In this document: piece after piece, positions 1-64,000 of the stretch
Numbering within the stretch: position 1 is the stretch's first letter
Layout: the number at the start of each line of letters is the position of its first letter
Source: Emticicia aquatilis
GTDB lineage: Bacteria > Bacteroidota > Bacteroidia > Cytophagales > Spirosomataceae
DNA length: 64,000 nt
Assembly: GCF_014644295.1 (NCBI RefSeq)
Contig: NZ_BMKK01000002.1
Location: forward strand, 682,001 to 746,000
Reading direction: 5' to 3'
The notes under the pieces: generated by a model
Seen by the model: the letters and a program-made list of their open reading frames with translations, nothing else
What the model was told of the DNA's origin: nothing
The model's database searches: none
Translations under genes and position numbers: made by a program

Positions 1-1
1 G

Positions 2-1813
2 CCATTATCACGGGTTACATGAATAAAACCATCATCCGAACCTGCCCAAATATTACCTTTTTCGATAGTAGATTCTGCCAAAGCGAAAATCGTGGCGTAT
101 ATTTCAGCACCAGTTTGGTCAAGTGTGATAGGGCCACCAGTTGCCCCAGTCGTTTTAGGGTCGTTTCTGGTCAAATCGGGGCTTATCGTTTCCCAAGAAT
201 GTCCGCCATCGTGTGTTACATGTACATATTGAGATGTTGCATAAAGGCGAGTATCATCGTGCGGTGAAAAAATAATTGGATACGTCCACTGAAAACGGTA
301 TTTCTTTTCAGCAGAAGTGTGTCCCATATTATTTTCGGGATATACCATGATATTTTGTTCTTGGTTATTTTCAGCATTAAGTTTTGTCATATAACCATCG
401 TACGACCCACCATAAGTAATCTTAGAGTTTTTAGGGTCAATGGCAATATAACCCGATTCACCACCTGCTACTGGGTACCAATCACGAATACCAATTGAAT
501 TTCCATCTGTACGACTTGCGATTCTAACCGTACTGTTATCTTGTTGAGAACCATAAATATTGTATGGAAAATCATTGTCGAGATGAACATGATAGAACTG
601 TGCAGTTGGAATATCAATATCTGAAAACGTAAAACCATCATTGAATGTTACCTCGGCTCCACCATCATCTCCAATGATAAAATTAGATGGATTTTTAGGG
701 TTTATCCATACATCATGCGTATCTCCATGATGAACATTCAAAGTTCTGATTGTTTTTCCTCCATCATTAGATTTGAATGAGTTTACATTCAGAATAATCA
801 AAGCATTTTCATTCAATGGGTCAGCTTGAAGATTCATGTAGTACCAAGGGCGTTGCCAAAGGTTTTTATTATCATTTACAAGCGTCCAATGTTCGCCCGC
901 ATCATACGAAGTGTATAGGCCACCTTTAGCATTTTCAATCATTGCATAAAGACGGTTAGAATTGGCAGGAGAAACGGCGATACCGATTTTTCCTAAAAGT
1001 CCTTTTGGCATACCTGGTTTTTCATTCAATGATTCCCAAGTATCACCTCCATCTACTGATTTATATAGACCGCAACCAACGCCACCACTACTCATGCTAT
1101 GGCCATTTCTGTATGCTTGCCAAAGGGTCGCATAAATTACTCTTGGGTTATTGGGGTCAAGTCTTACATGATAAGCACCAGTGCTATCATTTTTGGCCAA
1201 GATATGTTCCCAAGTTTTTCCGCCATCTTTACTTCTGAAAACCCCTCTTTCTTTGTTTGGTGCAAACGGATTTCCGACAGCAGCCACATAAACTAAATTG
1301 TGGTCTTTCGGATGAACTTCTATTGTTGCAATGGCATCGGCTTTCGGCAATCCAATATGTTTCCATGTTTTTCCTGCATCAGTCGATTTATAAACACCAT
1401 CGCCGTAGCTAATATTACTACGCATATCGGCTTCGCCCATACCCACATACACAACATTTGGGTCAGATGGAGCAACGGCAATAGCTCCGACCGAGCTTGA
1501 TTTAAAAGTACTATCACCGATGTGGTTCCAGTTTGCACCGCCATCGGTAGTTTTCCAAACGCCTCCACCAACTGCTCCAAAATAATAGGTTAATGGTTGG
1601 TCGGCATGACCAGCAACTGCCAAAGAGCGGCCTGCACGGAAAGGGCCGATATTTCGCCAAGATAGCTCACTATACAAACTTTTATCAATTTTTGATGAAA
1701 CTGTATTTGTAGATGTCTGCGGAGAAGGAGAAGGCGTATTTACTTTCTTTTTTTGAGAAAAAGCTGAAATTGCCAACCCACATCCCAAAAGTAGAAGGGA
1801 GAATTTCTTCATG
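2..1813 (-). CDS. BNR-repeat exo-sialidase/VPS10-like beta-propeller protein, secreted (5' part only)
   Basis: The first 604 codons of a gene that runs off the left edge. The ATG at 1813 is followed by a lipoprotein- or Sec-type leader (MKKFSLLLLGCGLAISAFSQ), then a Ser/Pro/Thr-rich linker. The rest is a chain of BNR/Asp-box motifs, for example VYKSTDAGKTW, VFRSKDGGKTW, LYKSVDGGDTW and VHVTHDGGHSW, the mark of a sialidase-like or VPS10-like beta-propeller. Family members in Bacteroidota are about 1000 residues and are usually annotated as glycosyl hydrolases, although true glycosidase activity is seldom shown. No catalytic residues can be assigned from this part. Probably periplasmic or on the cell surface. 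The divergent gene starts at 1936, so the promoters lie in the 122 bp between them. Confidence 0.85.
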
Positions 1814-1935
1814 TTGATGATTAGTTAAGGTTTATCGGTAAAAATACGGGCAATGTAATAACAAAACAAAAAAAAAAACGAAATTTGTAAACAAAATCAC
1901 CTTACCAAATCAATATAATAAAATTTTCCCAAATT

Positions 1936-2511
1936 ATGAATTTAATAATGTTCACTCCTACAGATAGCTTTGCAGCATTTGTGGAGCAGTGGTCGCAGTT
2001 GTACGACCCAAATACAAATTGGGAGGCCAACTACCACAAACACATCAAAATTGGCAAACCATTTACTCACAACGACATTCTGGAATTGTTTGAATGGCAA
2101 AGCCAAGCAGGACTCGGAAAAATTAGAACCGCAGCAATCAAAGAGAAGATTTATCCTCATCTCGACTACATCAATGATATGAAGTTTGAGGAAACGCTCG
2201 ATTTAGTTCAGTTTAATGAAAAATTTGCAGATGTTGCGGCTGTATCACGTACGTTGGTGCTTCACATGATTAAACCAGAAGTTTATCCTTTATTCGACCA
2301 AAACGTGCATGTTGCTTACAATTTTATTCATGGCATTGAAATGGGGCCAAATGAATATCCAATCAAAAGTGAACCTCGGTTAAAATTCTATTTTAGGCAT
2401 TTACTTCCGTTTATCACGAGAGAAAAAGGCGATATTCCGATGAAAAAAATTGATGAAGCACTCAATACATTTGGACAATTAATTAAGCGAAACCCAAAGT
2501 TGAAAATATAA
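1936..2511 (+). CDS. Conserved hypothetical protein, 191 aa
   Basis: A soluble 191-residue protein with no signal peptide or membrane segment. I do not recognise the family with certainty. A mid-protein stretch (SRTLVLHMIKPEVYPLFDQN, about residues 108-127) has the look of helix-hairpin-helix glycosylase-like or restriction-associated proteins, where a His and an Asp follow an R..LHM.KP.VYP pattern; this is only a resemblance. Two in-frame ATGs (1936 and 1948) are possible starts and neither has a clear Shine-Dalgarno. It lies 66 bp before the first DinB-like gene on the same strand and may be co-transcribed with it. Confidence 0.7.
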   Translation: MNLIMFTPTDSFAAFVEQWSQLYDPNTNWEANYHKHIKIGKPFTHNDILELFEWQSQAGLGKIRTAAIKEKIYPHLDYINDMKFEETLDLVQFNEKFADVAAVSRTLVLHMIKPEVYPLFDQNVHVAYNFIHGIEMGPNEYPIKSEPRLKFYFRHLLPFITREKGDIPMKKIDEALNTFGQLIKRNPKLKI

Positions 2512-2577
2512 TTTCGGAGAACTGTATGTCAATTCGTGGCTTTTTCTGAAATTTGCGAGTAAATTATACTTCATGTT

Positions 2578-3042
2578 ATGAATAACAACCAACTCGAAAA
2601 AATTATTGATAATCTGGACACCGTTTTTAGAGGCGACGCATGGCACGGACCATCGGTGATGGAGTTTCTGAATTCAATGCCTTTAGATATTGTTGATGTA
2701 CAGAAAAACTTTTCTAAACATACTATTTGTCAGATTGTGTTTCACCTAACAGCTTGGAGAAAGTTTGTTTACGAAAAACTCAGTGATAATGTTCGCTACG
2801 ATTTGGTTGACGAGACCGATAATTATGGCAGAGAAGAAGACATAACAAAGGCAAATTGGCAAAATTTGGTAAATAACCTCAAAGAAGCTCAAGAAACTTT
2901 GATGGATAAACTTGCCGAATTTGATGATAGTATTCTAAATCGTCTTGTACCAGGGCAAGATTATGATTTTTACAAGTTATTGACTGGCCTTATTCAACAT
3001 GACACTTATCATCTGGGTATGATTTGGGTTTTGTGGGATTGA
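2578..3042 (+). CDS. DinB-like (YfiT/DinB superfamily) protein
   Basis: A 154-residue four-helix-bundle protein of the DinB/YfiT-like superfamily. The expected metal-binding histidines are visible: His56 in IVFHLTAW and His141/His145 in IQHDTYHLG near the C-terminus. An N-terminal AWHGPSV motif (residues 21-27) is shared with the next gene. The superfamily includes thiol-dependent transferases (bacillithiol or mycothiol S-transferases) and many members of unknown function, so the substrate is open. Cytoplasmic, with no leader. The start is the ATG at 2578, directly preceded by a TT-rich leader without a clear ribosome binding site. A paralogue follows 106 bp downstream. Confidence 0.85.
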   Translation: MNNNQLEKIIDNLDTVFRGDAWHGPSVMEFLNSMPLDIVDVQKNFSKHTICQIVFHLTAWRKFVYEKLSDNVRYDLVDETDNYGREEDITKANWQNLVNNLKEAQETLMDKLAEFDDSILNRLVPGQDYDFYKLLTGLIQHDTYHLGMIWVLWD

Positions 3043-3148
3043 AGTTTCAAGCATTTTGTCAAGAATATTGATTTTAAACTAAAATAATCCTTTTCACGTT
3101 AAGGTATTTAAAAAATACAAAACTCTTCGAATAGAAGAGCCTTTTATT

Positions 3149-3691
3149 ATGGAAGAATTGCAAACAACAGAGCTTGACCGCATCAAGACATTACTCAATG
3201 CCACTTTTCATGGTGGAGCTTGGCATGGACCCTCAGTTTTAGAAAACCTAAAAGATATTAAACCAAAAACAGCAGGTATTCGTCAAAAAAACATCCATAC
3301 GATTGCTGAATTGGTCTATCATATTACAACTTGGAGGATTTTTGCTTTGAAAAAAATACAAGGCGATGAAGAGTTTGTAATAAAAACCGAAAAACAAAAC
3401 TGGGGAAATATCATTGAAGTTGATGAATTTGAGTGGGAAACGCTTCAAATGGAGCTTACCCTAAGTCATGACGAGTTGATTAGTGCTTTAGAAGAAAAAG
3501 ACGATAGCTTCTTGACAGAAATTGTTCCGGGTGCAGAATATGATTTTTATACGCTTCTTCACGGAATTATCCACCACGATTTGTACCACAACGGCCAAAT
3601 TGGTATTCTGAAAAAATCAGCTCCAAAAGTTAGCAAGTTCGACGATGAAGATGAGTTCAGAGCGACGAGCTATTTTGAAGATGAATATTGA
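3149..3691 (+). CDS. DinB-like protein, paralogue of the preceding gene
   Basis: 180 residues, the same fold as the gene at 2578. The AWHGPSV motif recurs near residues 24-30, and the putative metal ligands are His58 (LVYHITTW) and His143/His147 (HHDLYHNGQ). It differs from its neighbour by a longer, acidic and aromatic C-terminal tail of about 30 residues (FDDEDEFRATSYFEDEY). The pair looks like a tandem duplication that has diverged well beyond recent copying. The transcript probably ends at the bidirectional hairpin at 3705-3742. Function is unknown beyond likely metal binding. Confidence 0.85.
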   Translation: MEELQTTELDRIKTLLNATFHGGAWHGPSVLENLKDIKPKTAGIRQKNIHTIAELVYHITTWRIFALKKIQGDEEFVIKTEKQNWGNIIEVDEFEWETLQMELTLSHDELISALEEKDDSFLTEIVPGAEYDFYTLLHGIIHHDLYHNGQIGILKKSAPKVSKFDDEDEFRATSYFEDEY

Positions 3692-3704
3692 TAAAGCTAA
3701 AAAT

Positions 3705-3742
3705 AAAAAGGTCTGAGATTTAAAACTTCTCAGACCTTTTTT
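3705..3742. terminator. Bidirectional intrinsic terminator
   Basis: A perfect 14-bp inverted repeat (arms 3705-3718 and 3728-3741, arm AAAAAGGTCTGAGA) with a 9-nt loop. Its A- and T-rich outer ends form a U-tract in either direction. It sits between the convergent second DinB-like gene and the metallo-beta-lactamase-fold gene and can serve both. Confidence 0.9.
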
Positions 3743-3749
3743 GATTGTA

Positions 3750-4853
3750 TCAAAACTCCCACCATACTTTATCAGGATACAAACTATCAAGCACCACTGG
3801 TTCACCAATCATTGGTGTAGTAAGTTTAATTTCATCAGTAGCAGCAGCTTTTAAACGTTTAATTGGTTCATTCCAAGCATGATTTGCTAATGGAAATTTC
3901 GCCCAGTGGACTGGCATTAACACCTTAGTTTTCAAATCTTTAGCAGCTAAGAAAGTCTCTTCGGGTAATGTATGTATATGATGCCAAAGAAGGTTATACT
4001 GACCATTTTCGAGCATTGCAATATCAAACGGGCCGTATTTATCGCCAATAGTTTTAAAATGTGTATCATAGCCAGAGTCTCCTCCCAAGAAGAGATTATA
4101 TCCATGTATTTTTAAAACAAACGACGACCAAAGCGATTTGGCACGAGTAAAGCCACGCCCAGAAAAATGTCGGGCTGGTGTAGCCGTAATCGAAATATCA
4201 TCAGCTACTTTTACACTTTCCCACCAATCAAATTCCACAATTTTATCAGCACTAACGCCCCAATGCTCCAGATGAGCCCCAACACCCAACGAAGTATAAA
4301 ATTTCTTAACTTTTGGTTTTAGTTTGAGTATTGTTTCGTAATCAAGATGGTCATAGTGGTCGTGAGATAGAAACAAAATATCTATTTCAGGAAAATCCTC
4401 TACCTGATAGGCATCTGCACCTTTGAAAGCCTTCACCATGAAACTAACTGGGGATGCACTGCCACTAAAAACGGGGTCGATTAGTATGGTAGTTTCTTTC
4501 GATTTGATAAAATACGACGAATGTCCAAACCAAACAATGGTTGGTTTATCTGCTTGTAAATTTTTAAGGTCTGTTTTTATAGAGGGAATTTCTTTGGGAG
4601 GCTCAACATTTGAAGGCTTATTGAAATAATCTTTCAATAAAGTTAGATAACTTCCATTTTCAGACATTACCGATGTATAACTTAAATTTTGAAATGCCCC
4701 ATCTTTATAATTAGGCGATTTTAATATTCGTTCTAATCTGCTACCTTCCGGGTATTTGCCAAAAACAGCTTGTTGCATAAAACCCCAGACAATTATTGTC
4801 AATACAATTACAATTCCTACAATCCAAATTATCATTTTCTTTAAAATTTTCAT
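3750..4853 (-). CDS. Membrane-anchored metallo-beta-lactamase-fold hydrolase (UlaG/NAPE-PLD-like)
   Basis: 367 residues from the ATG at 4853 (MKILKKMIIW). The frame stays open to a TTG at 4910, but the ATG is preceded by an A-rich leader and gives a proper N-terminal signal anchor (IIWIVGIVIVLTIIVWGF). After that come WFGHSSYFI, LIDPVFSG, the zinc motif HDHYDH, a GGDSGYD segment that supplies an Asp ligand, and PVHWAKF near the C-terminus. This arrangement is typical of the UlaG/N-acyl-phosphatidylethanolamine phospholipase D-like branch of the fold. The active domain would face the periplasm. The substrate cannot be told from sequence. Ends 8 bp from a bidirectional terminator. Confidence 0.85.
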   Translation of the reverse strand: MKILKKMIIWIVGIVIVLTIIVWGFMQQAVFGKYPEGSRLERILKSPNYKDGAFQNLSYTSVMSENGSYLTLLKDYFNKPSNVEPPKEIPSIKTDLKNLQADKPTIVWFGHSSYFIKSKETTILIDPVFSGSASPVSFMVKAFKGADAYQVEDFPEIDILFLSHDHYDHLDYETILKLKPKVKKFYTSLGVGAHLEHWGVSADKIVEFDWWESVKVADDISITATPARHFSGRGFTRAKSLWSSFVLKIHGYNLFLGGDSGYDTHFKTIGDKYGPFDIAMLENGQYNLLWHHIHTLPEETFLAAKDLKTKVLMPVHWAKFPLANHAWNEPIKRLKAAATDEIKLTTPMIGEPVVLDSLYPDKVWWEF

Positions 4854-5062
4854 CTTTTTTTGCTTGTTAGATATAAACTCGTTTCGATAATAAAATAGTT
4901 CCAAAAGCAAAAAACTACAATTTTTCTACTTAAAAACGCTTTTTTTTCTACGTATTTGGCGAATTGCTAAAAATTTTAGATATTCGGGTGTGCAAATTTT
5001 CCTAAGAAATAATAAGCAAGAATTTGACCGCAATGGGCTGAGTTCTTAAAATCGTAAATCCA

Positions 5063-6112
5063 ATGTCACTCATTAGTAACAACCTCAAATACTTGCGTCG
5101 AATTAATGGTTTGACACAAGAACAATTTGCTCGCCGAATTGGCACCAAAAGAGCCAATGTAGGTGCTTACGAAGAATCAAGAGCCATTCCTCCCGTAGAT
5201 ACGCTCAAGATTATTGCCAATACTTTTGGCATTACGGTTGATGATTTTGTAAAAAAAGATATTCGTAAACTACGAGAAACTCCTGACTTAACTTTTGGGT
5301 TTGAAGCAAAACCATTTTATGCCAATGACCGTAGTGAAACACCACCCGTTTCGGCAGAAATTGACCCTTTTGATATTCCGATTAATAATTTGCCCAATAA
5401 TGTTTTTGAGGAAACAAATTTTACCCCAACTCCATCAAAAACAGATTTTGATAATTACTCTGCTCCATCAATTGGAGATTTGATGAAGAAATTTTTGGGC
5501 GATGAGCCACCCATAAATCAAGAAATAAAAACCGCAGAAAGAGTAGCACAGAGCGTTAATCTAAAGCCAAGCTTCGAGCGAGAGCCTTATGTTAAACCAC
5601 AACCTAACGTTCTACAACCAACTCAAAATCAATCAGTTAATCAAAATATTCAATTAGTTAGACGATTTCAGTTTAATGAATATTTGGTAAAAAACAATGA
5701 TTTTCATTTTCTAAAAACTCTATCAACATTCAATATCCCAACGCTAACAAATAGCGAATATCGAGCATTTGAAGCGGGTGAAGATTTTGCTTTTGAAGGG
5801 GCTTTATTGATAGGTTCGTTAGTGAAAAATTGGCACGAAATTGCCGATGGTAAAAACTATATTTTAGTAACAAAATCACAAGGTATCATCTACCGCAGAG
5901 TTTACAACCAAGTAAAAATCAAAGGTACTCTCCTACTCAGCACTGACAATAATCGTTTTCCAAGTTCAGAAATTCCGTTTACGGACGTGATTGAAACCTG
6001 GGAAATTAAAGCTTTTGTAAGCCATACTTTACCCGAACCAAGCACACCATATAGCAAACTGGGGAATTTGGTTGATGAAATGAAATTTGAATTAGAACGA
6101 ATAAAGAAATAA
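5063..6112 (+). CDS. XRE-family transcriptional regulator with S24-like C-terminal domain
   Basis: 349 residues. Residues 4-65 form a Cro/CI-type helix-turn-helix (LKYLRRINGLTQEQFARRIG, then NVGAYEESRAIPPVDTL). A long Pro/Asn-rich linker (about residues 75-200) follows. The C-terminal 140 residues resemble the LexA/CI S24 peptidase fold (FEGALLIGSLVKNWHEIADG, then NYILVTKSQGIIYRRV). I do not see a clear Ser-Lys dyad, so this domain may be a dimerisation or sensor module instead of a protease. The stop codon TAA is immediately followed by the ATG of the aminotransferase, which implies one mRNA and coupled translation. Confidence 0.85.
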   Translation: MSLISNNLKYLRRINGLTQEQFARRIGTKRANVGAYEESRAIPPVDTLKIIANTFGITVDDFVKKDIRKLRETPDLTFGFEAKPFYANDRSETPPVSAEIDPFDIPINNLPNNVFEETNFTPTPSKTDFDNYSAPSIGDLMKKFLGDEPPINQEIKTAERVAQSVNLKPSFEREPYVKPQPNVLQPTQNQSVNQNIQLVRRFQFNEYLVKNNDFHFLKTLSTFNIPTLTNSEYRAFEAGEDFAFEGALLIGSLVKNWHEIADGKNYILVTKSQGIIYRRVYNQVKIKGTLLLSTDNNRFPSSEIPFTDVIETWEIKAFVSHTLPEPSTPYSKLGNLVDEMKFELERIKK

Positions 6113-7258
6113 ATGCAGATTACCTCAAAACAACCCAATATTGGTACAACGATTTTCACGGTTATGTCGCAATTGGCGGCAGAAACTGGTGCTTTGAATT
6201 TATCACAAGGTTTTCCTAACTATAATTGTTCGCCAAAACTTATCGAATTGGTCAATCATCACATGAAAAATGGCATGAATCAATACGCCCCAATGGCGGG
6301 AATCATGCCTTTACGTGAGGCCATTGCTCAAAAAACATTTGATTTGTATGGAATATCTTATAGCCCAAACGATGAAATTACTATCGTTTCTGGTTGTACA
6401 GAAGCTCTTTACGCAGTCATGACGGCCATTATTCACAAAGACGACGAGGTAATTGTATTTGAACCTGCTTATGATAGCTATGTTCCCTGTGTAGAATTGA
6501 ACGGTGGAAAAGCAGTTTATGTAACACTTACTCCCAACAATGATTTTGCTATTGATTGGCAAGTGGTTAAGTCAAAAATTACTGAGCGAACCAAAGCAAT
6601 TATGCTCACAACACCACATAATCCGACTGGTAAATGTCTTACGCAAAGCGATATTAATTCATTAGCAGAAGTATTAAAAGACACCAATATTTTTGTGGTT
6701 TCTGATGAAGTTTATGAGCATATTATTTTCGATGGTCGCAAACATCTTTCGCCTGCCATGCACCCCGAATTGAAAGAACGTACTTTTGTATGTGGTTCAT
6801 TCGGCAAAACTTTTCACACAACAGGTTGGAAACTGGGGTATTGCTTAGCCCCGAAAGAATTATCGGCAGAGTTTAGAAAAGCCCATCAATGGATTACTTT
6901 TTCTTGCCCAACTCCTTTCCAATATGCTTTTGCCGATTTCTTGAAAGAGCCAGATAATTATCTTTCAGTAACACAATTTTACCAAGAAAAACGAGATAAA
7001 TTTATTAATTGGATAAAAGATTCAAGATTTGAATGGATTCCTGCCGAAGGAAGTTTCTTTCAGATGGTTTCCTATAAAAATATAACTGACGAATCAGATT
7101 ACGATTTGGCAGTAAGATGGACAAAAGAAATTGGCGTAGCATCTATTCCGATTTCGGTATTTTATGCCAATAAAATTGATAACAAAATACTCAGATTTTG
7201 CTTTGCGAAAGATGATGAAATGCTCGAACGAGCAGCTGAGAGGCTTTGTAGGTTATAA
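6113..7258 (+). CDS. Pyridoxal phosphate-dependent class I/II aminotransferase (methionine aminotransferase, YbdL-like)
   Basis: 381 residues, fold type I. Visible signatures are LSQGFPNYNCS at the N-terminus, the phosphate and ring contacts (GCTEALYA, DEVYEHI), the Schiff-base lysine in SFGKTFHTTGWK, and the substrate-carboxylate Arg in ILRFCFAK at the C-terminus. Overall similarity is to the YbdL/kynurenine aminotransferase group, which in many bacteria transaminates methionine (and its keto acid in salvage), Phe and Tyr. The ATG directly follows the stop of the XRE regulator with no spacer, so translation is coupled. Cytoplasmic. Confidence 0.9.
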   Translation: MQITSKQPNIGTTIFTVMSQLAAETGALNLSQGFPNYNCSPKLIELVNHHMKNGMNQYAPMAGIMPLREAIAQKTFDLYGISYSPNDEITIVSGCTEALYAVMTAIIHKDDEVIVFEPAYDSYVPCVELNGGKAVYVTLTPNNDFAIDWQVVKSKITERTKAIMLTTPHNPTGKCLTQSDINSLAEVLKDTNIFVVSDEVYEHIIFDGRKHLSPAMHPELKERTFVCGSFGKTFHTTGWKLGYCLAPKELSAEFRKAHQWITFSCPTPFQYAFADFLKEPDNYLSVTQFYQEKRDKFINWIKDSRFEWIPAEGSFFQMVSYKNITDESDYDLAVRWTKEIGVASIPISVFYANKIDNKILRFCFAKDDEMLERAAERLCRL

Positions 7259-7265
7259 ATACGTG

Positions 7266-8399
7266 TTATTTAGTAGGATGTGGATGATTTTTCCGATGTG
7301 TTTCTAACTGAACATACATAGATTTCAATGATTTTTCTTCATCATAAAACTGCTGCATTGACTTTACGATTAAGTTTTTATTTATACCAACACCATATTG
7401 TGTATCTTTGATTTTATCAATTAATGGTAAAACTTTATTAAAATTAGATTTAATTTGCTCAGCCAATCTGAGCATTTCTTTTTTTAATGGCAATGCCTTA
7501 TTTGTCATTTCATCAATTGTTTTGCTGCTATTTATGTATTTATTGTTGCTAAAATATTGATAAATATAGCTATCAATCTTACTTCCATAATAATAGAGCA
7601 AAGAACACACTCCCAAATATTCGTTTGGGTTAAAATTATACATTCGAGTTGATTTTCTAAAGAGTTTTTCTTCGTCTTTTAGTCCTTTTTCTGCATTTAA
7701 AATCTCATTGAAATTTAATTTTGCAGTATTTGTTGCAACTGCTTTTCCGAAAAAAACATCTAAAGTTTGTGGATTGTCAACTAACTGAGTGGCAGGGTCA
7801 ATACTACATCTGCTTTTTAGAAACTCTTCGGGTAGATTTTCAAAAGGTGATTTTAATTCTTCAAAGGGAGAAGGGTTTTTAATGAGACTGGCATCCCAAG
7901 TTGGGTCGCATAGATACCACTTTTTATTAATCTGAAAAATATTCCAAGCATGGCCAGTCTCGTCTTTACTAATAGTAGAATCTTTTACATTACCCACAAC
8001 AACATCAGCATAAATTCCCGAGTGTGAACATAGGGCCACAAACAAAAATGCGTATCCTCTGCATAGTGCTTTTTCATTTTTTAAGACAGCCGAGCAAACT
8101 TGGGTTGGGTCTTTGAGGCCATTTTTCCAAGTAAAAACATCTGGTTTTCTGATATTAAATCCACGACCATTCTTCTCTTTTTCTAAAAGTTCGTCATCAT
8201 AATCAATGTTATTGATTATCCATTTATGAATAGCCAACACTTTAATCGAATCTTTAGAAATTGTATCGGTAATGCTTTTTGCCAGTTCTTTGACCTTTGG
8301 AGTATCATCAAATTTTGGAAAAATAGAATAATGCTGGGCAAAACTTACCCTCGAACACACCAATAATAAACAGAATGTTAGATAAATTTTGCCACGCAT
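7266..8399 (-). CDS. Exported transglutaminase-like domain protein
   Basis: 377 residues with a Sec signal peptide (about residues 1-21, cleaved after VSFAQ). The transglutaminase-like core is at about residues 60-175: a Cys in EKALCRGYAFLF, a His in ETGHAWNIF and an Asp in WYLCDPTWDA give the Cys-His-Asp triad of the papain-like fold. The C-terminal 190 residues are helical, Lys-rich and without a known domain. Such proteins act in the periplasm or on the surface, often as peptidases of cross-linked or cell-wall material, but the substrate is not known. Converges with the aminotransferase gene, leaving only 7 bp between the stop codons. Confidence 0.8.
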   Translation of the reverse strand: MRGKIYLTFCLLLVCSRVSFAQHYSIFPKFDDTPKVKELAKSITDTISKDSIKVLAIHKWIINNIDYDDELLEKEKNGRGFNIRKPDVFTWKNGLKDPTQVCSAVLKNEKALCRGYAFLFVALCSHSGIYADVVVGNVKDSTISKDETGHAWNIFQINKKWYLCDPTWDASLIKNPSPFEELKSPFENLPEEFLKSRCSIDPATQLVDNPQTLDVFFGKAVATNTAKLNFNEILNAEKGLKDEEKLFRKSTRMYNFNPNEYLGVCSLLYYYGSKIDSYIYQYFSNNKYINSSKTIDEMTNKALPLKKEMLRLAEQIKSNFNKVLPLIDKIKDTQYGVGINKNLIVKSMQQFYDEEKSLKSMYVQLETHRKNHPHPTK

Positions 8400-8403
8400 A
8401 CAC

Positions 8404-9126
8404 TTACATTTTCATTATCTTCAATATCTTGTTTGGCTGAATCAATAGTGACTTTCCTACTTCATACCAAAGTTCATCACCTGCATTTAGAAATAAACCT
8501 TTATGCGATGGCTTGGTTCCGTGTGCAAAATCAGCTTCAAATTCGCCAGAAAATGTATTTTTCAAGATGTAATTGAGTTCGTCCCAAACTAAAACTTTTG
8601 TTTCGCTTGTGCCATCAATATTATTGGTTCTGACCAATTGTAATTTTCTATCTACAAACGAAGCCGTCACTAAAACCTCAACATTTTCACCCGATTGATT
8701 TTTCAGATACGTCAATTTCAAAGCCGCTTCTTTCCCAGCTTTTTCATAAACCGCTTGCTGAATTTCTTCAATCAGATATTTAAAAGCATCCGTGTTTTTT
8801 GGATAAAAACTTTTGCCGTCAAATTCCACTTGCCAAAAATCCTGATGAGGCTCTAATGACCTGATTTGCAATTCATTAGCAGATTTTAAACTACCAAAAA
8901 CCACATCTGACCAAACCTTTGGCAACGTGCCTTTCCAAGTAAAATTATCGTTGGTTGTGAATCCTTCTTCCAAAATTTCATCTTCGGTTAGGTCTTCACG
9001 GTCGAGGTAGGTTAGCTCAAAACTTATATCTAAATCTTGGTCAAAACTTCCATTTATTTCAATGGCGTGAGCAAAAGGTGCTGGAATATTTTCAGCCGTT
9101 TGATATTTGAGGGAGAACGTAGGCAT
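8404..9126 (-). CDS. Hypothetical protein, 240 aa, translationally coupled to menE
   Basis: A soluble acidic protein with no leader, membrane segment or recognised domain. It is rich in beta-prone stretches (FELTYLDREDLTEDEILEEG, FWQVEFDGKSFYPKN). Its ATG at 9126 lies 35 bp inside the 3' end of the acyl-CoA/AMP ligase gene, in a different frame, so the two are translated from the same mRNA and probably coupled. It ends 4 bp before the start of the transglutaminase-like gene, which extends the operon. Function unknown. Its place directly after menE may hint at a link to menaquinone synthesis, but that is inference from position only. Confidence 0.75.
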   Translation of the reverse strand: MPTFSLKYQTAENIPAPFAHAIEINGSFDQDLDISFELTYLDREDLTEDEILEEGFTTNDNFTWKGTLPKVWSDVVFGSLKSANELQIRSLEPHQDFWQVEFDGKSFYPKNTDAFKYLIEEIQQAVYEKAGKEAALKLTYLKNQSGENVEVLVTASFVDRKLQLVRTNNIDGTSETKVLVWDELNYILKNTFSGEFEADFAHGTKPSHKGLFLNAGDELWYEVGKSLLIQPNKILKIMKM

Positions 9127-10228
9127 TTATCGTTTTAATTTTATCAATTTTTCCCGTTGGTGTTTCTATCATTTTTTCCACAAAAAATACTTCCTTCGGG
9201 ACTTCAAATTTAGGCAAAATTTCTTTGAAACCTTGCAGAATATCTATCTTAGTTGCATCTTCTTTGCTCGGAAAAGCGTGATTTACCTCTTTTTCGAGTA
9301 CAAAAACTAATCGTTCGCCGAGTTTTTCATCGGGCAGACTAAACACAAAGTTACGCCCACAAAGTTTTTGTTCATCGGTCGAAAGTTTTTTCAAAATTCC
9401 CTCGGCCGCTTTTTCGACCTTCTCCAACTGAATCTTCACTCCCCCACTATTAATCACATTATCAATCCTTCCATGCAGAATAAAACTACTTCCGTTGATA
9501 ATTTCGGCTACATCATTTGTTGTAATCCATTCATTACCAGTAGTTTTCGATTTTATCATCAAACAATTCTCGTCATTGAGTTGTATATCAACACCATCAA
9601 GCGTATTAAAGAAATCTTCTTTCTCCGAACCGTTGATACGTTTGGTAGCAATGTGCGTAATGGTTTCGGTCATGCCGTAGGTTACATACACAGGTGGGAA
9701 AATAGTTTGTACTTTCTCAACAATCGAATCATTTACGGCTGCCCCCCCAATAATGATTGCTTTAGCCGAACCTAAAATCTCCGTAAAAATTGGCTTACTC
9801 TCCAACAAAGTTTGGATTTGAAGTGGAACAAAAGCAAAGAAATTGTGTCCACGGTTTGATTTTAGGATGTATAAATGCTTCTCAATATCTTCAAATGGAT
9901 TAGATTTTGGCTCAACAACCACTAAATCCATTCCGATTTCAAAGGCACGAACGAGCATCATCATGCCCGCAACATAATCAATATTTAAGCAGCAAAAAGC
10001 AGTATCTCCTTCTTCTAAATTGAATGCTTTGGCGGTCATTTTTACAGATGCCACCATCTGCTTACGGTCAAGTGTTATTGTTTTTGGCGTTCCAGTCGAA
10101 CCAGAAGTTTGAATCTCAAAGGTTTCTTGACCAGATTCCCACAATTCTTTGAATTGAAAAACTTTTTTGTAGTATGGATTATTGGGCTGTGTATTGATAC
10201 AAGAGCCGTCTCTTTCTAAAAAAATCAT
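9092..10228 (-). CDS. menE: o-Succinylbenzoate-CoA ligase-like AMP-forming enzyme (MenE)
   Basis: 378 residues, an ANL-superfamily adenylating enzyme. The P-loop-like motif TSGSTGTPK is at residues 41-49, VTYGMTETITH carries the A5 motif, and Lys360 in PTGKIDK is the catalytic A10 lysine. The protein is short for the family (usually 450-550 residues), which matches Bacteroidota MenE and argues against a general acyl-CoA ligase. MenE activates o-succinylbenzoate with CoA and ATP on the way to menaquinone, in the cytoplasm. No other men genes are in the window, so the assignment rests on size and motifs. The start ATG at 10228 follows the Rieske gene by 71 bp, which hold that gene's terminator. 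Confidence 0.8.
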   Translation of the reverse strand: MIFLERDGSCINTQPNNPYYKKVFQFKELWESGQETFEIQTSGSTGTPKTITLDRKQMVASVKMTAKAFNLEEGDTAFCCLNIDYVAGMMMLVRAFEIGMDLVVVEPKSNPFEDIEKHLYILKSNRGHNFFAFVPLQIQTLLESKPIFTEILGSAKAIIIGGAAVNDSIVEKVQTIFPPVYVTYGMTETITHIATKRINGSEKEDFFNTLDGVDIQLNDENCLMIKSKTTGNEWITTNDVAEIINGSSFILHGRIDNVINSGGVKIQLEKVEKAAEGILKKLSTDEQKLCGRNFVFSLPDEKLGERLVFVLEKEVNHAFPSKEDATKIDILQGFKEILPKFEVPKEVFFVEKMIETPTGKIDKIKTINAYVLPQISNG

Positions 10229-10244
10229 ATTATAAAATAAAAAT

Positions 10245-10273
10245 CCCTTCTCAATTTGTCAATTTGAGAAGGG
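10245..10273 (-). terminator. Intrinsic terminator after the Rieske gene
   Basis: 10-bp stem (CCCTTCTCAA at 10245-10254, TTGAGAAGGG at 10264-10273) with a 9-nt loop. Read on the minus strand it is followed by ATTTTTATTTT. It separates the Rieske gene from menE. Confidence 0.8.
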
Positions 10274-10299
10274 TTGAATAAATATTTTGCTATACAAAA

Positions 10300-10875
10300 T
10301 TAAGCAAAAACTCTTAAAGTATTGTTAGTTGCATCAAAAGATGTAAAGTATTTGGTAAGTGCGGCCGTAGCTGGGCCTTTGGTTGCGGCTCCTGTCGATG
10401 AAAAAGTTGAGCCATGATTCGGACATAAGAAATCATTACTCGATGCACGATAGTCGATAGTCGTTTGTTCGTGTGTACATCTCGAATCAACTGCAATCCA
10501 AGTACCATTGGTATCATTTGCACGGGCAATAATAACGTTCTGGGCTTTTACAACCACGGCACTCCCTTTTGTTTTTAGGCTTGAATAAGTGGCATCATTG
10601 ATATTAATAGTAAAATCAACTTTACCACCGTTTCCTGTTGGAGTTGGGTCAGGAATTTCGCCACCATCTCCGCAAGATTGCATGCAATTCATGAGCATAA
10701 TTGCCCCAAAACTTAGCCCAACTTGTCGCATAAATTCTTTGCGGTCAATCGTATTGCGGTCAATCGTATTGCGGTCAATCGTATTGCGGTCAATCGTATT
10801 GCGGTCAATCGAATTTGTCATTTCATTTTTTTCTGGTGATTCTGTTTCAATATTGGTCATCATAGTTTCTTGCAT
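10300..10875 (-). CDS. Rieske [2Fe-2S] domain protein, exported lipoprotein-like
   Basis: 191 residues. The Rieske cluster ligands are complete: Cys133 and His135 in CTHEQ, Cys151 and His154 in CPNHG. The cluster domain follows a Pro/Gly linker (IPDPTPTGNGG). The leader is odd. A hydrophobic segment with Cys64 or Cys68 (LSFGAIMLMNCMQSC) follows RKEFMRQV, which resembles a Tat motif with one Arg changed to Lys. Before it lie 47 residues that include five copies of IDRNT (residues 23-47; the last reads IDRKE), encoded by a 15-bp tandem repeat. Such standalone Rieske lipoproteins may serve as electron carriers or sit with oxidoreductases in the periplasm. The partner is not visible here. A true start at Met19 would still leave the repeat in the protein. 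Confidence 0.85.
   Translation of the reverse strand: MQETMMTNIETESPEKNEMTNSIDRNTIDRNTIDRNTIDRNTIDRKEFMRQVGLSFGAIMLMNCMQSCGDGGEIPDPTPTGNGGKVDFTININDATYSSLKTKGSAVVVKAQNVIIARANDTNGTWIAVDSRCTHEQTTIDYRASSNDFLCPNHGSTFSSTGAATKGPATAALTKYFTSFDATNNTLRVFA
10741..10815 (-). repeat. 15-bp in-frame tandem repeat, five copies
   Basis: Five head-to-tail copies of GCGGTCAATCGTATT on the plus strand, four exact and the last diverging in its final bases. The unit is a multiple of three, so copy changes keep the Rieske frame and add or remove IDRNT units ahead of its export signal. Confidence 0.95.
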
Positions 10876-11094
10876 CTTTTGTTATTTGTTTTTTAACGAT
10901 TAGTTTAGAGATATGTTTTCAAAAATATCGAAATAATTAAACAAATACAAACTTTCACTTGTTGATGATTGATAAGGTATATTTCCTTAAAAAAACTAAA
11001 TTATGGATAAAAAATATATTTATTTTTATTTTTATAGTTTTTTTATCCATTATATTTGCAATAAATAGATTATTTATCAGTTTTGAATCGTAAA

Positions 11095-11102
11095 TATCTT
11101 TG
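11095..11102 (+). promoter_or_regulatory. Candidate Bacteroidota -7 promoter box
   Basis: TATCTTTG fits the TAnnTTTG -7 consensus of Bacteroidota and lies 58 bp before the DUF2452 start. No good TTG box is seen at the expected upstream spacing. A second matching box (TATATTTG) is at 11051-11058. Confidence 0.4.
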
Positions 11103-11160
11103 CTTCATTGCACGATTGAGCAGTTTATGGATTCAATAAAATTAAAAATGACGCTTAAAG

Positions 11161-11622
11161 ATGGAACACAATCCAATTGATAAAATAAAAGTTGCTGAAA
11201 ACCCAGGTTTACTTGAATACGCTCACACCTCAGGCGGTGCAGTAATTCGCCCTGAAGATATGGGCAAAGTAAAGGGTAAAGCACAACTGGCAATGCGTCA
11301 GCAGACGCATGAACAGATAAATAAAATTTATCGTCAGATGGAATTGCTTGCCCAACAAGCCAAAGAAGTACAAAACAGAATTGAGGTTTCGGAGCGAATT
11401 TATGACGCTGTAATGGGTTTTGAACCAATTATTGGCCATATTTATTATTTATACGAAAAGAAAGATGGGTCGGATATTCTTTCGATGGTTTCTCCAAACG
11501 AATGGGGAAGAAAATTTCCGTTTAACCAATTTCTGGCGAAAGTATTCTTATTGGCCGACCACACTTGGAAAGTAGAGTTTTTCCAAGAAGATGACCGAAC
11601 AGATACGATTGATTTGGATTAA
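11161..11622 (+). CDS. DUF2452 domain-containing protein
   Basis: 153 residues matching the DUF2452 family, which is widespread in Bacteroidota and also found in eukaryotes. Features are the N-terminal NPGLLEYAHTSGGAVIRPED, a helical Gln-rich middle (HEQINKIYRQMELLAQQAKE) and a conserved HIYYLYEKKDG...LSMVSPNEWG segment. Cytoplasmic, with no leader. The molecular function of the family is not known to me. It stands alone as a single-gene unit. The start is ATG 11161, with an AAAG(A) leader and a possible promoter near 11095. Confidence 0.85.
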   Translation: MEHNPIDKIKVAENPGLLEYAHTSGGAVIRPEDMGKVKGKAQLAMRQQTHEQINKIYRQMELLAQQAKEVQNRIEVSERIYDAVMGFEPIIGHIYYLYEKKDGSDILSMVSPNEWGRKFPFNQFLAKVFLLADHTWKVEFFQEDDRTDTIDLD

Positions 11623-11626
11623 ATAT

Positions 11627-11714
11627 GTGGGGCGAACCGAGCGACGGCCGCTTCCAGTTCGCAGTATTTACCTACAATTATCATAAAAAAGGGCGAACTT
11701 TCAGTTCGCCCCAC
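11627..11714. repeat. GC-rich palindromic repeat with two alternative hairpins
   Basis: GTGGGGCGAAC at 11627-11637 is the reverse complement of 11704-11714. A second, tighter hairpin uses GGGCGAAC at 11691-11698 with 11704-11711 and the 5-nt loop TTTCA. The right arm is therefore shared. It lies between the convergent DUF2452 and ABC/M1 genes and may also act as a terminator. GC content is clearly above its surroundings. Confidence 0.75.
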
Positions 11715-11721
11715 GAATTAT

Positions 11722-14700
11722 TTACACTCCTTCTGCTTTTGAGGCAGTTTTTGTATTATCGTCACTGTGACGGTCAATGAGTTTGTTTATTGGGTCGATA
11801 CCTGCTTTTTTAGGTTCTTCTTTTACAATAATCGTAAAGATATTTTCCTTTTTGGCGATTTTTCGTTTCTGTAAATACAACAATTTGTCTTCGCCTTTGG
11901 CATCTTTTCCATATACACCAACATCAATCCAATCATTTATCGCAATTGGTTTTTCATTTCCCGAACTATCAGCTCTAAATTTCTCGCTGATAGTCTTAAT
12001 CGTCACTTCGTAAGTTTTATCTTTTAGTTGTTTGTAACTCACACTTTCGGTCTTGTTCTCAAAAAGCGTGATGGTTTCAAACATATCCTTAATAATATAT
12101 TGCAACGAATCAGGTGTTTGAGCCTTAATATATTTCAATAAATCATTACTCGTTGGATAACGCTTGAATTTTGAATCTGGCCCTGGATATTGCCAATCAG
12201 CCAAGAAATTACGCAGAGCAAGGTTTACTTTTTCTTCTCCGATGTAATCTTGAAGTGCATACATCACCATTGAGCCTTTTCGATAGTGAATGTAGCCTTG
12301 TCCTTCAACCAGATTGAGTGGCTGTTCTTTTTTGCGTTCAGCCGAACGGCCTCGTAAATAAGTATTTAACTCATATTTCAAGAACTTCTGCATTAATTCT
12401 GGTTTTACGGCGTGTTTCATTACCATCAAAGCCGAGTACTGAGCTTGAGTTTCTGACAACATGGCGTTTCCCTTCACATTAGCTTCTGCTACTTGGTGTC
12501 CCCACCATTGATGTCCGAGTTCGTGAGCAGTTACATAAAACGGCATATCTAAATCTTCTTCTGGGTCAGAGATTTTCTGAATGAAACCTATCCCCTCAGA
12601 AAACGGCACTGTATTGGCAAAAGACTGAGCAAATTCTGAATATTTCGGAAACTCCATGATACGCATTTGGCGATACTGATACGGGCTAAAGTTTTTCGAG
12701 AAATAATCAAAAGAAGACTTCATCGACGACATCATTTTATCCAAATTGTATTCGTGGCCTTTGTTGTAATAAATTTCGAGATTGACACCATTCCATTTAT
12801 CTTTTTTGACTTCATATCGAGCAGAAACAATAGAATAAAAATTACACATCGGAACATCCATTTTATAATAGAAATACTTACGATTATTGTCTTCCCAAGA
12901 TTTTTGCAAATATCCTGGTGCAATAGCCGTTTGGTCTTTTTCGGTACCAATTACCATTTCAAAACGAATATAATCTGCATCATCACCAAATAAACTTTGC
13001 GACAAGCCAATTGGGTCATTTTGCTCCATCATACGCTCTTTCTCAGGTAATTTATTCGACCTACGAGAGTCATCATCACCAATTTCATACTGATTTGCGT
13101 AGCCAATCGTCGGAAAATATGTATTATTGAAAAATGTACCGTTATAAACCACATCCGTATTTGAGCCACCTGCCACAAAGCCATTCGTTTCAAATTTTGT
13201 CTTGAACGACATTTTTACGGAATCCTTCGGTGCAAGTGGTTTGGCTAATGTATAAATCGTATAACCAAACTTTTCGTACTGATTATTGGCCTTTGCTCCG
13301 CCTTCAAACTTCAAATATTCAAGTTTCATTTTATGCTTAATATCATTCTGAATATGCACATCAGCAATCGGTTTTTCGGTTTTATTTTTCAACCAAAAAT
13401 ATCCTTCGGCTGTAAAGTCTCGACTGCTCGGATAAATCTCGACTTTCAGATTTACATCAATTATCTTGGGTTGAGGCAAATTCTCGAATTTCTTCAAAGT
13501 TTTTTCGTAGGCAACTTGCTTTTTCTCTTGTTCTTCTCTCGATTCGTATTTATTGATATTATTTGTATTGTAAAACACATAACACCCCGCTCCCACAAAC
13601 GCCAAGAAAGCGAATATACCAAATGTAAGAATCGGTCGAGTAAGGCGAAGCTTACCTACTTTAATCCGAGTTTTCAAAAGAGCTTCTGAACCACGAACCG
13701 ATAAAACTACCGCAACGACAAATAAAAAGACCACCAACATTAACCAATAGAATTTCAGCCATGAAAACGATGTAATGAAATGGCCGTATTTATTCATATC
13801 AGAGTAGTCTCGGAGGCTTCCACTGCCAAACATTATCAACGGATGCTGAATACCCGCTGCTCCCAAGAAAAATGTAGCCAAGAAGAAAACAAACATCATT
13901 GCAAAACCAATGAACTTGTTATTGGCCATGACTTGCACAAAAAATGAAAGCAATGTATAAAGCACCAAGAATGCTAAAGTACTGGTAAACAGTGTTTTAA
14001 AATACAAACCGATTTCAAAATTGAAATATCCGTGTCCTGCTTGAACCAAAACTCCTGCAACTATCAGAATCAAAAGTAAGCCAATGTAAACTATCAACAT
14101 CCCGATAAATTTTGCCAGTAAATTGACCCAATCTGGCACTGGAGTGGCATCTATAATCAGGTGCATATTAGTTACACGTTCTTTCCAAATTAATTCACCT
14201 GAATAGAAAACCGCAATTATCAGAAAATACATATCAAAACCATTGAGTAGCCCCAACACATTGGCTGTAATTGGGTACGAACTCGTGCCATACATTTTTT
14301 GGAAGTAAAATGAGCTAACTGTCAAATCAACCAAACCCACAAAAACAATAGCAATAAATGGTACTTCACGAACCACCATTTTGAAATAGAAAATCGCTTG
14401 TTTCCAAAGCTGCGAAAGGTTAGTGCCAAAGCCGTTAAACTGATGAACAATCGGAATTTTCACCAATTCAGGATTGATTTTTTCTTTGATTTCTTTGATT
14501 GCCTTTTTCTTGAAAAGGCTATTTCTGACTACATTAAAGCTAAACAAATAGTAAGTTGCCGCCAAAACCAAAAGACCAAAACCACCCCAAGCCAAGCGAT
14601 TCCACAATAAAATACCTTCGAGTGGCACAATCTGAGAATTCTTTTGAGCGGGTGTCCAGTATTCAGTAAAAATACTAAACGCACGCACACCAAAAGGGTC

Positions 14701-15348
14701 GAGCATTGCCGAAAGTGTCTTATTATCAATATCTTGCAGCAAAGTATCAGATACTTGATAAAGCACAAATAGTATAATTCCTTGCGTATAAATAACAATC
14801 GTTGAACGACTCAAAGCACCTGCTGCGAAGAAAATTGCTCCTTGAATAAAGAGATTTGTTACTCCCCAAACCATGAAAGGTTGCAAATATGCCCAAGCAT
14901 CAAAAGCGAGCATTGTTTTTTCTTTCCAAGAGGGGTCCCACGGTAAAAATTTCCCGATGGCAAAACCAAATATAAAGGCCATCCAAATAGAGCAGTAAAT
15001 CAACACCATCACCAAAAACGAACCAAAGAAACGCCCAAACAAATAATCGAATTTCGACATCGTGGTGCTGAACATCAGCGATTCGGTTTTATGTTCAAAA
15101 TCACGGAGTACAGCTACCCCCATAATTGCCGAACATATAAACGTGAAGAAGAACGTCATAATGATGGTCATGAACGCCAAATTGAAAGGAGAATTTTCTT
15201 TAATTTGACCGCCAGCCACACCTCCGATAGTGACATATTTGGAAGTTACGGCAGCAAAACACAAGACAAATAAGATAGCAAAATAAATATAAGTAGCAGG
15301 TCGATTTTTACGATACGAAAACTCAAACCTAAGTATTTCTTTTAACAT
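11722..15348 (-). CDS. ABC transporter permease fused to an M1-family metallopeptidase domain
   Basis: 1208 residues from the ATG at 15348 (MLKEILRFEF). An ATG at 15396 is possible but would overlap the ATPase gene by 35 bp. The N-terminal half is an ABC-2-type permease with about 12 hydrophobic segments in two sets. From about residue 640 follow a beta-sandwich and a thermolysin-like domain with the zinc motif HELGH, the extra WWGHQ, and the third ligand Glu in SETQAQYSAL. The GAMEN exopeptidase motif of classical aminopeptidases is replaced (MEFPKYSEFAQ). This fusion is a known Bacteroidota family. The peptidase part should lie outside the membrane. It is the second gene of a two-gene unit with the ATPase gene. 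The substrate is unknown. Confidence 0.9.
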   Translation of the reverse strand: MLKEILRFEFSYRKNRPATYIYFAILFVLCFAAVTSKYVTIGGVAGGQIKENSPFNLAFMTIIMTFFFTFICSAIMGVAVLRDFEHKTESLMFSTTMSKFDYLFGRFFGSFLVMVLIYCSIWMAFIFGFAIGKFLPWDPSWKEKTMLAFDAWAYLQPFMVWGVTNLFIQGAIFFAAGALSRSTIVIYTQGIILFVLYQVSDTLLQDIDNKTLSAMLDPFGVRAFSIFTEYWTPAQKNSQIVPLEGILLWNRLAWGGFGLLVLAATYYLFSFNVVRNSLFKKKAIKEIKEKINPELVKIPIVHQFNGFGTNLSQLWKQAIFYFKMVVREVPFIAIVFVGLVDLTVSSFYFQKMYGTSSYPITANVLGLLNGFDMYFLIIAVFYSGELIWKERVTNMHLIIDATPVPDWVNLLAKFIGMLIVYIGLLLILIVAGVLVQAGHGYFNFEIGLYFKTLFTSTLAFLVLYTLLSFFVQVMANNKFIGFAMMFVFFLATFFLGAAGIQHPLIMFGSGSLRDYSDMNKYGHFITSFSWLKFYWLMLVVFLFVVAVVLSVRGSEALLKTRIKVGKLRLTRPILTFGIFAFLAFVGAGCYVFYNTNNINKYESREEQEKKQVAYEKTLKKFENLPQPKIIDVNLKVEIYPSSRDFTAEGYFWLKNKTEKPIADVHIQNDIKHKMKLEYLKFEGGAKANNQYEKFGYTIYTLAKPLAPKDSVKMSFKTKFETNGFVAGGSNTDVVYNGTFFNNTYFPTIGYANQYEIGDDDSRRSNKLPEKERMMEQNDPIGLSQSLFGDDADYIRFEMVIGTEKDQTAIAPGYLQKSWEDNNRKYFYYKMDVPMCNFYSIVSARYEVKKDKWNGVNLEIYYNKGHEYNLDKMMSSMKSSFDYFSKNFSPYQYRQMRIMEFPKYSEFAQSFANTVPFSEGIGFIQKISDPEEDLDMPFYVTAHELGHQWWGHQVAEANVKGNAMLSETQAQYSALMVMKHAVKPELMQKFLKYELNTYLRGRSAERKKEQPLNLVEGQGYIHYRKGSMVMYALQDYIGEEKVNLALRNFLADWQYPGPDSKFKRYPTSNDLLKYIKAQTPDSLQYIIKDMFETITLFENKTESVSYKQLKDKTYEVTIKTISEKFRADSSGNEKPIAINDWIDVGVYGKDAKGEDKLLYLQKRKIAKKENIFTIIVKEEPKKAGIDPINKLIDRHSDDNTKTASKAEGV

Positions 15349-15361
15349 AGATAGTTTTGGG

Positions 15362-16234
15362 TTAAGCGTTTGCAAAAATTTTCGAGAAATAAACATCTTC
15401 TAAATCACCAGTAACTGCCGTAAAAGTTCCATCGGGATTAGTATCAGAAAGTACATGAATAATTGGGTTTCCGCCAATCAGTTTTTCTGAAATTACTTTA
15501 AAGTTGTGTTTATAATCCGACAATTCGGTCTTATTAATTCGTTTTTGCCAAATTTTACCTGTAATCTGACTCAAGGCCTCATCAGGACTACCTTTGAATA
15601 GTACTTCTCCTTTGTTAAAAATTGCCATATCAGAGCATAATTCTTTCACGTCTTCAACGATGTGGGTCGAAAGAATCACAACAGTATTTTCACCCAATTC
15701 CGACAAAAGGTTTAAGAAACGATTTCGCTCAGCAGGGTCAAGTCCTGCGGTTGGTTCATCAACAATGATTAGTTTCGGATTCGCCAGTAACGCTTGTGCA
15801 ATTCCAAATCGTTGTTTCATACCGCCCGAATATCCACCTAAATTTTTCTTACGGGCATCCCAAAGATTTGTTTTCTGCAATAAAGCTTCTACAACAGATT
15901 TACGCTCGGTTGAATTGGTGATACCTTTCAAAACTGCCAAATGATTGAGCAAAGTGTAGGCATCAACTTTTGGATAAACCCCAAATTCCTGCGGCAAATA
16001 CCCAAGTGTTTTTCGCACATCATCTTTTTGTTTCAATACATCAATATCACCTAAACTTATTGAGCCATTATCTGGCTCTTGTAAAGTCGCGATGGTTCGC
16101 ATCAATGATGATTTTCCAGCTCCGTTTGGCCCTAAAAGCCCAAACATTCCTTGGTTAATGGTAAGATTGACATCCTTGAGTGCTTGGACGCCGTTTGCAT
16201 AAGTTTTGTTTAGATTGGAGATGACTAACTGCAT
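15362..16234 (-). CDS. ABC transporter ATP-binding protein
   Basis: 290 residues with all ATPase motifs: Walker A GPNGAGKSS (about 35-43), Q-loop in YLPQEFG, signature YSGGMKQR, Walker B LIIVDEPTAGLD, and the H-loop in STHIVED. The C-terminal 70 residues are a short extra domain of the kind seen in ABC-2/DrrA-type exporters. It powers the permease/M1 fusion encoded 13 bp downstream, presumably for export or for handling of peptides or lipids. Cytoplasmic face of the inner membrane. Confidence 0.92.
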   Translation of the reverse strand: MQLVISNLNKTYANGVQALKDVNLTINQGMFGLLGPNGAGKSSLMRTIATLQEPDNGSISLGDIDVLKQKDDVRKTLGYLPQEFGVYPKVDAYTLLNHLAVLKGITNSTERKSVVEALLQKTNLWDARKKNLGGYSGGMKQRFGIAQALLANPKLIIVDEPTAGLDPAERNRFLNLLSELGENTVVILSTHIVEDVKELCSDMAIFNKGEVLFKGSPDEALSQITGKIWQKRINKTELSDYKHNFKVISEKLIGGNPIIHVLSDTNPDGTFTAVTGDLEDVYFSKIFANA

Positions 16235-16426
16235 AGGGTTTGTGTTTAAATAGGTTTTCTCTGAACTAATTTATAGTTTCAAATTAACGAATTTACCCTA
16301 CTTTAGCCAAGTAAATGGTATGAAAGGAACGTAGTTGGGGTTGAAGTACAGATATTTTGTGACGAATTGTATAGTAAAATAAGGAGTTTGAAGTGAAGGA
16401 AAGCCTCAATTAGCCAAAAACAAAAA

Positions 16427-16453
16427 ATGGCGAGCTGAAATTCAGCTCGCCAT
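16427..16453 (-). terminator. Terminator of rplY, near-perfect palindrome
   Basis: Arms ATGGCGAGCTGAA (16427-16439) and its complement (16441-16453). On the minus strand it is followed by a T-run (CCATTTTTTG), which makes it an intrinsic terminator for rplY. Its stem resembles the palindrome at 11691-11711. Confidence 0.8.
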
Positions 16454-16482
16454 ATCTATTAGCGATAAGTATCATCAATTAA

Positions 16483-17043
16483 TTATTGACCACGCAATGC
16501 ACGAGGAATTGAGATAAAGGCAACTGGATTGCTCGCAGCTTCCAAAATTTTCACTCCTTCGATTTCTGCAATAGTACCAACTTTCACTGATTTACCTAAA
16601 TCTAAATCTTTAATATCAATGTTGATATAATCTGGGATGTTTTTAGCTGGTCCTTGAACACGGATTTTTTGCATTTTTTGAACCAATTTACCCCCTTTCT
16701 TTTGACCTTCTGATGGGCCATGTAATTTAACAGGCACTGCAACTTTGATAACTTTATCAGGCGTGATTTCTAAGAAATCAGCGTGGATAATTTGGTCAGT
16801 AGTTGGGTGATACTGAGAATCTTGTAAAATACCAGTGTAAATTTTACCTTCGATGTTGATTGTTACTTCATAAACATCTGGAGTAAACAACAACGGACGG
16901 AATAAATACTGTGGTACGTAAAAAGATACTTGCTCAGTTCCTCCGTATAATACACACGGAACCATTCCTTGACCACGTAATTCTTGCGATGCAGTACGAC
17001 CGAGATTCGCTCTGTTATACCCTACAATCTCTGCTTTTTTCAT
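16483..17043 (-). CDS. rplY: 50S ribosomal protein L25/Ctc
   Basis: 186 residues from ATG 17043. An upstream in-frame TTG (17067) is rejected because the ATG has a good ribosome binding site (AAGGAG, 9 bp away) and starts the typical MKKAEIVGYNR. The N-terminal L25 domain binds 5S rRNA (residues 1-90: GMVPCVLYGG, HADFLEI). The C-terminal TL5/Ctc beta-domain follows (VPVKLHGPSEGQKKGG, then LDLGKSVKVG). It lies 87 bp behind prs, the common Bacteroidota order, and is probably co-transcribed with it. Ribosomal, cytoplasmic. Confidence 0.95.
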   Translation of the reverse strand: MKKAEIVGYNRANLGRTASQELRGQGMVPCVLYGGTEQVSFYVPQYLFRPLLFTPDVYEVTINIEGKIYTGILQDSQYHPTTDQIIHADFLEITPDKVIKVAVPVKLHGPSEGQKKGGKLVQKMQKIRVQGPAKNIPDYINIDIKDLDLGKSVKVGTIAEIEGVKILEAASNPVAFISIPRALRGQ

Positions 17044-17130
17044 ATTATTTTTTCTCCTTACTCTCAAATCGGAGTTTTTTTAGTGTATATCGTGCCTTGA
17101 GAGTTCAGTTAAAGGCACAATCTTTAGGAA

Positions 17131-18081
17131 TTAAAGCCCTAAAATTTGTTGGTTATTTATAAATAAAGTGCTAATAGACCCATTATCACGGATTCGTCCG
17201 ATGGCTTTTCCAAATAATTCGGCTACAGAAAGAACCTTAATTTTTTCGTTTACTTGGCGTAACGGAATTGTATCTGTTACTATCAATTCTGTAAGTACCG
17301 AGTTTGAAATATTATCGTTGGCTTTGCCAGATAAAACTGGGTGTGTACAAAACGCTCTTACCGATTTTGCACCTTTCGATAAAATCAATTCGGCAGCTTT
17401 ACAAATCGTTCCACCTGTATCAATCAAGTCATCGACCAAAATTACATCCGAACCTTCAACATCTCCGATTAATTGCATAGAAGCAATTTCGTTAGCTTTT
17501 TTGCGGTGTTTGTCGCAAATCACAATGTCAGCATCGAAAAATGAAGCAAACTTACGGCAACGAGAAACTCCACCAACGTCAGGAGAAGCAAATTTAAGAT
17601 TTGTAAGATTTTGAGCTTTTAAATAAGGCACAAATACTGAAGTTCCTTCAAGATGGTCAACTGGAATATCAAAGAAGCCTTGAATCTGACCAGCGTGTAA
17701 ATCCATTGTCATTACTCTGTCAGCACCTGCGGCTGTAAGCATATTGGCAATCAATTTAGCAGCAATACCAACTCTTGGTTTATCTTTGCGGTCTTGGCGA
17801 GCATATCCGAAATACGGAATAACTGCACAAACATAGTGAGCCGAAGCTCGGCGAGCGGCATCAATGAGCATTAGAAGCTCCATGATGTTATCGCTTGGTG
17901 GAAAAGTAGATTGGACAATGAATACATCGCAGCCACGTACTGACTCATCAAAACTCACTGAAATCTCACTATCGGCAAAACGGTTGATACTTACCCCACC
18001 TAAATCTTTGCCATAAAAATCTGCAACTCGGCTCGCCAAATAATTAGATGACGTACCAGAAAATATCTTAACTTCTGCCAT
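17131..18081 (-). CDS. prs: Ribose-phosphate pyrophosphokinase
   Basis: 316 residues, the usual length. It makes PRPP from ribose 5-phosphate and ATP for nucleotide, His and Trp synthesis. Visible are the ATP/flexible-loop region YFGYARQDRKDKPR, the divalent-metal site MDLHAGQIQGFFDIP and the PRPP-binding loop VILVDDLIDTGGT. Cytoplasmic hexamer in the family. A Bacteroidota-type -7 box (TACCTTTG, minus strand, 18111-18118) lies 30 bp upstream of the ATG. Confidence 0.97.
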   Translation of the reverse strand: MAEVKIFSGTSSNYLASRVADFYGKDLGGVSINRFADSEISVSFDESVRGCDVFIVQSTFPPSDNIMELLMLIDAARRASAHYVCAVIPYFGYARQDRKDKPRVGIAAKLIANMLTAAGADRVMTMDLHAGQIQGFFDIPVDHLEGTSVFVPYLKAQNLTNLKFASPDVGGVSRCRKFASFFDADIVICDKHRKKANEIASMQLIGDVEGSDVILVDDLIDTGGTICKAAELILSKGAKSVRAFCTHPVLSGKANDNISNSVLTELIVTDTIPLRQVNEKIKVLSVAELFGKAIGRIRDNGSISTLFINNQQILGL

Positions 18082-18110
18082 GTTATTGGTTATGTCTCGA
18101 AAAGAAAGTG

Positions 18111-18118
18111 CAAAGGTA
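18111..18118 (-). promoter_or_regulatory. -7 promoter box of prs
   Basis: On the minus strand this reads TACCTTTG, an exact match to the Bacteroidota TAnnTTTG consensus, 30 bp before the prs start. No clear TTG is seen at -33. Confidence 0.55.
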
Positions 18119-18210
18119 CGGCTTTTGCTTAAAAAATCACAGATAGGATTGATTATTTTCTGAAATTTTACATAGATTTGCGATATTCATGGATTAAACA
18201 TTCAAGGGCC

Positions 18211-18603
18211 ATGACCAACAAAAGATTAAAATTAATGCAGTTGTCGTTAGTGGACGAAGTTCCAGAGTTAAACAAAATTTTCTTTTTAGATGTCTTTGCC
18301 GAATCTTATTTTGATTCGAGCCGAAAACGCATGCGTTTGAATACTATCAACGGGCAAAGCGTACCACGAGATTTGAAGGTTAGTTGCCCTGCAAAATTAG
18401 TTGCAAGCTACCCAGAAGGCACAATTTTTAAATTAGATGCCCGATTGGTTCGTCGTGGCGATGGTCGTCATCCTTACTTTATTGCTGTCAATCGTAGTAA
18501 TTTACAAAGAGCACTCGAGTTCTTTGATTATAATTTAAAAGTACAAAACGGATTCGATTACGAATTCCCGAAGAAGAAAGAAAAAAAAGAGAAGGTCAAA
18601 TAA
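18211..18603 (+). CDS. Conserved hypothetical protein, 130 aa
   Basis: A basic cytoplasmic protein with no recognised domain. I take the ATG at 18211 (MTNKRLKLMQL) over the in-frame TTG at 18178. It contains a probable beta-rich core (YFDSSRKRMRLNTINGQSVP, then KLDARLVRRGDGRHPYFIAV) and ends in a Lys/Glu-rich tail (KKKEKKEKVK). It is divergent to prs. Its function is unknown; the size and charge would suit a small nucleic-acid or ribosome-associated protein, but nothing here proves that. Confidence 0.7.
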   Translation: MTNKRLKLMQLSLVDEVPELNKIFFLDVFAESYFDSSRKRMRLNTINGQSVPRDLKVSCPAKLVASYPEGTIFKLDARLVRRGDGRHPYFIAVNRSNLQRALEFFDYNLKVQNGFDYEFPKKKEKKEKVK

Positions 18604-18640
18604 TACAATTGACAGGTGGAGCAGCTTTAGGCATTATTTT

Positions 18641-19171
18641 ATGAAAAAATTTTTCTCTTGGACATTACTTTTTATCGTAGCACTTAAAATTGGCGGGTTT
18701 ATCGTCATTTTAAGTGTAGAGAAAGAAATGGCAAGAAAACAAATGAAACAAAAAATTGCTGAAAGCATTGATATTAATACTCTCACTTGTATTGTAGGTA
18801 CTCCAGAAAATCTTCAAAAAATAGAATGGGAAGAAGATGAAAAAGAGTTTTGGTTTGAAAATGAACTTTATGATATTGTAAAAACTCAAACTCGTGGTAG
18901 GCTTACTTATTATTACTGCCTATCTGATGCAAAAGAAAAAGAAGTCATCGCTAAAATCAAACAGTTCTCAAGCAACCTACAATCACAAAACCCGATTAGC
19001 AGTTCAACAAAACAAGTGTTGACGCTCATTTTTCAGCCAATTATTTTTAATCTTTTATATTCTCCATCGTTCAAAACTGTCAGTTACTCATTATCTACTA
19101 AGTTCAAATCCATCACTACTTTTTATCAGTTCTTGCATATTGCAAAATTATTAGAGCCACCCCAGTTTTAG
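18641..19171 (+). CDS. Hypothetical protein with N-terminal membrane anchor
   Basis: 176 residues. Residues 6-26 (SWTLLFIVALKIGGFIVILS) form a single membrane helix or uncleaved signal. The rest is mostly charged, with one conserved-looking core (LTCIVGTPENLQKIEWEEDE, then YYYCLSDAKEKEVIAKI). The last 50 residues are Ser/Leu/Phe-rich and look less constrained, and the 3' end may be degraded. It lies 130 bp before a TonB-dependent receptor on the same strand. A role with that receptor is possible but not shown. Confidence 0.55.
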   Translation: MKKFFSWTLLFIVALKIGGFIVILSVEKEMARKQMKQKIAESIDINTLTCIVGTPENLQKIEWEEDEKEFWFENELYDIVKTQTRGRLTYYYCLSDAKEKEVIAKIKQFSSNLQSQNPISSSTKQVLTLIFQPIIFNLLYSPSFKTVSYSLSTKFKSITTFYQFLHIAKLLEPPQF

Positions 19172-19300
19172 TTTTTAGTCGATTTTTCCATTCTAACATT
19201 ACAGCTAAACTGTATTGAATAGAAATTTATTCAGTATATCTCCACGAATGTATTTCGTTGGAGTAATATTTTCTTGTAATCAAAACTAAAAACTATTTTC

Positions 19301-21472
19301 ATGAAAAGATTAATTATTTTATTATACATTCTTAGCTCTTTTTCGGCATTATTTGCACAAGAAACACCCAAAGCACTCGATGAGGTGATTGTGAAAGAAA
19401 AACGAAAAACAGCTAAAGAAAGAGGCGAGTTCAAGCGTCATGCACAAAGTGTTGAGGCTCTCACGGAAGAAGATTTGAATCGTAATAACCCTGCATTTAT
19501 CGAACAAAGCTTGGGTACAATGGCGGGCGTCCAAGTTGATAAAAGAACTCAGTTAGGTGGTCAAAGAATCGTGATTCGTGGTTATGGCAATGACCAAAAA
19601 TTCAATAACTGGGGCGTGAAAGCATACTATAATGGTATTCCGCTAACAACTGCTGACGGTGTAACGATTTTAGATGATATAGATTTTGCAACTGTCAATA
19701 ATATTGAAGTAATCAAAGGGCCAGCTGCGACCATGTACGGTGGAGGTGTAGGTGGTGTTGCTCGTTTTTACCTAAAACCATCAGAAGACAAAGGAGTAAC
19801 ATTAACCGAAAAAGCAGCCGTTGGTTCATTTGGCTTATTCCAATCTAATACCCGATTAGATATTGTGAACGATAGCTCTTCAATGTTTTTGAGTTACGGA
19901 CATTTGCAATCAAACGGCTACCGTCCTCGTGGTAATAGTTTGAAAAATTATCTTACTTATATGGGTGAATTTAAGCTCACAAAAAAACAAACGGTAATTG
20001 CTTACATCAGCCATAACTTCTCACACGAAGGAGTAACAGGTCAGATTTCGTATGCAGATTATTATGCGGGTATTGATAACGGAAACGCAGCTTATGCCAA
20101 GAAAAATGCTCGAAATGACATTTTAGCTACTCGTTTCGCCCTTACTCATCAGTATGCTTTTACATCGAAAATCAGCAATAATACTTCTGTTTTTTATTCT
20201 AATCAAGACTTCAAGCGTGTAGCTGCTGGTGCCGACGAAAGCAGTTTAAATCCAAATTTTGGTTTAAGGTCAGTGTTTAGTATTAAAGGAAACTTTGGTG
20301 CAAATGTTACTAATGATTTGAATCTTGGAACCGAGTTACAGCAATCTCGTTCGCTTATTTCTAATTATCGTTTCTTGGGTACGGATGATGCCAATCCGTT
20401 GAAAGTTCAAGATATTTCGAGAGGTTCTTATTTTAAATATACAACTAACCAAAATTCGTTTTTTGCCCACAATCGTACAAATTTCACTAAATACGATTTA
20501 GCTTTAATTTTGGGAGTAAGTGCCAATCATCTCGACTACAAACGTATTGACTTATTAGCTCCGCTTGGTTTGGTTGCAGGCTACAACAAAGATTTATCAT
20601 TTACAAAATCTTTTACAACATCTGTCAACCCGCACATAGCCTTACAAAAAACAATCAACAAACAAATCATCAATTTGAGTTATAGCGAAGGATACAACGC
20701 TCCAACTGCCAGCACAGCATTTATCGGTACAATCAACAAAGCAAACGATGATTTATTGCCAGAAAAAGCTCGTATGTTTGATTTAGGTGTGCAAGGTTTA
20801 GTATTCAATGGTAAATTAGACTACCAAGTTTCGGTTTTTACGATTGACATTAAGAATAAACTTACACAACTTTCGGGCGTAAACCCTGCTGGTGGAACTT
20901 ACACTTACTTTGCAAACACTGGTAATCAGCTCAATAAAGGCGTTGAATTGAGTTTAGGATACTTAATTATTCCGGGCAAAGGTGATGGCTTTATCAAAAA
21001 AGTTGAGCCGTTTTTAAATCTTTCGAGCTATAACTTTAAATACACCGACTTCGTAACAAGATTTAGTAACGCTCAAGTTGACTATTCTAAAAAACAAGTG
21101 GTTGGTGTTCCTAAAACTAAATATACAGCAGGTATTGACATTGTATTAAAGTCTGGTTTCTATTGGAACAATACTTACAATTACATGGGTGAGGTGTACA
21201 CAGACTTTGCTAATAGCAATTTAGTAAAAAGTTTCGGACTATTTAACAGCAAAATCGGCTACAAACACGTTTCACCTAAATTCGATTTCGATGTATATGT
21301 AGCGGGAAATAACCTTACTAACCAAGTCAATTACACATTCCTATTCTTAGGGAACAACATCAACGACTCTGACCCAGGTAGTGGTTATCCAACTGGTGTT
21401 GCTACTGATGTGAACCCAGGCCCAAGCAAAGCTTACTATTTTGGTGGTGTAAATGTGAGATATAAATTCTAA
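19301..21472 (+). CDS. TonB-dependent outer-membrane receptor
   Basis: 723 residues. Signal peptide (residues 1-19, ends FALFAQ-like: SSFSALFAQ), then a plug domain (about 30-150) with GVQVDKRTQLGGQRIVIRGY and the typical VEVIKGPA-like segment IEVIKGPAATMYGGG. A 22-strand barrel follows, ending in VNVRYKF with a terminal Phe. There is no SusC-type N-terminal carboxypeptidase-like domain and no SusD partner, so it is more likely a siderophore, metal or cofactor receptor than a glycan transporter. It uses TonB energy to import its ligand. The ligand cannot be told from sequence. Followed by a strong 21-22-bp hairpin and then a sigma/vWA gene pair. Confidence 0.92.
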   Translation: MKRLIILLYILSSFSALFAQETPKALDEVIVKEKRKTAKERGEFKRHAQSVEALTEEDLNRNNPAFIEQSLGTMAGVQVDKRTQLGGQRIVIRGYGNDQKFNNWGVKAYYNGIPLTTADGVTILDDIDFATVNNIEVIKGPAATMYGGGVGGVARFYLKPSEDKGVTLTEKAAVGSFGLFQSNTRLDIVNDSSSMFLSYGHLQSNGYRPRGNSLKNYLTYMGEFKLTKKQTVIAYISHNFSHEGVTGQISYADYYAGIDNGNAAYAKKNARNDILATRFALTHQYAFTSKISNNTSVFYSNQDFKRVAAGADESSLNPNFGLRSVFSIKGNFGANVTNDLNLGTELQQSRSLISNYRFLGTDDANPLKVQDISRGSYFKYTTNQNSFFAHNRTNFTKYDLALILGVSANHLDYKRIDLLAPLGLVAGYNKDLSFTKSFTTSVNPHIALQKTINKQIINLSYSEGYNAPTASTAFIGTINKANDDLLPEKARMFDLGVQGLVFNGKLDYQVSVFTIDIKNKLTQLSGVNPAGGTYTYFANTGNQLNKGVELSLGYLIIPGKGDGFIKKVEPFLNLSSYNFKYTDFVTRFSNAQVDYSKKQVVGVPKTKYTAGIDIVLKSGFYWNNTYNYMGEVYTDFANSNLVKSFGLFNSKIGYKHVSPKFDFDVYVAGNNLTNQVNYTFLFLGNNINDSDPGSGYPTGVATDVNPGPSKAYYFGGVNVRYKF

Positions 21473-21517
21473 TATTTCAGAAATACCAATCAAATTCATA
21501 AATTTGACAGCGTTTCT

Positions 21518-21570
21518 ACGGAAAATTTACGTCTTAGATAAAAACACCCATCTAAACGTAAATTTTCCGT
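21518..21570 (+). terminator. Long hairpin between the TonB receptor and the sigma factor
   Basis: Arms at 21518-21539 and 21550-21570 match over about 21 bp (ACGGAAAATTTACG is perfect, then TCTTAGAT against TTTAGAT) with a 10-nt loop. It lies 46 bp after the receptor stop. There is no strong U-tract, so it may be a terminator, a processing or stability hairpin, or a leader element of the sigma gene. Confidence 0.7.
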
Positions 21571-21640
21571 GATTACAGCAACTACAGAAATTTACTTCAA
21601 CCCATTAACTCGAAAGCCACTATTGAACTCAAATAGTTTG

Positions 21641-22159
21641 ATGGAAGTAGTAGAAGACTGCCTAAAAGGCAAAGAAAGTGCCATGAAGAAATTCTACGAG
21701 CATTTTCACGGCTTTGCTTTGTCGGTGTGTCTAAGCTACTGCGAAAATCGTGACGATGCTCTCGAGATAATGAACGATGGTTTTTTGAAAGTTTTTAAGA
21801 GTTTAGATAAAATCGAGAATATCGAGCGTATCAAACCGTGGCTCAGGCGTATCATGATTAATGTAGCGATTGACCATTTTAGAAAAAACATCAAGAATCA
21901 AACCACCCAATTACCAGAAAATATTATTGAAACAAACTTCGGCGACACATCGGTTTATGCCCAACTTTCGTCTGAAGATATTATGAAGGCAGTGCAGAGT
22001 TTACCAACCAATTATCGTTTGGTTTTTAACCTTTATGCCATAGAAGGGTACTCTCATAAAGAAATCGGCGAAATGCTAAACATGGCCGAAAGTACATCCC
22101 GTGCTAATTTATCTTTAGCCAATGGTTTGCTTCGTGAGAAACTCAGAAAAATGCTTTAA
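21641..22159 (+). CDS. ECF-type RNA polymerase sigma factor
   Basis: 172 residues from ATG 21641. The frame is open to a GTG at 21569, but that codon lies inside the right arm of a 21-bp hairpin, so I prefer the ATG, which begins right at the sigma-2 region. Region 2: FYEHFHGFALSVCLSYCE, then PWLRRIMINVAIDHFRK. Region 4: SLPTNYRLVFNLYAIEGYS, HKEIGEMLNMAESTSRA. No region 3 or 1. It should direct RNA polymerase to its own promoter set. The downstream gene begins 3 bp after its stop and probably encodes its membrane regulator. Confidence 0.9.
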   Translation: MEVVEDCLKGKESAMKKFYEHFHGFALSVCLSYCENRDDALEIMNDGFLKVFKSLDKIENIERIKPWLRRIMINVAIDHFRKNIKNQTTQLPENIIETNFGDTSVYAQLSSEDIMKAVQSLPTNYRLVFNLYAIEGYSHKEIGEMLNMAESTSRANLSLANGLLREKLRKML

Positions 22160-22162
22160 ATT

Positions 22163-23386
22163 ATGCAAGAAGAACAACAATTTCATCGGTTTATCAGGGA
22201 GAAACTTGAGGGTTTTAGTCCTGAAAAATCACCAGAAGACTGGAAGAAGATGAAGCGTAAGCTACTTATTAGCAAAACTTTACGTTTCCTCTACCCTACT
22301 TTTGGGCTACTCTTGCTTAGTTTAATTTATGTAGTTGTGAGCGAAACTCCAATCGTGGAGTTTTATATGAGCAGTAAACCTCTATCGCTCGAACTTACGC
22401 CATCAGAACCCGAAGAAACAACTAAAACTACAACGCAGAGCCTTCCTCCTGCCGCTGAATCTACCAAATCGAGTATTGAAGAACCCGTTTCAAAATTAAA
22501 TGAATCGCCAGTTTTCCCTGAATTATACAACGAAACCCAAGAATTTGACGAATCAAACGAGACGGAAGTTAAACTCAATAAAATAACGAATAAAAGATTA
22601 GTTTTTAAGGATAATCTCGCCGATGATTTAGCCGAAAAAGAAATTAGATTCCTTTCGGCAAGTGCGGTTTCGATGAGTGATAAAATTTCGAGAGTTAGAG
22701 CCCTCGGAAAGACCTATGAGCTTACCTCGTATGATGCTCTCGATAGAAATATTGATAAATGGAAAAACATAGTAATTGTCTGTGACATTACTTCAACGAT
22801 GTTTCCTTATACCACACAGCTTTTCGATTGGATGAACGAAAATACTGATAATAAGTCGATTAAAGGAATTGTGTTTTTCACAGATTGCGATAGTCTTGGT
22901 CGCCAAACTCGTGGACGTCTTCCAGGCAAAATGTTTACGGTCAGAACAAAAGACGAACTCGTACTTTGGGATACAATGTTTGCGGCTATCAATAATACTG
23001 AAAACAATAAAGATAAACCCGAAAATAATATTGAGGCAATTCTTTATGCACAAAAAAACTTCCCTGACGCTGACGAAATCGTGATGATTGCTGATAATAG
23101 CAGCGAAGTAAAAGATATGAAGCTCTTATCGAAAGTAAAGAAGAAGGTGCATATTATACTTTGTGGCGAAACATACCGCAAAAACTTAGCATTCCAAGAC
23201 GATTATGTGCAGATTGCCAAGAAAACCCAAGGAACAATACATACTTTAGAAGATGACATTGAAAATGTTTCTAAAGTGAAAGATATGAGCGTGGTGAGGG
23301 TCGGAAATATTTATTTCCGTTTCCATAAAGGAAAATTCTATACAACTAAGTTTTTGACAAGGCCAAACCACACCCCCAACCCCTAA
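22163..23386 (+). CDS. Single-pass membrane protein with vWA-like domain, candidate anti-sigma factor
   Basis: 407 residues. Residues 1-40 are cytoplasmic, charged and short (FHRFIREKLEGFSPEKSPED, then KKMKRKLL), the layout of an anti-sigma N-terminus. Residues 41-59 (RFLYPTFGLLLLSLIYVVV) are one membrane helix. A Glu/Thr/Ser-rich linker follows to about 150. From about residue 195 comes a von Willebrand A-like fold: NIVIVCDITSTMFPY (a MIDAS-like DxTxT in place of DxSxS), IKGIVFFTDCDSLG, then NNIEAILYAQKNFPDADEIVMIADNSS. The domain would lie in the periplasm. It starts 3 bp after the sigma-factor stop, the usual place for an anti-sigma gene. The anti-sigma role is inferred from this and the topology. 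The last residues (TPNP) are encoded by a mobile-looking palindrome. Confidence 0.8.
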   Translation: MQEEQQFHRFIREKLEGFSPEKSPEDWKKMKRKLLISKTLRFLYPTFGLLLLSLIYVVVSETPIVEFYMSSKPLSLELTPSEPEETTKTTTQSLPPAAESTKSSIEEPVSKLNESPVFPELYNETQEFDESNETEVKLNKITNKRLVFKDNLADDLAEKEIRFLSASAVSMSDKISRVRALGKTYELTSYDALDRNIDKWKNIVIVCDITSTMFPYTTQLFDWMNENTDNKSIKGIVFFTDCDSLGRQTRGRLPGKMFTVRTKDELVLWDTMFAAINNTENNKDKPENNIEAILYAQKNFPDADEIVMIADNSSEVKDMKLLSKVKKKVHIILCGETYRKNLAFQDDYVQIAKKTQGTIHTLEDDIENVSKVKDMSVVRVGNIYFRFHKGKFYTTKFLTRPNHTPNP

Positions 23387-23443
23387 AGGGGAGTTCCTTT
23401 TTTATACAACTTTAATCTTTTTCTCCCCTTCAGGGGTTGGGGG
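23373..23443. repeat. Inverted repeat bridging two convergent gene ends
   Basis: CCCCCAACCCCTAAAGGGGAG (split here: left arm 23373-23393) faces CTCCCCTTCAGGGGTTGGGGG (23423-23443) across a T-rich 29-nt spacer. Each arm is about 21 bp with a single mismatch to the other, and each is itself partly palindromic (CCCCTaaaGGGG). The left arm encodes Pro-Asn-Pro and the stop of the vWA gene. The right arm, read on the minus strand, encodes the Pro-Pro-Asn-Pro end and stop of the protease. It also forms a bidirectional terminator-like stem. Confidence 0.9.
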
Positions 23444-25037
23444 GTTTCCAAATCACCTCTACCACTTCTTCACGAGTCATTACGGTTGTTTGTTTAACTG
23501 ATGGATTTCGTTTGAGCGGAATAAAATTATATTTAGCCTTTACAGATTCTTGTGTAATTACGTGAGTAGCATTTTTCTTGTGAAAAACCACTGCAATTTC
23601 ACCAACTGGCATCGGAATTTCTACTTGTTTTTCGTTTTCGGCTACTTCTATGATTCTTGGTTCAACTTCACTGAGCGGTCTTTTTGCTGCTAATTTCAGT
23701 GCTTTCTTGGCACTCGGAACTCCATAACCGATAAAATTATTGCCATAAGGGTAAAGATTAGCCGATTTTTCGAGGATTGTACGAATTTCTTTGTTATTCA
23801 AATTTGGAAATGCTTGCATGATACACGCCACAAAGCCAGTAATTACTGGAGCCGCCAACGATGTACCAAAAAGCGAAAAACACGATACATTGGGTTTCAT
23901 ATAAGTCAAAAACTCTGGGCCGATACTACTATACCCCATTTTCATCCCCAATTCATTCGTTGCACCGATAGCAATCACCCCATCTACATCGGCTGGAGTC
24001 GAGATAATTCTCCATGAACTATCATCACCTTCATTGCCTGCCGAAACCACCAAAACTATACCTTTTTCGTCAACTGCCATTTTTGCAGCACGGGCAATCA
24101 CGCTTGTTTTTCCATCCATTTGTTCGGGTGTATAGCTTTCTTTTGGATTTGAAAAACCTTTTGCGTAGCCCAGTGATGTATTTATCAATCGTACCCCCAA
24201 ACTATCCATCCATTCCATAGCGGCCATCCAGTTATCTTCCTCACCTCTAAATTCTTTATTCCCGCTATCGGTTCGAGCTAAATAAAAATTGGCATTTGTT
24301 GCCAACCCAATCTGAAAATTTTCTTTAAAATTTCGACCAGTAATGGCATTCAAAACTTCAGTTCCGTGAAAATCAGATGCAGATTCTCTTTCGCCAAAAT
24401 AATCTTTTTTCTTTGGGTTTACATAGTCTTTTACACCTAAAATCTGCTTTCTTTCAAATAGGTGTTTGAGGGTTTGTGTATCGTTTGCACCGAAAAAACC
24501 AGCATCAATTACACCAATGGTTACACCTTTGCCATTTAAACCAGCATCTAAAAAATGTTCGATACCAATTTGTTTCATCGCAAAATCTACACGAAGGTCA
24601 TCGTTTTGTTGTTTTTCAACGTCGGCAAGGTTAGAAACCTTGCCGACGTTTTTATTAATATGCTTTATATTTGCTAGCACTGCCTGACTTTCAATAGGTA
24701 TTATTTCTTTGACAAAATCAAACCTCTTCACTTTTTCTATCTGAGCGTCAGATAAATTTGCCGACACAGCATTCAACCATTTTGATTTTACAAGTGGCTG
24801 AATACCAGACTTTTCTAAATCAGTAGTATATTTTTTTGTGAGTGGTAAATCCGAAAATTGATTTTCGACCAAACCAAGCATTCGTCTATTTTCTTTGCAT
24901 TTTTCAGAAATCGCTGGCTCAGCATTTACCTCTTTATCAGTAAAAACTACCCAATATTTTGACTGCTGGGCTTCGGCTTTCAGAACAAATGCAGAGAGTA
25001 AAATAAAAATTGAGAAAATTTGGTTGAATCGAATCAT
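23430..25037 (-). CDS. S8 (subtilisin-like) serine protease, exported
   Basis: 535 residues with signal peptide (residues 1-23, ends KAEAQ). An I9-like propeptide follows (KSKWLNAVSANLSDAQIEKV), then the S8 domain. Catalytic Asp in IGVIDAGFFG, His in SDFHGTEV, oxyanion Asn in VSAGNEGDD and Ser in FGTSLAAPVITG are all present, so it should be active. It ends without a T9SS sorting domain. Between propeptide and catalytic domain 11 residues (NVGKVSNLADV) are encoded by a perfect 33-bp palindrome exactly in frame. The C-terminal PPNP and the stop come from another palindromic repeat. Likely periplasmic or secreted. Confidence 0.92.
   Translation of the reverse strand: MIRFNQIFSIFILLSAFVLKAEAQQSKYWVVFTDKEVNAEPAISEKCKENRRMLGLVENQFSDLPLTKKYTTDLEKSGIQPLVKSKWLNAVSANLSDAQIEKVKRFDFVKEIIPIESQAVLANIKHINKNVGKVSNLADVEKQQNDDLRVDFAMKQIGIEHFLDAGLNGKGVTIGVIDAGFFGANDTQTLKHLFERKQILGVKDYVNPKKKDYFGERESASDFHGTEVLNAITGRNFKENFQIGLATNANFYLARTDSGNKEFRGEEDNWMAAMEWMDSLGVRLINTSLGYAKGFSNPKESYTPEQMDGKTSVIARAAKMAVDEKGIVLVVSAGNEGDDSSWRIISTPADVDGVIAIGATNELGMKMGYSSIGPEFLTYMKPNVSCFSLFGTSLAAPVITGFVACIMQAFPNLNNKEIRTILEKSANLYPYGNNFIGYGVPSAKKALKLAAKRPLSEVEPRIIEVAENEKQVEIPMPVGEIAVVFHKKNATHVITQESVKAKYNFIPLKRNPSVKQTTVMTREEVVEVIWKPPNP
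24618..24650 (-). repeat. 33-bp in-frame palindrome inside the S8 protease gene
   Basis: Perfect 15-bp arms (AACGTCGGCAAGGTT at 24618-24632, complement at 24636-24650) with a 3-nt loop. On the minus strand its ends coincide with codon boundaries, so it adds exactly 11 codons. The GC content is higher than the flanks. Confidence 0.95.
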
Positions 25038-25096
25038 TCGTGTTTGATAATTTATAATTTCGCAAATATTCTAAAATTTCTACTTAAAAAACGAAA

Positions 25097-26383
25097 ATGC
25101 GTTACGAAAAAATTGATTCGCAACTATTTATCTCAAATCGTGAAAGATTAAAAAGCCATCTCAAGCCCAATTCGATGGTAATTGTTCAGTCGAATGATGT
25201 TTTACCGAGTAACGCTGATGGCACTTTTGGGTTTCGTCAAAATAACGATATTTTCTATTTGACAGGTATCGACCAAGAAGAAACTATTTTGGTTCTGTTT
25301 CCAGATTTTCCCGATGAAAAATTTAGAGAAATTTTATTGGTTAGAGAAACCAGCGAACATATAAAAGTTTGGGAAGGAGAAAAACTTTCTAAAAAACAAG
25401 CCACCGAAATTTCAGGCATCGAAAAAGTGGTTTGGACGAGCAGTTTTGAGACAATTTTACGAAAACTCATCTTCTTGGCCGACCAAGTTTACTTAAATCT
25501 AAACGAACACGATGGTGGAGAATGGAATTTTGAAAGTCGTGAACGAAGATTTATTACTGAATTTAAACACAAATTTCCACTTCATCGAATTGAGCGTCTC
25601 GCCCCTTTGATGCACCAATTGAGAGTAATCAAACACCCAATAGAGATTGATTTAATAAGAAAAGCTATCGAAATTACGGGCAAAGGCTTTGTAAGAATGG
25701 CCAAATTCTTACAACCAAAAGTTGCCGAATTTGAATTAGAAGCCGAACTCACACACGAATTTTTGAGAAATCGCTCACGTGGCCATGCCTTTGCTCCTAT
25801 TTTGGCTTCGGGCGAAAGTGCTTGTGTGTTGCACTATGTAACGAACAATAATCTGTGCGAAGCAGGCGAAGTTATTTTGATGGATTTTGGGGCCGAATAT
25901 GCCAATTATAATGCCGATATTACTCGTTGTTTGCCAGTAAATGGGCGTTTCACGGCTCGACAAAAAGAAGTCTATTCGGCAGTTTTGAATGTAATGAAAG
26001 CGGCAAAAAAGATGCTTGTCGTAGGAAATACCATGGAAAACCTACGCAAAGGAGTAGGCAAAATAATGGAAATAGAATTAATAAAACTGGGTTTATTGAA
26101 GCAAAGTGAGGTTGAAAATCAGAACGAAGATGCCCCACTTTATAAAAAGTATTTCCCTCACGGAATCTCGCATCACTTGGGGCTTGATGTACATGATGTG
26201 GGTAATCGCTATGAAGTCTTTAAGGCAGGAATGCTTTTCACTTGTGAACCAGGGATTTATATTCCAGAAGAAAAACTTGGTATCAGGCTCGAAAATGATA
26301 TTTTGATTACAGAAACTGGTAATGAAGATTTAATGGCCAATATTCCGCTCGAAATAGAAGATATTGAGGCATTGATGGCATAA
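25097..26383 (+). CDS. pepP: Xaa-Pro aminopeptidase (aminopeptidase P family, M24B)
   Basis: 428 residues. An N-terminal aminopeptidase P domain (about 1-140) precedes a pita-bread M24 domain. Metal ligands are visible in LMDFGAEYANYNADITR (two Asp), HGISHHLGLDVHD (His), CEPGIYIPEE (Glu) and IRLENDILIT (Glu). The enzyme removes an N-terminal residue ahead of proline from peptides, with two Mn ions, in the cytoplasm. It ends 49 bp from nuoB in convergent orientation, with a hairpin between them. Confidence 0.93.
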   Translation: MRYEKIDSQLFISNRERLKSHLKPNSMVIVQSNDVLPSNADGTFGFRQNNDIFYLTGIDQEETILVLFPDFPDEKFREILLVRETSEHIKVWEGEKLSKKQATEISGIEKVVWTSSFETILRKLIFLADQVYLNLNEHDGGEWNFESRERRFITEFKHKFPLHRIERLAPLMHQLRVIKHPIEIDLIRKAIEITGKGFVRMAKFLQPKVAEFELEAELTHEFLRNRSRGHAFAPILASGESACVLHYVTNNNLCEAGEVILMDFGAEYANYNADITRCLPVNGRFTARQKEVYSAVLNVMKAAKKMLVVGNTMENLRKGVGKIMEIELIKLGLLKQSEVENQNEDAPLYKKYFPHGISHHLGLDVHDVGNRYEVFKAGMLFTCEPGIYIPEEKLGIRLENDILITETGNEDLMANIPLEIEDIEALMA

Positions 26384-26391
26384 AATAAGCA

Positions 26392-26424
26392 GTTGAAGTC
26401 GAAGATATTTTCTTCGACTTCAAC
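26392..26424. terminator. Bidirectional hairpin terminator between pepP and nuoB
   Basis: Perfect 14-bp arms (GTTGAAGTCGAAGA at 26392-26405, complement at 26411-26424) with a 5-nt loop. It lies between convergent genes. T-rich tracts beyond the stem are weak. Confidence 0.75.
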
Positions 26425-26431
26425 CATAAAA

Positions 26432-26971
26432 TTAAATATTATACGATTGTAAAAGTATGTCGTATTCTTCACTATTTCTTCTTCGTAATCCTTCGTTCTG
26501 GACCATTTTCTGAATTTCCATCAATCCATCTATAATTTGCTCGGGGCGAGGCGGACAACCCGGAATATAAATATCGACGGGAATAATTCGGTCAATGCCT
26601 TGCAAAACCGAATAGGTATCAAAAATACCACCCGAAGTAGCACACGCACCAACTGCCACTACCCAACGAGGCTCAGCCATTTGGGCGTAAACTTGCTTCA
26701 AAACGGGAGCCATTTTCTTCGAGATAGTTCCCATTACTAACAATAAATCGGCCTGACGTGGCGAAAAACGTGGAATTTCGGCACCAAATCGAGAAATATC
26801 ATAGTTTGTACCAATCGTTGCCATAAATTCAATGCCACAGCAAGATGTAGCAAACGGCAGTGGGAACAACGAATAACTGCGGGCGAGTCCAATCACTTTT
26901 TCAAATGAAGTAGCAAAAAATCCGCTCCCTGAATAGCCTTCGGGAGCTTCAACGATGTTTATTTTAGTCAT
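26432..26971 (-). CDS. nuoB: NADH-quinone oxidoreductase subunit B (NuoB)
   Basis: 179 residues from ATG 26971, preceded by a good AGGAA ribosome binding site. The in-frame TTG at 26998 is rejected. The N2 iron-sulfur cluster ligands are all present: the Cys pair in ATSCCGIEF, Cys in VGACATSGG and Cys in PGCPPRPEQ. It is the complex I subunit that passes electrons to quinone, on the cytoplasmic side of the inner membrane. No other nuo genes lie nearby, so it is either a detached piece of the nuo operon or a second copy. The upstream gene (Crp family) is 73 bp away on the same strand, but a hairpin ends that transcript. Confidence 0.93.
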   Translation of the reverse strand: MTKINIVEAPEGYSGSGFFATSFEKVIGLARSYSLFPLPFATSCCGIEFMATIGTNYDISRFGAEIPRFSPRQADLLLVMGTISKKMAPVLKQVYAQMAEPRWVVAVGACATSGGIFDTYSVLQGIDRIIPVDIYIPGCPPRPEQIIDGLMEIQKMVQNEGLRRRNSEEYDILLQSYNI

Positions 26972-27022
26972 AAGTTCCTCATAAAATTGAAGAAACAAAG
27001 GACTATGTTTAGTATAAAAAAC

Positions 27023-27042
27023 TTTTTAGCATAAGCTAAAAA
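27023..27042 (-). terminator. Terminator of the Crp-family gene
   Basis: 8-bp stem TTTTTAGC (27023-27030)/GCTAAAAA (27035-27042), 4-nt loop, followed on the minus strand by GTTTTTTATA. Directly downstream of the Crp-type regulator stop. Confidence 0.65.
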
Positions 27043-27044
27043 AA

Positions 27045-27611
27045 CTAATGTTTTTGTTTTCTGGCTCGACTCAAAGTCACTTGATTCATACCCAAATACG
27101 AAGCGATATGTCCTAGTGGAGCTCTTTGTAAAATTGTAGGAAAATTTTCTAAAAAATCATCGTATCGTTCTTTAGCACTCGCAAATTGCAAGCTGTCTAT
27201 CCGTTGCTGTAACATGAAAACTGTATGAAGTGCTATTAATCTACCTAATCTTTCTAAGTCATGATGTGCTTGGTATAGGTTTTCGAGTTCAAAAATATTG
27301 ATTGATAAAATTGTTGATGGCTCTAATAACTCCACCGAATGAATGAAATCTTTGATTGGCTTACTTCGGAAAATTGGACCAAAAACACCATTTTCGGCAG
27401 CAAAAAAGTCTGTAATTTCTCGTTCCTGATTATGATAATAAATTCTGACTAAACCTTTTTCAATAAAATACAGTCTATCGCACTTCGAAAGGTCAGGCAC
27501 AAGAATATGGTTCTTAGGGTATGTTTTTTGAACCATTTTATGCGAAAGTGCTATTTGAGCAGCTTCCGAAAGTGGACAGATAGAATTTATGAAATTGTTG
27601 AAATTTTGCAT
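27045..27611 (-). CDS. Crp/Fnr-family transcriptional regulator
   Basis: 188 residues. The N-terminal cyclic-nucleotide-binding-like barrel (LYFIEKGLVRIYYHNQEREI, then FFAAENGVFGPIFR) is followed by a C-terminal winged helix (GHIASYLGMNQVTLSRARKQ). The helix-turn-helix is typical of Bacteroidota Crp-like regulators. It lacks the phosphate-contacting Arg/Ser of cAMP-binding Crp, so its effector is unknown. Cytoplasmic. Divergent to the Xre/RES pair, with 128 bp between. Confidence 0.9.
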   Translation of the reverse strand: MQNFNNFINSICPLSEAAQIALSHKMVQKTYPKNHILVPDLSKCDRLYFIEKGLVRIYYHNQEREITDFFAAENGVFGPIFRSKPIKDFIHSVELLEPSTILSINIFELENLYQAHHDLERLGRLIALHTVFMLQQRIDSLQFASAKERYDDFLENFPTILQRAPLGHIASYLGMNQVTLSRARKQKH

Positions 27612-27739
27612 ACTTCTTTTATATTTATCGACCTAATGACAGCAAGATTGACTGGCAATGATAAACATTTTTTGGCTCAACTTATAAAAAGCAATAAAGA
27701 CTTTGGGAATTACGACATTTTTCGTTTATTTTACGACAA

Positions 27740-28150
27740 ATGTCAGAAGTTATGTTTTTATTATTTAATCAATCGGTCAAAAATCAATCGGATTTGATTG
27801 AATTGGCCCGAACAGGAATTCCGAAAAATGCAGTCGTAAAAATGGCAAAACAATTGTCGTTTTCGGGAAAAGAATTGGCTATTATTATCAATCTTTCGGA
27901 ACGAACACTACAACGCTACCCAGATAATAAAAAATTAGAAAAAACAGCTTCGGAAAAAGCCATCCAATTGGCAAAACTTTACGAAAGAGGCAGCGAAGTT
28001 TGGGGAGATTTGGAGCGTTTCAAAGGCTGGATGCGTCACCCGAATCCATTTCTTGGCTCAAAAACACCGCTCGAAATCCTTGATACGAATTTTGGTTTTG
28101 AGATGGTTTTGGACGAAATAGGTAGAATCGAACACGGAATTTTAGCCTAA
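27740..28150 (+). CDS. Antitoxin of a RES/Xre type II toxin-antitoxin system (Xre/MbcA/ParS family)
   Basis: 136 residues, Xre/MbcA/ParS-like toxin-binding domain (DUF2384). A helix-turn-helix-like N-terminal part (FSGKELAIIINLSERTLQRY) precedes the conserved GWMRHPNPFLGSKTPLEILD motif and the C-terminal GFEMVLDEIGRIEHGILA. In the family it neutralises the RES toxin by direct binding and represses its own promoter. The toxin gene begins 11 bp after the stop. The start is ATG 27740 or 27752; no strong ribosome binding site. Confidence 0.88.
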   Translation: MSEVMFLLFNQSVKNQSDLIELARTGIPKNAVVKMAKQLSFSGKELAIIINLSERTLQRYPDNKKLEKTASEKAIQLAKLYERGSEVWGDLERFKGWMRHPNPFLGSKTPLEILDTNFGFEMVLDEIGRIEHGILA

Positions 28151-28160
28151 GCGTTTCTGC

Positions 28161-28619
28161 ATGGAAGTTTTTCGATTGTCTTCAAGTAAATACGCCAACG
28201 ATTTATCGGGAACTGGTGCAAAGATTCATGGTGGTCGGTGGAATAGAAAAGGTGATGCGGTTTTATACACTGCTGGCACTCGAGCATTGGCTCTTGTGGA
28301 GGTACTGGTACATACCACAAATGCTTACTTACCGCTTAATTATCAATTGATTACGATATATATACCCGATGATTCTATCCTAACAATTCCCACAAAATCA
28401 TTACCCGAAGATTGGAATAATATCGAGCCAAGCGAATCTACCTCAAAAATTAGTACGGCATGGCTAAATGCCAATGAGTATCTTAGTTTACGAGTGCCAT
28501 CAGTGGTTGTTGAAGGGGAATATAATTTTCTAATCAATCCATTACACGCTGATTTTTCAAAAGTTAAAATCCTCAGAATGGAAGATTTCAACTTTGATAA
28601 TCGACTTCTCAAACATTAA
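28161..28619 (+). CDS. RES-domain toxin (NAD+-degrading type)
   Basis: 152 residues. The RES triad is visible: Arg5 in MEVFRLSSSKYA, Glu in ALVEVLVHTT and Ser in VPSVVVEGEYNFLIN. The GGRWNRKG motif that binds NAD is intact. Family members deplete NAD+ by phosphorolysis or hydrolysis in the cytoplasm, which stops growth until the antitoxin returns. It is encoded after its antitoxin in the standard order. Its stop overlaps the 3' end of the giant surface-protein gene by 4 bp in convergent orientation. Confidence 0.9.
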   Translation: MEVFRLSSSKYANDLSGTGAKIHGGRWNRKGDAVLYTAGTRALALVEVLVHTTNAYLPLNYQLITIYIPDDSILTIPTKSLPEDWNNIEPSESTSKISTAWLNANEYLSLRVPSVVVEGEYNFLINPLHADFSKVKILRMEDFNFDNRLLKH

Positions 28620-31600
28620 GGTATCACTCGCCTATTCTTGGTTTTCTTCACTTCAAACGGAGTGCAAATTGGTGTTAGAAGACAGTCGCATACAGTCTTT
28701 TTCAATAAAACTTTTTTATCAACAAAGCAGCCAGAAGGATTAAAAATCCTGATAGTGTACCAAACATTGGTTGGGCTTCCTGCAATATTCTTAATAATTA
28801 AGCCATCAGTTGGAATGTTACTGGCCGTCTGATAAGTAGTATTTTCGGTAAATACCGAATCTTTCACATAAGCAAACTTGTTGCTACTCGCCCAAGTAAG
28901 TAGTTGAATAGCTCCATTATTTTCGACAACGCTTCCAGAGCATTTTGCAGATATTCCTACTACTTCAAAACTCGGTAATTCATTGATAATCAACGATACT
29001 TTTGTACGAACATTGCTTTTACAATTACTTACGGTATCTCTTGCTTGCACATAAAGCGTGTCCGAGGTTGTTAAACTGTAACTTAGACCCGTAAATACTT
29101 TCGTACCACCAGATGGTGAATCGAACCAATCAGCCGTTTGGCGATTGGCAACAGCGGCTTTAAAAATTGGCAAAATATCACCTCGACAAATGGTTGTATC
29201 TTGAATATTCATTGTTGGTGCAGCAATTACTGGGCAATTACAATCGGGAGCGGTCACTTCTTGACTAATGCTACATCCAAATTTCGTTGTAACTGTCAAT
29301 CTTACACTCAAGGAATCTTTTGGTATATTTTTAAGAATTCCATTCTCGAAAATACCAGCAGTGCTACTCACTAAACTATCCGATGCGTGATAATAAACAT
29401 TGTAATATTTTAAGTCATGTGTACATTTGGCTGAATCAATAACCAAAGTTGGTAATGGATTAACTATTGCATTAACCGTTGTTGTACTGACACAACCTTT
29501 CAATGTTACTGTTAAAGTGTATATTCCTCCATCAAGAACTTTCGCAGGATTGATAATTGGATTTTGTTGAGTTGATGTAAAACCTGCACCCAACCATGAA
29601 TAACTTGCTCCGCTCACAGTTTCAGCCGAAAGTTTTAAGCTATCGCCTTGACAAACTGGTGAATTAGAGGTAGCATTCACTATTGGTAATTCATTGATAA
29701 TCAAGGACACTTTCGTACGAACATTGCTTTTACAATTACTTACCGTATCTCTTGCTTGCACATAAAGTGTGTCCGAAGTTGTCAAACTGTAACTTAAACC
29801 AGTAAATATTTTTGTACCGCCCGTTGGTGAATCGAACCAATCAGCCGTTTGGCGATTGCCAACGGTGGCTGTGAAAATTGGTAAAGTTGAACCTCGACAA
29901 ATTGTCGTATCCTGAATATTCATTTTTGGTGTGGCAATTACTGGGCAATTACAATCGGGAGCTATCACTTCTTGACTGATGCTGCATCCGAATTTTGTTG
30001 TTACTGTCAATCTTACACTCAAGGAATCTTTTGGTATATTTTTAAGAATTCCATTCTCAAAAATTCCTGCCGTGCTAGTCACTAAACTATCCGATGCGTG
30101 ATAATACACATTGTAATATTTTAAGTCGGGCGTACATTTGGCGGAGTCAATAACCAAAGTTGGTAATGGATTGATGATTGCATTAACCGTTGTTGTGCTG
30201 ACACAACCTTTCAAGGTTACGCTTAACGTATATATTCCTCCATCAAGAACTTTGGCAGCATTGATAACTGGGTTTTGTTGCGTTGATGTAAAACCTGCAC
30301 CCAACCATGAATAACTTGCTCCGCTCACAGTTTCAGCCGAAAGTTCTAAACTATCGCCTTGACAAACTGGTGAATTAGCTGAAGCATTCGCTATTGGTAA
30401 TTCATTGATAATCAAAGAAATTTTGGTACGAACATTACTTTTACAATTACTTACGGTATCTCTTGCTTGCACATAAAGCGTGTCCGAGGTTGTCAAACTG
30501 TAACTTAAACCAGTAAATATTTTTGTACCACCAGATGGTGAGTCGTACCAATCAGCCGTTTGGCGATTGCCAGCGGTAGCTTTGAAAATTGGCAAAGTTG
30601 AACCTCGACAAATGGTGGTATCTTGAATATTCATCGTTGGTGCGGCAATTACTGGACAATTACAATCGGGAGCTGTCACTTCTTGATTAATGCTACATCC
30701 AAATTTTGTTGTTACTGTCAATCTTACACTCAAGGAATCTTTTGGTATATTTTTAAGAATTCCATTCTCAAAAATACCTGCCGTGCTACTCACTAAACTA
30801 TCAGATGCGTGGTAATAAACATTGTAATATTTTAAGTCAGGCGTACATTTGGCGGAATCAATAACCAAAGTTGGTAAAGGATTGACTACAATATTGATGG
30901 TATCTTTCGCTTCACAGTTATTTAGCGTTACTTTCAAAATATATTTCCCTGCATTGCTTGATGTTACAGGTGTTATAACTGGACTTTGCTCATTAGAAAT
31001 AAATCCATTAGGGCCTTCCCAAGAGTAGTTTGCTCCTATACCAGCATTTGCTGCTGAAAGTTCTAATGTTTCGCCAACACATAATGAATCATCTTTTGCA
31101 GATGCTATTGCAACTGGAAGTGGTTTTATCAAAACACTAATACTATCGGCCTTGAAACACCCATTCAAAACGGCCGTCACTTGATAAAGTCCAGATTGTT
31201 GGACCGAAACATTAGGAATTATAGATGTCGATGTTGTATCAGAGAAACCAGCAGGCCCACTCCATTTGAAAGTTGTACCCAATTGATTATTTCCTGTAAA
31301 CAATTTCAACGTATCCTCAGCACAAACTGGCAAATTACTACTCAATGCAAGAATCGGTAATGGTTTTACTACGACTTCGGTTGTATCGTATTCTATACAA
31401 TTATCTAAATTGACTTGCAGAATATACTTTCCAGCCTTGGCCATTGTCATTGGCGAAACTGTCGGATTCTGAATATTTGAAGTAAATCCATTTGGTCCCG
31501 ACCATGAGTAGGTTGCATTAACGCCAGCATTAGCAGCGGTTAATTGTAGAGAATCTTGTTCACAAACAGGACTATTCGATAATATTTGAACTAATGGTTT

Positions 31601-34600
31601 TGGTTTGATTCCAATAGAAACTGAATCGTTTTTAGAACAAGCATCTTTTGTGACTGTTACTTGATACAAACCAGAAGCATTTAGTGATACTTTTTGGATT
31701 TGTACGGTATTTTGAGAACTTGTAAAATTATTTGGTCCACTCCAAGCGTAAGTTCCACCAATTAATGAACTCACCGAAAGTTTTAATGTATCATCTTCAC
31801 AAATTGGTGTATTGGCAGTTATCGAAACCAATGGCAATGGCTTTACAACTACCAAAGTGGTATCAGTTTGTTTACAACCATCAAGCGTAATCTCGACCGT
31901 ATAAATTCCGGCTTTAGCTACCGATGCACTATCTAATACTGGATTTTGTAGTGTTGAATTAAAATTATTTGGCCCTACCCAAGCATACTTGGCATTTGTT
32001 CCTGCATTTTCGGCCGTGAGTTGAGTAGCTGCATTTTCACAAACTGGGCTATTACTCAAAGCAATCGTTACTGGCAATGGCTTAACAAGTACACTTGCTG
32101 TATCACTCAGTGTACATCCATTTAAGGTAACATTGAGCGTGTAAATACCCGACTGTGAAACTATGACATTTGTAAGAATGGTATCCTTTTTTGTGGCATT
32201 AAAACCCAAAGGGCCAGACCACAAATATGTAGCAGTAGAATCTTTTTGAGCGTTTAAAACTATACTTTCACCAGCACAAACCGTATTTCCAGAAGCTAAA
32301 GCTATTGGTTTTCGCTTGATAATGACATTTGTTCTTGAAGTATCTGAGCAACCATCTAATGTAACTTTCACGAAATAATCTCCCGACTGATTGGGTTGTG
32401 TATTGGTCAATACAATCCTTTTGCCCGTACCGATAGGAACTCCATTAGGTGTAAACCATTCATAAGTAGCATTTGGCGAATCTGCCGCTGAGAGTATCAC
32501 GCTATCACCCTCACAAACAGGAGAAGTATTGTTGGCAATCGTTAGTGGCAAAGGTTTAATCAGCACATTTGTTGTATCTTGATTTTTACAGCCATTCAAA
32601 GACGTGGTTAATGTATAAATACCTGATAATGATGGACTTGCAGGAATTATCTTTACTGTTTGACCAGTTGCAGCGTAAGCATTAGGGCCTGTCCATGAAT
32701 AAGAATCAATAGGATTTGTCGCTGATGGCATTGTCAAGGTTAAAGTATCATTTTCACAAAGGCCGAAAGTTGCATTGCTTAGAGCATTTGCATCTGGAAG
32801 TGGTTTTACTAAAACTTCGGTCGTTGCGGTGCTTATACAACCTGCTAACTCGACTGTTAGATTATAAATTCCAGACATTGAGGTTTTTGCAGGAAAACGA
32901 AGTGTATCTTCGGAATTTGCCACAAAACCATTTGGGCCAGTCCAAGCAAAGTTTGCACCCGAAACAGCAACGGCCTCTAATTTCAACGAATCTTCTTGAC
33001 AAATTGGCGAGTTGTTTAGTGCAGTAGCTAAAGGTAATGGTTTGATAATCAACTTAACAGGTGTACGAGTGCTACTTACACAAGTACGAATTGTAATATC
33101 AGCACGGCGAGTTTCAGCATAATAAGTATAAGTACCAGCCGCAGTTGGACTTGGATTATAGGTCAAAGAATTGCCTTGTAATAAATTCCCTCCATTGGCT
33201 GCATCATACCAATCTACGGTTTCTCCTGCGAGCGTATTTACGTTTACCGCCAATAATGGATTAGGTTGACTCTGACAAATAGCAGTATCTCCCAAACTTA
33301 CAGAGGCATCTAAAGGTGGGCAAAGGCAGTCAGGTGCATTAACCAAAACAGAATCTTGGCAACCTTCGGGCGATGTGATGTATAATCTTACGTTTGTTCC
33401 ACTTGGCACATTTTTCAAACTATCATTTATGATAACTCCAGCAGTTGAACTTACGGTTCCACCAAGAGCGATAAATTTCAAAGAATAAGTAGCTAAATCA
33501 ACCGCACATTTTGGAGTTGAGGTTGAAATTTTTGGTTTTGCGTTGACTACAACTTGGGTCGTTGTAGTGCTTACACATCCATCCAATGTTACGGTTAATG
33601 TGTAAATGCCCGAGCAAGCAGGAATTGTGTTAGTGATAATTTCGTTCTGATTTTCGTTCGTAAATGCTTTGGGTCCTGACCATTTATAGCTGGCATTGGC
33701 TATTGAATTAGCTGAAATATTCAAAGGAAAACCCTCACAAACTGGACTATTCGACGAAGCAATCGGTTGTGGTTTAGGCTTAATGAAAACATTCACCGAA
33801 TCAGCAGTCTTACAGCCATTCAAATCAATCAACAACTTATAATAACCTGATTGTGAAGAAATTGCATTAGTAATTACAGGATTTTGCAAACTTGAAGTAT
33901 AATTATTGGGTCCATTCCAACTATATATCACACCAGTCAATGAGGAGTTGCCAGTTAATTTTAAGGAGTCAGTTTCACAAATCGGTGAGTTAGCATTTAA
34001 TGAAACCAATGGCTTCGGCTTTATCGTAAATTTGATTGCGGTTCGGGTAGCACTTCTACACTCGTTAATTTCATTACGGGTTTCTGCGTAATAAGTATAA
34101 GTGCCTGGCGATGTTGATGTTGGCGTAAAACTCTTGGTCGAATCGACGAGTGGACTTCCCCCACTTGGAGTACTATACCAGTCGGCCGTTTCGTTTGCTC
34201 CAACATTTACAGATAAAATTGGATTTATATCTCCTTCGCAAATAACTTTATCGCCATTACTCACAGGAGCATTTACAACTGGACAAGAACAATCAGGAGC
34301 ATTGATATTCTGAATTTCGATACAATTCTTGTCAGTTTTTACAGTAAGAACAATATTAGTACCAGCAGGGACACCCACGATTTGATAATTATTTCCTCCT
34401 AAATTATTTATAGTACCCGCAGTTGTCAGAAGCGTAGTGGCATTACTTGTAAAATCAACTGTATATGTTTTTAAGTTAGGTTTACAAGCAACTAAGCCTA
34501 TAGTTAGCGTAGGTTTAGGGAAAACTGTTACATCAACAGTTGTGGTTGAAAAACAAATACCAAGTTGAACAGTAAGCGTATAAATACCAGACTGAATGGG

Positions 34601-37600
34601 AATTGTATTATTTAAAACTGGATTTTGTAAATTAGAAGTAAAATTATTCGGCCCAACCCAAGAATAAATGGCTCCTGTTCCTGCATTATTTGCGGTGAGA
34701 TTAACACTCTCCGTTTCACAAACTGGACTGTTTACCATCGCAATCGCACCAGGTTTTGGATTGACGGTAATTGAAGTTGTGGCATTATTTAAACAGCCAT
34801 TTAAGTCAACAATAACTTCATAAATACCAGTTGAAGCAATTATGCTACTATTAATAACTGGATTTTGAAGCGATGAAACAAATCCATTTGGCCCACTCCA
34901 TTGAAAACTCGACCCATTGGTAGCAATGGCTTTAAGATTAATATTTTCGGTAGCACATAAAGGGCTAATAATTGGAATACTTATAGTTGGCTTTGGCTTA
35001 ATTGTAATGGCAGTAGATGCAGTAGTTATACAGCCATTTTGTGTTACGGTAAGTGTAAAAACTGCTGAATTAATAGCTGTTTGTGCCAATAAACTCGGAT
35101 TTTGGAGATTTGAAGTAAAGCCATTTACACCAGTCCATAAATACGTTGCTCCTGCACCTGCATTTTCGGCCGTAAAATTTAAAACCTGCCCTTCACAAAC
35201 TGGAGAATTAGACGATGGATTAGCAACTGGATTATCATACACCGTAACGGAAGTCGTAGCCGAATTAAAGCAACCATCCAAATCCACAATTACTTGATAA
35301 ATACCTGTATTGATAGGAGAAACATTAGTAACAATAGGATTTTGAAGATTTGAGGTAAAACCATTTGGCCCACTCCAAGTATATGTGGCACCCGTTTCAT
35401 TATTGGCATTTAACTGTAAATTTTGTCCCGCACACTTCGGCGAATCATTTGATGCTATGGCAGCCGGTTTCTTTTTAATAGTTATGTTTGCACTCGCAGT
35501 TGCCGTACATCCATCTCCCGAAGTTACAGTTAGGAAATATATACCCGAATTAGCTACCGTAGGACTAACAATAGTTGGGTTTTGAGCAGTTGATGAAAAT
35601 CCATTTGGCCCACTCCAAGCATATACAGCACCCAGCGAAGCTTGAGCAGAAATATTAAGCGGTAAAGTTTCACAAACTGGAGAGTTTGACGAAATCAAAG
35701 CAACAGGTAAAGGATTAATAAGCACATTTGTTGTAGCTGTTGCACTACAACCATTCGTATTCGTCACCGTAACTGTATAAATTCCAGTTGCTGAAAGACT
35801 TACTGGATTAATACTCGGATTTTGCAAACTTGAGACAAATCCATTCGGACCTACCCAAACATAACTTACGCCTCCGCTTGATGTTAAATCTAAACTTTTT
35901 CCTACACAAACTGGGCTATTTGAACTCGCTGTTGGAACTGGCAAAGCATTGATAACAACATTTGTCGTGGCAGTTGCACTACAACTATTGGCATTCGTAA
36001 CCGTGACCGTATAAATTCCAGATGCCGAAATACTTACTGGATTAATACTCGGATTTTGTAAACTTGAAGAAAAGCCACTCGGCCCAGCCCAAGCATAACT
36101 TACGCCTCCACTTGATGTTAAATCTAAACTTTTCCCAACACAAACTGGCGTGTTTGAACTTGCAGAGGGAACAGGTAAAGCATTGATAACAACACTCGTA
36201 GTAGCTGTTGCACTACAGCCATTCGCATTCGTTACCGTAACTGTATAAATTCCCGATGCTGAAAGACTTACTGGATTAATACTCGGATTTTGTAAACTTG
36301 AAGTAAAACCATTAGGCCCTACCCAAACGTAACTTACTCCACCACTTGATGTTAAATCTAAACTTTTACCAACACAAACGGGCTTATTTGAACTCACTGT
36401 TGGAACTGGCAAAGCATTGATAACCACATTCGTCGTAGCTGTTGCACTACAACCATTGGCATTTGTTACCGTAACTGTATAAATTCCTGTTGCTGAAATG
36501 CTTACTGGATTAATACTCGGATTTTGTAAACTTGACGCAAAACCATTTGGTCCTCCCCAAGCATAATTTACCCCACCACTTGAGGTTAAATCTAAACTTT
36601 TCCCAACACAAACAGGCGTGTTTGAACTTGCCATGGGAACTGGTAAAGCATTGATAACTACATTCGTCGTGGCTGTTTCACTACAGCCATTCGCATTTGT
36701 AACAGTAACTGTATATATTCCTATTGCTGAAAGACTTACTGGATTGATACTCGGATTTTGTGAACTTGATGTAAAACCATTAGGCCCTACCCAAGCATAG
36801 CTTACACCACCACTTGAAGCTAAATCTAAACTTTTCCCAACACAAACTGGCGTATTTGAACTTGCTGTTGGTACTGGTAAAGCATTGATAATCACACTCG
36901 TCGTAGCAGTTGAACTACATCCATTCGCATTCGTCACCGTAACTGTATAAACACCTGATGATGAAACACTTACTGGATTAATACTCGGATTCTGTAAACT
37001 TGATGTAAAGCCATTTGGCCCTAACCAAGCATAGTTTACTCCACCACTTGAGGTAAAATCTAAACTCTTTCCAACACAAACTGCCGTATTTGAACTCGCT
37101 GTTGGAACTGGCAAAGCATTAATAACCACACTCGTCGTGGTGGTTGCACTACAGCCATTCGTATTTGTAACTGTAACTGTATAAATTCCCGTTGCTGAAA
37201 TACTTACAGAATTGATACTCGGATTTTGTAGACTTGAAGTAAAGCCATTTGGCCCTACCCAAGCATAGTTTACTCCACCACTTGAGGTAAAATCTAAACT
37301 CTTTCCAACACAAACTGGCGTATTTGAACTCGCTATTGGAACTGGTAAAAAATTGATAACCACATTTGTTGTAGCGGTCGCACTACAGCCAGTCGCATTT
37401 GTAACAGTAACTGTATAAATTCCAGCTGCTAAAAGACTTACAGGATTGATACTTGTATTTTGTAAACTTGAAGAAAAACCATTTGGCCCTACCCAAGCAT
37501 AACTTACTCCACCACTTGATGTCAAATCTAAACTTTTCCCAACACAAACTGGGGTATTTGAACTCGCTGTTGGAACTGGTAAAGCATTGATAATCACACT

Positions 37601-40600
37601 CGTAGTGGTGGTTGCACTACAGCCATTTGCATTTATAACTGTAACGGTATAAATTCCCGATGCTGAAATACTTGCTGGATTAATACTCGGATTTTGTAAA
37701 CTTGATGTAAAACCATTCGGACCTACCCAAGCATAGTTTACACCCCCACTTGATGTTAAATCTAAACTTTTCCCAACACAAACTGGGGTATTTGAACTCG
37801 CTGTTGGAACTGGTAAAGCATTGATAATCACACTCGTCGTGGTGGTTGCACTACAGCCATTCGCATTCGTCACCGTAACTGTATAAATTCCAGTCGCTGA
37901 AATACTTGCTGGATTAATACTCGGATTTTGTAAACTTGAAGTAAAGCCATTTGGTCCTAACCAAGAATAGCTTACCCCACCACTTGAAGCTAAATCTAAA
38001 CTTTTTCCAACACAAACTGGCGTATTTGAACTCGTCGTTGGTACTGGCAAAGCATTAATAACCACATTCGTCGTGGCAGTCGCACTACATCCATTGGCAT
38101 TCGTAACCGTAAATGTATAAATTCCTATTGCTGAAAGACTTACTGGATTAATACTCGGATTCTGTAAACTTGAGGTAAAACCATTTGGTCCAACCCAAGC
38201 ATAGCTTACACCACCACTCGAACCTAAATCTAAACTTTTCCCAACACAAACTGGCGTGTTTGAACTCGCTGTTGGAATTGGTAAAGCATTGATAATGACA
38301 TTCGCCGTGGCTGTCGCACTACATCCATTGGTATTCGTAACCGTGACCGTATAAACTCCTGTTGCTGAAAGACTTACTGGATTAATACTCGGATTCTGTA
38401 AACTTGAGGTAAAACCATTTGGTCCAACCCAAGCATAGCTTACACCACCACTCGAACCTAAATCTAAACTTTTCCCAACACAAACTGGCGTGTTTGAACT
38501 CGCTGTTGGAATTGGTAAAGCATTGATAATGACATTCGCCGTGGCTGTCGCACTACATCCATTGGTATTCGTAACCGTGACCGTATAAACTCCTGTTGCT
38601 GAAATGCTTACTGGATTGATACTCGGATTCTGTAAACTTGAAACAAATCCATTTGGCCCTAACCAAGCATAACCCACTCCGCCATTTGATGTCAAATCTA
38701 AACTTTTACCAACACAAACAGGCGTATTGGAACTTGCCGTTGGTACTGGTAAAGAATTGATAACCACACTCGTCGTGGCAGTTGCACTACAACCATTCGC
38801 ATTCGTTACTGTAACTGTATAAATTCCCGTTGCTGAAAGACTTGCTGGATTAATACTCGGATTTTGTAAACTTGATGTAAAACCATTAGGCCCTACCCAA
38901 ACGTAACTTACTCCACCACTTGATGTTAAATCTAAACTTTTACCTACACAAACTGGGCTATTTGAACTCGCTGTTGGAACTGGCAAAGCATTGATTACCA
39001 CTTTCGTCGTAACAGTCGCACTACACCCATTACCGTTAGTAACCGTAACTGTATAAACTCCTGATGAAGAAATACCTACTGGATTAATACTTGGATTCTG
39101 TAAACTTGAAGTAAAACCATTCGGTCCTACCCAAGTATAACTTACTCCACCACTTGATGTTAAATCTAAACTTTTCCCAACACAAACTGGCGTGTTTGAA
39201 CTCGCTGTTGGTACTGGTATAGCATTGATTACCACATTCGTCGTAGCTGTTGAACTACAGCCATTCGCATTTGTAACAGTAATCGTATAAATTCCTGTGG
39301 CTGAAATGCTTACTGGATTGACATTTGGATTCTGTAAACTTGATGTAAAACCATTAGGCCCTACCCAAACGTAACTTACTCCACCACTTGATGTTAAATC
39401 TAAACTTTTTCCAACACATACTGGCGTATTTGAACTTGCAGAGGGAACAGGCAAAGCATTGATAACCACACTCGTAGTAGCTGTTGCACTACATCCATTC
39501 GCATTCGTCACCGTAACTGTATAAATTCCAGATGCCGAAAGACTTGCTGGATTGATACTTGGATTTTGTAAACTTGATGTAAAACCATTTGGTCCTAACC
39601 AAGCATAGATAACTCCACCACTTGATATTAAATCCAAACTTTTTCCAACACAAACTGGGCTATTAGAATTGGCTGTTGGTGTTGGTAAAGGATTTATAGT
39701 GACAGCAGTAGTTGAACTTGCACTACAACCATTTAAAATCACATTCAGACTATATGTTCCACTTGCCGCAGTTGTTACTGTTGTTATACTCGGATTTTGT
39801 AATCCTGATGTAAAATTATTAGGGCCACTCCATTGATAAATCGCTCCTGTAACGCCCCCAGAACCCAATAAATTTAAAGTATTACCTACACAAACAGGGC
39901 TATTACTATTTGCCGATGTATTTGGTAAAGGCTTAATAGCCACATTTGTAGTAGCAGTAGCCGTACATCCGTTTAATGTAACTGTTGAAGTATAAACTCC
40001 ATTAGATGCAGGAGTTATACCACTAATTGTTGGATTTTGTAAAGCAGAAGAATATCCGCTCGGTCCATTCCATAAATATGATGCTCCTGTTCCACCATTG
40101 ACCGAACTTAACGTTAAAGTTTGTCCTTGACAAATGGGTGAATTATTACTTGCTCCTACTGTTGGTAATGGCTTAACCGTAACACTCGTTGTGGCCGTTG
40201 CAGTACAACCATTCAATGTAACTGTTAAAGAATAAGTACCATTCTGGGTACTTTTAGCAGCTGCGATACTTGGATTTTGTAAAGTAGATGCAAAAGAATT
40301 TGGTCCACTCCAAGCATAAGTTGCTCCGGTACCTGCATTTGTGGTGGTCAAATTCAATGTTTGACCTTGACAAATAGCTGAATTTGAACTTGCATTAATT
40401 GCTGGCAATGGCTTTACTGTAATCGGAATCTCAAGAATATCATTGCAACCATTCACAGTTTTACTCACAAAATAGCTTCTTGAGGCCGTTGGGCATACCA
40501 CCGAACTTGTAAGTTGATTTACATCTGCTTGAGCATCAGCCAATGTGTTAAAATATTTAATACTTACAGTACTATTAGGAAGCAGAGGGGTATTATCAGT

Positions 40601-41650
40601 AAATAATGTCGATAAATCTGTACAAGTTTCAGTACATATGCTTGTTCCTGAAGTAACTAAATCTGGATATGGCGTAACAGTGCCAACTAATGTTGGGGTT
40701 GAAGCAATTCGGCATGTAATTAGGTTAATATTACCACTTTCAGATGCTAAAACTCTATAATAATAAATACCACTCGTTGCAGGTGTTAATGTATATGTAG
40801 TAGTTGTTGCACCACTTATATTTGTCCAATTAGTAGCATCTGTACTGACTTGCCATTGAAACACAGGATTATTATAGCCACTACTTAACGTTGCATTCAG
40901 CGTGAACGACTGACCAATACAAATCTTAGCTGTTGTAGAATTGGTATTCAAAAACTTAGTTGTCAACGTCGGCCCGCATGCTCTAAACTGAATATCATCG
41001 AGGGCTAAATCATTCCCACAGCCTCCAGGTGCATTATTTACTAAACGTAAAACGACGGTTGAAACCCCCGTTGGTGTAGTAAAAAATGTTGCATATCTAT
41101 TCCACTGTGGACTTGAAGTTTCGGGAATACTTCCAGTAGAAAATGTTTTTAAGACTGTCCCAGAAGTTGTTTCAATATTAAAAGTTACATTTGGAAATCT
41201 TTGAGAATTAGTCGAGCAGCTTCCCGCTTTTAATAAATTCATTATCCAAGAAGAAAACTCATAAGTTGTTCCACCACACAAACCAGAAATAGTTGTTTTG
41301 AAAAATTCACCTGGTGAATATGAAGCATTAACCACCATCATGTAGCCATTAGTATCACCTGTATGGTCACGTGTAGAAAGCAACCAACCACCACCATAAC
41401 AAGTATTATTGTCGGTAGCATTGGCTACTGAAGTTGTGCGTATTCCATAAAATCCATCTTGAATACAGGTCACTCCCGAGTATGTGTAATTCGTTTGTCC
41501 AGTCGGTAAGGCCGCACCAATACTTGCACCCGAACCAAAAGTAACGTTCACAACAGGGTCGCCCAAAGACCCAGTACAAGACTGAGCCTTTGTTTGTACA
41601 CTTTCAAGAAAAATCAACAGCAAGATGACTATTTTTACAATCCCTTTCAT
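28616..41650 (-). CDS. Giant Ig-like repeat surface/adhesin protein, 4344 aa
   Basis: From the ATG at 41650 (the TTG one codon earlier is rejected). A signal peptide (about residues 1-23, ends TKAQ) is followed by an N-terminal domain to about residue 230, with several Cys. It has the Cys and Trp pattern of a carbohydrate-binding-like beta-sandwich. Then come about 38 Ig-like modules, each around 78 residues and of the form PVCVGKSLDL, WVGPNGFTSSLQNP, GIYTVTV and NGCSATAT. Modules 4-20 (nt about 39680-35702) are 17 near-identical copies. Then 16 more divergent modules with two different composite blocks. Near the C-terminus is a 237-residue composite block (Ig module plus DLKYYN...TADWYDSPSGG type), in three tandem copies, spaced exactly 711 bp. 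The tail ends CDCLLTPICTPFEV then KKTKNRRVIP, with no canonical T9SS domain that I can see. Likely secreted, surface-bound adhesin or gliding-type filament. Two-gene operon with the S74 gene 15 bp upstream. Confidence 0.88.
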   Translation of the reverse strand: MKGIVKIVILLLIFLESVQTKAQSCTGSLGDPVVNVTFGSGASIGAALPTGQTNYTYSGVTCIQDGFYGIRTTSVANATDNNTCYGGGWLLSTRDHTGDTNGYMMVVNASYSPGEFFKTTISGLCGGTTYEFSSWIMNLLKAGSCSTNSQRFPNVTFNIETTSGTVLKTFSTGSIPETSSPQWNRYATFFTTPTGVSTVVLRLVNNAPGGCGNDLALDDIQFRACGPTLTTKFLNTNSTTAKICIGQSFTLNATLSSGYNNPVFQWQVSTDATNWTNISGATTTTYTLTPATSGIYYYRVLASESGNINLITCRIASTPTLVGTVTPYPDLVTSGTSICTETCTDLSTLFTDNTPLLPNSTVSIKYFNTLADAQADVNQLTSSVVCPTASRSYFVSKTVNGCNDILEIPITVKPLPAINASSNSAICQGQTLNLTTTNAGTGATYAWSGPNSFASTLQNPSIAAAKSTQNGTYSLTVTLNGCTATATTSVTVKPLPTVGASNNSPICQGQTLTLSSVNGGTGASYLWNGPSGYSSALQNPTISGITPASNGVYTSTVTLNGCTATATTNVAIKPLPNTSANSNSPVCVGNTLNLLGSGGVTGAIYQWSGPNNFTSGLQNPSITTVTTAASGTYSLNVILNGCSASSTTAVTINPLPTPTANSNSPVCVGKSLDLISSGGVIYAWLGPNGFTSSLQNPSINPASLSASGIYTVTVTNANGCSATATTSVVINALPVPSASSNTPVCVGKSLDLTSSGGVSYVWVGPNGFTSSLQNPNVNPVSISATGIYTITVTNANGCSSTATTNVVINAIPVPTASSNTPVCVGKSLDLTSSGGVSYTWVGPNGFTSSLQNPSINPVGISSSGVYTVTVTNGNGCSATVTTKVVINALPVPTASSNSPVCVGKSLDLTSSGGVSYVWVGPNGFTSSLQNPSINPASLSATGIYTVTVTNANGCSATATTSVVINSLPVPTASSNTPVCVGKSLDLTSNGGVGYAWLGPNGFVSSLQNPSINPVSISATGVYTVTVTNTNGCSATATANVIINALPIPTASSNTPVCVGKSLDLGSSGGVSYAWVGPNGFTSSLQNPSINPVSLSATGVYTVTVTNTNGCSATATANVIINALPIPTASSNTPVCVGKSLDLGSSGGVSYAWVGPNGFTSSLQNPSINPVSLSAIGIYTFTVTNANGCSATATTNVVINALPVPTTSSNTPVCVGKSLDLASSGGVSYSWLGPNGFTSSLQNPSINPASISATGIYTVTVTNANGCSATTTTSVIINALPVPTASSNTPVCVGKSLDLTSSGGVNYAWVGPNGFTSSLQNPSINPASISASGIYTVTVINANGCSATTTTSVIINALPVPTASSNTPVCVGKSLDLTSSGGVSYAWVGPNGFSSSLQNTSINPVSLLAAGIYTVTVTNATGCSATATTNVVINFLPVPIASSNTPVCVGKSLDFTSSGGVNYAWVGPNGFTSSLQNPSINSVSISATGIYTVTVTNTNGCSATTTTSVVINALPVPTASSNTAVCVGKSLDFTSSGGVNYAWLGPNGFTSSLQNPSINPVSVSSSGVYTVTVTNANGCSSTATTSVIINALPVPTASSNTPVCVGKSLDLASSGGVSYAWVGPNGFTSSSQNPSINPVSLSAIGIYTVTVTNANGCSETATTNVVINALPVPMASSNTPVCVGKSLDLTSSGGVNYAWGGPNGFASSLQNPSINPVSISATGIYTVTVTNANGCSATATTNVVINALPVPTVSSNKPVCVGKSLDLTSSGGVSYVWVGPNGFTSSLQNPSINPVSLSASGIYTVTVTNANGCSATATTSVVINALPVPSASSNTPVCVGKSLDLTSSGGVSYAWAGPSGFSSSLQNPSINPVSISASGIYTVTVTNANSCSATATTNVVINALPVPTASSNSPVCVGKSLDLTSSGGVSYVWVGPNGFVSSLQNPSINPVSLSATGIYTVTVTNTNGCSATATTNVLINPLPVALISSNSPVCETLPLNISAQASLGAVYAWSGPNGFSSTAQNPTIVSPTVANSGIYFLTVTSGDGCTATASANITIKKKPAAIASNDSPKCAGQNLQLNANNETGATYTWSGPNGFTSNLQNPIVTNVSPINTGIYQVIVDLDGCFNSATTSVTVYDNPVANPSSNSPVCEGQVLNFTAENAGAGATYLWTGVNGFTSNLQNPSLLAQTAINSAVFTLTVTQNGCITTASTAITIKPKPTISIPIISPLCATENINLKAIATNGSSFQWSGPNGFVSSLQNPVINSSIIASTGIYEVIVDLNGCLNNATTSITVNPKPGAIAMVNSPVCETESVNLTANNAGTGAIYSWVGPNNFTSNLQNPVLNNTIPIQSGIYTLTVQLGICFSTTTVDVTVFPKPTLTIGLVACKPNLKTYTVDFTSNATTLLTTAGTINNLGGNNYQIVGVPAGTNIVLTVKTDKNCIEIQNINAPDCSCPVVNAPVSNGDKVICEGDINPILSVNVGANETADWYSTPSGGSPLVDSTKSFTPTSTSPGTYTYYAETRNEINECRSATRTAIKFTIKPKPLVSLNANSPICETDSLKLTGNSSLTGVIYSWNGPNNYTSSLQNPVITNAISSQSGYYKLLIDLNGCKTADSVNVFIKPKPQPIASSNSPVCEGFPLNISANSIANASYKWSGPKAFTNENQNEIITNTIPACSGIYTLTVTLDGCVSTTTTQVVVNAKPKISTSTPKCAVDLATYSLKFIALGGTVSSTAGVIINDSLKNVPSGTNVRLYITSPEGCQDSVLVNAPDCLCPPLDASVSLGDTAICQSQPNPLLAVNVNTLAGETVDWYDAANGGNLLQGNSLTYNPSPTAAGTYTYYAETRRADITIRTCVSSTRTPVKLIIKPLPLATALNNSPICQEDSLKLEAVAVSGANFAWTGPNGFVANSEDTLRFPAKTSMSGIYNLTVELAGCISTATTEVLVKPLPDANALSNATFGLCENDTLTLTMPSATNPIDSYSWTGPNAYAATGQTVKIIPASPSLSGIYTLTTSLNGCKNQDTTNVLIKPLPLTIANNTSPVCEGDSVILSAADSPNATYEWFTPNGVPIGTGKRIVLTNTQPNQSGDYFVKVTLDGCSDTSRTNVIIKRKPIALASGNTVCAGESIVLNAQKDSTATYLWSGPLGFNATKKDTILTNVIVSQSGIYTLNVTLNGCTLSDTASVLVKPLPVTIALSNSPVCENAATQLTAENAGTNAKYAWVGPNNFNSTLQNPVLDSASVAKAGIYTVEITLDGCKQTDTTLVVVKPLPLVSITANTPICEDDTLKLSVSSLIGGTYAWSGPNNFTSSQNTVQIQKVSLNASGLYQVTVTKDACSKNDSVSIGIKPKPLVQILSNSPVCEQDSLQLTAANAGVNATYSWSGPNGFTSNIQNPTVSPMTMAKAGKYILQVNLDNCIEYDTTEVVVKPLPILALSSNLPVCAEDTLKLFTGNNQLGTTFKWSGPAGFSDTTSTSIIPNVSVQQSGLYQVTAVLNGCFKADSISVLIKPLPVAIASAKDDSLCVGETLELSAANAGIGANYSWEGPNGFISNEQSPVITPVTSSNAGKYILKVTLNNCEAKDTINIVVNPLPTLVIDSAKCTPDLKYYNVYYHASDSLVSSTAGIFENGILKNIPKDSLSVRLTVTTKFGCSINQEVTAPDCNCPVIAAPTMNIQDTTICRGSTLPIFKATAGNRQTADWYDSPSGGTKIFTGLSYSLTTSDTLYVQARDTVSNCKSNVRTKISLIINELPIANASANSPVCQGDSLELSAETVSGASYSWLGAGFTSTQQNPVINAAKVLDGGIYTLSVTLKGCVSTTTVNAIINPLPTLVIDSAKCTPDLKYYNVYYHASDSLVTSTAGIFENGILKNIPKDSLSVRLTVTTKFGCSISQEVIAPDCNCPVIATPKMNIQDTTICRGSTLPIFTATVGNRQTADWFDSPTGGTKIFTGLSYSLTTSDTLYVQARDTVSNCKSNVRTKVSLIINELPIVNATSNSPVCQGDSLKLSAETVSGASYSWLGAGFTSTQQNPIINPAKVLDGGIYTLTVTLKGCVSTTTVNAIVNPLPTLVIDSAKCTHDLKYYNVYYHASDSLVSSTAGIFENGILKNIPKDSLSVRLTVTTKFGCSISQEVTAPDCNCPVIAAPTMNIQDTTICRGDILPIFKAAVANRQTADWFDSPSGGTKVFTGLSYSLTTSDTLYVQARDTVSNCKSNVRTKVSLIINELPSFEVVGISAKCSGSVVENNGAIQLLTWASSNKFAYVKDSVFTENTTYQTASNIPTDGLIIKNIAGSPTNVWYTIRIFNPSGCFVDKKVLLKKTVCDCLLTPICTPFEVKKTKNRRVIP
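28981..31100 (-). repeat. Tandem 711-bp composite repeat near the C-terminus of the giant gene
   Basis: The motif CATTGATAATC recurs at 28981, 29692 and 30403, a period of exactly 711 bp (237 codons). Copies differ by scattered substitutions. Each unit holds a DLKYYN domain, a Cys-rich link and an Ig-like module. The right limit is approximate. Confidence 0.85.
35702..39680 (-). repeat. 17-copy tandem array of a 234-bp unit in the giant gene
   Basis: Seventeen consecutive 78-codon units with the core VCVGKSLDL. Spacing is constant at 234 bp. Ends are approximate and set by the first and last VCVGKSLD copy. Adjacent copies share a 242-bp identical run at 38129-38370 and 38363-38604. Confidence 0.9.
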
Positions 41651-41665
41651 CAAATTTATAAGGAT

Positions 41666-42595
41666 TTATTTATTTTTCAACCGTTCCAATTCGGTTTTCA
41701 AGGCTTCAATTTGCACTTGTTGTTCTTGAATCGCCTTCACCAAATACGGAATCAACTCTATATAATTTACACTCAAAAACTCGACTGGTTCACTCAATTT
41801 TGCCTTAGTTACGGGATCGTATTTAGCAGGTTGAATGGCTTTTGTAACCAATTCAGGTAAAACTGCTTGCACATCTTGAGCTATAAATCCGTGATGATTA
41901 CCTGCTGGCAAATTCATTCCTGCAATTTTTTCATATTGATACGAATAAGGCGAAAGCTTCATGAGCGTTCCGAGTCCATTTGAAATCTTAGAAAGGTTAT
42001 TCTTTAATTTAAAATCAGAAGCCGATGTGACTGTACCTGTTACAGTTACATTTCCATCAAAATACCCAGCATATTGTGTAGCAGGCCCAAAGCTAAACGC
42101 CTCACCATATACGCCATATAATGCACGTGCATTAGCATTGCCGTAGGCCGAACCTAAAACCCCAAATGCGGCACCAATGCCCATATTAGTTCCCACTCCC
42201 TTCACGCCAAAGTTATCGCCACTGCCATCAATAACTGCCATGCCCAAAACTCCATGATTAAGTATGGCAGTATTGCCCGTTAATCCTAATAATCCAGCAT
42301 TACTGAGTGTAGAATTTGTTGCGTAACCATAAACCGAAAAAACCTCATTGCCAGTTGAAGCAGGAGTAGCTTCGGCACTTATGGCAGAATATACTTGGCT
42401 CGATATCGGAGTGATAGTTGGTGTTGTACCAACACCTTTTACGTGAAGTTTGGCGTTTGGATTTGAGCCATCGTTATTGATACCTATCGAAGTTGCCTTC
42501 AAAATATTATCAGAAGGACTAAGTAAAATAGATTGTGCCACTACCATCGAGTGGCTCAATATCAATGAACTGCAAAGCAATAAACGCTTAATCAT
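41666..42595 (-). CDS. Exported protein with C-terminal S74 intramolecular chaperone domain (tail-fibre type)
   Basis: 309 residues. Signal peptide (1-20, ends SMVVAQ), a Gly/Ala/Asn-rich beta-helical-looking middle (about 40-180: GLLGLTGNTAILNHGVLGMA, GVYGEAFSFGPATQYAGYF), then an S74 endosialidase-type chaperone domain. Its conserved autocleavage Ser and Lys are in SASDFKLKNNLSKI, and the HGFIAQDVQAVLPELV motif follows. It ends in a coiled coil (QEQQVQIEALKTELERLKNK). In phage and surface proteins such a domain trimerises the shaft and then cleaves itself off. The stop is 15 bp before the giant repeat gene, so the two are one operon. Confidence 0.9.
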   Translation of the reverse strand: MIKRLLLCSSLILSHSMVVAQSILLSPSDNILKATSIGINNDGSNPNAKLHVKGVGTTPTITPISSQVYSAISAEATPASTGNEVFSVYGYATNSTLSNAGLLGLTGNTAILNHGVLGMAVIDGSGDNFGVKGVGTNMGIGAAFGVLGSAYGNANARALYGVYGEAFSFGPATQYAGYFDGNVTVTGTVTSASDFKLKNNLSKISNGLGTLMKLSPYSYQYEKIAGMNLPAGNHHGFIAQDVQAVLPELVTKAIQPAKYDPVTKAKLSEPVEFLSVNYIELIPYLVKAIQEQQVQIEALKTELERLKNK

Positions 42596-42807
42596 GTTTT
42601 TATAGGAAATTTATAGGAAATAAGCACGTAAGTCCTTGATGTCATTTACTGAAGAATCAGCGGTAGTTTCAAAAACTTATATTTTGACTTTGTCGAAAAA
42701 CGTACCAATCAATCATTTTTTTACAAAATCTTACCCAACGGTAGCATTTTGAGTTAAGCTGTAATATTTTAGTAGTTGAGCCGTTCAATAATCGTATTCA
42801 AAAAACG

Positions 42808-42839
42808 TTTGAATTCTACATATCGAAATCATACCTTTG
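42808..42839 (+). promoter_or_regulatory. Bacteroidota-type promoter of the DUF1460 gene
   Basis: TTTG at 42808-42811 and TACCTTTG at 42832-42839 fit the Bacteroidota -33 TTTG/-7 TAnnTTTG promoter with a 20-bp gap. The start codon follows 27 bp after the -7 box. This is one of the clearest promoters in the window. Confidence 0.6.
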
Positions 42840-42866
42840 TCAGATAATCTCAAAATCAAGTATCAA

Positions 42867-43688
42867 ATGCTGTTCAAAAACACCTTCAGTCTATTTCTTA
42901 CAGCCTTTTCTCTGAACATTGTATTTGCACAAAGTGCCGACGAAATGGTATTTATGCAGAAAATGAAATTGCCTAAAGGCGAAAACAAAGCACAAACAGC
43001 CATAGCAATCGCTAAGAGTTTCATTGGTCAGCCTTACAAGGCAGGAACGTTGGACGCTCTTCCGAACGAACAATTAGTTTGTAATCTTAGAGATTTTGAC
43101 TGCTGGACATTTGTAGAAAGTGTAACAGCAATGACTTTGACGAAGTACGATGAAAAACCGAGTTACGAGAAATTTAATAATCACCTAAAAAATCTGCGTT
43201 ACCGCAAAGGAAAAGTGAATGGTTATGGCTCACGCATCCATTATTTTAAAGAATGGATGATTCAAACTGAAGATAACAATATTGCTCAAGAAATGACGCC
43301 TCTGATTGGTGGCGAAGAAGCCAATAAAGACATCAACTTTATGACTTCTCACCGAAGTCTATACACAAAATTACAAGATAACGAATCTTTTGCAGCCGTA
43401 GAAAAAGCCCAAAAAACAATCAATACTTACGATTTCTTTTACATACCTAAAAGTAAGGTAGCTAAAATAGAGTCTGAAATTCAAGATGGAGATATTATTG
43501 GCATAACATCAGGAGTAGAAGGACTGGACTTCAATCACGAGGGTTTTGCCATTAAACAAAATGGTCGAATTCATTTACTTCATGCGTCATACGACCTCAA
43601 AAAAGTAATGATTACCACCGAACCTTTGGCTGATTATCTCAACAGAATAAAGAAGCATTCAGGAATTACCGTTCTGCGTTTACTATAA
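42867..43688 (+). CDS. DUF1460 family exported protein (amidase-like)
   Basis: 273 residues from ATG 42867. The upstream in-frame TTG at 42837 lies inside the -7 box and is rejected. Signal peptide 1-20 (ends FAQ). The DUF1460 core has the NlpC/P60-like pattern: Cys in FDCWTFVESVTAMTL, then YRKGKVNGYGSRIHYFKEWM with Tyr/Ser and His, and NHEGFAIKQNGRIHLLHAS with a later His. Some family members cleave N-acetylmuramoyl-L-alanine, so it may help recycle or remodel peptidoglycan in the periplasm. It stands as a single gene and ends at a bidirectional terminator. Confidence 0.85.
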   Translation: MLFKNTFSLFLTAFSLNIVFAQSADEMVFMQKMKLPKGENKAQTAIAIAKSFIGQPYKAGTLDALPNEQLVCNLRDFDCWTFVESVTAMTLTKYDEKPSYEKFNNHLKNLRYRKGKVNGYGSRIHYFKEWMIQTEDNNIAQEMTPLIGGEEANKDINFMTSHRSLYTKLQDNESFAAVEKAQKTINTYDFFYIPKSKVAKIESEIQDGDIIGITSGVEGLDFNHEGFAIKQNGRIHLLHASYDLKKVMITTEPLADYLNRIKKHSGITVLRLL

Positions 43689-43706
43689 AATCACTATCTT
43701 AGATAC

Positions 43707-43757
43707 AAAAAGTACGAAGTCACTCAAGTAAAACCTTGACATAGCTTCGTGCTTTTT
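43707..43757. terminator. Bidirectional terminator
   Basis: Arms AAAAAGTACGAAG (43707-43719) and CTTCGTGCTTTTT (43745-43757), 12 of 13 positions paired, with the loop 43720-43744. The A and T runs serve both directions, between the convergent DUF1460 and amidohydrolase genes. Confidence 0.75.
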
Positions 43758-43786
43758 GTGTTCTAAGTGCTAAAATTTCAGTATTG

Positions 43787-45055
43787 TTATTCTACTAAGA
43801 CTCCATTTTTATAAACTTTTTTTACCTTTCTAATATCGGTAATTGTCTGCGAAGGATTGCCCTCCACTACCAAAATATCTGCCAAAAGTCCATTTTTGAT
43901 TCGACCAACCTCTTTATTGATATGAAAAGCATCAGCATTGATACTTGTGGCGGATTTTAAAGCCTCTGTCGGGCTCATTCCGTATTCGACCATCATTTCA
44001 AGTTCACGGGCATTATCACCATGAGCAAAAACTCCCACGTCACCACCAAAACAAATCTTCACTCCTGCCTCCAGAGCTTGTTTAAAAGTAATTCGCTTTT
44101 TCTTGATTCTTTCTGGTTCTTCATCTACTCCCTTTTTCCAACCTCTGTATTGACTAATTGCATCACCAGCCGCCAGAGTCGCACACAAATACACATTCTT
44201 TTCTGCCATCAATTTCCAGATTTCGGGTGTGCCGTTATCACCATGTTCAATCGTTTCTACACCACCCAATATTGCACGACGCATACCTTCTACGGTTGAA
44301 GCATGGGCAACCGTTGGTCGGCCAGCACTTTGAGCGGTTGCCACAATCAACTTTATTTCGTCCAAAGAAAAAGTCGGAGCGGCTTCTCCTCGCAATCCCC
44401 AACGATAATCGGCATAAATTTTTATCAAATCGGCCCCTTTCCCAATCTGATTACGGGTCTTTTTTATCAAATCATCAAAACCGTCAGCTTCTTCTGCCCC
44501 TTGTGGCACTTTGATGTCGGGCGAAAAAGTACGTGGTCCATAACTACCCGTAGCAATTAAAGCTTTCGTAGCTATCAGTAATCTCGGGCCAATAATCACA
44601 CCATCATCAATGGCTTTTTTCAGACCTACATCATCAAACTCTGCTCCTTCTGTACCCAAATCTCGTGCGGTAGTAAAACCCGCTTTGAGCGTTTTTTCAG
44701 CATGTATAACTGCCCTTGCTGTGCGATACGAACGTGGTTCTTTCAAAACTTGGTCATCCCACGTTACTTCGTTGTAAGGATGGAGAAAAAGATGCGTATG
44801 CCCTTCAATCAACCCAGGCAAAAGCGTACAATTTTTCAAATCAACAATTTTAGCATCTTTTGGCAAACTTTTTTCAATATTCGCCTGACTATCAACTTGT
44901 TCAATTTTATTTCCCTTGATGACTACTCCGTATTTTTCAAGATTTTTTTCACCATCAAAAACCCTATCTGGACGTAGATAAACCAAACTTTGAGCAGAAA
45001 CTTTACTAAGACACGTAGCAATAATAAATAATAATAACGTTTTTCTGAAGTACAT
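43787..45055 (-). CDS. Exported amidohydrolase-family protein
   Basis: 422 residues with signal peptide (1-21, ends SAQ). Metal-dependent hydrolase: HxH in LLPGLIEGHTHLFLHP (about residues 75-90), a probable Lys in DLIKIYADYRWG (metal-bridging carbamate), His in PTVAHAS and His in ETIEHGDNG, with Asp in KICFGGDVGVFAHGDNA. It resembles Xaa-Pro dipeptidase/imidazolonepropionase-type amidohydrolases of Bacteroidota, which act on cyclic amides or dipeptides. The substrate is open. It probably acts in the periplasm. Confidence 0.88.
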   Translation of the reverse strand: MYFRKTLLLFIIATCLSKVSAQSLVYLRPDRVFDGEKNLEKYGVVIKGNKIEQVDSQANIEKSLPKDAKIVDLKNCTLLPGLIEGHTHLFLHPYNEVTWDDQVLKEPRSYRTARAVIHAEKTLKAGFTTARDLGTEGAEFDDVGLKKAIDDGVIIGPRLLIATKALIATGSYGPRTFSPDIKVPQGAEEADGFDDLIKKTRNQIGKGADLIKIYADYRWGLRGEAAPTFSLDEIKLIVATAQSAGRPTVAHASTVEGMRRAILGGVETIEHGDNGTPEIWKLMAEKNVYLCATLAAGDAISQYRGWKKGVDEEPERIKKKRITFKQALEAGVKICFGGDVGVFAHGDNARELEMMVEYGMSPTEALKSATSINADAFHINKEVGRIKNGLLADILVVEGNPSQTITDIRKVKKVYKNGVLVE

Positions 45056-45101
45056 TTTATAAAAGATGAAGTGAGTTTTTATTATAAGATTTGTGTAAAA
45101 T

Positions 45102-45272
45102 TTATTTTCGCTTGTACATTCTAAGGCCTACAACCCCAATAATTACGAATAAAAGAGCCATTACGGTATTTGTAGAAGACTTATCCTTGATGTAGAGTTT
45201 CATGACGAGAAGAAAAATACCACAGAAAATTGCCACATAGCTGGCATAATAAGAAAGTTTATCTTTGTTCAT
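45102..45272 (-). CDS. Small membrane protein, 56 aa
   Basis: ATG 45272 to TAA 45104-45102: MNKDKLSYYA, then two hydrophobic stretches (YVAIFCGIFLLVMKLY and NTVMALLFVIIGVVGLRMY) and a basic end KRK. A two-pass inner-membrane topology with both ends inside is likely. No known family. It is coded 46 bp before the amidohydrolase gene and could be in its operon. Codon use and length suggest a real gene, but there is no homology evidence here. Confidence 0.6.
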   Translation of the reverse strand: MNKDKLSYYASYVAIFCGIFLLVMKLYIKDKSSTNTVMALLFVIIGVVGLRMYKRK

Positions 45273-45376
45273 TTTTTTAGGGTTTTTGAGATTTTGATTT
45301 AAATATAATCAAATTTAATTTTCTTTGTGAAAGAATCTCAAAATCTAACTCAAAAGCATATTTTTCAAACAAAATC

Positions 45377-45895
45377 ATGATTATTGGCATTGGAGGCGTG
45401 AGCCGCTCAGGAAAAAGTACACTCGCCAATCTGTTGGTGACTTATTTCAGAAAAAATGGAAAAAAAGCAATCATTTTCCACCAAGATGATTTTGTTTTTC
45501 CTGAAACACAAATTCCAAAAATTAAAAACAAAACCGATTGGGAATCGCCACAATCCATTGATTTTGAGCAGTATAAAGAAGTTATAGAGCTTTTTAAAAC
45601 TCGATTCGATGTCGTAATCGCTGAAGGTTTATTTGCATTCTATGATGATAGCATTAATCAGCTTTACGACAGAAAATTTCATGTAAAAATATCGAAACGA
45701 ACATTCTTGATTCGTCGTGCAATGGATATCCGCTGGGGCTACGAGCCAACTTGGTTTATCGACCACGTCTGGCTTTCATTTTTGAAGTACGGTAAGCCAA
45801 GAAAAGATTTAAAAGGCATTGTAAATGTAAGTGGAGAAGATGAATTTGATATGGACAAGGTCATTAAGAGCCTCGACTCCCCTCGGATAGCGTAA
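45377..45895 (+). CDS. Uridine/nicotinamide riboside kinase-like P-loop kinase
   Basis: 172 residues. P-loop GGVSRSGKST (residues 6-15) and the DDFVFPET segment after FHQ are typical of uridine kinase and nicotinamide riboside kinase-like phosphotransferases. It has a DVVIAEGLFAFYDD Walker-B-like stretch and a lid with Arg pairs (FLIRRAMDIRWGYEP). It is probably a nucleoside kinase of the cytoplasm. Which nucleoside it uses cannot be told. It lies 82 bp before folD on the same strand. Confidence 0.8.
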   Translation: MIIGIGGVSRSGKSTLANLLVTYFRKNGKKAIIFHQDDFVFPETQIPKIKNKTDWESPQSIDFEQYKEVIELFKTRFDVVIAEGLFAFYDDSINQLYDRKFHVKISKRTFLIRRAMDIRWGYEPTWFIDHVWLSFLKYGKPRKDLKGIVNVSGEDEFDMDKVIKSLDSPRIA

Positions 45896-45945
45896 CAAAA
45901 AATCTTAAATCATCAATCGTAATTCGTAAATCGTAATTATCTTCT

Positions 45946-45953
45946 TACTTTTG
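45946..45953 (+). promoter_or_regulatory. -7 promoter box of folD
   Basis: TACTTTTG matches TAnnTTTG and lies 24 bp before the folD ATG at 45978. No strong TTG is visible at -33. Confidence 0.5.
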
Positions 45954-45977
45954 CACTTTCAATAAAAAATCAGCTCC

Positions 45978-46859
45978 ATGACAATCATTGATGGTAAACT
46001 TATTTCTGCTCAAGTTAAGCAAGAACTCAAAGAAGAAGTAGAGAAACAAAAAGCAAATGGTGGTAAAATTCCGCATTTAGCCGCAATTTTAGTTGGCGAT
46101 AATGGTGCAAGCGAAACCTACGTAGCAAGTAAAATCAGGTCTTGTGAAGAAATTGGTTTCAAATCGACACTCATTCGCCGTGATTCAAGCACTACTGAAG
46201 AAGAAGTTCTCGAAATCATTCAACAACTCAACGAAGATGATGATATTGATGGCTTCATCGTTCAACTTCCGCTTCCTGCACACATAAATGTAGATAAAGT
46301 AATCGAAGCCATCGAGCCACGCAAAGATGTTGATGGTTTTCATCCAATAAACATTGGTCGTATGGCCAAAGGCTTACCTGCTTACATTTCGGCAACTCCT
46401 TTTGGTGTTTTAGAATTAATCAAACGCTATAATATTGAAACCGCAGGAAAACACTGTGTGGTTGTGGGAAGAAGCCAAATCGTAGGTTTGCCGATGAGTA
46501 TTTTGATGCAACGCAATACCTACCCAGGAAACTGTACGGTATCTTTGGTGCATAGTAGAACGCAAAACCTCTCAGAAATTACCAAACAAGCTGACATTTT
46601 AGTTGCAGCACTTGGAAAACCAGAATTCATTACGGCCGATATGGTTAAAGAAGGTGCCGTTGTGATTGATGTTGGCCTAACCAGAGTGGTTGATACTACA
46701 AAGAAAAGTGGTTTTGCACTCAAAGGTGATGTAAAATTCGATGAAGTTGCTCCTAAATGTAGTTATATTACGCCTGTACCGGGTGGAGTTGGACTAATGA
46801 CCGTAGCAGCCTTGATGTACAATACACTACTTTCGGCAAGAAGAGAAATTTATAAGTAG
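45978..46859 (+). CDS. folD: Bifunctional methylenetetrahydrofolate dehydrogenase/cyclohydrolase
   Basis: 293 residues, the usual length. It oxidises 5,10-methylene-THF to methenyl-THF (NADP+) and hydrolyses this to 10-formyl-THF for purine synthesis and Met-tRNA formylation. Visible are the catalytic Lys in [15 protein letters not shown] (YxxxK), the substrate motif [13 protein letters not shown], the dinucleotide fold [18 protein letters not shown] and the C-terminal [20 protein letters not shown]. Cytoplasmic dimer in the family. It ends 7 bp before a strong terminator. Confidence 0.97.
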
Positions 46860-46866
46860 ATAGTCT

Positions 46867-46892
46867 GAGTGGTATGTTTCGGCATACCACTC
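46867..46892 (+). terminator. Intrinsic terminator of folD
   Basis: Perfect 10-bp stem GAGTGGTATG (46867-46876)/CATACCACTC (46883-46892), 6-nt loop TTTCGG, then TTATATTTTTT. It can also end the small minus-strand gene at 46902. Confidence 0.85.
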
Positions 46893-46901
46893 TTATATTT
46901 T

Positions 46902-47090
46902 TTAATTATGGCTCACATTAAATTGATGAGTAATTGCCTTGCCATGTGGCAAAAGTAACTCTACAAAATATACACCATCTTGTAATTTATCTACTTCAAA
47001 TTCATTGCTCGCTTCATTTTCGAGGTCTCTCATTTCAAGAACTCTGCCTTGAGAATCTTTAAGAAATATTTTTGTTTTCATTTCTGTCAT
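46902..47090 (-). CDS. Orphan T9SS C-terminal-domain-like protein, 62 aa
   Basis: From ATG 47090 (an open TTG at 47129 is rejected): MTEMKTKIFLKDSQGRVLEM, then EFEVDKLQDGVYFVELLLPH. The pattern of strand, GxV turn, hydrophobic D-L-x-x-G-x-Y-F-V and a final K-x-x-x-x-F-x-V strand is that of type IX secretion sorting domains, which normally form the last 70-80 residues of a large secreted protein. Here there is no signal peptide and no cargo. It may be a relict of a truncated cargo gene, or a free domain with its own use. No cargo-like remains are seen in the 130 bp before it. Confidence 0.6.
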   Translation of the reverse strand: MTEMKTKIFLKDSQGRVLEMRDLENEASNEFEVDKLQDGVYFVELLLPHGKAITHQFNVSHN

Positions 47091-47223
47091 CGTTTCTATA
47101 TGGATTAGTAAGTACAAAAGATTTGCCAATTTAATATAAAGACGTTCGTTTGACCGAAATATGTTGCATTGGTTTAAATAATTTTAAAAAAAATTATTTA
47201 ATGGTGTCAATAAGCAGTTCTAC

Positions 47224-48693
47224 TCACCATTTTTTTATCAATGAGATATAACTTCCATAATTATCTTTTATTAAATCGCCATGGTCAACCGATACATTGA
47301 CATTCAAATCGGCTTTTAATCTACGAAGCGGAACCGTAGTGTTGACTGAATAAGAAATTTGGTCAACTGGTTCTATAACTCTTCCCAGTAAACTTGTATT
47401 TCCAAAATTTCTACTAAACGAAAGTCGATTCGAGAAACTAATCGTTCCAATCTGATTCAATAAAGCTCCATAAAATGCCCAAATACGATTATTATTCACG
47501 AAAACATTACCATTTCCAAGCTGATTTTCGTTTCTGATATTTTGTTCGGGAGTCAAAAAAGGCGTACCAATCGTACGTTTATTATAAGACCAACCATCAA
47601 AATATTGTTGATGATTAAACAAAAAACTTTCTTCATTAGGATGTCGGTCAGGCATATTCAACAAACGCCCTATTCCTGCTACATATCTACCTTGGTTTTT
47701 AGTAAATAAATACTCAAAAACAACTCTCTTAAACGAAGATTCAGGTTTTGGAGTAAAACTAACTCCATAAAGACCATCATCTGTATTTGTCAGTCCAAAA
47801 AGTTGCCCATCATCAAACAAAAATTGTCGATAAAGTATCAATTTGCTCTTCTTAAACTTAAATTCGGCAGCAGCATCAACCGAGCCAAGTTGATTCCCAA
47901 AATGATTGGTAGTTTCAAAAGCATTGTAAGTATAATACTTAGGAGATTGTTTCCAAAGGCCTTTTAAAGGCAAAACCACGTTTCCGTAAACATACCAATC
48001 GGCAGGAAACTTACCATTATACAAGCGGTCATCATTAATCGGCAACGTATTTTTAGGTGTTCCACCCCATGTTACATTATGAACAATACCTCCGTAAAGA
48101 TTGAGCATTGAAGCGGGCTTTCCAAGCCTAAAAAACAATGATTTTTGATGAAGATAATATCCTTTAGCAAAAGTCTGATTCCCAAACCACCCGTGCGAAT
48201 AAGTACCTTTAAAACTCAGCCATTTAAAAAATAACTTAGTATAGTTTGGCATTCCAATTTGTACTTTCGGAATTGGCATGGCGTTTCCCGACCACGAAAC
48301 CGAACCCGAAGATAAAAGGGTATCAACAATTCCGAAAATCTCTTTTCTACGGCCAGCATATATCTCAAATTTTCCAAGTTTTGTGCAGAGAAAGCCTTCG
48401 GGTAATAATAATTGCGGATTTTTACCAAGAATCGTTACAGCTTCAAAGCCGTAATCAAATTTGAAGAATCTATTGAGTGTGTCTTTTTGAGTCTTGATAC
48501 TTTGTCGGCAAAGAAACGCTGGTAAATCGCTCGGAATACTTCCAAACTGATTAGAACTCTGCCAAAAAGGTAATTTATTTGTAATAGAAAAATAACTTCC
48601 TATTTCGAATCTATAATCAAACTTTTTAGGTGGATTTTGCTGAGCATTACACGCCACAACTAACCCCAGCCAAAAGGTAAATATTTTTTTCAT
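47224..48693 (-). CDS. Wzi-family capsule assembly/outer-membrane beta-barrel protein
   Basis: 489 residues with a signal peptide (1-17, AC-N-AQ). The body is Gly/Asn/aromatic-rich with repeated amphipathic strands (GKFEIYAGRRKEIFGIVDTL, YGGIVHNVTWGG, KRVVFEYLFTKNQG) and ends in LIKKW, as an outer-membrane barrel does. It matches the Wzi family, which in other bacteria holds capsule polysaccharide at the surface. In Bacteroidota such proteins lie near polysaccharide genes, but none are seen here, so its exact role is open. Confidence 0.85.
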   Translation of the reverse strand: MKKIFTFWLGLVVACNAQQNPPKKFDYRFEIGSYFSITNKLPFWQSSNQFGSIPSDLPAFLCRQSIKTQKDTLNRFFKFDYGFEAVTILGKNPQLLLPEGFLCTKLGKFEIYAGRRKEIFGIVDTLLSSGSVSWSGNAMPIPKVQIGMPNYTKLFFKWLSFKGTYSHGWFGNQTFAKGYYLHQKSLFFRLGKPASMLNLYGGIVHNVTWGGTPKNTLPINDDRLYNGKFPADWYVYGNVVLPLKGLWKQSPKYYTYNAFETTNHFGNQLGSVDAAAEFKFKKSKLILYRQFLFDDGQLFGLTNTDDGLYGVSFTPKPESSFKRVVFEYLFTKNQGRYVAGIGRLLNMPDRHPNEESFLFNHQQYFDGWSYNKRTIGTPFLTPEQNIRNENQLGNGNVFVNNNRIWAFYGALLNQIGTISFSNRLSFSRNFGNTSLLGRVIEPVDQISYSVNTTVPLRRLKADLNVNVSVDHGDLIKDNYGSYISLIKKW

Positions 48694-48808
48694 GTTCGCT
48701 CAATTTTATACTAAAAATCGAGCAAATATGATGCCTAAGATAAAATTTGGTATATATACGTCTTTTATGGTACACTAAAAACCTAATTTGTTAATTGCAA
48801 GTCTCTTA

Positions 48809-50047
48809 TTAGTTAGAAACCCATTGCATTACAAGCCCAGTAAGGTAGCCACAATAAGTGCCAACGGCATTGCCAAGTATTGCCAACAAAACACCAATCG
48901 GAGCCAGCGAAGGATTAAATGCAGCCGCTACAACCGACGCAGAAGCAACTCCCCCAACATTCGCTTGCGAACCAACTGCTGTAAAGAAAAAAGGAGCTTT
49001 CACGATGTACGATGCAATGATAGTGAAGACTGCGTGAATCAAAATCCAAATCAATCCAACCAAAAATAACATCGGATTTTTGAACGCCTCAAAAATATGC
49101 AATTGCATACCAATAGTAGCAATCAGAAAGTAAAGAAACAAAGTACCAATTTTAGAAGCACCGAATCGCTCAAGATTACGAGCCTTCGTATTTGACAAAA
49201 TAAAACCTGAAAGCGATGAAACTGTCACAATCCAAAATGATTTGGACGCTAAACTATAAGCCTTCAGATTCGGATAATTGGTTTCGATAAAAGGAGCAAC
49301 ATTATCGGCCACAATATGAGCAAGACCCGTTATTCCAAACCCAACGGCCAGTAATAAAAATAATTCTTGAAATGTTGGATTCTTTTGTTTGGCACTTTCA
49401 ATCTCAACCCTTTCTTGTATTTCTTTAATGATACTTGCATCTGCTTTCATTTTTTTATCGATAATTGCAGCTTTTGCCACGAAATAAAGCAGAAACCCCA
49501 ACCATAACTCTGCAAAAAGCACATCAATCACACTCGTTTGGGCAAAAACAGCAGGCGATGGCTGAAAGATTTCTTTCAAAGCCAACTGATTGGCATTGCC
49601 GCCAGTCCAACTTCCAGCTATCGTAGCCAAGCCTCGCCAAATTTCTTCACCGTCTTTTCCCAAGAAAGTTGGGTCAATCATTTTTCCTACCCAAATTCCA
49701 ACTGGTCCGCCTACCATCACTCCTATTGCTCCAGCAAAAAAAACAAACAAGGCTTTTCCACCAAGCTGTCGAAGAGCTTGAATATCAATACTCAATGTAA
49801 AAAAGACTAAACAAGTTGGCAAGAAAAATCGTGAAGCGGTTTCGTCAAGCTGAGAATCAGCCGCCGAAATAACATTAAACGAACTCAATAAACCTGGAAT
49901 AAAAAAGCAAAGAAGTATTGAAGGAACAATTTTATAAAATTTCTCAAACGACTTTAGAGTAGTTGAATAAAAAATAATAGCCAACGTAGCCATTAAAATT
50001 CCAAGCACTACAGCATCGTTTGTAAAGAAGGCTTTTTCTTCAATCAT
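48809..50047 (-). CDS. DUF819 family integral membrane protein
   Basis: 412 residues with 11-12 hydrophobic segments. The family signature (QANVGGVASASVVAAAFNP and GPVGIWVGKMIDPTFLG, AGSWTGGNANQLALKEIF) marks DUF819, a relative of sodium-dependent or anion/cation transporter folds (YjcL-like). The inverted-repeat pattern of two gas-vesicle-like halves fits a transporter fold. Substrate unknown. Inner membrane. The next minus-strand item upstream is the tRNA-like RNA. Confidence 0.85.
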   Translation of the reverse strand: MIEEKAFFTNDAVVLGILMATLAIIFYSTTLKSFEKFYKIVPSILLCFFIPGLLSSFNVISAADSQLDETASRFFLPTCLVFFTLSIDIQALRQLGGKALFVFFAGAIGVMVGGPVGIWVGKMIDPTFLGKDGEEIWRGLATIAGSWTGGNANQLALKEIFQPSPAVFAQTSVIDVLFAELWLGFLLYFVAKAAIIDKKMKADASIIKEIQERVEIESAKQKNPTFQELFLLLAVGFGITGLAHIVADNVAPFIETNYPNLKAYSLASKSFWIVTVSSLSGFILSNTKARNLERFGASKIGTLFLYFLIATIGMQLHIFEAFKNPMLFLVGLIWILIHAVFTIIASYIVKAPFFFTAVGSQANVGGVASASVVAAAFNPSLAPIGVLLAILGNAVGTYCGYLTGLVMQWVSN

Positions 50048-50617
50048 GGTTTAGGTTTGTTTCAGTCAGAAACACAAAGTAAATAATTCTTGATTAAACA
50101 TTCGTGTTTTTTATACACAAAAAAACACGCAAACCTCAATTCGGGATTGCGTGTCGCAATTACACTTCATCAACAAACTAAAAACCAAATAATATTTTTA
50201 CTAAGCAAAAATACTCAAAAAAAAAGTATGAAAGAAATTTATCAATTAAAATATTCTTTCACACTTTTAAATTGCTTGCTGTAAGAGGGGGAGTCGAACC
50301 GCCCACGGTGTAGTTAGCCACAGTACAAATTTGGTGGTCAATCCCAGTCGACTAAGATAGTCCGGCTTTATGCTGCGTTTGTCCTATAATCACCACCCCC
50401 GAGACAGGAGGGCATGGCTGCCAATTTCATCACCTTACAGTATAAATCAAAACTTTAAACTTTGCTGTAATTGTGGTGCTTTGTCTTATTTTGATGTTAC
50501 AAAGTTAATACAAAAAAGACATACGTTGCAAATATTTTATAAAAAATATTTAATATTTACATTATTCATAATTTTTAATTAACTTTATTATCAAATTTAT
50601 AATTCAAGTTTTTAAAA
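50048..50617. other. 570-bp intergenic region holding one structured RNA
   Basis: No credible protein gene here. The part 50048-50278 is AT-rich with nothing recognised. The part 50279-50439 is a GC-rich tRNA-like structure on the minus strand. The part 50440-50617 is AT-rich and would hold the promoter of that RNA and of the AsnC gene. Confidence 0.7.
50279..50439 (-). ncRNA. tRNA-Leu-like RNA with a long variable region and Asp-type anticodon
   Basis: Read on the minus strand. Acceptor stem TGTAAGG (50439-50433)/TCTTACA (50286-50280), 7 bp with one G-U; discriminator G; no encoded CCA. Leucine-type D arm ATG-AAATTGGCAGC-CAT (50430-50414), with the 11-nt loop of E. coli tRNA-Leu. Anticodon-type hairpin CCCTC/GGGGG (50412-50408/50400-50396) with loop CTGTCTC, which places GUC at 34-36 and an unusual U37. 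T arm GGCGG-TTCGACT-CCCCC (50303-50287) has one C-C mismatch. The variable region is about 92 nt, closed by TGGTG/CACCA (50395-50391/50336-50332). A normal tRNA-Leu is about 85 nt, so this is either a new tRNA-like RNA, a degenerate tRNA, or a tRNA carrying an insertion. Confidence 0.55.
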
Positions 50618-51082
50618 ATGGAAAAAAATTTAGAAATTGATAAAACAGATTTGAAGATTTTATCATTGCTCATGCAGGACGCCAAGATGCCTTACACAAC
50701 AATTGGAGAAAAAATCTTTGTTTCAGGTGGGACAGTTCACGTACGTATGAACAAAATGGAGCAAATGGGCATAGTAAAAGGCTCTCAACTAATCGTTGAC
50801 CCCATTAAACTCGGTTGGGACATTAGTGCTTTCTTAGGCATCTATCTTGATAAAAGCGAATTATACGATACAGTGGCCGACCAATTAGAAAATATACCAG
50901 AAGTTGTAAGCATTAATTACACGACTGGTCAGTATAGTATTTTTGTAAAAATTGTTTGTCGAGATACCCAACATTTACGAGAAGTGCTTCACGATAAAAT
51001 TCAGAAGGTTGGCGGAATCAATCGCACCGAGACTTTTATTTCATTGGAAGAAAGGTTTAATAGGCCTATTCCTTTGGTGTGA
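50618..51082 (+). CDS. Lrp/AsnC-family transcriptional regulator
   Basis: 154 residues. The N-terminal winged helix (LDLKILSLLMQDAKMPYTTI-like, here TDLKILSLLMQDAKMPYTTI, then GGTVHVRMNKMEQMGIVKGS) is followed by the RAM ligand-binding domain (SAFLGIYLDKSELYDTVADQ and the conserved TGQYSIFVKIVCRDTQHL). Such factors sense an amino acid and control amino-acid genes. The target genes are not shown by the neighbourhood, as no amino-acid gene is next to it. Cytoplasmic. A palindromic repeat follows the stop. Confidence 0.92.
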   Translation: MEKNLEIDKTDLKILSLLMQDAKMPYTTIGEKIFVSGGTVHVRMNKMEQMGIVKGSQLIVDPIKLGWDISAFLGIYLDKSELYDTVADQLENIPEVVSINYTTGQYSIFVKIVCRDTQHLREVLHDKIQKVGGINRTETFISLEERFNRPIPLV

Positions 51083-51112
51083 TGGGGGATTTATTTATTG
51101 AGAAATTTTCAC

Positions 51113-51138
51113 AGAATCGGGTTTGGAAACCCGATTCT
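51113..51138. repeat. Perfect palindrome after the AsnC gene
   Basis: AGAATCGGGTTT (51113-51124), loop GG, AAACCCGATTCT (51127-51138): 12-bp perfect arms. It has the same form as the palindromes at 24618, 57010 and 57111. It lies between convergent genes and may act as a terminator, although no U-tract follows. Confidence 0.85.
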
Positions 51139-51187
51139 ATGGAGAGTCATCCATTCTACAAGTTCATATATTAAATAAAAACAACTT

Positions 51188-52048
51188 TCATTTCAAAATC
51201 TCTCTCACATCCACAATTTCAAAATATGGGTGCGATTTTAGCATATCTCTTAAAATCTGAACGTGTCCCCCGCCGATTATTACAAGCAATTTTCTATCAT
51301 ACGGGCTTACACTCGATAAGATATTTTGCATAATTTTAGTATTGCGATAATATTCTTTAGCAGTGAATTCCGCTCCGTAGCCATTGGTATTAGTATCCAT
51401 CCAGCCAGTTATGTTAAAATAATGTAGCGTTGCGATACTTTGCTCAGAATTTAGGTTTATTAAGTGTTCTTTAATCGGAAGTTTTTTCCAAGTCTCATAA
51501 TTACTCAAATATTCATTAAATGAACGATTGACACTCGGATTTTGCTTGAAATAAACATCATAAGTTGGCTTCACTCGTTCGAGTTCATGTGAGTAAAAAG
51601 TTTGTAATGTATCAATTTTATTGCGTGCGGTTCGCATTCCCAATGATAAATCTGGTTGAACGTAATTAATGCAAGTAACGCCAACAGGATTATTGATTTT
51701 CTTAGCCAGTTTAATACCAATCTGAAAAATCTCGTTGAGTTCTCCACTTTTTTCGGCAGGGCGAAAACCATTCAAATAATTTCGGTAAACAGTATTCCAA
51801 TAAGGTTGAGCATCGGGGGTATTTTCAACAAAAATTTTATCGGGTTTAAACCTTGCCAAAGCATCGACCACATCTTGCACTTGTTTTTGGCGTTCGGCAG
51901 AAAGCAAATCATCAATCCCTCCTTTCACATAATCGGGAGTTTCGCCCATGTGAAAAACACCCAAAAAAGCCACTTGTACCCTCCCACTCTGGGCATTCAA
52001 GAGAGTTGAACCGCAAATATAAAATATGACAGATAGAAGATATTTCAT
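51188..52048 (-). CDS. DUF5694 (TraB-like) exported protein
   Basis: 286 residues from ATG 52048 (an open GTG at 52075 is rejected). Signal peptide 1-20 (ends NAQ). The core motifs VAFLGVFHMGETPD at the N-terminus, KIFVENTPDAQPYWNTVYRN, and VIIGGGHVQILRDML near the C-terminus fit DUF5694, which is related to TraB/TIKI-type proteins where GxxH and GGGHxxxL-type His and Glu residues act as metalloprotease ligands. Likely periplasmic. Substrate unknown. Ends 49 bp from the palindrome at 51113. Confidence 0.82.
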   Translation of the reverse strand: MKYLLSVIFYICGSTLLNAQSGRVQVAFLGVFHMGETPDYVKGGIDDLLSAERQKQVQDVVDALARFKPDKIFVENTPDAQPYWNTVYRNYLNGFRPAEKSGELNEIFQIGIKLAKKINNPVGVTCINYVQPDLSLGMRTARNKIDTLQTFYSHELERVKPTYDVYFKQNPSVNRSFNEYLSNYETWKKLPIKEHLINLNSEQSIATLHYFNITGWMDTNTNGYGAEFTAKEYYRNTKIMQNILSSVSPYDRKLLVIIGGGHVQILRDMLKSHPYFEIVDVREILK

Positions 52049-52071
52049 AGATAAAACTAAATAAGTTAACG

Positions 52072-52092
52072 GCACAATTTACAAAATTGTGC
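52072..52092. repeat. Perfect 21-bp palindrome
   Basis: GCACAATTT (52072-52080), ACA, AAATTGTGC (52084-52092). It lies just upstream of the DUF5694 start and after the sufB terminator, so it is in the 5' leader of the former. Confidence 0.8.
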
Positions 52093-52106
52093 TACATATC
52101 TAAACA

Positions 52107-52132
52107 AAAAGGCTGCCAAATGACAGCCTTTT
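52107..52132 (-). terminator. Intrinsic terminator of sufB
   Basis: 9-bp perfect stem AAAAGGCTG (52107-52115)/CAGCCTTTT (52124-52132) with the loop CCAAATGA. A T-tract follows on the minus strand. It lies 26 bp beyond the sufB stop. Confidence 0.8.
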
Positions 52133-52157
52133 CAATAATATATAATTCTCTGTGAAA

Positions 52158-53603
52158 TCAACCTACACTACCCTCTAACGAAATTTCGAGTAGTTTTTGT
52201 GCTTCTACCGCAAATTCCATTGGTAATTGGTTTAAAACTTCTTTTACATAACCATTAACAATCAACGCAACGGCTTGCTCAGTCGGAATACCTCTTTGAT
52301 TACAATAGAACAATTGGTCTTCACCAATTTTTGAAGTTGTAGCCTCGTGTTCTACCGATGCTGATGAATTTTTCACTTCGATATACGGGAAAGTATGGGC
52401 TCCGCATCTATCACCCAAAAGTAAAGAATCGCACTGTGAGAAATTACGAGCATTGGCCGCACGTTTTGAAATGTCAACCAATCCACGGTAAGAGTTTTGG
52501 CTTCTTCCTGCCGAAATACCCTTAGATACAATACGACTCTTTGTGTTTTTTCCTAAGTGAATCATCTTTGTACCAGTATCGGCTTGCTGCATGTTGTTGG
52601 TCACTGCAACCGAGTAGAATTCGCCGATTGAGTTATCGCCACGCAATACTACTGATGGGTATTTCCAAGTGATTGCCGAACCAGTTTCTACTTGTGTCCA
52701 AGAAATTTTAGAGTTTTCTCCAAAACACAAACCACGTTTCGTAACGAAGTTATAAATTCCACCTTTTCCGTCTTTATCGCCTGGATACCAGTTCTGTACA
52801 GTCGAATATTTCACTTCTGCTCTTTCATGGGCAAAAATCTCAACTACCGCAGCGTGTAGTTGGTTTTCGTCACGCATTGGGGCAGTACAGCCCTCTAAAT
52901 AACTTACATAAGACCCTTCGTCGGCCACAATTAATGTACGCTCAAACTGCCCAGTTCCTGCAGCATTAATACGGAAGTAAGTTGATAATTCCATTGGGCA
53001 ACGAACGCCTTTTGGAATATAACAAAACGAACCATCAGAGAAAACCGCCGAGTTGAGAGCCGAATAATAGTTGTCTTTCACTGGCACTACCGAACCCAAA
53101 TACTTTTTGATAAGGTCTGGATGCTCATGAATTGCCTCAGAAATTGAGCAGAAAATAATACCTAATTCTCCAAGTTTGGCTTTGAAAGTGGTCGCAACCG
53201 AAACCGAGTCAATAACTGCATCAACCGCAACACCCGATAAACGTTCTTGCTCCTTCAATGAAATACCTAAACGCTCGAATGTACGGCGTAATTCTGGGTC
53301 AATTTCATCAAGACTATTGATAACTTTTTGTTGTTTTGGAGCAGAATAATACTTAATGCTCTGTAAATCAACTGGTTTGTACGAAACATTAGGCCAAGTT
53401 GGCTCGGTCATGGTTTGCCAAACTCTATATGCACTCAATCTGTATTCAAGCATCCACTCTGGCTCGTTTTTCTTTGCAGAAAGGAGTCTGATGACATCTT
53501 CATTCAAGCCCGCAGGAATTTCGTCAGCTTCAATATCTGTGTAAAATCCGTATTTGTATTCGGATGTGGTTAGTTCTTCTAATAATTCTAAATCTTTGCT
53601 CAT
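52158..53603 (-). CDS. sufB: Fe-S cluster assembly scaffold protein SufB
   Basis: 481 residues, the normal length. The SufB beta-helix core is clear: [40 protein letters not shown] (a conserved Cys) and [20 protein letters not shown], with the conserved Cys and the [20 protein letters not shown] segment. SufB takes part with SufC and SufD in cluster building from SufS sulfur in the cytoplasm. In most Bacteroidota sufB is followed by sufC and sufD. Here a terminator follows at 52107 and DUF5694 comes next, so sufC, sufD and sufS must lie elsewhere. Confidence 0.95.
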
Positions 53604-53722
53604 GCTATTGTTTTGCTTGATTTACTCTATATAACGCAACAAAATTTATGCGGTAAATGTTCGCAAATTTAGACTTAATATAAATAGGATTTTAAATATT
53701 CTCTAAGTTTTTATACAATCGC

Positions 53723-54211
53723 TTACTTAGCAGGCTCAAAAGTTGCCGAAAATTCGTAATTTACACCATTAAGTGCTAATGTAGTTTTGCCAACAAAAAT
53801 ATTATCATTTAACTCAACAATATCGAATGAAATATTATCAAATTGGCGACCTTGAAAACTGATTTTATCAACAGTAAATTTGGTTTCATCTGCATTGAAA
53901 CCCCAGTTTGCCTTCAAAACTAAATCTGGGTCAGCAGCATTACATTTTGTTGCACCTTCTCTGATTTCGTAAGTCTTTGTTGTCGAAAAAGTAAGGATAT
54001 TATCTACTACACAAGTGGGTTGTGAGTTTACTAAATCAATTGTTAGACCACCGTTTGCGGCTATTGCTTTTGTATTTTTCCAAGATTTTGAACTTGTACC
54101 TGCCAAATACTCAGTTTTTGTTTTTGGCGTAACAGTTGTTTCGCTCTTTTTGCACGAAAAAAGTGCTACAAACGTCAGTGTAAGAGCAATCGAAATGCTT
54201 TTGATATTCAT
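53723..54211 (-). CDS. Small exported lipoprotein, lipocalin-like
   Basis: 162 residues. Signal peptide II with lipobox LFSC (Cys20) after ISIALTLTFVALFSCKK, so it is anchored in a membrane and faces the periplasm or surface. The mature part starts SETTVTPKTKTEYLAGTSSK, then KSWKNTKAI..., a pattern common in small Bacteroidota lipoproteins of the lipocalin-like type, with strands such as DLVLKANWGFNADETKF and FVGKTTLALNGVNYEFSATF. Its ligand is unknown. It lies between sufB and lpxB and ends 119 bp before sufB. Confidence 0.75.
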   Translation of the reverse strand: MNIKSISIALTLTFVALFSCKKSETTVTPKTKTEYLAGTSSKSWKNTKAIAANGGLTIDLVNSQPTCVVDNILTFSTTKTYEIREGATKCNAADPDLVLKANWGFNADETKFTVDKISFQGRQFDNISFDIVELNDNIFVGKTTLALNGVNYEFSATFEPAK

Positions 54212-54224
54212 CTTTTATTATAAT

Positions 54225-55355
54225 TTATTGTTTTGTACTACTCAATATTTCTACAATTCTTCGTCCAGTTTTTTCGGATGCTCCTACTTCACCCAGACTT
54301 TCTTTTACTTGCTTATAATCAAGTATTTGTTGATTTCTAAATGATTGATTATTGATAATTTTATCTAATTCGTTCGATAAATTCTCAATAGTTAAATCAT
54401 CTTGAATCAATTCTTTCACTACTTCCTTTTGTGCCACTAAATTTACTAACGAAATATATGGCACTTTTATGACCCACTTACCTATTTGATATGAAATTAT
54501 GCTCGTTTTATAACAAACCACTTGCGGAACGCCAAAAAGAGCGGTCTCAAGTGTAGCAGTGCCAGATGTCACTAAAGCAGCCGTACTGTGCGATAATAAA
54601 TCGTAGGTTTGGTCAATAACAAGGCTGATATTATCGTTCAGAAATGGTTTATAAAAATCTAAAGATAAATTCCCGACCCCTGCAATAACAAACTGATAGT
54701 CAGCAAATTTACTTTGAGTAGCTACCATCAAATTGAGCATTTTCTCAACCTCTTGTTTTCTACTGCCAGGTAATAAGGCTATGATTTTTTTATCAGATAA
54801 GTTATTTCTAATTAAAAAATCGGCAGAAGGTTTAAAGGTAGCAATGGCATCAAAAAGTGGATTTCCAACAAATTCTACATCAAAATGATATTTTTTAAAG
54901 AACTCCACTTCAAATGGAAAAATAACAAAAAGTCGGTCGAGATTTTTTTTCAAGCTCCAGGCACGGCTCTGATTCCATGCCCAAACCTTTGGCGAAATAT
55001 AATAGAAAACCTTGTAACCTTCCTTTTTTGCCCATTTGGCAATTCGCATATTAAAACCTGCGTAATCAATCAAAATAATGGCATCAGGCTTAAACTCTTC
55101 GATAGTTTTTTTGCACTCCCCAATGAAACCTAAAATTGTCGGCAAATTCTTCAATACTTCCAGAAACCCCATAAAGGCCAAATCTCGGTAATGTTTTGTG
55201 ATTTCTGCACCTGCTTCTTGCATATAATCGCCACCCCAAGCTTTTATAATCGACGGAACGCCGCCTGCCTGATTATCAGCCGTCTTGATGGCCTTTATCA
55301 AATTAGAGCCATGTAAATCGCCCGAGCGTTCGCCTGCAATGATGAAGTATTTCAT
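54225..55355 (-). CDS. lpxB: Lipid-A-disaccharide synthase
   Basis: 376 residues from ATG 55355 (the TTG at 55364 is rejected). GT19 family: AGERSGDLHGSNLI at the N-terminus, LAFMGFLEVL, PDAIILIDYAGFNMRIAKWA, YISPKVWAWNQSRAW, GNPLFDAI, LLPGSRKQEVEKMLNL and TSGTATLETALFGVPQVVCY are all present. It joins UDP-2,3-diacylglucosamine and lipid X at the inner membrane for lipid A. The upstream region holds an 8-bp tandem-type repeat. It shows the organism makes lipid A, so it is Gram-negative. Confidence 0.95.
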   Translation of the reverse strand: MKYFIIAGERSGDLHGSNLIKAIKTADNQAGGVPSIIKAWGGDYMQEAGAEITKHYRDLAFMGFLEVLKNLPTILGFIGECKKTIEEFKPDAIILIDYAGFNMRIAKWAKKEGYKVFYYISPKVWAWNQSRAWSLKKNLDRLFVIFPFEVEFFKKYHFDVEFVGNPLFDAIATFKPSADFLIRNNLSDKKIIALLPGSRKQEVEKMLNLMVATQSKFADYQFVIAGVGNLSLDFYKPFLNDNISLVIDQTYDLLSHSTAALVTSGTATLETALFGVPQVVCYKTSIISYQIGKWVIKVPYISLVNLVAQKEVVKELIQDDLTIENLSNELDKIINNQSFRNQQILDYKQVKESLGEVGASEKTGRRIVEILSSTKQ

Positions 55356-55362
55356 TGTACTC

Positions 55363-55439
55363 AATGATTGAATGAGTGAATGAGCGAATGAGTGAATGTG
55401 TTTTTTTTATTCTATCATTCACTCAATCATTCATTCAAA
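55363..55439. repeat. Short GAATGAGT tandem repeat and facing copies before lpxB
   Basis: A run of 8-bp units of the type GAATGAGT/GAATGAGC at 55370-55398. A complementary copy (CATTCACTCAATCATTCATTC) lies at about 55417-55437, so the region can fold back as a long imperfect hairpin. It spans the queD-lpxB gap. Confidence 0.65.
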
Positions 55440-55443
55440 ATTA

Positions 55444-55851
55444 TTATCCGAAATATTCCACAAAATGATTAGCGGTTTCTACCAACTTGATACAGTGCAA
55501 TTGACCGTGGCAATAATTTGGAATAATTGGCTGGAGAATTTTCCAGATTTCTACCGCAAAAACTTCTGTACTTGGCAATTTGCCTTTCAAAAACTCAACA
55601 TCAGTATTCAAGAAAGTATGGTCAACTTTATTCACAATTTCTTGTTTCATGATTTTGCTAAGGTCTTTCAAATCCATCACAAAACCCGTTTCTTCGTTAA
55701 TTTCACCTTTTACAGTTACGTAAAGTTCCCAGTTATGCCCATGAATATTTGAGCAAAGTCCGAAAACCTCCAAGTTTTTTTCTTTCGACCAATGCGGATT
55801 ATATAGTTGATGAGCAGCGTTGAAGGTTTCTCTTCTTGTAATAAAAATCAT
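55444..55851 (-). CDS. queD: 6-carboxytetrahydropterin synthase (QueD/PTPS family)
   Basis: 135 residues. Zinc-binding His in ETFNAAHQLYN, then CSNIHGHNWELYVTV (HxH) and VDHTFLNTDVEF, with the Glu in LHCIKLVET. These fit the 6-pyruvoyl-tetrahydropterin synthase fold. In bacteria it makes 6-carboxytetrahydropterin from dihydroneopterin triphosphate for queuosine and related 7-deazaguanines. A folate-linked role is possible. Cytoplasmic. It is 88 bp from lpxB on the same strand, separated by the repeat at 55363. Confidence 0.9.
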   Translation of the reverse strand: MIFITRRETFNAAHQLYNPHWSKEKNLEVFGLCSNIHGHNWELYVTVKGEINEETGFVMDLKDLSKIMKQEIVNKVDHTFLNTDVEFLKGKLPSTEVFAVEIWKILQPIIPNYCHGQLHCIKLVETANHFVEYFG

Positions 55852-56014
55852 TATTTGCTTAATTTTTTCGCAAAATTACCAACAAAAAAACTTATTTATT
55901 CAAAATACTCATAATTCTTAAAAAAGTACAATTTAATCAAAGTTTAGTGTATGGATTTGTAAGCTACAATGTTATAATTTTGCAAACTATTTCAAAAAAA
56001 ATAGGATATACACT

Positions 56015-56980
56015 ATGATAATTGTAACAGGTGCAGCCGGTTTTATCGGAAGTTGCTTGATTCAGCGTTTGAATCAGGATAACTTTAATTTCATTATTGC
56101 CGTCGATGATTTTTCAAATGAAGAAAAAATGGAAAATCTCAAGGGCAAAAAAATTCAAGAATTTGTACATCGAGACAATTTCTTTGAATGGTTGGAGAAA
56201 AACCAAGCTGAGGTTGAATTCTGTTTCCATATTGGAGCAAGAACAGACACCACTGAATTCGATACCGATATCTTCGACCGCCTGAATCTCAATTATTCAA
56301 AACGTATTTGGCAAAAATGTCATGAGTTTCAGATTCCTTTGGTATATGCCTCATCAGCAGCTACTTACGGAGCAGGTGAATTGGGCTACGACGACAACGA
56401 ACTTGTAATTCCACAATTAAAGCCTCTGAATCCTTACGGGGATTCTAAAAATGACTTCGACAAATGGGCTTTACAACAAAAAAATGCTCCTTTCTTCTGG
56501 GCTGGCTTGAAATTCTTTAATGTATATGGCCCGAACGAATATCACAAAGGACGCATGGCCTCGGTGATTTTCCATTCATTTAATAATATCAATAAAAACG
56601 GTAACATCAAACTTTTCAAATCGCATCGCCCTGACTTTAAAGACGGTGAACAAATGCGTGACTTTATTTACGTAAAAGATTTGGTTGATGTTTGTATTTT
56701 CTTGATGCACTCACGCCGAAATTCGGGTATTTATAATTTAGGTACAGGTCAAGCTCGTACTTTCCTCGACCTCGCTAAAGCTACATTTGCGGCACTCAAT
56801 CTTGAGCCAAACATCGATTTTATTGATACTCCGATTGATATTCGAGATAAATATCAATATTATACGCAGGCTAATATGAGCAAACTTCGTATGATTGGTT
56901 ATAAAAAACCATTTACAAGCCTCGAAGATGCGGTGAAGGATTATGTCACAAATTATTTGGTTGGCAAAAAATATCTTTAA
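56015..56980 (+). CDS. hldD: ADP-L-glycero-D-manno-heptose-6-epimerase
   Basis: 321 residues, SDR epimerase. Rossmann GAAGFIGSCLIQRLN near the N-terminus, HIGARTDTTEFDTDIFDRLN, ASSAATYGAGELGYDD, the YxxxK-type stretch PYGDSKNDFDKWAL and FNVYGPNEYHKGRMASVIFH. This pattern is diagnostic of the heptose epimerase (RfaD/HldD). It converts ADP-D-glycero-D-manno-heptose to the L-glycero form for LPS inner core. The gmhA, hldE and waa genes are not in the window. A -7 box TAATTTTG (55975-55982) lies 33 bp upstream. Confidence 0.92.
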   Translation: MIIVTGAAGFIGSCLIQRLNQDNFNFIIAVDDFSNEEKMENLKGKKIQEFVHRDNFFEWLEKNQAEVEFCFHIGARTDTTEFDTDIFDRLNLNYSKRIWQKCHEFQIPLVYASSAATYGAGELGYDDNELVIPQLKPLNPYGDSKNDFDKWALQQKNAPFFWAGLKFFNVYGPNEYHKGRMASVIFHSFNNINKNGNIKLFKSHRPDFKDGEQMRDFIYVKDLVDVCIFLMHSRRNSGIYNLGTGQARTFLDLAKATFAALNLEPNIDFIDTPIDIRDKYQYYTQANMSKLRMIGYKKPFTSLEDAVKDYVTNYLVGKKYL

Positions 56981-56999
56981 AAATCTGCCTTTTTCTTAC

Positions 57000-57007
57000 T
57001 AATTTTG
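57000..57007 (+). promoter_or_regulatory. Candidate -7 box of lepA
   Basis: TAATTTTG fits TAnnTTTG. It is 2 bp from the start of the palindromic element at 57010-57134, so the lepA leader would carry the whole element. No good TTG at -33. Confidence 0.45.
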
Positions 57008-57009
57008 CG

Positions 57010-57134
57010 GTAGAACAGGTTTTCAACCTGTTTGTTTGAGTTAACGTATGTCAATAAAATAATATCAGAATTACGTTTCGGCTTAATTCTTAACTAATAT
57101 AACACGAACAAAACAGGTTAGAAACCTGTTCTAC
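57010..57134. repeat. 125-bp element with palindromic inverted ends in front of lepA
   Basis: The left end is 57010-57033 (begins GTAGAACAGGTT). The right end, 57111-57134, ends AACCTGTTCTAC. The reverse complement of the right end matches the left end at 22 of 24 bases. Each end is also a hairpin by itself (AACAGGTT-TTC-AACCTGTT and AACAGGTT-AGA-AACCTGTT). It stops 4 bp before the lepA ATG. It could fold as one cruciform-like structure. Confidence 0.85.
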
Positions 57135-57138
57135 ATGA

Positions 57139-58929
57139 ATGAAAAATATTCGTAATTTTTGCATCATTGCACACATCGACCACGGTAAAAGCACACTTGC
57201 CGACCGATTATTACAATTTACAGGAACAGTTTCGGGTAGAGTTATGCAAGCCCAAGTGCTTGACGATATGGATTTAGAGCGTGAACGTGGTATTACCATC
57301 AAGAGTCACGCTATTCAGATGAACTATAAGTTTGAAGGCGAAGAATACGTACTGAACTTGATTGACACCCCAGGTCACGTTGACTTTAGTTACGAAGTTT
57401 CTCGTTCGATTGCAGCCTGTGAAGGTGCTTTGCTGGTTGTTGATGCAGCCCAAGGAATCGAAGCCCAAACAATCAGTAACTTATTTTTGGCTTTGGAGCA
57501 TGACCTTGAAATCATTCCTGTTTTAAACAAGATTGACTTACCTGGGGCAATGCCCGAAGAGGTAAAAGACCAAATAGTTGATTTGATTGGTTGTGACCGT
57601 GATTCAATCATTCCTGCAAGTGCCAAAGAAGGTATCGGTATCAACGAAATCTTAGCAGCAATTATTCACCGAATCAAACCACCAGTTGGCGACCCAAAAG
57701 CCGAACTCCAAGCCTTGATTTTTGACTCTACATTTAATTCTTTCAGAGGAATCGAGGTAATTTTCCGAGTAAAAAATGGAAGAATCAATAAAGGTGATAA
57801 AGTAAAATTTGTGGCTACTGGTAAAGAATACTTTGCTGATGAAGTTGGGATTTTACGATTAACCAAAGAACCACGAGACTATGTTGATTGTGGCGATGTA
57901 GGCTATATCATTTCGGGTATCAAAGTTGCCAAAGAAGTAAAAGTTGGTGATACAATTACGAATGCTCTTAATCCGACGAAAGAAATGATTAAGGGTTTCC
58001 AAGAAGTAAAACCAATGGTATTTGCGGGTATTTACCCAGTTGATACTTCTGAGTTTGAAGATTTGCGTGATGCCATGGAAAAACTTCAACTCAATGATGC
58101 AGCCTTAATATGGGAACCTGAAACTTCGGCAGCTTTGGGCTTTGGTTTCCGTTGTGGGTTCTTGGGTATGCTTCACATGGAAATCGTGCAGGAACGTTTG
58201 GAGCGTGAGTTTGATATGACAGTGCTTACGACAGTACCTTCCGTAAAATTTCACGTTGTTGGTAAAAAAGATGAAATCTTGGAAGTTTCAGCACCTTCCG
58301 AAATGCCCGACCCAAATGTTATCAACTGGATTGAAGAGCCATTTATCAACGCTCAAATCATTACGGCTGCAGAATACGTGGGGCCAATTATTGGCTTGTG
58401 TATGGACAAACGTGGTTTATTGAAAAACCAAGTTTATCTAACCTCTACCCGTGTAGAGTTAACATTTGAATTGCCACTTTCAGAGGTTGTATTCGACTTT
58501 TTCGATAAATTAAAAACTATTTCTCGTGGATATGCTTCACTTGATTATCATTTGATTGGCTATCGTGAATCGAACTTAGTAAAATTAGATATTCTCTTAA
58601 ATGGAGAGCCTGTCGATGCACTTTCGGCCATCGTTCACCGTGATAAGGCGTATGAGTGGGGTAAAAAACTATGCGAAAAATTGCGTGAATTATTACCACG
58701 TCAGCAGTTCGACATTGCTATTCAGGCTGCCATTGGTGCAAAAGTAATTTCGAGAGAAACAGTAAAAGCATTGAGAAAAGACGTAACAGCCAAGTGTTAT
58801 GGTGGTGATATTTCTCGTAAACGTAAACTCTTAGAAAAACAAAAGAAAGGAAAGAAACGTATGCGTCAGATTGGAACAGTAGAAGTTCCACAAGATGCTT
58901 TCATGGCTATTTTGAAGATTAATAACTAA
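57139..58929 (+). CDS. lepA: Elongation factor 4 (LepA)
   Basis: 596 residues, the normal length. GTPase domain: [15 protein letters not shown] (G1), GITIKSH (G2), [11 protein letters not shown] (G3), NKIDLPGA (G4). LepA-specific C-terminal parts include [20 protein letters not shown] and [12 protein letters not shown]. The factor back-translocates or remodels stalled ribosomes. Cytoplasmic, membrane-associated at times. The start ATG 57139 gives [19 protein letters not shown], as in other LepA. It ends 30 bp before a very strong terminator. Confidence 0.97.
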
Positions 58930-58959
58930 TCTAAAAAAAGCTAAATATATTTCTATTCA

Positions 58960-58992
58960 AGCCGTAGAAAAGTGTTTTCTACGGCTTTTTTT
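58960..58992 (+). terminator. Strong intrinsic terminator of lepA
   Basis: Perfect 12-bp stem AGCCGTAGAAAA (58960-58971)/TTTTCTACGGCT (58975-58986), loop GTG, then TTTTTT. Confidence 0.95.
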
Positions 58993-59200
58993 ATTGTTAT
59001 ATTAACAATATTTAATGAATAACATAAATTTATCAAGCAGAAAATACTCAATAATTACAGTTAATTCAGAACTCACTAACCTCATTAAAAAAAGCATTTA
59101 ATTATAATTTTTTGAAGATTAATTATCATTTCATAAATATAAAAACTATTTTTACTACCTATTCTTGAGTACAACTATTTTAACCTATTATTATAAACCT

Positions 59201-60073
59201 ATGAGTACCTTTCATCATGAAATCACTCTACTCACTCCACAAGACTGCTTTATGGTTGTTGACCACTACAAAAAAGGATTTATATCTCAACCCCACTTTC
59301 ATGAAGATTTTGAGCTAAATTTTATCGAAAATGCAAAAGGTGCAAAACGCATCGTGGGCGATAGCAATGAACAAATTGATGATTTAGAATTAGTATTGGT
59401 TGGCCCAAACTTACCGCATAATTGGGCTGGATATGAGTCGCCAGAAAATGAAGTTCGTGAAATCACTGTTCAGTTTCACCGTGATTTATTTAACGATAAA
59501 CTGCTGCAACGTAATCAGCTAAGTGCAATTCGTACGATGCTTGAAAAAGCGAATATGGGAATTGCATTTTCGCAAGAAACAATTACTCAAATAAAACCCC
59601 GATTGACTGAACTTTCCAATAAAAATGGTTTTAATTCAGTAATCGAACTTATTTCAATTCTGAACGATTTGTCGGTGTCGCCAAATATGCGTACGCTCAC
59701 AAGTAATACCTTTTCAATCGGCATCAAGGAATTTAAAAGCCGACGACTTGAAAAGGCTTTTGAATATATGAAAGCCAATTATAATAAAGAAATAACACTC
59801 GAAGACATAGCCAAAATAGTCAATATGGCGGAAGTAAGTTTTAGTCGTTTTATCAAAAAATGTACAGGAAAAACCTTTGTCGATAGTCTAAATGATATTC
59901 GTTTGGGTCATGCAACTCGCCTTCTGATAGAAACAACATTCACAATTTCTGAGATTTCTTCTAAATGCGGATACAATAATCTTTCTTATTTTAACAGGGT
60001 TTTCAAGAAAAAACACGAAATAACTCCCAAAGAATTTAGAGAAAATTATGCTGGCACAAAGACTTTTGTATAA
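59201..60073 (+). CDS. AraC-family transcriptional regulator
   Basis: 290 residues from ATG 59201 (the TTG at 59165 is rejected; no ribosome binding site is clear). N-terminal cupin-like sensor domain (about 10-140; KKGFISQPHFHEDFELNFIE, then VLVGPNLPHNWAGYESPENE) and a C-terminal AraC HTH pair (ITLEDIAKIVNMAEVSFSRF and EISSKCGYNNLSYFNRVFKK, HEITPKEFRE). The His-rich cupin (FHEDFELNF, PHNW) may bind a sugar or metal. Regulates unknown targets. The nitronate monooxygenase gene follows 48 bp downstream on the same strand and may be the target. Confidence 0.93.
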   Translation: MSTFHHEITLLTPQDCFMVVDHYKKGFISQPHFHEDFELNFIENAKGAKRIVGDSNEQIDDLELVLVGPNLPHNWAGYESPENEVREITVQFHRDLFNDKLLQRNQLSAIRTMLEKANMGIAFSQETITQIKPRLTELSNKNGFNSVIELISILNDLSVSPNMRTLTSNTFSIGIKEFKSRRLEKAFEYMKANYNKEITLEDIAKIVNMAEVSFSRFIKKCTGKTFVDSLNDIRLGHATRLLIETTFTISEISSKCGYNNLSYFNRVFKKKHEITPKEFRENYAGTKTFV

Positions 60074-60121
60074 AAATCTTCTACCTTTACGAGCATATTC
60101 AACAACAAAAACCAAATAAAA

Positions 60122-61096
60122 ATGATACCGCAAAAATTTTCAGATTCGCTGTCTTTGCCAGCGGTAGCCGCACCGATGTTTCTGATTTCTGGGCCTGATT
60201 TAGTAGTAGAATGTTGTAAAAACGGCGTGGTTGGCACTTTTCCAGCACTCAATCAACGCTCTACCGAAGGTTTTGAAAAATGGCTCATTGAAATTGAAAA
60301 TAAACTTACTGGTTTTACTCAGCCAAACGGAAAACCAGCTGCTCCTTATGGTGTAAATTTAATTGTTCATCGCTCAAATCCACGTCTTTATGCTGATGTA
60401 GAAATGATTGTGAAACACAAAGTTCCGGTCGTAATTACATCTCTCGGTGCGGTATCTGATATTGTTGATGCAGTGCATAGTTACGGTGGACTTGTTTTTC
60501 ATGATGTAATCAACCGACGCCACGCTGAAAAAGCTGCCGAAGCAGGTGTTGACGGACTAATATTAGTTTGTGCAGGTGCAGGCGGACACGCAGGAACTCT
60601 TCACCCTATGGCATTTGTGAACGAAATCCGCAGTTTTTTCAATAAAACAATTTTGCTTTCAGGATGTATCAGCACAGGTAGAGATATTGCTTCGGCTCTG
60701 CAAATAGGAGCTGATTTAGCTTACATGGGTACACGCTTCATCAATACCACTGAAAGTAAAGCCGACGCAGCTTACCAAGAGATGATTATTGAAAGCGAAA
60801 CCGCTGACATTGTTTATACGGCAGCTGTTTCGGGAGTAAATGCCAATTTCTTGAAACCAAGCCTCGAATCCGCAGGACTTACGCCCGAACTTTGGAGCAA
60901 AGCAGGAAAAATAGATTTCGGAAAAGAATTAGATGCTGCCCAAGCAGAAGCCAAAGCGTGGAAAACCATTTGGTCGGCAGGACAAGGAGTTACTTCCATA
61001 CATGATGTACAAAGTACTCAAAACTTGATAGACAATTTGAAGCAAGAATTTCGTTCTGCTATTGAAGAACAGTATCAATTATTACAAAAATATTAA
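60122..61096 (+). CDS. Nitronate monooxygenase
   Basis: 324 residues, a TIM-barrel FMN enzyme. The N-terminal AAPMFLISGPDLVVECCKNG, the GVDGLILVCAGAGGHAGT loop (flavin phosphate), and the catalytic His in FHDVINRRHAEKA are typical. FMN-dependent oxidation of alkyl nitronates removes propionate-3-nitronate-type poisons. In Bacteroidota the family also includes enzymes near enoyl-ACP reductase FabK. Cytoplasmic. It lies 21 bp before tesB on the same strand, so likely one operon. Confidence 0.88.
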   Translation: MIPQKFSDSLSLPAVAAPMFLISGPDLVVECCKNGVVGTFPALNQRSTEGFEKWLIEIENKLTGFTQPNGKPAAPYGVNLIVHRSNPRLYADVEMIVKHKVPVVITSLGAVSDIVDAVHSYGGLVFHDVINRRHAEKAAEAGVDGLILVCAGAGGHAGTLHPMAFVNEIRSFFNKTILLSGCISTGRDIASALQIGADLAYMGTRFINTTESKADAAYQEMIIESETADIVYTAAVSGVNANFLKPSLESAGLTPELWSKAGKIDFGKELDAAQAEAKAWKTIWSAGQGVTSIHDVQSTQNLIDNLKQEFRSAIEEQYQLLQKY

Positions 61097-61117
61097 CCTT
61101 ATAGGTTTAGATTTTCA

Positions 61118-61972
61118 ATGAAAACAGCCGAAGAATTAGTACAATTATTGAGTCTTGAAAAAATAGAACAAAATATATTTAGAGGAGAAAACTATCAAGC
61201 ACCGTGGAAACGTGTTTTTGGTGGTCAAGTGCTTGCACAATCGCTTTATGCAGCTTACCAAACCGTACCAGAAGACCGAGTTTTGCATTCGATGCACGGC
61301 TATTTCATTCTAACAGGCGATATTTCTATGCCGATTCTGTATGAAGTTGACCGCATTCGTGATGGTGGAAGTTTCACAACTCGTCGGGTAAATGCTATTC
61401 AAAACGGGAAAGCTATTTTTAGTATGATAAGTTCTTATCAAAGCTCGCAAGAAGGTATTAATCACCAAATTACGATGCCTAATGTACCTCCACCTGACAC
61501 ATTGGTTTCTGATTTGGTGTTAATCGAAGCATTTAAAGACAAAGCACCTGATTTTTATAAGAATTTTTCGCACCCACGCCCACTGGAATTTCGTCCAGTT
61601 GAGCGAATAAATCCGCTTAAACCGCAGAAGCAACAGCCTTTTCGACACGTTTGGATAAAAGCCAACGGAGATTTACCCAATGACTTGCGTTTACACCAAA
61701 TCATTTTGGCTTATGCTTCTGATTATAACCTTTTAGGCACAGCCACCCTCCCCCACTTGGATACCGTTTCGCTCAATGACTTATTTTTGGCAAGCCTCGA
61801 CCACGCCATGTGGTTTCACGAAGATTTCAGAATTGACCAATGGCTTCTTTATGCACTCGATAGCCCAAGTGCCTCAAATTCAAGAGGTTTTACGAGAGGT
61901 AATTTCTTTACAGAAGATGGTAAGTTAGTAGCATCGGTTGTGCAAGAGGGCTTGATTAGAGTTAAGAAATAG
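61118..61972 (+). CDS. tesB: Acyl-CoA thioesterase II
   Basis: 284 residues, a double-hotdog TesB. FGGQVLAQSLYAAYQTVPED (N-terminal hotdog), HSMHGYFILTGDISMPILYE, then the second hotdog with ILAYASDYNLLGTATLPH (catalytic Asp in YASDYNL) and SLDHAMWFHEDFRIDQWLLY. It hydrolyses medium- and long-chain acyl-CoA to free acid and CoA. Cytoplasmic. Placed 21 bp after nitronate monooxygenase. Confidence 0.93.
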   Translation: MKTAEELVQLLSLEKIEQNIFRGENYQAPWKRVFGGQVLAQSLYAAYQTVPEDRVLHSMHGYFILTGDISMPILYEVDRIRDGGSFTTRRVNAIQNGKAIFSMISSYQSSQEGINHQITMPNVPPPDTLVSDLVLIEAFKDKAPDFYKNFSHPRPLEFRPVERINPLKPQKQQPFRHVWIKANGDLPNDLRLHQIILAYASDYNLLGTATLPHLDTVSLNDLFLASLDHAMWFHEDFRIDQWLLYALDSPSASNSRGFTRGNFFTEDGKLVASVVQEGLIRVKK

Positions 61973-62009
61973 ATTCAATCATTTAACACTTTTTACAATT
62001 AAATTAAAG

Positions 62010-62195
62010 GTGACAAAAAAGAATACGATATTATTCTCAATCGGAGCAATTATTTTTGGATACTTTCTTAATAACGTCGCTTGGTCAGGTAAAATTGAAC
62101 ACCCATTAAGTACTATTTGTTTGTTGGGTGGCATAGCATTAATATTCATTGGCCTTATATTTTTAGTTTCGACTTTTTTTAGAAAAAATAATTAA
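62010..62195 (+). CDS. Small two-pass membrane protein, 61 aa
   Basis: GTG start at 62010: MTKKNTILFSIGAIIFGYFL. Two hydrophobic stretches (ILFSIGAIIFGYFLNNVAW and STICLLGGIALIFIGLIFLV) and a basic end FFRKNN. No family recognised. It is 37 bp after tesB. Length and hydrophobicity suggest a real gene, but the evidence is modest. Confidence 0.55.
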   Translation: MTKKNTILFSIGAIIFGYFLNNVAWSGKIEHPLSTICLLGGIALIFIGLIFLVSTFFRKNN

Positions 62196-62304
62196 GCTAT
62201 ACTATGCAGCAAGTCTATTTTGCCGATGATAGAAGCATTTGACTCCTTCAAAAAGGCAAAATAAATCATGATGTCAAAAATTGTAATAAGTCCAGATTCA
62301 AGAA

Positions 62305-63663
62305 ATGCAAAGACGAAAATTCATAAAAAATAGTTTATCTGGAATACCTATACTATTAACCGTTCCTACAATTTTAAACAGTTCGTGTCAGAATGATACT
62401 ATTATTCCTACTGACAAAACAGTGATTATTGTTGGAGCAGGAATTTCTGGACTTTCGGCTGCGAAAAAACTTCATGAAAAAGGATTTAAAGTAACAATAC
62501 TGGAATCGCAAGATAAAGTTGGTGGTCGATTAAGAACTAACCGAAGTTTAGGCATTGCTTTTGATGAAGGTGCGAGCTGGATTCACGGCATTGATGGAAA
62601 TCCAATTACAACTTTGGCAAAGCAAGCAAGAATGACCAGTGCATTTACCGATGATGAAAGTAGAAAGTCTTATGATATTGGAGGAGTTCTGAGAACCCCG
62701 ACAATTTATGATACTGCCGAAGATGAACTTTATACAATTCTAAATTCCCTAAACAAAAAAGGTAGTGCAACGCAAAGTTTTGAAACAGTTTTCAATAGTT
62801 TATATCCAACAAAAGCCAAAGACCGTCTTTGGAAATTTCTTCTTTCCACTTATATTACTTTTGATACTGGAGATTTAGATAAACTTTCTTCCCTTCTTTA
62901 CAATGAAGGCGAAGAATATGCTGGCGTAGAGCAAATTGCGACCAATGGATATGATACGATAGCTCAATTTTTGGCAAAAGACTTAAATATTTTGCTTAAT
63001 CAAAGGGTATCAAAAATTGATTATAGCAACGCAAAGGTAAAAATCATCCATAATGAAACAATCAGCGAAGCTGACTATGTGATAGTAACAGTGCCGCTTG
63101 GTGTTTTGAAAGCCAACACCATTCAATTTTTACCAGCTATTCCCTTGTCTAAACAAACAGCCATTCAGAAAGTAGGAATGAATTGTGTAAATAAATTCCT
63201 GCTAACTTGGAATACAGCATTTTGGGATGACGTTCAGTATATTTCCTACACACCCGAAGCTAAAGACAAATTCAATTATTTTGTCAATCTAAAAAAAGTA
63301 AATCCTGCAGCAAATGCTTTAATGACTTTCGCCTACGCAAACTATGCTCGACAAACCGAAACGATGACTGATGCTCAAGTGATTGACGAAATAATGTCGC
63401 ACCTAAAAGATATTTACGGCAATAAGATTCCAAATCCAACCAATATGCTACGAACCAAGTGGCAATCAAACGAAAATTCTTTCGGTGCATACTCATACAC
63501 AGCAGTTGGCACAGAAATGCAACATTTCGATGATTTGGCTGAGGAAATTGACAATAAAGTTTTTTTTGCGGGCGAACACACTGAAATTGATTACTTTTCA
63601 ACTGCTCACGGAGCATATCTAAGCGGAATTCGAGAAGCCGACAAAATTATAGATTTGCAATGA
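62305..63663 (+). CDS. Flavin amine oxidase (monoamine oxidase-like), exported
   Basis: 452 residues. N-terminus MQRRKFIKNSLSGIPILLT is a Tat motif (RRKFIK), followed by NSSC, a lipobox, so the enzyme is likely folded in the cytoplasm and exported as a lipoprotein. FAD dinucleotide fold VIIVGAGISGLSAAKKLHEK, then GGRLRTNRSLG and the C-terminal FFAGEHTEIDYFSTAHGAYL. FAD amine oxidases act on primary or polyamines, or on protoporphyrinogen in relatives. No substrate can be chosen from sequence. The stop is 2 bp before the MITE-like element. Confidence 0.88.
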   Translation: MQRRKFIKNSLSGIPILLTVPTILNSSCQNDTIIPTDKTVIIVGAGISGLSAAKKLHEKGFKVTILESQDKVGGRLRTNRSLGIAFDEGASWIHGIDGNPITTLAKQARMTSAFTDDESRKSYDIGGVLRTPTIYDTAEDELYTILNSLNKKGSATQSFETVFNSLYPTKAKDRLWKFLLSTYITFDTGDLDKLSSLLYNEGEEYAGVEQIATNGYDTIAQFLAKDLNILLNQRVSKIDYSNAKVKIIHNETISEADYVIVTVPLGVLKANTIQFLPAIPLSKQTAIQKVGMNCVNKFLLTWNTAFWDDVQYISYTPEAKDKFNYFVNLKKVNPAANALMTFAYANYARQTETMTDAQVIDEIMSHLKDIYGNKIPNPTNMLRTKWQSNENSFGAYSYTAVGTEMQHFDDLAEEIDNKVFFAGEHTEIDYFSTAHGAYLSGIREADKIIDLQ

Positions 63664-63665
63664 TA

Positions 63666-63823
63666 TAGGAGTTACGCAAAATTTTTGAAAGAAGGTCATG
63701 GCTAATTAGAGTATTTAATTTCCTAACCCCAGACTTGAGTCTGGGGTTTAAACATAAAAAGAACATAGGCTTTAGCCTTGACTTATATTTCGTAGATATT
63801 GTATTTATTTTGCGTAACTCCTA
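63666..63823. mobile_element. MITE-like element, 158 bp, 17-bp terminal inverted repeats
   Basis: Perfect TIRs TAGGAGTTACGCAAAAT (63666-63682) and ATTTTGCGTAACTCCTA (63807-63823). Inside are the 11-bp-arm palindrome AACCCCAGACT-TG-AGTCTGGGGTT (63725-63748) and the small palindrome AGGCT-TT-AGCCT (63767-63778). It carries no ORF, so any movement needs a transposase from elsewhere. No clean target-site duplication is seen. Confidence 0.75.
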
Positions 63824-63912
63824 CGATAAACTAAATCAATAATTAATAAGTGGTCGACCCCAAAATTCCCCAATAACCAGTTTCCCAATAACAAATCAAC
63901 CAGTAACCAACC

Positions 63913-64000
63913 TCAGCTCATTTCACCACAAATACTTTGTTCCATTCTATATTTTACTCGTTCAGGCTCAGTTTCTTGGCCTAACAAAAACATCAATTTC
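63913..64000 (-). CDS. 3' end of a minus-strand gene (partial)
   Basis: A frame open from the right edge to TGA (63915-63913), reading LMFLLGQETEPERVKYRMEQ then SICGEMS. Only about 28 residues are visible, so the product is not known. The short open stretch could also be chance. Confidence 0.4.
   Translation of the reverse strand, partial: KLMFLLGQETEPERVKYRMEQSICGEMS

Follow-up and report, generated by a model that had tools for sequence, protein, structure and literature searches.

A 64,000-nucleotide stretch of the Emticicia aquatilis genome, here called the window, encodes an uncatalogued and conserved tRNA-shaped RNA of Bacteroidota bacteria and phage-like contigs. Conservation and covariation among relatives establish the family, its structure and its characteristic nucleotides. 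We tentatively propose that the RNA descends from tRNA-Leu and does not decode, but would serve tRNA-dependent asparagine synthesis.

A tRNA-shaped RNA family and its structure

A sequence-only reading had outlined a leucine-tRNA-like RNA on the minus strand, and its coordinates were exact (Table 1). Nucleotide 1 corresponds to position 50439 and the discriminator G73 to 50279; C74 is also encoded (50278, minus strand). The acceptor stem, the leucine-type D arm, the GUC loop with U37, the T arm and a GACTA-TCT-TAGTC hairpin are all present as described, and the insert of about 92 nt reported in place of the variable arm counts 91 nt. ARAGORN made no tRNA call in the 64-kb window. Neither the Rfam tmRNA model nor the tmRNA call of ARAGORN matched the RNA. 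No Rfam 15 family reached its gathering score in the window, in the region at relaxed threshold or in the loci of eight relatives; the matches brought up by relaxed thresholds in the region and the eight relatives were all far under the gathering scores, and tRNA was not among them. Of the findings named in advance as fatal to the reading, two were looked for, a known Rfam family and a lack of compensatory pairing; no such family was found, and compensatory pairing was.

BLASTN located the RNA in 42 of 58 related genomes, covering 31 of 47 genera, with compensatory changes in the insert (variable-arm stem and inner helix). A covariance model was built from 21 BLASTN-found members in which the anticodon arm was located with at most four mismatches. 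With the ten best candidates scored per genome, about 54 of the 296 genomes of the class reached at least 74 bits, a count that may be low. Below this value there was one match at 70.7 bits, the compact member of genome G046, and then a drop to 60 bits or less. A pattern for the anticodon region matched at least 118 stretches in genome contigs and 79 in viral contigs; Chitinophaga, Dyadobacter, Spirosoma, Algoriphagus, Cyclobacterium, Flammeovirga and many MAGs are among the matches listed. Two or three copies of the RNA stand in 25 of the 112 parsed named loci among the matches listed. Multi-copy loci include L115, L121, L140, L145, L171 and L185, and genome G347 has four matches above 115 bits to the covariance model. 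No description of the RNA was recognized in titles or abstract openings of the open-licence literature.

In the 21 members, 99.6% of the 525 cloverleaf cells are paired, and two-sided changes occur in 10 of the 25 pairs. Such changes affect 49 cells, against a shuffled mean of 14.9, and neither this number nor the covariation score was reached in 500 shuffles; one measure out of five, that of further pair types, did less well, as 39 of 500 shuffles reached it. In the D arm, 96.8% of cells are paired and two of the three pairs have two-sided changes. Taken alone, the window RNA folds no better than its own shuffles (z 0.21), and energy minimization does not yield the full cloverleaf. It is conservation and covariation, not single-sequence energy, that place the RNA above chance.

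The C-C mismatch previously read in the T stem is instead a bulged C. The window has GGG-C-GG against CCCCC, with one bulged pyrimidine and five pairs kept, and relatives keep the five pairs with a bulge of 0, 1 or 2 nt. Among 196 distinct cell members the T stem is regular in 155, has a 1-nt bulge in 38 and a 2-nt bulge in two, and is irregular in one; among 46 distinct phage members it is regular in 40 and bulged in six.

The TGGTG/CACCA helix that had been thought to close the insert also had to be given up, as it shows no two-sided change and is equaled by 500 of 500 shuffles. A pseudoknot derived from this helix was likewise rejected for lack of covariation. The variable region, which holds the hairpin named above, is closed instead by a GGTG/CACC stem. 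Its two inner pairs show two-sided changes in 7 and 12 of the 21 members, and the stem covaries strongly (GGTG/CACC, GGGG/CCCC, GAAG/CTTC, GAGG/CCTC). In the inner helix of the long form, 31 cells are changed on both sides and none of 500 shuffles reached the covariation score; its weaker side is that 79.6% of cells are paired and that the two-sided pair count was reached by 36 of 500 shuffles. The conserved element of the long form reads GACCAC or GACCAT in 128 of the 196 distinct cell members and in all 46 distinct phage members. Members are 110–177 nt long, nucleotides -1 and 74 included. As an exception, the member in genome G046 is 77 nt long and its variable loop is of the ordinary kind, and the variable-arm domain is reduced or missing in the short members L041, L043 and G046. 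Because this domain grows and shrinks between relatives, an inserted tRNA, one of the interpretations offered before, is unlikely.

Table 1. Features of the RNA and its surroundings (window coordinates unless a locus is named)
Feature	Position	Strand	Basis or remark
tRNA-like RNA, nucleotides 1-73	50279..50439	-	sequence, relatives, covariation
Acceptor stem 5' strand UGUAAGG	50433..50439	-	U1, G2, U3 nearly invariant in family
Acceptor stem 3' strand UCUUACA	50280..50286	-	A72 at 50280; G73 at 50279
D arm, tRNA-Leu type, AAAUUGGCAG loop	50414..50430	-	covariation
Anticodon arm	50396..50412	-	loop CUGUCUC 50407-50401
Anticodon GUC; U37; C38	50405-50403; 50402; 50401	-	
Variable-arm stem 5' strand GGTG	50391..50394	-	pairs with 50310-50307
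Variable-arm stem 3' strand CACC	50307..50310	-	covariation
Internal motif GGACAAA, conserved	50378..50384	-	alignment consensus GGAUAAA
Internal motif CTAAC, conserved, opposite GGACAAA	50313..50317	-	alignment
Inner helix 5' strand CGCAGCATAA	50368..50377	-	covariation
Inner helix 3' strand TTGTACTGTG	50319..50328	-	covariation
GACCACC element of long form, conserved	50333..50339	-	alignment
T arm, loop UUCGACU, bulged C at 50301	50287..50304	-	
Bacteroidota-type promoter TTG-N21-TAACTTTG	50500..50531	-	pattern scan
Likely intrinsic terminator, inverted repeat AAAGTGTGAAAGAA/TTTCTTTCATACTTT, then T run	50217..50267	-	by eye
Conserved 24-nt element TTTTAGTTTGTTGATGAAGTGTAA, then hairpin to ~50107	50160..50183	-	relatives
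Divergent AsnC-type Lrp/AsnC regulator, 154 aa	50618..51082	+	NCBIfam profile match
DUF819 membrane protein	48809-50047	-	downstream of RNA in many genomes of family
GatB-AspRS fusions beside gatA	L332:757-4059; L333:1953-5267	-; +	profile scans

Neighboring genes and phage copies

Three results go beyond the sequence-only reading: the AsnC-type neighbor, the meaning of the U1-A72 pair and the phage members. The neighbor scored 159.8 bits with the NCBIfam AsnC model, by far its best (LrpA 72.2, Lrp 47.3), and did not reach the 227-bit cut-off of the AsnC equivalog PRK11179; the protein is AsnC-type, not proven AsnC. A gene of this type adjoins the RNA in 40 of 43 loci (contig ends account for two of the exceptions), and in 33 of 47 loci of a second set, in which three genomes were counted twice and ORF picking overlooked one copy known from the 43-locus set. 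Among the matches listed, it adjoins the RNA in 71 of the 112 parsed named loci (of 118), with its start codon 122–270 nt from the RNA; eight of the 41 misses have less than 400 nt of upstream sequence. Orthologs of at least 176 bits were found in 68 of the 296 genomes, namely in 53 of the 54 RNA carriers and 15 of the 242 others. The 54th carrier, G202, has a broken AsnC-type copy next to the RNA. The flanks examined in the 15 AsnC-positive non-carriers contained no intact RNA copy. In G175 (L313:769-883, minus strand) a decayed copy that retains only the acceptor and T arms is divergent from the AsnC-type gene. According to a passage of PMC4482635, E. coli AsnC activates asnA, and asparagine abolishes the activation.

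A Bacteroidota-type promoter such as that in Table 1 lies upstream of 76 of 194 members; the reverse strand has four such sites, and shuffled sequences a mean of 1.9 (maximum 7). The candidate terminator was not reported by the automated terminator scan. Further downstream, the 24-nt element, which is possibly a small RNA or leader, occurs with at most one mismatch in 36 of the 58 related genomes. Terminator-like hairpins follow it in the loci read. The gene after it varies between genomes; it is DUF819 in the window, and other such genes look like those of a peroxiredoxin or LepA. A second copy of the element with one mismatch was seen in G022 (L082:1251 region), away from the tRNA-like gene.

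The 24-nt element marks the same site in three genomes without a BLASTN-detected RNA. In two of these, G031 and G029, a GatB-AspRS fusion of 1101–1105 aa stands before the element and is itself preceded by gatA (the GatA of G031 scored 434 bits, below the cut-off of 481). In the third, G024, the contig starts within this aspS, whose end lies at the contig edge. The AspRS part of the fusion shares 38.6% identity with the ordinary AspRS of E. aquatilis. The NCBIfam scans brought up no model of a GatB-AspRS fusion, while a model of an AspRS-GatC fusion exists, and no description of the former was recognized in literature titles or abstract openings. The presence of gatA and gatB-aspS in the place of the RNA is the strongest pointer to its function; it may also be a coincidence, because what lies downstream of the RNA is variable in other genomes.

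At least one ordinary tRNA accompanies the RNA in 47 of the 79 viral loci, and five or more in 21, compared with an ordinary tRNA in 8 of 118 cell loci among the matches listed. A terminase large subunit-type gene (assigned by representative) lies within 3 kb in 35 of the 79. An AsnC match was marked at none of the 79 viral loci, and the phage copies are thus not tied to AsnC. Palindromes of at least 10 nt follow GACCAC in 21 of the 46 distinct phage members (1.8% after base shuffling), a count in which related phages are not independent. At a length of at least 8 nt they occur in 26 of 46 phage members (shuffled 7.6%) and 16 of 128 cell members (shuffled 7.0%), again with base shuffles. Palindromes as a general feature of the family were rejected, as they belong to phage members only; in these they suggest self-pairing of two RNA molecules. 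The window RNA matches one huge-phage record without annotation, LR756504.1 (636 kb), over 99% at 69.5% identity. Two phage-member queries against INPHARED gave no matches. An apparent extra hairpin, inserted in the D loop, occurs in viral loci L235, L237, L262, L263, L264, L268, L270, L276, L302 and L308.

Identity nucleotides and asparagine-pathway genes

U35, C36, C38, G73, G2-C71 and U1-A72 are present in all 21 BLASTN-found members, U37 in 20 and G34 in 19, the other two having A34. Among 242 distinct members, U1 was found in 241 and A72, G2, C71, G73 and C74 in every one; members were accepted in this parse when eight of the nine pairs of the acceptor and T stems formed, and in the pattern-found sets the loop positions are subject to bias. 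A passage of PMC9976931 lists G73, G34, U35, C36 and C38 as strong aspartate determinants and G2-C71 as a minor one; it also states that U1-A72 confers amidation of Asp-tRNAAsn and that G1-C72 and U20a oppose it. The window RNA and 19 of the 21 members carry the full aspartate set (G34, U35, C36, C38, G73 and G2-C71). U20a is absent from the D loop, which reads GGCAG (G18-G19, then CAG) in 21 of 21 rows as numbered by hand. The tRNA-Asp of the same genome has G1-C72, G2-C71 and U3-A70. The tRNA-like RNA keeps the second and third of these pairs, and its first pair, U1-A72, is that of the genome's tRNA-Asn. The window RNA lacks two traits of tRNA-Asp, G1-C72 and the short variable loop. As G1-C72 of bacterial tRNA-Asp helps AspRS, its absence counts against AspRS charging. 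Loop variants among the members (A34, U34, C33, G33 and G37) should weaken AspRS recognition or the loop. A purine occupies position 37 in 275 of the 277 ordinary tRNAs of the loci, which makes U37 an argument against decoding. Most listed tRNA genes of the genome likewise have G73-C74 with a variable base after it.

The family model was run on 11 tRNA loci of the E. aquatilis genome with 25 ARAGORN calls, some of the loci overlapping. Its only two matches were tRNA-Leu(gag) and tRNA-Leu(taa), with scores of 47.6 and 49 bits; in these loci it missed a 74-nt call labeled Leu(tag) as well as the Ser and Tyr tRNAs. The tRNA-Leu(gag) shares T44, a 4-bp stem, GT and the T-stem layout with the tRNA-like RNA, which has a class II cloverleaf with the D arm and variable-arm layout of tRNA-Leu. 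From the model hits, the D arm and the arm layout, descent from tRNA-Leu is likely, and this part of the earlier interpretation stands. The marks of tRNA-Leu itself, an A73 discriminator and a Leu anticodon, are lacking: all 242 distinct members have G73, and the window RNA has GUC.

GatB was found in 54 of 54 carriers and 174 of 242 others (228 of 296 genomes overall). The E. aquatilis genome has AsnRS, GlnRS and GatB (404 bits; GatCAB was judged from GatB). AsnA is absent from it and the best AsnB match scored 50.8 bits against a cut-off of 267.1; none of the 11 genomes of the genus passes the AsnA or AsnB cut-off. A passage of PMC4206432 takes AsnRS, GlnRS and GatB without AsnA or AsnB as a sign of tRNA-dependent asparagine synthesis, and lists Bacteroidetes as one of the clades with such a gene set. 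In a set of 80 genomes, 42 of them carriers, AsnRS passes in 79 (the exception is carrier G119), AsnB-type in 69 and AsnA in seven. AsnB-type genes over the cut-off occur in 34 of the 42 carriers tested; these matches may include surface-polysaccharide paralogues.

GlnRS passes in 36 of the 80 genomes (two genomes exchanged). Among GlnRS-positive genomes, GatB is present in 26 of 26 carriers and in two of nine non-carriers (Fisher 5e-6, phylogeny ignored); these two are G068 and G031, the latter through its fusion, and G019 was left out. In GlnRS-positive genomes GatCAB is unneeded for glutamine. The remaining 16 carriers have no GlnRS over the cut-off and so need GatCAB for glutamine anyway. 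The prediction that absence of AsnA and AsnB tracks presence of the RNA found no support among the 58 relatives, where the RNA is present in 23 of 30 without either synthetase and 19 of 28 with one (p 0.56), and weak support in the 80-genome set, with 8 of 10 and 34 of 70 (p 0.09). The RNA, AsnA and AsnB are all missing from G019, G040, G047, G056, G284 and G089, and also from G035 (66% complete). Such genomes, showing no route that was looked for, would have other routes or be auxotrophs. The co-occurrence of the RNA with pathway genes is confounded by phylogeny.

Proposed role, alternatives and known systems

In the proposed route, the RNA would be transcribed and AspRS would recognize its aspartate identity set and attach aspartate. 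GatCAB would then read U1-A72 and amidate the bound aspartate to asparagine, which would be freed or passed on, and the ordinary AsnRS would load tRNA-Asn. Release of free asparagine is the weakest step of the scheme; precedents exist in Deinococcus and Thermus. U37, together with the bulged T stem or bulky variable arm of some members, may keep the RNA off Asp codons, and the AsnC-type regulator would adjust its supply to the asparagine level. Five lines, only partly independent, argue for the Asp-to-Asn role: the hybrid identity, the AsnC-type neighbor, the co-occurrence with GatB, the gene content of the genome and the replacement by gatA and gatB-aspS. Against it stand the AsnB-like genes in most carriers tested, the lack of a tie between the RNA and missing synthetases, the genomes without any route, the loop variants, shared ancestry and the carrier without AsnRS over the cut-off. 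In addition, the AspRS of the cell could be non-discriminating, as a passage of PMC4206432 describes for Bdellovibrio, and the RNA would then be unnecessary for making asparagine. Possible, but rather doubtful, is the wider picture of a tRNA class outside the genetic code. It would be an RNA cofactor dedicated to amino-acid biosynthesis, combining the codes for AspRS charging and GatCAB amidation, giving free asparagine from an ordinary AspRS under AsnC feedback, and phages would have adopted it with self-complementary loops for asparagine supply in infection.

The idea of a tRNA mimic, also raised by the sequence-only reading, is supported. A specific version, in which an uncharged Asp/Asn mimic signals Asp/Asn status by binding to AspRS, GatCAB or the AsnC-type protein, is nevertheless unlikely. 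The identity nucleotides and neighbors fit it too, as does the long variable-arm domain with its conserved GGAUAAA, GACCAC and CUAAC, and the phage palindromes suggest dimers. However, the RNA has G73 and C74 at its 3' end, like the genome's tRNA genes, U1-A72 and the GatB co-occurrence are hard to account for without amidation, and the shortest members do with little or nothing of that domain. An extra decoding tRNA for Asp codons, carried by phages within their tRNA sets, is more doubtful still. Such a tRNA would have the normal cloverleaf, the GUC anticodon and the U33 seen in most members, ARAGORN labels the 77-nt G046 member tRNA-Asp(atc), and the ordinary tRNAs in 47 of 79 viral loci (five or more in 21) would suit it; but the genome already has tRNA-Asp(gtc), U37 departs from the near-universal purine (275 of 277), the T stem is bulged in 40 of 196 distinct cell members, the length of 110–177 nt is odd, and the linkage to AsnC would be left unexplained.

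Equally improbable is a role in phage-host conflict, with the RNA acting as a decoy or spare target of, for example, nucleases that cleave the anticodon loops of GUN tRNAs. The 79 viral stretches, many near phage tRNA genes, and the very constant anticodon arm (biased there by the search pattern in the 242-member set) would suit a decoy, whereas most carriers seen have a chromosomal locus beside an amino-acid regulator, and relatives hold gatA and gatB-aspS, not defence genes, in its place. SerRS identifies its tRNAs by G73 and a long variable arm and ignores the anticodon. A serine-accepting RNA with a role outside translation could thus draw on G73, G2-C71 and the class II variable arm; it is very unlikely, as the GUC/C38 loop, AsnC and the replacement by AspRS and GatAB would go unexplained and the long arm is missing from the compact member of G046. 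We give next to no credence to a decaying tRNA-Leu pseudogene. The only ordinary-tRNA matches of the model in the 11 loci are the two tRNA-Leu, and relative G175 does carry a decayed remnant, but covariation and near-invariance across the class refute it, and with it the degenerate tRNA-Leu of the sequence-only reading.

The standard annotation tools used here, ARAGORN and Rfam 15, missed a widespread RNA family. If the Asp-to-Asn role is true, some bacteria employ a tRNA purely as a chemical handle in the synthesis of an amino acid, and biosynthesis on tRNA is separable from decoding. It would also help to explain why GatB is retained in Bacteroidota with AsnRS and GlnRS, and would give phages a new means to influence the amino-acid supply of the host.

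Among known systems, tmRNA (ssrA) is similar in combining tRNA-like ends, including a tRNA-type 3' end, with an added domain. The RNA described here differs in keeping an anticodon arm and in having U3-A70 in place of the alanine signal G3-U70, and it has no Rfam match. The tRNAOther of Bacillus cereus is a charged tRNA-like RNA with another amino acid and another layout, and is plasmid-borne. It too stands apart from the decoding set as an additional tRNA-like RNA that can be charged, charging being putative in the present case; the RNA here is spread through a class. The proposed enzymes are also those of the tRNA-Asn route of Bdellovibrio, Deinococcus and Thermus, in which, according to a passage of PMC4206432, a non-discriminating AspRS and GatCAB act on a tRNA with U1-A72; the accompanying set of AsnRS, GlnRS and GatB without AsnA or AsnB is also that of E. 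aquatilis. In contrast to that route, the amino acid would be carried here by an RNA distinct from tRNA-Asn, one that has the body of tRNA-Leu, a long variable-arm domain and an Asp anticodon and that cannot read Asn codons. The asnC and asnA genes of E. coli are divergently arranged. As in that pair, whose regulation is described in a passage of PMC4482635, an AsnC-type regulator stands beside a gene for asparagine supply, a proposed one in the present case: instead of an asparagine synthetase, the regulator here has as its neighbor the gene of a putative carrier RNA, which it would be predicted to control.
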